A stretch of 17,223 nt of DNA from assembly GCA_017515125.1 (NCBI GenBank), contig JAFWHP010000025.1, positions 1 to 17,223 of the forward strand, read 5' to 3'. The notes under the pieces were generated by a model. That model made no database searches and was not told the origin of the DNA. It worked only from the letters and a program-made list of their open reading frames with translations. Of the stretch, positions 1 to 17,223 are shown piece after piece. A program made the translations under genes and the position numbers. The DNA comes from Candidatus Saccharimonadota bacterium (GTDB lineage: Bacteria > Patescibacteriota > Saccharimonadia > Saccharimonadales > Saccharimonadaceae). Every line of letters begins with the position of its first letter. The stretch's first letter is position 1.

Positions 1-30
1 GTGTAGCTTGAACCTTTAGAAAGGTTGGTG

Positions 31-555
31 ATGAAAATGCCAAAAAATTCAACATTAGAATCGTTGCTGAAGGAGTACCAAAAAACAGAAGCACTCGCAA
101 ATGAGGCCTATAAAAAAGTACTCTCCGCTCTCGAAGAAAGACGTAGTGCCCGCGAAAGCCTTAATCAAAAGTTCGTTCAAAAGAACCAATACAAAGCCCG
201 CTACCGTACCATATGGGGCGCGTACGCTCGCTTACGCAGTTATAATAACTACCGTATCGACGCCTTGCATCAAGAAGCGAAATACGCCAATGATGCCCGA
301 CATGCCGAAATTGAAAAGGAACTTAAAGAATTATCACTCGAAATCCGTCAAGCCGGATTAGAAGCCAAGCTTCGTGCTCCAAGAAGCAAAGTGTCTGACT
401 ACGACTACGCCCAATCTCGCTATCGTTTAGCCAGAAGTAAGCACGAGAAAGCCAAAAAGGAATACGCACGCCTTCGAAAAATCTGCGACCATTACGAAAA
501 ACTCTACCTTCAGGCCAAATCGGTCTATTCCATTGACGGCGATCAAAACTCATAA
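31..555 (+). CDS. Coiled-coil protein of unknown function
   Basis: About 174 residues, highly charged and rich in Ala, Lys, Glu, Arg and Tyr, with heptad-like helical stretches over almost its whole length. No signal peptide, membrane segment or catalytic motif is visible. I chose the ATG at 31 because AAGG (21-24) lies 6 bases before it; TTG at 25, GTG at 28 and ATG at 37 are in-frame alternatives. The ribosome-binding site sits inside a small palindrome (11-26). The gene is followed by a strong terminator and then by the convergent rny gene, so it is the last gene of its transcript. I do not recognise a family. A structural or scaffolding coiled coil is the most that can be inferred. Confidence 0.7.
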   Translation: MKMPKNSTLESLLKEYQKTEALANEAYKKVLSALEERRSARESLNQKFVQKNQYKARYRTIWGAYARLRSYNNYRIDALHQEAKYANDARHAEIEKELKELSLEIRQAGLEAKLRAPRSKVSDYDYAQSRYRLARSKHEKAKKEYARLRKICDHYEKLYLQAKSVYSIDGDQNS

Positions 556-571
556 CCAAGCCAACCAGCCT

Positions 572-597
572 AAAGCCGACTATCTAGTCGGCTTTTT
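572..597 (+). terminator. Rho-independent terminator after the coiled-coil gene
   Basis: AAGCCGAC (573-580) pairs perfectly with GTCGGCTT (587-594) around the loop TATCTA and runs into a T-tract. It lies 17 bases after the stop at 553-555. Confidence 0.9.
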
Positions 598-600
598 ATC

Positions 601-788
601 ATACAAATAACGAAGTTAGCGTGGATACTTCGCAAGGCACGAACGAGCGACAGACCAAAAAACGCAAGATAAACTAACTAGTAGAAATGCATAGCAAGGC
701 AAGAGCGGAACGAAACGCACTAAGCGTACGCTGATCGAGTAGCGCACCTCTAAACAGAGCTAGGTGTCCTAACAGTTAGTTTCTCAAG
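601..788. other. Structured non-coding interval between convergent genes
   Basis: No credible ORF. It holds a hairpin CGAAGT(611-616)/ACTTCG(627-632), a direct repeat GCAAGGCA at 632-639 and 694-701, a palindrome AGCGTACGCT near 723-732, and a 9-bp inverted repeat AAACTAACT(671-679)/AGTTAGTTT(774-782) that brackets the last 110 bases. The inverted repeat begins just past the rny stop codon, so on the minus strand it would fold in the rny 3' untranslated region. It may be a small RNA, a processed 3' end, or decayed repeat DNA. Confidence 0.35.
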
Positions 789-2306
789 TTATTTGGCGTA
801 CTCAACCGCCCTCGTCTCCCTAATCACATTAACCTTAATAACCCCCGGATAACTCATCGTCGCTTCTATCTTATTTGCAATATCTCGCGCCAGCTTCAAG
901 GCCGACAAATCATCAATCTGCTTAGGTTCTACTATTACTCGAATCTCCCGTCCTGCCGAAATTGCATAGGCCTTATCAATCCCCGGGAACGAAGTTGCAA
1001 TATTTTCAAGATCTCGCATCCGTTCCGCAAAATTCTCCGCCGATATGTTTCGCGCACCCGGTCGCGCCGCACTCATAGCATCACAAATCTTTACAATAAT
1101 CGCCTCCGGTGTTGTTGGCTCAATATCGTCATGATGAGCCGCAATCGCATGCACAATCGCCTCGCTCATACCATACTTCTTCGCAAGCTCCGCTCCAATA
1201 TCCGCATGCTTCCCTTCAATCTTATGCGTTACCGCTTTCCCCATATCATGAAGCAACGCCGCCGTTTTTGCGATCCGTTTGTCTGCCCCAATCTCTTCCG
1301 CAATCATCCCCGCAACATGCGCCATCTCAATTGAATGGAGCAAAACATTCTGCCCATATGAAGTCCTAAATTTGAGCTCGCCTAGTAAATGCAATATCTC
1401 ACGCGGAATCCCCACCACCCCAACTTCTCTCGCCGCATCTTCACCAGCTCGCACCACTTCCTTTTCAATCTCTCGTTCTGCCTTCGCTACCGCTTCCTCT
1501 ATCGAAGATGGGTTAATACGTCCATCTTTCATCAAACGCTCCAATGCATATCTCGCTACTTGTCGTCGAATCGGATCGAAAGAAGACAGAACAATCATCC
1601 CTGGCGTATCATCAACTAGAATATCCACTCCGGTCGCTCTCTGCAAAGCCTGAATATTGCGTCCTTCTTTCCCAATAATTCGCCCCTTCAGATCGTCATC
1701 CGGCAATTTTAGTGCCGTCACAGTCCTATCCGCCGTTACCTCCGAAGACATTCGCTCCATCGCAGTGAGCAACAAGGCTTGCGCCGTTTCGTCTATATCA
1801 TGCTTGATTTCTTTCTGTTCTTTCGCAATCAAACCAACCAAATCTTGCTTAATGTCATTCTCTGTCATCTTCATCAATTTCTCACGCGCCTCAAGCTTCG
1901 AAAGACCAGCAATCTTCTCCAGTTTTTCATGCTGCTTAGCTCGAATCGCTTTCACTTCGCCTTTCAATTCATCTAGCTCTTTCTCTTCTCGCCCCAATTT
2001 TTCAGTTTTCTTCTCGAGTTGATCAAGCTTTGCATCCAATGTTGCTTCTCTCTCAGAGAGTCGATTCTCCGTCCGTCGCCATTCTTTGCGGCGTTCGTTC
2101 TCTTCCTCTTGATTTTTCTCCGTTACCTTTGACGCTTCTTTTTTCGCTGAAAGCACAATATCCTGTGCCTCTCTTTTGGCCTTACGCACCAAATCATCCG
2201 CTTTTTCTTTTCCACCCCTCTCATTACTTTTATTGTACGCAAAAACCCCTCCCGCTCCAGCAGCAATCCCTACCACAGCGGCAATTATCGGAATCACAAT
2301 TTCCAT
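789..2306 (-). CDS. rny: Ribonuclease Y
   Basis: Membrane-anchored endoribonuclease that starts bulk mRNA decay; its homologues organise an RNA-degrading complex at the membrane. The 505 residues show the full family layout: an N-terminal membrane helix (about 3-23), a long charged coiled coil (about 30-185), a KH RNA-binding domain with the GRIIGKEGRN motif (208-217), and an HD hydrolase domain with the metal-binding HD pair at 353-354 in LLHDMGK, preceded by LLHSIEMAH (322-330) and followed by AHHDD (390-394). Length is normal for the family. Start ATG at 2306 has AGAAAGG upstream on the minus strand. Its leader is about 80 bases long and carries an 8-bp hairpin (2330-2353). It is convergent with the upstream coiled-coil gene and divergent from the small gene at 2534. 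Identification is very secure. Confidence 0.97.
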   Translation of the reverse strand: MEIVIPIIAAVVGIAAGAGGVFAYNKSNERGGKEKADDLVRKAKREAQDIVLSAKKEASKVTEKNQEEENERRKEWRRTENRLSEREATLDAKLDQLEKKTEKLGREEKELDELKGEVKAIRAKQHEKLEKIAGLSKLEAREKLMKMTENDIKQDLVGLIAKEQKEIKHDIDETAQALLLTAMERMSSEVTADRTVTALKLPDDDLKGRIIGKEGRNIQALQRATGVDILVDDTPGMIVLSSFDPIRRQVARYALERLMKDGRINPSSIEEAVAKAEREIEKEVVRAGEDAAREVGVVGIPREILHLLGELKFRTSYGQNVLLHSIEMAHVAGMIAEEIGADKRIAKTAALLHDMGKAVTHKIEGKHADIGAELAKKYGMSEAIVHAIAAHHDDIEPTTPEAIIVKICDAMSAARPGARNISAENFAERMRDLENIATSFPGIDKAYAISAGREIRVIVEPKQIDDLSALKLARDIANKIEATMSYPGVIKVNVIRETRAVEYAK

Positions 2307-2329
2307 AAATTACCTTTCTAATTGTTTTT

Positions 2330-2353
2330 GTTGATATTTTTCTCTATATCAAC
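2330..2353 (-). promoter_or_regulatory. Stem-loop in the rny 5' leader
   Basis: GTTGATAT (2330-2337) and ATATCAAC (2346-2353) form a perfect 8-bp stem with an 8-base loop, entirely inside the predicted rny leader and ending about 24 bases before the start codon. A role in control of rny is inference. Confidence 0.4.
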
Positions 2354-2393
2354 GGGTTAACAAATAACATCAAATTATAATATTCCACTCTCA

Positions 2394-2422
2394 ATTATAC
2401 CACATTTTTCCTTCATAACCAA
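2394..2422 (-). promoter_or_regulatory. Probable rny promoter
   Basis: On the minus strand TTGGTT (2417-2422), a 17-base spacer, and an extended -10 TGGTATAAT (TATAAT at 2394-2399). The predicted start near 2387 gives a leader of roughly 80 bases. Confidence 0.55.
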
Positions 2423-2481
2423 CTCAAAAACGCTTAAGATACTGACCTCGAAATCACCAACTCAGTTCTAAGCTCACAAAC

Positions 2482-2510
2482 TTGCATTTTTTGTCAAACT
2501 GCGCTACACT
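2482..2510 (+). promoter_or_regulatory. Weak candidate promoter for the 72-residue gene
   Basis: TTGCAT (2482-2487), 17 bases, TACACT (2505-2510). The match to consensus is poor, but spacing is right and the start codon is 24 bases downstream with GGAGGT between. Confidence 0.25.
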
Positions 2511-2533
2511 TGTTTAAATTAAATGGAGGTAAA

Positions 2534-2752
2534 ATGGGGTATTTAGAAGAAATGTTATTAAAAGAGGGGCTTATTTATCACAATCCAGATGGTAGCTGCG
2601 CGTATATTGAAGGAAGCATCCTTTCCAATTCACTAGTCGTCAGAAACTCCTCCGGCTGGGTCACTCATCGTATCGAACGCTCCTCAAACGGCGTCGATTT
2701 AATTGTCCGTAATATTTCTACCGGCTTAGTCGAAACAAGAGTTCGCGCGTAA
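2534..2752 (+). CDS. Small beta-repeat protein of unknown function
   Basis: 72 residues from the ATG at 2534, chosen because GGAGGT (2525-2530) lies just before it; a TTG at 2510 is in frame but has no such site. The protein looks like three copies of a 15-residue unit of period about 21: LIYHNPDGSCAYIEG (13-27), LVVRNSSGWVTHRIE (34-48) and LIVRNISTGLVETRV (56-70). Each is a beta strand, an Asn plus turn, and a second strand, so a small all-beta fold is likely. No signal peptide or membrane helix. It is transcribed alone, between the divergent rny and the convergent dnaJ. Function unknown. Confidence 0.7.
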   Translation: MGYLEEMLLKEGLIYHNPDGSCAYIEGSILSNSLVVRNSSGWVTHRIERSSNGVDLIVRNISTGLVETRVRA

Positions 2753-2784
2753 ACGTAAAACAAACATTAAGCGAAATAACAACA

Positions 2785-3708
2785 CTATCGCCAAAATCCG
2801 CGTTTTTTCGAATTTCTAAATTCTTCAAGTAGTTCTTTTTGTTTTCGTGATAAATTCTTCGGCGTTTCAACTATTACCGTTACAATATGCGGCCCCCTAT
2901 CGCCATCCGCTCGGAATGGCACTCCATGTCCAGATAATTTAAACGGCGTTCCCGACTGCGTTCCCGCTGGCACCTTCATAGTCACCACGCCATCAACCGT
3001 TTCCACGTCAATCTCACATCCAAGCGCCGCATCCACCATGTCAATATGTTGCTCCGACAATATAATCGCGCCTTCCCTCGTCAAATGCTTGTGTGGTTTC
3101 ACCCGTATCCGTACATACAAATCCCCAGGCTCCCCTCCGCCTTCGGGCGCCGGCCCGCCTTTACCTTTTAATCGAATCGACATCCCGTCATCTATTCCAG
3201 CCGGTATTTTTACCTTCAAACTTTTTCCATCTACCGTAACACTCTCTGTGGTTCCAAATATTGCTTCTTCGAAAGTTAATGTCACAGTAGTCTGATAATC
3301 CGCTCCCCGTCGCGTTCTTCTAGCCCCTCCAGTTCCAAAACCGAATAAGCTTCCTAGTATATCGTCAAACGCTCCACCGCCCCCAAAATCGAAATTAAAA
3401 GTCTGTCCATTGAAATTGAAACTCCCGCCCTGTCCGAATGGGTTGCCAGCAGCACCGCCAAATGGATTTCCGCCAGCTCCCCCAACCCCGGCATGCCCAA
3501 ACTGATCATAGCGCGCTCTTTTCTGCTTATCGGATAATACGTCATGAGCTTCATTTATTTCTTTAAACTTCGCTTCCGCTTCCTTATCTCCTGGATTTTT
3601 ATCAGGATGATACTTAACCGCTAATTTTCGATAAGCTTTTTTTATTTCGTCGTCAGACGCATTTTTTGATACGCCCAGTATTTCGTAATAATCTCGTTTT
3701 TCCGCCAT
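2785..3708 (-). CDS. dnaJ: DnaJ-family co-chaperone, type II (CbpA-like)
   Basis: Hsp40 partner of DnaK: it delivers unfolded clients and stimulates DnaK ATP hydrolysis. About 307 residues. The J domain (about 5-70) has the essential HPD at 34-36 in [11 protein letters not shown] Gly/Phe-rich linker (about 74-130) and two C-terminal beta substrate-binding domains follow, with conserved [12 protein letters not shown] and GHGVPF segments. The four CXXCXGXG zinc repeats of classical DnaJ are absent, so this is the CbpA/DnaJB type. I start it at ATG 3708 rather than GTG 3735, because the GTG lies inside the CIRCE operator and upstream of the -10 box. No Shine-Dalgarno is present; the predicted transcript begins about 3 bases before the ATG, making it almost leaderless. 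Control by the HrcA heat-shock repressor is likely. Confidence 0.93.
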
Positions 3709-3717
3709 AATAGAACC

Positions 3718-3746
3718 ATTATACTCCACTGGCACTCATTATGCAA
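3718..3746 (-). promoter_or_regulatory. dnaJ promoter
   Basis: On the minus strand TTGCAT (3741-3746), exactly 17 bases, and a perfect TATAAT (3718-3723). The predicted start near 3711 is only 3 bases from the ATG. Confidence 0.7.
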
Positions 3747-3755
3747 GAGTGCCAA
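3729..3755. promoter_or_regulatory. CIRCE operator (HrcA binding site) at dnaJ
   Basis: CTGGCACTC, a 9-base spacer, then GAGTGCCAA: the classical CIRCE plan TTAGCACTC-N9-GAGTGCTAA with symmetrical A-to-G and T-to-C changes that keep the arms complementary (8 bp perfect). It covers the -35 box and most of the spacer, where a bound repressor would block RNA polymerase. Confidence 0.87.
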
Positions 3756-3837
3756 ACACCCGCCCCAAAACTCCCATAGCTGCACGCTAACCCACAGCAA
3801 TAAGCAATAAACGCCGCCGAATTCAATTCGCCATCAA

Positions 3838-5667
3838 TTATCGTTTCTTTGCGTTCGGATTCGTAGTAATCAAGCCTTCTTCCGTCTCCGATGCAATAAT
3901 CTGAATATGCACGTGATTTTGCCCCGCAAAGAACAATCCCTGTCCTACTGGGAAATTCGACAATCTCCGCTTTTCTTCTTCTGTCAGTTTAAATACATCC
4001 GACAAGACGTCGACCGCCGAAACCGACTGTTTCAAAAGAATCTGCATCGACGAGTTACCGACAATCGCTCGTCCCATTTTCGAACCCATGAAATCTTCCA
4101 CGTCCTGCGTAATCGTCGTAAGCCCAAGATAGTATTTTCTCGCCCGTTTTGCCAGTGAGAACAAGAAATTCGCCGAATCCTCATGTTGCATTAACTGCCA
4201 AGCCTCATCCACAATTAGCAGTCGCTTCTTCTGCTCCGCCCTTACAATGTTCCAAATATGCGAAAGAACAATATACATTGCTACCGGCCTAAGCTCATCT
4301 TCAAGATCCCGAATATTGAATACCACCATCTGGTTATTAATATCAATATTGGATTGTTGCGAGAAAATCCCCGCAAAAGTACCTGTCGTATATTTACGCA
4401 GTCTCTGCGCCAAAGCCGGCCCCGATCCACCCATATGCAGTAAAGTATCATATAAATTCGCAATTGTCGGCGGCGTAGATTGATGCGTTAAAGGATCAGA
4501 AGTAATTCCCATCCTCGCATAAGTATCAATCAAAGCCTGATCTAAATCAGCTTCCTCCGCAGCCGACAAAGCCGGCATGACTTGGCCACCTACCGCCTGG
4601 CTTCCACCCAGCATCAATCGGAAAAGTCCGTGCAATGTTACGAGATTCGCCCTTAGAGCATCATTCGCATCCTCCGAATCAACCACTTTCGGTAAATCAA
4701 ACGGATTAATTCTTACGTCCGAATTCAAAGACAACCTTATATAAGTTCCACCCACCGCATCACAAAGCTTCTGATATTCATTTTCTGGGTCAATAATCAA
4801 TATTTCTGCCCCGATCATCATAGACCGCAGCGCCTCTAATTTAACCGTAAACGATTTACCGGCACCCGACTTCGCAAATACCACCATATTCGCATTCTCA
4901 AGCGTAAACCTATCAAAAATCACCAACCCATTATTGTGCATATTAACGCCGTACAATATTCCCCGGTCCTGTGTCAAATCCGCCGAAGTAAACGGGAATG
5001 ATGTCGAAATAGCCCCAGTGTCCATGTTTCTTCGAATCTGTAATTGATCATTACAAAGTGGCATAATCGAATTAAGCCCCTGCTCCTGCTGCGAATTTGC
5101 CACCTTTGAAAACACCATTTGCTGCCCAAAAATCGTTTCTACTTTCTGCTGCACAAACTTCATTTCCTCTAAAGAATCTGTCCACAGTGTTACATAAAGC
5201 CCAAAACGGAAAAATCTCTCCGCCCCAACCTGCAATTGATCTCGCAATTCCTCCGCATCATTAATTGCAGCTTCCAATTCCGGATCACGCACTTTTCCTT
5301 TTTCTACATTTAAATTCATTGAAGCTTCAAGCTGAGTCACTTTAGTACGCAGATTTTTCATTACCACTGCCGACTCGACCGGATAAATATACATAGAAAT
5401 ATCTAACACTTCATCCATGTTAATAATCGAAGACATCCATCCAGTGTAAAGCGTCCTCGGATAACCATAAACATAAATCGTTCGCCCATACTTATTCCCC
5501 AACCTAAAATGGTCGGAATGAATCTCGATTGCCGAAGGCGAAATCAAATCCCTTAAAGTATTTGTACCTTGTTCAAAAGCTTGCTGTATTTCCGCCGCTT
5601 CCCTCGCCTCATTCTCTGCCGCTATCTCTGCCGCAGTTAACTGCTTCTTTTTCTTCCTCCTACCCAT
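3838..5667 (-). CDS. virB4: VirB4-family T4SS ATPase (C-terminal, catalytic half)
   Basis: Cytoplasmic AAA-like ATPase that powers type IV secretion and pilus assembly. 609 residues. After a basic start (GRRKKKKQL) and a partly helical N-terminal domain, the ATPase has Walker A AKSGAGKS (265-272), the family segment IIDPENEY (291-298), Walker B LLIVDEAW (483-490) and the distal ITQDVEDF (519-526). Start ATG 5667 is preceded by AAAGGAG and overlaps the stop of the upstream gene by 8 bases (5660-5667), so the two are translationally coupled. Classical VirB4 is a single protein of roughly 800 residues; here much of the usual N-terminal domain seems to sit in the separate upstream gene. It is the last gene of the virB6-prgI-virB4N-virB4C operon. 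Family assignment is secure; the substrate is not. Confidence 0.94.
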   Translation of the reverse strand: MGRRKKKKQLTAAEIAAENEAREAAEIQQAFEQGTNTLRDLISPSAIEIHSDHFRLGNKYGRTIYVYGYPRTLYTGWMSSIINMDEVLDISMYIYPVESAVVMKNLRTKVTQLEASMNLNVEKGKVRDPELEAAINDAEELRDQLQVGAERFFRFGLYVTLWTDSLEEMKFVQQKVETIFGQQMVFSKVANSQQEQGLNSIMPLCNDQLQIRRNMDTGAISTSFPFTSADLTQDRGILYGVNMHNNGLVIFDRFTLENANMVVFAKSGAGKSFTVKLEALRSMMIGAEILIIDPENEYQKLCDAVGGTYIRLSLNSDVRINPFDLPKVVDSEDANDALRANLVTLHGLFRLMLGGSQAVGGQVMPALSAAEEADLDQALIDTYARMGITSDPLTHQSTPPTIANLYDTLLHMGGSGPALAQRLRKYTTGTFAGIFSQQSNIDINNQMVVFNIRDLEDELRPVAMYIVLSHIWNIVRAEQKKRLLIVDEAWQLMQHEDSANFLFSLAKRARKYYLGLTTITQDVEDFMGSKMGRAIVGNSSMQILLKQSVSAVDVLSDVFKLTEEEKRRLSNFPVGQGLFFAGQNHVHIQIIASETEEGLITTNPNAKKR

Positions 5668-6772
5668 TATTAGGCTCCTTTCCCTTTCCTTTCGTCACGT
5701 ACATAGTTGCAACCTTCGAAAAATCCACCAACGGTTCTCTTACCGCCGTATCTGGATTATTGAAATTATAATAAAGCTCCGCCAGCTCCCGGGTATTAAG
5801 TCGCACCGAATGAATACCGATTTGAAACAAACCAGACGTCACAGTATCAACTCTGTTCGTGAGTTCAGTCAAAGCCTTGTCATAAGTCGCTCTATCAATC
5901 CGCGTTACTACCGGCCCCTTCGACTTCGAAAAAGTCTTAAAGAAATTCTTCGTTTCCTGCAATGATTTTTCCATTTCCGCTGAAGGATAATACGGAATCA
6001 CAATGAAGAATGACTTATCCATGATATTTGCCTCTTGCGATAAAATATCAATAAAGTTAATATAATCATCCATCAAAACTCCAAGCAACATATTATCATT
6101 ATTCCGTCGAATCTCCGATAAACGCTCAAGATACGGCCCAATATCCACTCTCTGCGACCGAATCAAAATTTGTGTCGTAAATTTCAAAGAATTCAAAAAA
6201 TTCTGGTATGAATACTCGACCCCTTCTCGTTCCATTTCCGACATCAAGTCAAAGTTAATCGACTTACAAGCCACAACCGCTCTAAACGACCCGTCCTTCA
6301 TAATCACTACATTGTCTCGTAGCTCCGAAATCAAAAGAGTTGATTGTGTCGAATTCGGCGAATCGTGCCTAGCTGGCACAACCGGCTGCCGACTCGCCGC
6401 CACCGCCGCCGCCCCGATACTTGCGTTCTTAGCTTTTTTCTTATCTTCAACAGCAGGCTGCGCAACGACAGGTTGACCAGGCATCATTACTTGAGGTTGC
6501 CCCGGCATACCTTGTCCAGGAACCGCCTGCCCTGATGCTTGTACATTTTGCATCTGAGGCTGCCCAGGCATCATCACTTGTGGTTGCATGGCTCCAGGCT
6601 GCGGCATTGGCATTGGATTTTGCACCGGCTGCCCAGGCATCATAATCTGTGGCTGAGCCCCCGGCATTTGCACGCCAACTGCCCCCTGGACCCCCGGAAC
6701 CTGTCCGGTCATTTGCGGTTGCATTGGTACACCATTATTAATTACATTCGGATTATTCTGTTCTGGATTCAT
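5660..6772 (-). CDS. T4SS protein matching the VirB4/TraC N-terminal domain, with a P/Q/M-rich leader
   Basis: 370 residues. Residues 1-105 are low-complexity Pro/Gln/Met/Gly with three copies of a PQ(I/V)MMPGQP unit; a short Lys/Ala linker follows (about 110-135). Residues 140-350 form a folded alpha/beta region resembling the N-terminal domain of VirB4/TraC ATPases (ISELRDNVVIMKDGSFRAVV, then an NFLNSL helix and FFIVIPYYPS). There is no Walker motif, so it is not an ATPase alone. It begins 10 bases after prgI, without a visible Shine-Dalgarno, and its stop overlaps virB4C by 8 bases. I infer that it binds VirB4C to rebuild a complete VirB4. The P/Q/M leader may be a flexible tether. The family call is from pattern recognition. 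Confidence 0.75.
   Translation of the reverse strand: MNPEQNNPNVINNGVPMQPQMTGQVPGVQGAVGVQMPGAQPQIMMPGQPVQNPMPMPQPGAMQPQVMMPGQPQMQNVQASGQAVPGQGMPGQPQVMMPGQPVVAQPAVEDKKKAKNASIGAAAVAASRQPVVPARHDSPNSTQSTLLISELRDNVVIMKDGSFRAVVACKSINFDLMSEMEREGVEYSYQNFLNSLKFTTQILIRSQRVDIGPYLERLSEIRRNNDNMLLGVLMDDYINFIDILSQEANIMDKSFFIVIPYYPSAEMEKSLQETKNFFKTFSKSKGPVVTRIDRATYDKALTELTNRVDTVTSGLFQIGIHSVRLNTRELAELYYNFNNPDTAVREPLVDFSKVATMYVTKGKGKEPNNG
6477..6655 (-). repeat. Degenerate in-frame repeats coding PQxMMPGQP
   Basis: Three related ~24-base units at about 6477-6500, 6564-6587 and 6633-6655, sharing CCAGGCATCAT and a following CTTGnGGTTGC-like part. They encode the repeated MMPGQP motif of the leader of the VirB4 N-terminal protein and could expand or shrink by slippage or recombination. 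Confidence 0.65.
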
Positions 6773-6782
6773 AATTCAAGTT

Positions 6783-7667
6783 TTAGTGTAGAGATACAAA
6801 GACCTCACCTTCATCCCTTTCCTTTAATCTATTTGCTTCCTTCGAAATCGTCGCAATCGAAAAATCAGGATTATTCGCTAATTCAATTATACTAGGTTTT
6901 GCCTTCATTTGTCCACCATTCGACATCTGATTTTGCGGCTTTTCCATTTCTACCCTATTCGAGCTAATCGGTTGCACATTCTCCATTCCGCCGTTAAACC
7001 CGGCAGACACAATCTCAGAACCTGCAACACTTCCATTCGAACCACCTTGAATCGTCGCCCCACCAACCTGTTCCACTTTCGCAATTTCCTCTCGCATCTC
7101 CTGCATAACCTTCGCCCGCTGTTCATTTTCATCTCTCGCAATTGTATTCTCCAAATTTTGAAAATGATTAGTTTCAAACATATCACTCGTATTATTCGCC
7201 TCAAGAATCAAATCGTCATTCACTCTTTTCGCCCCCAGTCCTTTAATCGCATATCCCTCCGTATCAACGATATCCGCAAGAAATGACAACCTGTGCGTTG
7301 CTTCCTCGCCCGTAATATCTCGGATTCTCGATTCTTCCTCCGGCTTCTTTTTCGGCGCAATTATCTCAATCGCCGTATCTTGCTGCCCCGTCATCCAACG
7401 CCTAGTTCGTGGCTTCAAATAAAAGGAAACTATTGCCGCCAAATATGTCTCCATCGGCTGATCCTTCTTTAAAGGCAACGCCAATGCGCCAAGCAACAAA
7501 ACAAATGGCAGCGGAATAATCGCTAGCAACGGAAATATCTGAAAGAAAGCCACCGCAAGCGCAATCAGCCCACCAGCTACTAAAAGATACACAAACTGCC
7601 GGAAATTAAACGGCCCGAGCAGCTTATCATCCGCCTCAACATCCTGAGGAACCTTATATTGTGCCAT
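6783..7667 (-). CDS. prgI: PrgI-family T4SS membrane protein with a long C-terminal tail
   Basis: 294 residues from ATG 7667. The first ~90 match the PrgI family of Gram-positive and CPR T4SSs, the VirB3-like small inner-membrane partner of VirB4: MAQYKVPQDV start, FNFRQFVYLL, then two adjacent membrane helices (about 24-44 and 46-66) and a basic YLKPRTRRW stretch. The remaining ~200 residues are hydrophilic, Glu/Asn/Met-rich and probably cytoplasmic, unlike the short family norm. I place the start at 7667 because TGTTATAAT (7674-7682) puts the predicted transcript start on the A of this ATG; the longer reading from 7685 would lie upstream of it. No Shine-Dalgarno is seen. It lies 26 bases after virB6 and 10 before the VirB4 N-terminal gene, so it can also be read from the virB6 promoter. 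Confidence 0.85.
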   Translation of the reverse strand: MAQYKVPQDVEADDKLLGPFNFRQFVYLLVAGGLIALAVAFFQIFPLLAIIPLPFVLLLGALALPLKKDQPMETYLAAIVSFYLKPRTRRWMTGQQDTAIEIIAPKKKPEEESRIRDITGEEATHRLSFLADIVDTEGYAIKGLGAKRVNDDLILEANNTSDMFETNHFQNLENTIARDENEQRAKVMQEMREEIAKVEQVGGATIQGGSNGSVAGSEIVSAGFNGGMENVQPISSNRVEMEKPQNQMSNGGQMKAKPSIIELANNPDFSIATISKEANRLKERDEGEVFVSLH

Positions 7668-7673
7668 GTATCT

Positions 7674-7682
7674 ATTATAACA
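7674..7682 (-). promoter_or_regulatory. Internal extended -10 promoter for prgI (leaderless)
   Basis: TGTTATAAT on the minus strand, between virB6 and prgI. The hexamer ends 6 bases before the ATG, so the usual 7-base spacing puts +1 on the A of ATG 7667. The -35 region is weak. Confidence 0.6.
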
Positions 7683-7693
7683 CAAAATCTTTT

Positions 7694-10600
7694 TTAGTCA
7701 TAATCGATATATACTAGTAGTTCTTGTATTTTTTCGTAAATTTGCTCTTTCGTTACCCCATAGCCCGCTTCGACAATAAAATCTTGTATTTGGTCAGAAA
7801 CCCACGCCGTCTCCTTAAACCCAGCACAATACTCACTCGCCGCCGTCGCAAATTCATCAGCATCAAGCGAAGTATTATAGATTTCGAAAAGACGCGCCTC
7901 ATGATTTACCCGACCAACCCTTCGCCGTTCACTTTCTGCTTCCCATTCGGGCTGTCGTCGCCTCTTTCTGCCCGCGAATCTTTGTCTATTACCATTTTCA
8001 TCAATCGTATAGAGTGATTCTTTTATATCGCTGGTAATTTGCCGCATATCCCCATTTTGTCTATACGGATCATCATCAATTGCCCCTCCTTCGCCCCATT
8101 TCGTGTCAAATACTTCCTTTAATTTCTTCCATTTCTCGACTGTTCCAGCCTTCTGGTTGTCCATTGTGTTAGGAGTCTGGCGCGACATCATTACCACCAT
8201 CTTATGCGCTGCCGGAATAATGTATTTCTCCTTAATCCGCGTCATTAATTCATCCCTCGTCGCATCAGCTGCCGGAATCTTAACCCTATTCCCATCATCA
8301 TCAATTCTTATCCCATAAATCGGCTCCCCGTTCACATTCACAAATCCTCGAATCAAATCAGTCGGAAATACTTTTTCCCAGTTATCTGGATTCATAATCA
8401 TTGCATACATATCAATCGCATCCCCATCTTGCATATTCCATGCCCCTGGCTTCGTCGCCTTATTTAAGCTATCAAGATATGCCAAATATTCCTGCGCATA
8501 ATTCTTGATATACCCCTTTTTAACCATCTCTGCTACCATTGGGCTAAACGCCGCGTTCTTCTCCTTAAACGACCCTAGCGCCCGTCCAATAGATGTTCTA
8601 AATCCTTCCAACCCCATATTCCTCAGCACTGGAATATCGCTATCAGGCTGCTCCTTAATACCAGCATGAATCGCCAACACATTATTTATAGGATCATTAA
8701 TCGGCGCATCAAAGTTAGCCAAAAGTTCCTTAATTGCTGGCTTATCTTTCTTATAAATCCTCGTCACATACTTACCGTTTATATCATACCAGTCAAAGTA
8801 TGGCCCATTTTCGTCCACTTTATCCCACATCACCAATCTCTCCGGATGATTCACTCTCAACTCATCTCGCATTGATTCAATCCGGTTTCCTTCCTTGTCT
8901 GTCGCATAACCATCATCATCAATAAAGTAGTTAAACAAGAAATTTCGGAAATTTCGCTTATCCGGCGGAAACTTTGCCGCCACGAGTCCAATGTCGCGTC
9001 GTTGATTGCTTTCCACTGCTGCCGCTTGCGCAATAATTTTACCAAGCACCCTCGGCTGTGCAGTCTCGCCCAAACCACCCGTCGAAGACAAAATCAAATG
9101 TCGATATTTCTCCATATTCGCTTTACCTTCAGGGGTATTGGCTTTCTTCGGATCAAAGTTCGTCGAAGCATCCAGGAACTGATTGACCATATAGTAAAAG
9201 TCAGATTCCTCATCATTCTCCTTCGTCATCTTAGCCCGACCAAGCTCGACAAATGCCTTCGCGCCCCGCATATTCCGCTGAATCTCTGGATCGCGCGCCC
9301 GAATTTGCTCCACCTTTTTCTTATCTCCAGCCTGCTCTGCCCTTCGAATCTTCTCGCGTACCTCTTTTGATGTAAAGTAATTCTCATATTCATTCAGCAC
9401 ATGTTCCGTATCCAACTTCATCATTTCCGCCCTTGTAGTCGAGATCGAAGCCTCTTTTGCCGTTCGCGTATATTTATTCGATTTCAGATACTCCGAAGTA
9501 CTCTGAGTTTTCGTCCCGTCATACCCCGCGGAAACCTTTTTATTCACATACGATTCCGCTTCGTTCTTCCGAATAGTCTGCAAATCTTGCATATATTTCT
9601 CCCTTAAAGCCCGTCGATTATCCATGAATCTTCTCAAATGGCTAGACGGCGATACTCCGACCGCGAGTGCCTTCATATTCGTCTGCTGCCTTCGCCTATC
9701 CGCCCAAGCTCGATTTCTCGCAAGCGGTTTCGCCAGCAAACCTTGCATCTTCGCGTTAATATCGCCAAGCAAGGTTCCGCTCATCTTCATCATCTTCCAA
9801 GAGAAGAACAATGGGAAAAACTGTACTGCCATCCCAAGCAGCAATCCAAATCCATCCTTTGCACTCATAATCAGCGCAAACCCAGCCAAACTCGACGCCC
9901 CATACAACAATGAGAACATTGGATAAAACACCAACATCCTTTGGAATAATTTCTTCCACTTCTGGAATAAATGCTCCGTATTTGGCATAATATTCGCCAC
10001 GAACGCCAACGGCGAAATCATTACGAGCAACATCACCACCGCCTGTCGCATTGCAATCGTCACTAGTCCAGTCGCCACCGCCACAATCGCCCCTAATGCC
10101 GTCGGAATCAACATCCACATTACCCCTGGTTCAAAGAAAATTGTCGCTGCACCCACCGCCAAAGCCGCTCCACCCGCAAGTGCAGTATAGAAATTCGCCA
10201 TCGAAACCGCCATGTTGCCAGTCTGCGCCTCGCTAGCGACCTCCATATTCCCTAGCGTAGCAGTCTGCACATTCGCAAACACCGATCTTAGTCCATTCCC
10301 AATTATATTAGATACATCCACAAGAAGCGTACAAATCAAAAAGCTCAAATTAACCATAATTGCCATCACTATTAGTTTAGGCAAAATCTTCTTAATTCCA
10401 TAATTATTAATTCCCCACCCAGTAATCTGTGAGAAAATAACCATAATCAAAACGATAATAAATACAATATTCGTTACGCTAAGACAATATTTCCATATTT
10501 CGTACGCCGGCGTACCATCCTTCGCCTCTACTGGTTTAATCTGCAGTATTCCCTCTAGTCTCCCATAAAGCCAATCCACCGCCTCAGATATCTTACCGGT

Positions 10601-10900
10601 AAACGAACAGGCATACCATCCTAGCGAACCCATAGTTTTTTTACAAACATCTTCCAGCACAACTCTATCAGTTGTATTTGTCGTGTTCTGATTGGTAAAA
10701 GCATTTATAGCATTTGTTTGCTCACCATTCTGCTCATTAGATTCTGCCGTTTGCTCAGCATTATTCCCTTGCGGCTCCGCATAAGCATTACTTGCTCCAA
10801 AACTAACTTGAAAAATCCCCACAAAAATTGCCAAAAATGCCAAAAAACCCGCAAAAATCCCCTTTAACCTTTCAATTTTTGTAGATTTTCTGCTCATCAT
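7694..10900 (-). CDS. VirB6/TrbL-like T4SS membrane channel protein with giant C-terminal tail
   Basis: About 1068 residues from ATG 10900 (a second ATG follows directly). GGGAGG (10912-10917) is 11 bases upstream, a rather long spacing. The longer reading from 10963 is rejected because it starts in the -35 box. A signal peptide or anchor (about 1-41, ending ASNAYA) precedes an Asn/Gln/Thr-rich stretch. Residues about 135-380 contain five or more hydrophobic segments, typical of polytopic VirB6/TrbL proteins that form the inner-membrane path for substrate. The last ~670 residues are hydrophilic and rich in Lys, Glu and Arg, with no recognised domain. It is the first gene of the T4SS operon and divergent from the pilin cluster. 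The channel assignment is good; the function of the tail is unknown. Confidence 0.85.
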   Translation of the reverse strand: MMSRKSTKIERLKGIFAGFLAFLAIFVGIFQVSFGASNAYAEPQGNNAEQTAESNEQNGEQTNAINAFTNQNTTNTTDRVVLEDVCKKTMGSLGWYACSFTGKISEAVDWLYGRLEGILQIKPVEAKDGTPAYEIWKYCLSVTNIVFIIVLIMVIFSQITGWGINNYGIKKILPKLIVMAIMVNLSFLICTLLVDVSNIIGNGLRSVFANVQTATLGNMEVASEAQTGNMAVSMANFYTALAGGAALAVGAATIFFEPGVMWMLIPTALGAIVAVATGLVTIAMRQAVVMLLVMISPLAFVANIMPNTEHLFQKWKKLFQRMLVFYPMFSLLYGASSLAGFALIMSAKDGFGLLLGMAVQFFPLFFSWKMMKMSGTLLGDINAKMQGLLAKPLARNRAWADRRRQQTNMKALAVGVSPSSHLRRFMDNRRALREKYMQDLQTIRKNEAESYVNKKVSAGYDGTKTQSTSEYLKSNKYTRTAKEASISTTRAEMMKLDTEHVLNEYENYFTSKEVREKIRRAEQAGDKKKVEQIRARDPEIQRNMRGAKAFVELGRAKMTKENDEESDFYYMVNQFLDASTNFDPKKANTPEGKANMEKYRHLILSSTGGLGETAQPRVLGKIIAQAAAVESNQRRDIGLVAAKFPPDKRNFRNFLFNYFIDDDGYATDKEGNRIESMRDELRVNHPERLVMWDKVDENGPYFDWYDINGKYVTRIYKKDKPAIKELLANFDAPINDPINNVLAIHAGIKEQPDSDIPVLRNMGLEGFRTSIGRALGSFKEKNAAFSPMVAEMVKKGYIKNYAQEYLAYLDSLNKATKPGAWNMQDGDAIDMYAMIMNPDNWEKVFPTDLIRGFVNVNGEPIYGIRIDDDGNRVKIPAADATRDELMTRIKEKYIIPAAHKMVVMMSRQTPNTMDNQKAGTVEKWKKLKEVFDTKWGEGGAIDDDPYRQNGDMRQITSDIKESLYTIDENGNRQRFAGRKRRRQPEWEAESERRRVGRVNHEARLFEIYNTSLDADEFATAASEYCAGFKETAWVSDQIQDFIVEAGYGVTKEQIYEKIQELLVYIDYD

Positions 10901-10934
10901 AACAACTATCGCCTCCCTGTTAGGCGCTTCTGTA

Positions 10935-10963
10935 ATTATAGCACACATAACCATTTTTGTCAA
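10935..10963 (-). promoter_or_regulatory. Strong promoter of the virB6-prgI-virB4 operon
   Basis: On the minus strand a perfect TTGACA (10958-10963), exactly 17 bases, and extended -10 TGCTATAAT (TATAAT at 10935-10940). The predicted start near 10928 gives a ~28-base leader containing GGGAGG. This is the best promoter in the window. Confidence 0.88.
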
Positions 10964-11051
10964 TAATAGCCATCAACTGTTTAAACATAAGTCAAATATG
11001 TGTCGAAACTAATGCTCACAAGAGCTTGGTCTTTTTATCATTTTATGCTAA

Positions 11052-11057
11052 TATAAT
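11052..11057 (+). promoter_or_regulatory. -10 box of the pilin cluster (leaderless)
   Basis: A perfect TATAAT ends 5 bases before the ATG at 11063, so the transcript should start at or within a base or two of the start codon. A weak TTGGTC at 11026-11031 is 20 bases upstream of it. Confidence 0.55.
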
Positions 11058-11062
11058 AATAA

Positions 11063-11905
11063 ATGAAAAAGACCATTATAACTATAAGCATTATAATAAC
11101 AGCGCTATTGTCAGTATTTTCGACAATAACTCCTGTCTTCGCCGTTCCCGTACAAGGTACAGATTCTAGCGCCTCCACCACTCCCGCCGACCCAAATGCT
11201 GATGCTACCGCCACAGGCGGCAGCAGTACCGGAGGAAGTTACGTAGATGGCACCTGTAATACTTTTCTCGGGCTAACCTCTTGGAACTGTGGTATCGAAA
11301 TTACCGACGAATCCAGTCTTAAAACGAACATCTGGAAAATCGCCGTCAACATTTCAATTGATATTACTATCATAGCCGCCTATCTAGTATTAGGGTACGT
11401 CATTTACGGTGGCTACCTCTATATTTTTAGCGCCGGCGAACCAGGCAAAGTCGCCTCCGGCAGAAAAACACTTCTTCACGCCTTTATCGGTCTTGCCATA
11501 GTCATGTCAGCGAATATCATTATGAGCGCTATCCGTTATGCGCTTCTCAAAGACGGCAAGCTCAACTGCGACCCATTAACCGGCAATGGCTGTATCGAGG
11601 ATCCAGGCACCCTCGTCAGTAACTCCCTCCAATGGGTTATCGCTATAGGCGGAGTCGTCGCCACTATATTCGTTGTGTATGGAGGTATCGCCTACATTAC
11701 CTCCGCTGGCGACCCCGGCAAAGTTCAAAAAGCCAAGCAGATTATCATTTACGCCCTTATCGGCCTAGCCGTCGTCGGCCTAGCTCAACTCATCACTGCG
11801 TTCGTTACAACCATCATCCGAGACGCAAACAATGGCGCCCAATCAACCCTCGACAAAACTAACATAATATATATAAAGGAGCAAAATGAAAAAACTATTA
11901 TTTAG
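11063..11905 (+). CDS. Secreted protein with two fused T4SS pilin domains
   Basis: 280 residues. Signal peptide about 1-27 (ends TPVFA), then a Ser/Thr/Gly/Pro-rich stretch with a Cys pair (65, 76). Two tandem copies of a two-helix VirB2/TrbC-like pilin domain follow: about 95-162 (YGGYLYIFSAGEPGKV) and 188-252 (YGGIAYITSAGDPGKV). Each has a hydrophobic helix, a short charged GD/GE-P-GKV loop and a second helix starting with (A/F)(L/F)IGLA. A second Cys pair (169, 176) lies between them. Ordinary VirB2-type pilins carry one such domain, so this is an internal duplication or fusion. There is no Shine-Dalgarno, and the -10 box ends 5 bases before the ATG. It is first in a four-gene pilin cluster, with its end overlapping the next gene by 20 bases. 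It may be a minor or capping subunit of the fibre; that is inference. Confidence 0.82.
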   Translation: MKKTIITISIIITALLSVFSTITPVFAVPVQGTDSSASTTPADPNADATATGGSSTGGSYVDGTCNTFLGLTSWNCGIEITDESSLKTNIWKIAVNISIDITIIAAYLVLGYVIYGGYLYIFSAGEPGKVASGRKTLLHAFIGLAIVMSANIIMSAIRYALLKDGKLNCDPLTGNGCIEDPGTLVSNSLQWVIAIGGVVATIFVVYGGIAYITSAGDPGKVQKAKQIIIYALIGLAVVGLAQLITAFVTTIIRDANNGAQSTLDKTNIIYIKEQNEKTII

Positions 11906-12278
11906 TGCCGTATTAATTCTATCTACCTTATTCATTCCTACCATAGCATTAGTAACAAACCCAGCCTACGCCGCAGTTGACGTCTGCTTTGAAGACGTAC
12001 CCCAAGAAGTTAAAGACGCCGCTGGCTGCAGTGGAAATTCCAAAGACGACCTCTCAAATGCCGTCCAAGACATTCTAAAAGCCATCGTCGTCGCGCTCGG
12101 CGTCGTCGCCGCAGTATTTATCGTCATTGGCGCAATCAACTATATTACATCTAACGGCGACTCCGGCAAAATCGAGAAAGCCAAAAAAACCATCATCTAC
12201 GCCGCCATTGGCCTTGCCGTTTCCGCCCTTGCTTTCGCTATTGTCAACTGGGCCGTAAGTATTATTCCACAAAACTAA
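11886..12278 (+). CDS. VirB2-like T4SS pilin with signal peptide
   Basis: 130 residues. Signal peptide about 1-29 (ends NPAYA), a short polar region with Cys 34 and Cys 48 that may form a disulfide, then the two-helix pilin domain (about 60-127) with the family loop NYITSNGDSGKIEKAKKT and the second helix IIYAAIGLAV ending in AFAIVNW. AAAGGAG (11875-11881) lies 4 bases before the ATG and inside the previous gene, whose last 20 bases overlap this one, so translation is coupled. After cleavage it would be a ~100-residue two-helix pilin, the usual size for a major T4SS pilin. Confidence 0.85.
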   Translation: MKKLLFSAVLILSTLFIPTIALVTNPAYAAVDVCFEDVPQEVKDAAGCSGNSKDDLSNAVQDILKAIVVALGVVAAVFIVIGAINYITSNGDSGKIEKAKKTIIYAAIGLAVSALAFAIVNWAVSIIPQN

Positions 12279-12299
12279 CGCTTTTTCTCCTCAAAACTC

Positions 12300-12328
12300 T
12301 TGATTTTTAACTCAAACCGTTATAAAAT
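12300..12328 (+). promoter_or_regulatory. Candidate promoter before the third pilin gene
   Basis: TTGATT (12300-12305), 17 bases, TAAAAT (12323-12328). The predicted start near 12335 gives a ~24-base leader containing AAAAGG. It would let the third and fourth pilin genes be expressed separately from the first two. Confidence 0.45.
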
Positions 12329-12358
12329 TATATTAAATTTAATAAAAAGGATAAACTA

Positions 12359-12658
12359 ATGAAAGACATTATCACAAAATTTGGCTTACCAGAAGTAGCA
12401 ACAGTTGGCGATTCTGGCAGCAACGATAATCTTATCGACAACGTTACCAATATCATCAACGCCGTAATTGGCGCATTGGGCATCGTTTGCGTAGTAGTTA
12501 TGATTATCGGTGGTGTAAACTACATGACTTCCTCCGGCGACGCTGGTAAGGTCAAGAAGGCCAAAGACACTATTCTTTACGGCTTGATCGGTCTCGTTGT
12601 GTGCGTTCTAGCCTTTGCGATTGTCAACTTCGTTATTACTAACATTCTCGAACAATAG
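12359..12658 (+). CDS. Pilin-like T4SS protein without a signal peptide
   Basis: 99 residues with the same two-helix domain as its neighbours (about 28-98): helix, GGVNYMTSSGDAGKVKKAKD loop, second helix ILYGLIGLVV ending AFAIVNF. Unlike the two genes before it, it starts directly with a short polar segment (1-25) and has no cleavable signal peptide, so it should insert through its own first helix. Start ATG 12359 has AAAAGG (12345-12350) 8 bases upstream. Its TAG stop overlaps the AGGAG site of the next gene. It may be a second pilin or an assembly component. Confidence 0.8.
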   Translation: MKDIITKFGLPEVATVGDSGSNDNLIDNVTNIINAVIGALGIVCVVVMIIGGVNYMTSSGDAGKVKKAKDTILYGLIGLVVCVLAFAIVNFVITNILEQ

Positions 12659-12669
12659 GAGATTTGGGC

Positions 12670-13158
12670 ATGCTAAGCGAAGCAGTACTACAAAATTTTG
12701 GTGCCTTAAAAATCGATAATGTACAGGGTGGCAACACTCTAATGAGTGACGTCCAAGGCATTTTAAACGCTATTATCGTAGCTCTTGGCATTGTATGCGT
12801 TGTCGCCATTCTTATCGGCGGGATTTACTATCTTACCTCCGCTGGCGACACTAGCAAAGTCGAGAAAGGTAAGAAAACCATACTCTACGCAGCCATTGGC
12901 CTTGCAATTAGCGCTCTTTCCTTCGCTATTGTCAACTGGACTATCGGCGTCATTGGCGGCGAAAGTGGTACTGGCGGTGGAGGCGAAGATGCAGCCGAAA
13001 CCCAAGGCACAAATACATCCAACAAGCAACAAACCGAAAACAAAACCGTTGACGTACCAAAAAGCACAGAAACAATTAAGGAACAAGTCCAAGCAGATGC
13101 CGAAGATTACGTCGGAGGACAAAATCCCTACAGAAATACCTATCTAAAAAACGACTAA
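12670..13158 (+). CDS. Pilin-like T4SS protein with hydrophilic C-terminal tail
   Basis: 162 residues from ATG 12670, which has AGGAG (12657-12661) 8 bases upstream; the in-frame TTG at 12664 is only 2 bases from that site and is less likely. There is no signal peptide. The two-helix pilin domain covers about 26-95 (GGIYYLTSAGDTSKVEKGKK loop, ILYAAIGLAI helix, SFAIVNW). A Gly-rich hinge (about 96-106) leads to a ~55-residue polar tail rich in Glu, Thr, Gln and Asn, absent from its paralogues. It is the last gene of the pilin cluster and is followed by terminators. The tail may be an interaction or surface-exposed extension. Confidence 0.82.
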   Translation: MLSEAVLQNFGALKIDNVQGGNTLMSDVQGILNAIIVALGIVCVVAILIGGIYYLTSAGDTSKVEKGKKTILYAAIGLAISALSFAIVNWTIGVIGGESGTGGGGEDAAETQGTNTSNKQQTENKTVDVPKSTETIKEQVQADAEDYVGGQNPYRNTYLKND

Positions 13159-13179
13159 TCAAAACTAAACATACACCCC

Positions 13180-13204
13180 AAAAGACCCTTAACGGGTCTT
13201 TTTA
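13180..13204 (+). terminator. Terminator 1 after the pilin cluster
   Basis: AAAAGACCC (13180-13188) pairs with GGGTCTTTT (13194-13202) around a 5-base loop, with a T-run at the 3' side. It lies 21 bases after the last pilin stop. Confidence 0.85.
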
Positions 13205-13229
13205 AAACTCACATACCAAAAAACACTCT

Positions 13230-13340
13230 CTTAAAGAAAGATTCGCTAAGGGTCTTTCTTTAAACTCATAACCCTTATAAGCCCCGCTACCTTAAAGACC
13301 CGCCTAAGCGGGTCTTTCTAAAAAACTCATAAACCTTACG
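13230..13340. repeat. Two tandem ~61-bp units, each holding a terminator-like hairpin
   Basis: The unit from 13230 and the unit from 13291 both start CTTAAAGA and share GGGTCTTTCT and then AACTCATAA at a constant offset of 61 bases. Unit 1 folds as TTAAAGAAAGA(13231-13241)/TCTTTCTTTAA(13253-13263); unit 2 as a stronger GC-rich stem (13294-13317). Terminator 1 has a similar but shorter version of the same sequence. Confidence 0.65.
13294..13319. terminator. Terminator 3, between pilin cluster and hsp20
   Basis: AAAGACCCGC (13294-13303) pairs perfectly with GCGGGTCTTT (13308-13317) around CTAA. T-rich flanks on both strands suggest it can serve both converging transcripts. Confidence 0.75.
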
Positions 13341-13349
13341 GGCTTAAGC

Positions 13350-13865
13350 CTACTGTATCGAAATTCTCTTCGGCGCTTCAGTCTTTTCTTTTTCAAAAGT
13401 AATCGTCAGCACACCATCCTTGAGTTCAGCCTTAACGCTATTTTCATCTTCGCGTACTTGCACTGGCAAAGCAATTGTCCTAGAGAATTCGCCCCAATAA
13501 CACTCCTGGATATGCCATCGCGTCGTCTGCTCATCTTCCCCCCCAGACAAAACGCCAGAAATCGTTAGAATATTGTCAGAGATACTTACATCAAGGTCAG
13601 ACTTCGAAATACCTGCCGTCCGGGCCTTAACTACTAATTTATCGGCGGTTTCATAGACATCTACAGCGAGTTGTCCAGGAAAATCGTCGGTATCGTTTGC
13701 CCACTCATCTTCGACCGGTTCGCTGACTTCTTCACTCTGCATAGGCATTTCTTCGACCGGCTGCTCCACATTCTCGACAGGAGCCATCGACCCCTCTTCG
13801 TCGTTCAGGAAAGCCGCCGCAAGCTCATCGTCCATCAGCAAATCGTCACTATTTGTACGTGCCAT
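13350..13865 (-). CDS. Small heat-shock protein, Hsp20/alpha-crystallin family
   Basis: ATP-independent holdase that binds unfolding proteins and passes them to DnaK/DnaJ. 171 residues. An alpha-crystallin domain covers about 63-160 (LAVDVYETADKLVVKA, then a WGEFSRTIALP strand) and ends with the family motif AELKDGVLTITF (145-156). The C-terminal RISIQ resembles the short I-x-I tail that mediates oligomer assembly. The N-terminal ~60 residues are unusually acidic and rich in Glu, Pro, Val and Met, rather than the hydrophobic arm typical of the family. GGAGG lies just before ATG 13865. It is monocistronic, divergent from comF and convergent with the pilin cluster. No CIRCE is visible at its promoter. 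Confidence 0.93.
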   Translation of the reverse strand: MARTNSDDLLMDDELAAAFLNDEEGSMAPVENVEQPVEEMPMQSEEVSEPVEDEWANDTDDFPGQLAVDVYETADKLVVKARTAGISKSDLDVSISDNILTISGVLSGGEDEQTTRWHIQECYWGEFSRTIALPVQVREDENSVKAELKDGVLTITFEKEKTEAPKRISIQ

Positions 13866-13893
13866 ATTTCCTCCACTTATATTGTTATGCTTT

Positions 13894-13922
13894 ATTATAT
13901 ATTAAAACTATAGTAAAATCAA
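13894..13922 (-). promoter_or_regulatory. hsp20 promoter
   Basis: On the minus strand TTGATT (13917-13922), 17 bases, TATAAT (13894-13899). The predicted start near 13887 leaves a ~22-base leader with GGAGG. A vegetative-type promoter without a visible heat-shock operator. Confidence 0.6.
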
Positions 13923-13929
13923 GAGAAAT

Positions 13930-14613
13930 ATGAAAAATACTGTAAAAAATACAACATTCGTTAGTCTTCTAGACCTTCTCGCGCCCCACTCCTGTAGGGG
14001 TTGCGACCGAATCGGCACTATTTTATGCAACCGTTGTAAAAAATACATTTTAAGCCAAAAATGTCATATTTGCCCAATATGTAAAACTCCGACCATAAAC
14101 AATGCTTGCAAAAACTGCACAGATTTACCCACCGCCTATATAATAGGAGAACGTTCTGGACTCTTAGGCGACCGTGTCCACGACTATAAATACAATTCTA
14201 TTCGCGCTCTCGCCCATCCCCTTGCCGAAATGCTAGCAAGTACCCTTCCAGTCCTCAAAAACGCCGTTTTAGTTCCCCTCCCTACCGCCACTCATCATAT
14301 ACGCGCTCGCGGTTTCGATCACACTCTTCTCCTCGCCAAATCTCTTTCAAAAATAACTGGCTACGAAACCCGACCCCTTCTAGTACGTGCTAAAAACACC
14401 GTTCAAGTCGGCACCAACCTAGAAACCCGCAAGCTTCAGGCAACCAACGCTTACACGGTGGCTGCGACGAATCTCGATTCGCGTCCGACTTATGTACTCA
14501 TTGATGACGTCTGGACTACTGGTGCCTCAATGCTCTCTGCCGTCAAAAAGCTCCGGCAAGCCGGAGCCAAAAGCATCATCATAGCGCTATTATCAATCAG
14601 CAAAATTGACTAA
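13930..14613 (+). CDS. comF: ComF-family phosphoribosyltransferase-like protein
   Basis: Homologues are needed for uptake of transforming DNA, acting in the cytoplasm with the ComFA helicase and DprA. 227 residues. The N-terminal zinc-ribbon region has Cys 22, 25, 33, 36, 45, 48, 51, 60 and 63, enough for two metal sites. The characteristic RARGFDHTLLLAKSL segment is at 125-139. The PRPP-binding loop VLIDDVWTTGASM is at 189-201. Length is normal for the family. No strong Shine-Dalgarno is present; a weak AAGAG precedes the ATG. It is divergent from hsp20 and overlaps the convergent pilin-like gene by 3 bases at their tails (14610-14613). Natural competence would fit an organism that salvages nucleotides and DNA, but no other competence gene is in view. 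Confidence 0.92.
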   Translation: MKNTVKNTTFVSLLDLLAPHSCRGCDRIGTILCNRCKKYILSQKCHICPICKTPTINNACKNCTDLPTAYIIGERSGLLGDRVHDYKYNSIRALAHPLAEMLASTLPVLKNAVLVPLPTATHHIRARGFDHTLLLAKSLSKITGYETRPLLVRAKNTVQVGTNLETRKLQATNAYTVAATNLDSRPTYVLIDDVWTTGASMLSAVKKLRQAGAKSIIIALLSISKID

Positions 14614-15038
14614 GACTGACCTTGCTGCTGTTGCGCACTCTGCTCCTGCACCTTCGCAGGGTTGCTTGAACTTGGCAAGGAAGTAATAACGAAGTTCACA
14701 ATCGCATACGAGAAAAAGCAAATTACCAAACCGATAATTGCATAAAGCACTGTATTCTTAGCATCCGTAACTTTCTTCGAATCGCCTCCGGAAACCACAT
14801 ATCGGATACCACCGATAATCAACATAATTACCGCAATCACCCCCACGATATACAATATGGTATTAGTAACCTGCTTAAATACACCGGTATCGCCAAACAA
14901 ATCCGCCGGGCAATTCTCGCATCTCGCCGCCGCCGCCCCCTCGCTCAAAGTCAAAGCGGAAGCAGAAGGCGCCGCCAACAACCCAACACCGATAAATAAC
15001 ATTAAAACAGATAAAACTAACTTTAAATACTTATTCAT
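14610..15038 (-). CDS. Fifth VirB2-like T4SS pilin, with signal peptide
   Basis: 142 residues from ATG 15038. Signal peptide about 1-28 (ends APSASA), a short region with Cys 40 and Cys 43, then the two-helix pilin domain (about 55-121) with loop GGIRYVVSGGDSKKVTDAKN and second helix VLYAIIGLVI ending SYAIVNF. A Ser/Gln-rich tail closes the protein. The ATG at 15056 is not used here because it lies upstream of the -10 box; TGGTATAAT (15045-15053) puts the transcript start on the A of ATG 15038. There is no Shine-Dalgarno. It is separated from the main pilin cluster by hsp20 and comF, and runs convergently into comF. Confidence 0.85.
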   Translation of the reverse strand: MNKYLKLVLSVLMLFIGVGLLAAPSASALTLSEGAAAARCENCPADLFGDTGVFKQVTNTILYIVGVIAVIMLIIGGIRYVVSGGDSKKVTDAKNTVLYAIIGLVICFFSYAIVNFVITSLPSSSNPAKVQEQSAQQQQGQS

Positions 15039-15044
15039 AACTAT

Positions 15045-15073
15045 ATTATACCACACTTCTAAAAAATAAGCAA
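15045..15073 (-). promoter_or_regulatory. Promoter of the fifth pilin gene (leaderless)
   Basis: On the minus strand TTGCTT (15068-15073), 17 bases, extended -10 TGGTATAAT (TATAAT at 15045-15050). Plus 7 bases lands on the A of ATG 15038. Confidence 0.65.
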
Positions 15074-15118
15074 TACAAGAAATGTTGTATACTGCAACTT
15101 TAGGCGTAAGTAGTATCC

Positions 15119-15225
15119 TCCAGATTTAAAATCGCCAAGATTGGTGCTTTTCTTCTTGCGCCGCGCGTCTTCATCGACGAGCAAGCAAGAAAAAACGCCG
15201 TAATTACGGCTTTCAATTCGAATCC
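15119..15225. repeat. Structured repeat, copy 1 (diverged)
   Basis: Tandem partner of the element at 15224-15331. It shares the AGATTGGT block, a 7-bp stem TTCTTGC(15153-15159)/GCAAGAA(15185-15191) with a 25-base loop, a C-A mismatch and a 3-bp A-T extension, and a GCCG..CGGC hairpin followed by AATTCGAAT. Its terminal inverted repeats are decayed compared with copy 2. Confidence 0.7.
15190..15210 (-). terminator. Terminator-like hairpin in repeat copy 1
   Basis: GCCGTAATTACGGC (15197-15210) is a perfect palindrome; on the minus strand it is followed by G and six T (15190-15195). Confidence 0.55.
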
Positions 15226-15331
15226 ATTCGAGATTAAAAGCCGGCAGATTGGTATTTTCTTCATGCGAAGTGCTATTATACATAGAGCGAGCATGAAAAA
15301 ATGCCGAGATGCCGGCTTTTAACTCGAATGG
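15224..15331. repeat. Structured repeat, copy 2, with terminal inverted repeats reaching the tRNA CCA
   Basis: Terminal inverted repeats at 15224-15245 and 15311-15331 match over 21 bases with a single extra A at 15233. Inside is a stem TTCATGC(15260-15266)/GCATGAA(15291-15297) with a 24-base loop. The right end CGAATGG includes the complement of the encoded CCA of tRNA-Ser (15329-15331). The shape resembles a miniature inverted-repeat or REP-type element. Confidence 0.75.
15295..15320 (-). terminator. Terminator of tRNA-Ser inside repeat copy 2
   Basis: On the minus strand AAAAGCCG, a 6-base loop, CGGC and A then six T. The stem is at 15303-15306/15313-15316 and the T-tract at 15296-15301. 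It starts about 10 bases after the tRNA 3' end. Confidence 0.6.
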
Positions 15332-15421
15332 CGGAGGGTGGGAGATTCGAACTCCCGCTCCAGATCACTCCAGACTAACGATTTAGCAAACCGTCCCCTT
15401 CAGCCACTTGGGTAACCCTCC
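15329..15421 (-). tRNA. tRNA-Ser (anticodon GCU)
   Basis: 93 bases including an encoded CCA. Acceptor GGAGGGT pairs with ACCCTCC, discriminator G. The anticodon stem-loop has loop TTGCTAA, anticodon GCT, reading AGC and AGU. A long variable arm typical of class II tRNA-Ser is present. The T arm is GGGAG-TTCGAAT-CTCCC. Transcribed alone from a back-to-back promoter shared with the membrane-protein gene at 15470, and ended by the terminator in the adjoining repeat. Confidence 0.96.
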
Positions 15422-15430
15422 ATTCACTCC

Positions 15431-15439
15431 ATTTTACCA
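15431..15439 (-). promoter_or_regulatory. tRNA-Ser promoter (-10)
   Basis: TGGTAAAAT on the minus strand, TAAAAT at 15431-15436, with 9 bases to the first base of the mature tRNA. The -35 is weak. Confidence 0.5.
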
Positions 15440-15454
15440 CATTTTAATTAAATA

Positions 15455-15463
15455 TGCTATAAT
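15455..15463 (+). promoter_or_regulatory. Extended -10 promoter of the 154-residue membrane protein (leaderless)
   Basis: TGCTATAAT, with TATAAT at 15458-15463. Plus 7 bases is the A of ATG 15470. It is back to back with the tRNA-Ser promoter, only 21 bases between the two hexamers. Confidence 0.65.
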
Positions 15464-15469
15464 GTAATC

Positions 15470-15934
15470 ATGGCACAAGCAAAAACGATTACTTGGCAAG
15501 CTGCCGAATATATAATTCCAGGTCGTAATACCTGGTGGTATATTGGGTTATTCATTGTCGGTGGCGGGTTGTGCGCACTGTCCGTCTTCTTAAAGTGGTG
15601 GACTTTCCTTGTCCTTATCATTCTGTGCGTTATCACAATTCTAACTTCCGCCATTAGACCTCCCCGCAAAATCAACTACAGTATCTCAAACAAAGGTCTT
15701 ACCGAGGGGCAAAGGTTACACGAATTTAAAGATTTCAAAGCCTTCGGCATCCTAAAAGAAGGAAATTATTATTCTGCAATTCTAATACCAAAAAAACGCT
15801 TCGGCCTCAGCGTTAAAGTCTACTTTCCCGAAGGCAGTGGCGAAGCTATCGTAGACGCCCTCGGCGCCAGACTTCCCATGCAAGAGGTAAAACTTGATTT
15901 TCTAGATAAAATTGTAAACTTCTTGCGCATTTAA
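15470..15934 (+). CDS. Small membrane protein of unknown function
   Basis: 154 residues. A short N-terminal segment ITWQAAEYI is followed by two membrane helices (about 22-41 and 44-62) and a ~90-residue soluble domain (about 66-154) of alternating beta strands ending in a helix (LDFLDKIVNFLRI). The arrangement resembles two-helix bacterial proteins with a PH-like C-terminal domain, but I cannot name the family. The transcript probably starts on the ATG itself; there is no ribosome-binding site. It is divergent from tRNA-Ser and is followed by the separate promoter of the next gene. Confidence 0.8.
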   Translation: MAQAKTITWQAAEYIIPGRNTWWYIGLFIVGGGLCALSVFLKWWTFLVLIILCVITILTSAIRPPRKINYSISNKGLTEGQRLHEFKDFKAFGILKEGNYYSAILIPKKRFGLSVKVYFPEGSGEAIVDALGARLPMQEVKLDFLDKIVNFLRI

Positions 15935-15951
15935 AATAAGTGTGATAAAAT
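15923..15951 (+). promoter_or_regulatory. Promoter of the proline-rich protein gene
   Basis: TTGCGC (15923-15928), 17 bases, extended -10 TGATAAAAT (TAAAAT at 15946-15951). The -35 overlaps the end of the previous gene. The leader is about 31 bases and contains AGGTGGG. Confidence 0.5.
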
Positions 15952-15989
15952 AATCATAAGCATAATATTAACGTAAACAGGTGGGCAAA

Positions 15990-16541
15990 ATGGACCAAAA
16001 TCAATCAAGCGTAGACAATGATCTACAAAAAGCAATCGACGACATAACAAACACAACTCTAAGTGATCCGGTTTTTTCAGATCCGGTAGCAGCGCCGTCT
16101 TCTATTCCGGAGGGTGACACTGGAGAACTTGGTGCACCAGTTGGGCCGTTTCCTGCTCCGCAGGTCGAAATCACCCCTCCTGCTCCCGAACCGATTGCTC
16201 CGCTTGAAGCAATGAGTGGTATCCCAGAGTTGTCTATTCCAGAGCCAACCCCCGAGCCTACACCGGATCCAAAACCCGAAATTGCGCCTCAAACTGAGTC
16301 TATCCACTCTGGTCTAAGCACAGCCGAAATTAAAAAAGGCGCACTTCGCGACCTAGTTCCATTGCTCGGCAAAATCGACATGGACAAAAACCAAAAGTTC
16401 GACACCTACAAAGAGATTTTTGAAAACCTCAAAGATTACACCGTACTAGATCCCGCTTATCAAACTGCTCGAGAAATTCCAGACGAAACTAAACGTGCCG
16501 AAGCCCTCCTTTACCTAGTCGAATCAATCGATAAGATGTAA
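15990..16541 (+). CDS. Proline-rich protein of unknown function with a helical C-terminal domain
   Basis: 183 residues from ATG 15990, chosen because AGGTGGG (15979-15985) lies 4 bases before it; the GTG at 15981 is part of that site. Residues about 30-105 are a disordered Pro/Glu/Ala linker with PEPTPEPTPDPKPE-type repeats. Residues about 108-183 look like a compact helical domain (AEIKKGALRDLVPLLGKIDMD, then KYTKE-like and ALLYLVESIDKM helices). No signal peptide or membrane helix, so it is probably cytoplasmic. The last codons are duplicated just beyond the stop (16554-16579). Function unknown. Confidence 0.8.
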   Translation: MDQNQSSVDNDLQKAIDDITNTTLSDPVFSDPVAAPSSIPEGDTGELGAPVGPFPAPQVEITPPAPEPIAPLEAMSGIPELSIPEPTPEPTPDPKPEIAPQTESIHSGLSTAEIKKGALRDLVPLLGKIDMDKNQKFDTYKEIFENLKDYTVLDPAYQTAREIPDETKRAEALLYLVESIDKM

Positions 16542-16579
16542 GATATATCATATCTAGTCGAATCAATCGACAAGATGTA
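16515..16579 (+). repeat. Tandem duplication of the gene's 3' end, period 39 bases
   Basis: 26 bases at 16515-16540 recur at 16554-16579 with one mismatch. The copies are in the same reading frame and both encode LVESIDKM followed by a stop (TAA, then TAG). Confidence 0.85.
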
Positions 16580-16610
16580 GAATCGGCAAATACACCAAAT
16601 ACACCTCTCA

Positions 16611-16640
16611 AAAAAATAACCCCCGCAGGGGTTATTTTTT
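16611..16640. terminator. Bidirectional terminator shared with groEL
   Basis: AAAAAATAACCCC (16611-16623) pairs perfectly with GGGGTTATTTTTT (16628-16640) around CGCA. Runs of A and T on both sides allow it to act on both strands. It touches the groEL stop codon. Confidence 0.93.
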
Positions 16641-17223
16641 TAGTACATCCCGCCCATGTCTCCGCCACCCATAGCTGGCTTTTCTTCCGGAATTTCGCAA
16701 ATTAAGGCACCCATCGTAATCGCCGTTGCAGCAATTGATGTCGCATTTTTTACCGCCTCTTTTGTTACTTTGGCCGGATCAATTACCCCCGCCTTCTTCA
16801 AATCAACTAACTTTTCTGCAGGCTTCATCACATTGACCCCAAATCCAGGTTTCGCTGCCTCTACTTCCGCAAGTAACGCTTGCGCATTCAGCCCAGCATT
16901 TTCCATGATATGTACAAATGGAGCTTTTAGCGCCTCTTTCACAATTCGCGCCCCAGCATCTTCCTCGGACAATTTAGCCGCAGCATTGACCAGCGTTACG
17001 CCGCCCCCAGTCACAATTCCCTCCGCCAACGCCGCCTTAGTAGCCGCCACTGCATCATCAACTCTGTATTTCTTCTCATCAATTTCAGTTTCGGTTGCCC
17101 CTCCTACCTTAATTACCGCTACCTTGCCAAGCAACGCTGCCATTCTTTTTTCAAATTCTTCTCGCTCATAATCCGACTTCGCATTCTCTGCCATAGTTCG
17201 AATAAGCTCAATTCTATCCTCTA
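16640..17223 (-). CDS. groL: Chaperonin GroEL, C-terminal part (cut by window edge)
   Basis: The 60-kDa chaperonin, which with GroES encloses and folds proteins using ATP. About 194 C-terminal residues are visible; the frame stays open to base 17223 with RIELIRTMAENAKSDYEREEFEKR, which continues the family sequence, so ATG 17194 is internal. Seen are VAVIKVGGATE, the RVDDAVAATKAALAEGIVTGGG block that carries the Asp needed for ATP hydrolysis and the Gly-rich nucleotide loop, GVIDPAKVTK, and the flexible C-terminal tail ending MGGGDMGGMY, a version of the GGM repeat. The promoter lies outside the window, so CIRCE control cannot be judged. Confidence 0.97.
   Translation of the reverse strand, partial: EDRIELIRTMAENAKSDYEREEFEKRMAALLGKVAVIKVGGATETEIDEKKYRVDDAVAATKAALAEGIVTGGGVTLVNAAAKLSEEDAGARIVKEALKAPFVHIMENAGLNAQALLAEVEAAKPGFGVNVMKPAEKLVDLKKAGVIDPAKVTKEAVKNATSIAATAITMGALICEIPEEKPAMGGGDMGGMY

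Follow-up and report, generated by a model that had tools for sequence, protein, structure and literature searches.

The window (the whole stretch of 17,223 nucleotides that was analysed, from a Candidatus Saccharimonadota bacterium) contains a tRNA-Ser(GCT) gene with two repeat units behind it and a further reading frame beyond them (Table 1). Read in the direction of the tRNA, the encoded CCA runs directly into an intact palindrome, here called E1 copy 2, which is followed by a decayed tandem copy, copy 1, the pair occupying region 15118-15331. The initial annotation had described two head-to-tail units at this position, and these are real. It had also given copy 2 terminal inverted repeats of 21 bp with the outer end on the CCA of the tRNA, and this holds equally; the arms, CCATTCGAGATTAAAAGCCGGC and GCCGGCTTTTAACTCGAATGG, form 21 base pairs with one A bulged. 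As the right end of copy 2 is the encoded CCA of tRNA-Ser(GCT), the CCA belongs to the outer stem. The predicted RNA fold of copy 2 has an energy of -50 kcal/mol, and its first half carries GCCGGCATCTCGGCATTTTTT, a short GC hairpin followed by six U, for which the local fold is -6.7 kcal/mol. Copy 1 was missed at E 0.001 by the covariance model described below, the same one that scores copy 2. The paired difference between the inner stems, TTC[T]TGC/GCA[A]GAA in copy 1 against TTC[A]TGC/GCA[T]GAA in copy 2, is present as first described. Two details of that description have to be corrected. The supposed loop of 24-25 bases contains an additional stem with three variable pairs, at which 155, 153 and 154 of the 155 copies have Watson-Crick pairing, and the C-A mismatch, a reading of the plus strand, is a U-G wobble on the tRNA strand, kept in 145 of the 154 copies with letters there. 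Otherwise the two repeats were accurately described.

Table 1. Features behind tRNA-Ser(GCT) in the window, and loci of a second element, E2, in other sequences.
Feature	Position	Strand	Remark
tRNA-Ser (GCT), encoded CCA, gene preceding E1 copy 2	15329..15421	-	
E1 copy 2, intact 108-bp palindrome adjoining tRNA-Ser	15224..15331	-	118 bits under the covariance model
Conserved 65-nt E1 core, ATCTCGGCATTTTTTC..NNGC..TCGCTC..hairpin..GAAGAAAATACCAATCT (tRNA orientation)	15246..15310	-	
Proximal intrinsic-terminator-like hairpin of copy 2, GCCG/CGGC (15303-15316) and U6 run (15296-15301)	15296..15316	-	from sequence
Distal outer arm of copy 2, ends TGG, complementary to the tRNA CCA	15224..15245	-	
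E1 copy 1, decayed tandem copy	~15118..15222	-	76 bits under the covariance model
Copy 1 proximal hairpin GCCGTAATTACGGC and U6	15197-15210 (hairpin), 15190-15195 (U6)	-	
Next same-strand reading frame, 148 aa, beyond E1	14610..15056	-	
E2	L032:1630-1706		
E2	L033:785-861		
E2	L034:1397-1480		
E2	L052:1147-1225		
E2	L076:3877-3952		
E2	L082:4972-5048		
E2	L092:2647-2729		

E1 is a family of hairpins of about 105 nt, represented in the window by an intact and a decayed member. Using BLAST on the genome of origin, which is 69% complete with 520,584 bases in 56 contigs, we obtained eight matches, among them the query and the window palindrome in reverse reading. Of 60 genomes searched, 12 had matches, the own one counted, and all 12 belong to one genus. 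A covariance model, R1, was built from 26 copies aligned with MAFFT; its seeds came from the own genome and relatives, the majority of the positive genomes contributing none. RNAalifold places these 26 copies in one long hairpin, in which 28 of the 35 pairs have changed on both sides. With R1, 67 of the 118 genomes searched in the genus were positive for E1, with 1-22 matches per positive genome; the own genome gave 12 matches at 11 distinct places, matches being counted per strand so that some places appear on both. At the level of the order, 36 of 294 genomes matched: 26 within the genus, seven in a single sister genus within the family, which is strongly positive, and three elsewhere with weak matches. 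The initial annotation had proposed searching related genomes for the 108-bp unit and building a covariance model; the search finds copies in more than half of the genomes searched in the genus, and the model a dispersed family of conserved structure.

A 35-letter pattern was also scanned against named genomes and gave at least 109 loci. Among the 80 of these listed, 69 are titled Candidatus Saccharibacteria and 57 name the ruminant gut; the 11 records not from Saccharibacteria (Flavobacterium, Belliella and others) had no model match and were dropped. Viral contigs did not contain the exact pattern, a weak negative since it fits just 12 of the 26 seed copies. For the part of the window and the nine E1 loci scanned, Rfam returned no family at the gathering score except tRNA, and the matches below threshold (a plant miRNA, a snoRNA, a viral pseudoknot) were set aside as chance hairpin matches. 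We found no published account of such a family in Saccharibacteria in the open-licence literature. In one genome, G027, a subfamily is formed by two E1 copies (L294:3725-3834 and L295:14753-14862) that follow different tRNA-Ser genes and have the same replacement of the apical part, GATACCACGCC..GGCG..GTATC.

From 196 raw places in the loci scanned with R1 we kept 156 distinct copies, 40 duplicates being dropped by inner sequence and window copy 1 being added by hand. Same-strand tRNA 3' ends account for 87 of them and opposite-strand tRNAs for two; 35 lie at the ends of same-strand coding sequences, six at contig edges and 26 elsewhere, second tandem copies among these. A copy was put in the coding class if a same-strand reading frame of 45 codons or more ends there; the shorter of these may be chance frames. 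The tRNA copies are closely placed, 79 of the 87 beginning between -12 and +2 nt from the tRNA end, and sixteen tRNA isotypes carry E1. With 22 tRNA matches in the own genome, such tRNA-end windows make up far less than 1% of strand positions. The loci were picked by matches and by pattern, so these shares should not be taken as rates across whole genomes. Of the 11 places listed for the own genome, three are at tRNAs (C2, C4 and C54), a share below that of the pool. By sequence reading, the E1-bearing frames include S10, L27, L7/L12, L34, S7, L33, S1-like and KhpA-like proteins and a 67-aa protein ending LTLKKK. A total of 61 copies lie neither at tRNAs nor at contig edges. An opposite-strand frame ends at 17 of them, 10 of which also lie at a same-strand end; with frames of at least 80 codons the figures are 22 same-strand, nine opposite and two both. 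Strict co-orientation is therefore a property of the tRNA copies only. The initial annotation had proposed checking whether other copies end at tRNA CCA ends. There are 87 copies at same-strand tRNA 3' ends, but its picture of a family targeting tRNA 3' ends is incomplete, as 35 of the 156 copies sit at same-strand stop codons. Putative tmRNA 3' ends were read behind L105 and L116, although ARAGORN did not call them.

Within the 26 aligned copies, 91.6% of the 905 pair cells hold standard pairs, against 70.3% after shuffling, with none of 500 shuffles reaching the observed value, and at most 51.3% of cells pair when the arms are slid. The compensatory changes thus exceed both controls, as is asked of a structured RNA in a covariation test. 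The initial annotation had named a lack of copies in related genomes, or paired positions varying independently, as evidence against it; copies are present there, and the paired positions do not vary independently. Taken with the 12 matches in the own genome and the 67 positive genomes out of 118, pairing beyond the shuffled and slid controls means that the E1 matches are not due to chance. In the three variable apical pairs 13 different left-hand triplets occur, and of 146 readable copies 142 have an exact complement on the other side.

If selection acted on an RNA, G-U pairs would be expected to be commoner than A-C on the transcribed strand. Over all pairs there are 272 G-U and 136 A-C cells, and 127 and 136 without the fixed U-G pair; the counts become 77 and 131 when a second G-U-rich pair is also left out, 117 and 79 when two A-C-rich pairs are left out instead, and 67 and 74 without all four. 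The balance depends on the pairs left out, and G-U is not clearly favoured over A-C. In 87 nearest-neighbour comparisons, which are not independent events, we counted 193 double Watson-Crick changes against 102 changes on a single side (43 through G-U, 29 through A-C and 30 other), and a further 14 double changes were non-Watson-Crick. Individual orthologous pairs differ in this respect: between L063 and L062 there are six double changes and not a single-side one, between L062 and L106 five single-side changes and one double.

At a threshold of at least 8 of 10 nt, an outer arm matches its own partner in 70% of 151 copies and the arm of another copy in 2.9%. In five of 32 coding-sequence copies (L068, L081, L114, L071 and L022) the far arm mirrors at least eight bases of host codons, against a null of 0.25% with swapped arms. 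Mirroring is found in a minority of copies and is weak in those at tRNAs, with at least five bases in 5 of 77 (null 3%) and at least three in 16 of 77 (null 7%); overall, at least three host bases are mirrored in 27 of 109 copies (null 7-9%). According to PMC8794818, a template switch during replication can give rise in a single step to hairpin arms and to compensatory changes, which fits the E1 data. Template-switch copying is our preferred, though unproven, cause of the arm complementarity. It would, however, erase mismatches in the core, yet the invariant ones persist (U-G, C-A, and ATCT opposite AATCT), so selection must act on the core.

The paired changes can also be read as the initial annotation had read them, as selection on an RNA structure. 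E1 would then be a structured RNA that is released along with the tRNA or mRNA, as a small RNA or a processing signal, and the compensatory changes would reflect selection on the fold. The co-orientation of 87 copies with the tRNA against two opposed, the apical stem that is Watson-Crick in 153-155 of 155 copies, the conserved motifs TCGCTC and GCGCTTC, covariation well beyond the two controls, and the fixed U-G pair together with the excess of G-U over A-C (117 to 79) once the two A-C-rich pairs are omitted are all consistent with this. Against it, G-U and A-C are level, at 127 and 136, when the fixed U-G pair is the only one left out, there are more double than single changes, host codons are mirrored in five far arms, the E1 host genes are unrelated, Rfam has no match at threshold for the window part and nine loci, and one locus, L177, retains the terminator half alone. 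The structure is conserved and the paired changes are real, but given the 193 double against 102 single changes and the codon mirroring, RNA selection is not the sole reading. We regard a structured RNA as possible but rather unlikely.

For 83 tRNA copies the 26 nt preceding the T-run have a mean fold of -5.87 kcal/mol, with 6.4 T in the following 8 nt. Over all 151 copies the mean is -4.84 kcal/mol in the sense direction, compared with -2.45 kcal/mol in the antisense direction (140 copies) and -2.8 kcal/mol for shuffled sense sequence. The tRNA copies thus combine a hairpin and U-run at the 3' end of the gene with a fold stronger in sense than in antisense, as in an intrinsic terminator. A fixed G-U within the T-run leaves six U on the sense strand against four in the antisense consensus, as expected if termination in the direction of the gene is kept. 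The gene-proximal arm of the tRNA copies looks like an intrinsic terminator. Behind protein genes the proximal hairpin, at -2.59 kcal/mol, is no better than the shuffled value of -2.8, so that the terminator reading there rests on the GC outer stem, which is followed by TTTT(T).

Comparison of orthologous sites points to turnover. We compared 30 loci of the gene beside tRNA-Ser(GCT), 29 of which have that tRNA, and a full E1 is present in the window's alone. At L177 E1 is reduced to its proximal half with the terminator and at L180 to a short remnant; many of the others have small insertions of unrelated sequence. E1 is found behind tRNA-Ser(GCT) in genomes outside these 30 loci, at L012, L143, L156 and L258, and the site has thus been either kept or used repeatedly. 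Two of the 30 orthologues of the 67-aa gene carry E1 (L224 and L231, the latter missed by the script tag but plain by eye and listed by R1). One of the other 28 (L237) is a relict lacking the core, and the script identified an unrelated hairpin and T-run in 22 of the remaining 27. The five that it missed (L212, L217, L227, L229 and L236) have longer or broken stems by eye, not all of them clear, with E1-like pieces in L236. At this gene E1 fills the slot held by unrelated terminator-like hairpins in most E1-free orthologues.

The relict at L237, in the E1-negative genome G004, has the E1 outer arms and the ATCT loop without the core, and L101 is another such form. An ATCT loop occurs in none of 35 detected hairpins in a 152.6-kb sample of the E1-negative genome G001, in five of 57 in G027, all of them E1 or variants, and in two of 11 in G004 and G070, one being the relict; the hairpin finder was anchored at the T-run and detects short stems only, so that the totals are lower bounds. 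We interpret the core-less forms as deletions between the two ATCT repeats, although insertion into such a loop fits equally well.

A classical non-autonomous transposon (a MITE or REP/REPIN) that a hairpin-recognising transposase mobilises in trans would be palindromic and dispersed like E1, with its 1-22 model matches per positive genome (some maybe counted on both strands), and would leave tandem and truncated copies such as those that exist here. Against this, flanking direct repeats are not above chance among 148 copies (2 nt in four and 3 nt in three), giving no target-site duplication beyond that level, and the outer arms vary between copies and match within a copy. Two mobility domains were searched, Y1_Tnp and RVT_1. 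A RAYT partner (PF01797, Y1_Tnp) is lacking from the own genome, which is 69% complete, and occurs in five of the 118 genomes of the genus with no association, in three of 67 positive against two of 51 negative genomes. The suggestion that the family is REP-like thus fails in the RAYT sense, and we consider this type of transposon unlikely.

Many tRNAs in these genomes are followed by a second copy of their own 3' end. Counting at least 13 of the last 15 nt of the tRNA matching within 300 nt downstream, we found such copies at 56 of the 229 tRNAs in the fetched loci, with 0 of 229 in the upstream control, and at four of 14 tRNAs in a sample of E1-free genomes. They are often tandem units ending in CCA (for example at L186, L192, L205 and L285). 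A second structured element of about 120 nt, E2 (CGAGAACC..GGTTCG..GTAGGA..CGAG..GACGCCC; Table 1), is flanked by two copies of the 3' end of the tRNA itself, one inverted and one direct, has an apparent covarying pseudoknot by eye, and gave no Rfam match at threshold. At L156:5084-5260, tRNA-Ser(GCT) and E1 are followed by a copy of the tRNA 3' end and then by an E1 reduced to its terminator half, a series of duplication and decay that looks like a tandem duplication.

E1 might then be the cargo of a tRNA-targeting integrase, travelling along as units that end in a tRNA 3'-end copy insert at tRNA genes. The excess of downstream copies over the upstream control and the order at L156 fit this proposal, and a flanking tRNA 3'-end copy scoring at least 16 of 22 is found at 17 of 64 tRNA-adjacent E1 copies, L012 adding one by eye. 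We nevertheless think it quite improbable, as 47 of the 64 have no clear tRNA copy, the E1-negative sample has such copies as well, and E1 is found at stop codons too. Retro-insertion from reverse-transcribed transcript 3' ends is very improbable: E1 sites are RNA 3' ends, and a reverse-transcriptase domain occurs in 48 of 67 E1-positive against 22 of 51 E1-negative genomes (Fisher p 0.0024, kinship ignored), but 19 of the 67 positive genomes have no such domain, including G016 and G060 with seven and eight matches at 98 and 99% completeness, and many of the domains may belong to DGR enzymes. These domains are present in 70 of the 118 genomes of the genus, which are mostly 0.5-0.9 Mb, many in frames of about 350-450 aa.

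E1 shares features with several known systems. Like intrinsic (Rho-independent) terminators, it has a GC hairpin and U-run directly behind a gene and replaces other terminator-like hairpins at an orthologous site; unlike them, it has a conserved 65-nt core common to copies behind unrelated genes, and its ATCT loop is absent from the 35 short-stem hairpins of the G001 sample. REP, BIME and REPIN sequences, which go with the RAYT transposase, are dispersed extragenic imperfect palindromes, as is E1, but E1 has no RAYT association, is longer, has far fewer copies and is co-oriented with the preceding tRNA. ERIC, BOX, RUP, Correia and bcr-type MITE-like repeats are palindromes of about 100-150 bp that have retained their structure despite divergence. 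E1 resembles them in this, and differs in showing no flanking target duplication, in its locus-specific arms and a position at gene 3' ends. In Escherichia coli, the tyrT repeats and rtT RNA lie behind a tRNA and carry copies of its 3' end; many tRNAs here have downstream 3'-end copies, whereas E1 itself contains none and occurs at 16 tRNA isotypes and at protein genes. Hairpin evolution by template switching, as treated in PMC8794818, predicts multi-base compensatory changes and reverse-complement copies, which fits E1, although the case made there concerns RNA genes such as rRNA and E1 is a dispersed bacterial repeat of more than 150 copies.

Judged by sequence comparison, E1 is a family whose 65-nt core recurs at tRNA CCA ends and many stop codons, co-oriented with the tRNA, and whose outer arms differ between loci and match each other within a copy. 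We think it fairly probable that E1 is a dispersed palindrome, mobile now or in the past, which provides the predicted transcription terminator of the preceding gene. In the tRNA copies RNA polymerase would stop at the proximal GCC/GGC hairpin and U6, and after read-through the complete hairpin, outer stem and TTTT included, would act as a second stop; copies behind protein genes would depend on the outer stem for termination. A template switch inside the hairpin during replication may copy one arm into the other and so be the main cause of their complementarity, taking in host codons in a few copies, with selection maintaining the terminator and the unpaired core motifs. More tentatively, E1 may be a mobile terminator in a stronger sense, its core being joined to tRNA and protein genes at their 3' ends and its far arm rewritten from the host flank by fold-back copying, giving a long palindrome matched to its locus that persists without selection on pairing. 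If this is correct, more than 150 natural copies would make the joint change of arms testable, the alternatives being selection by way of weak intermediates and copying from arm to arm in one step. Very small genomes could then have their tRNA terminators replaced by a spreading repeat, and E1 would serve as a warning that strong covariation by itself is no proof of a functional RNA.
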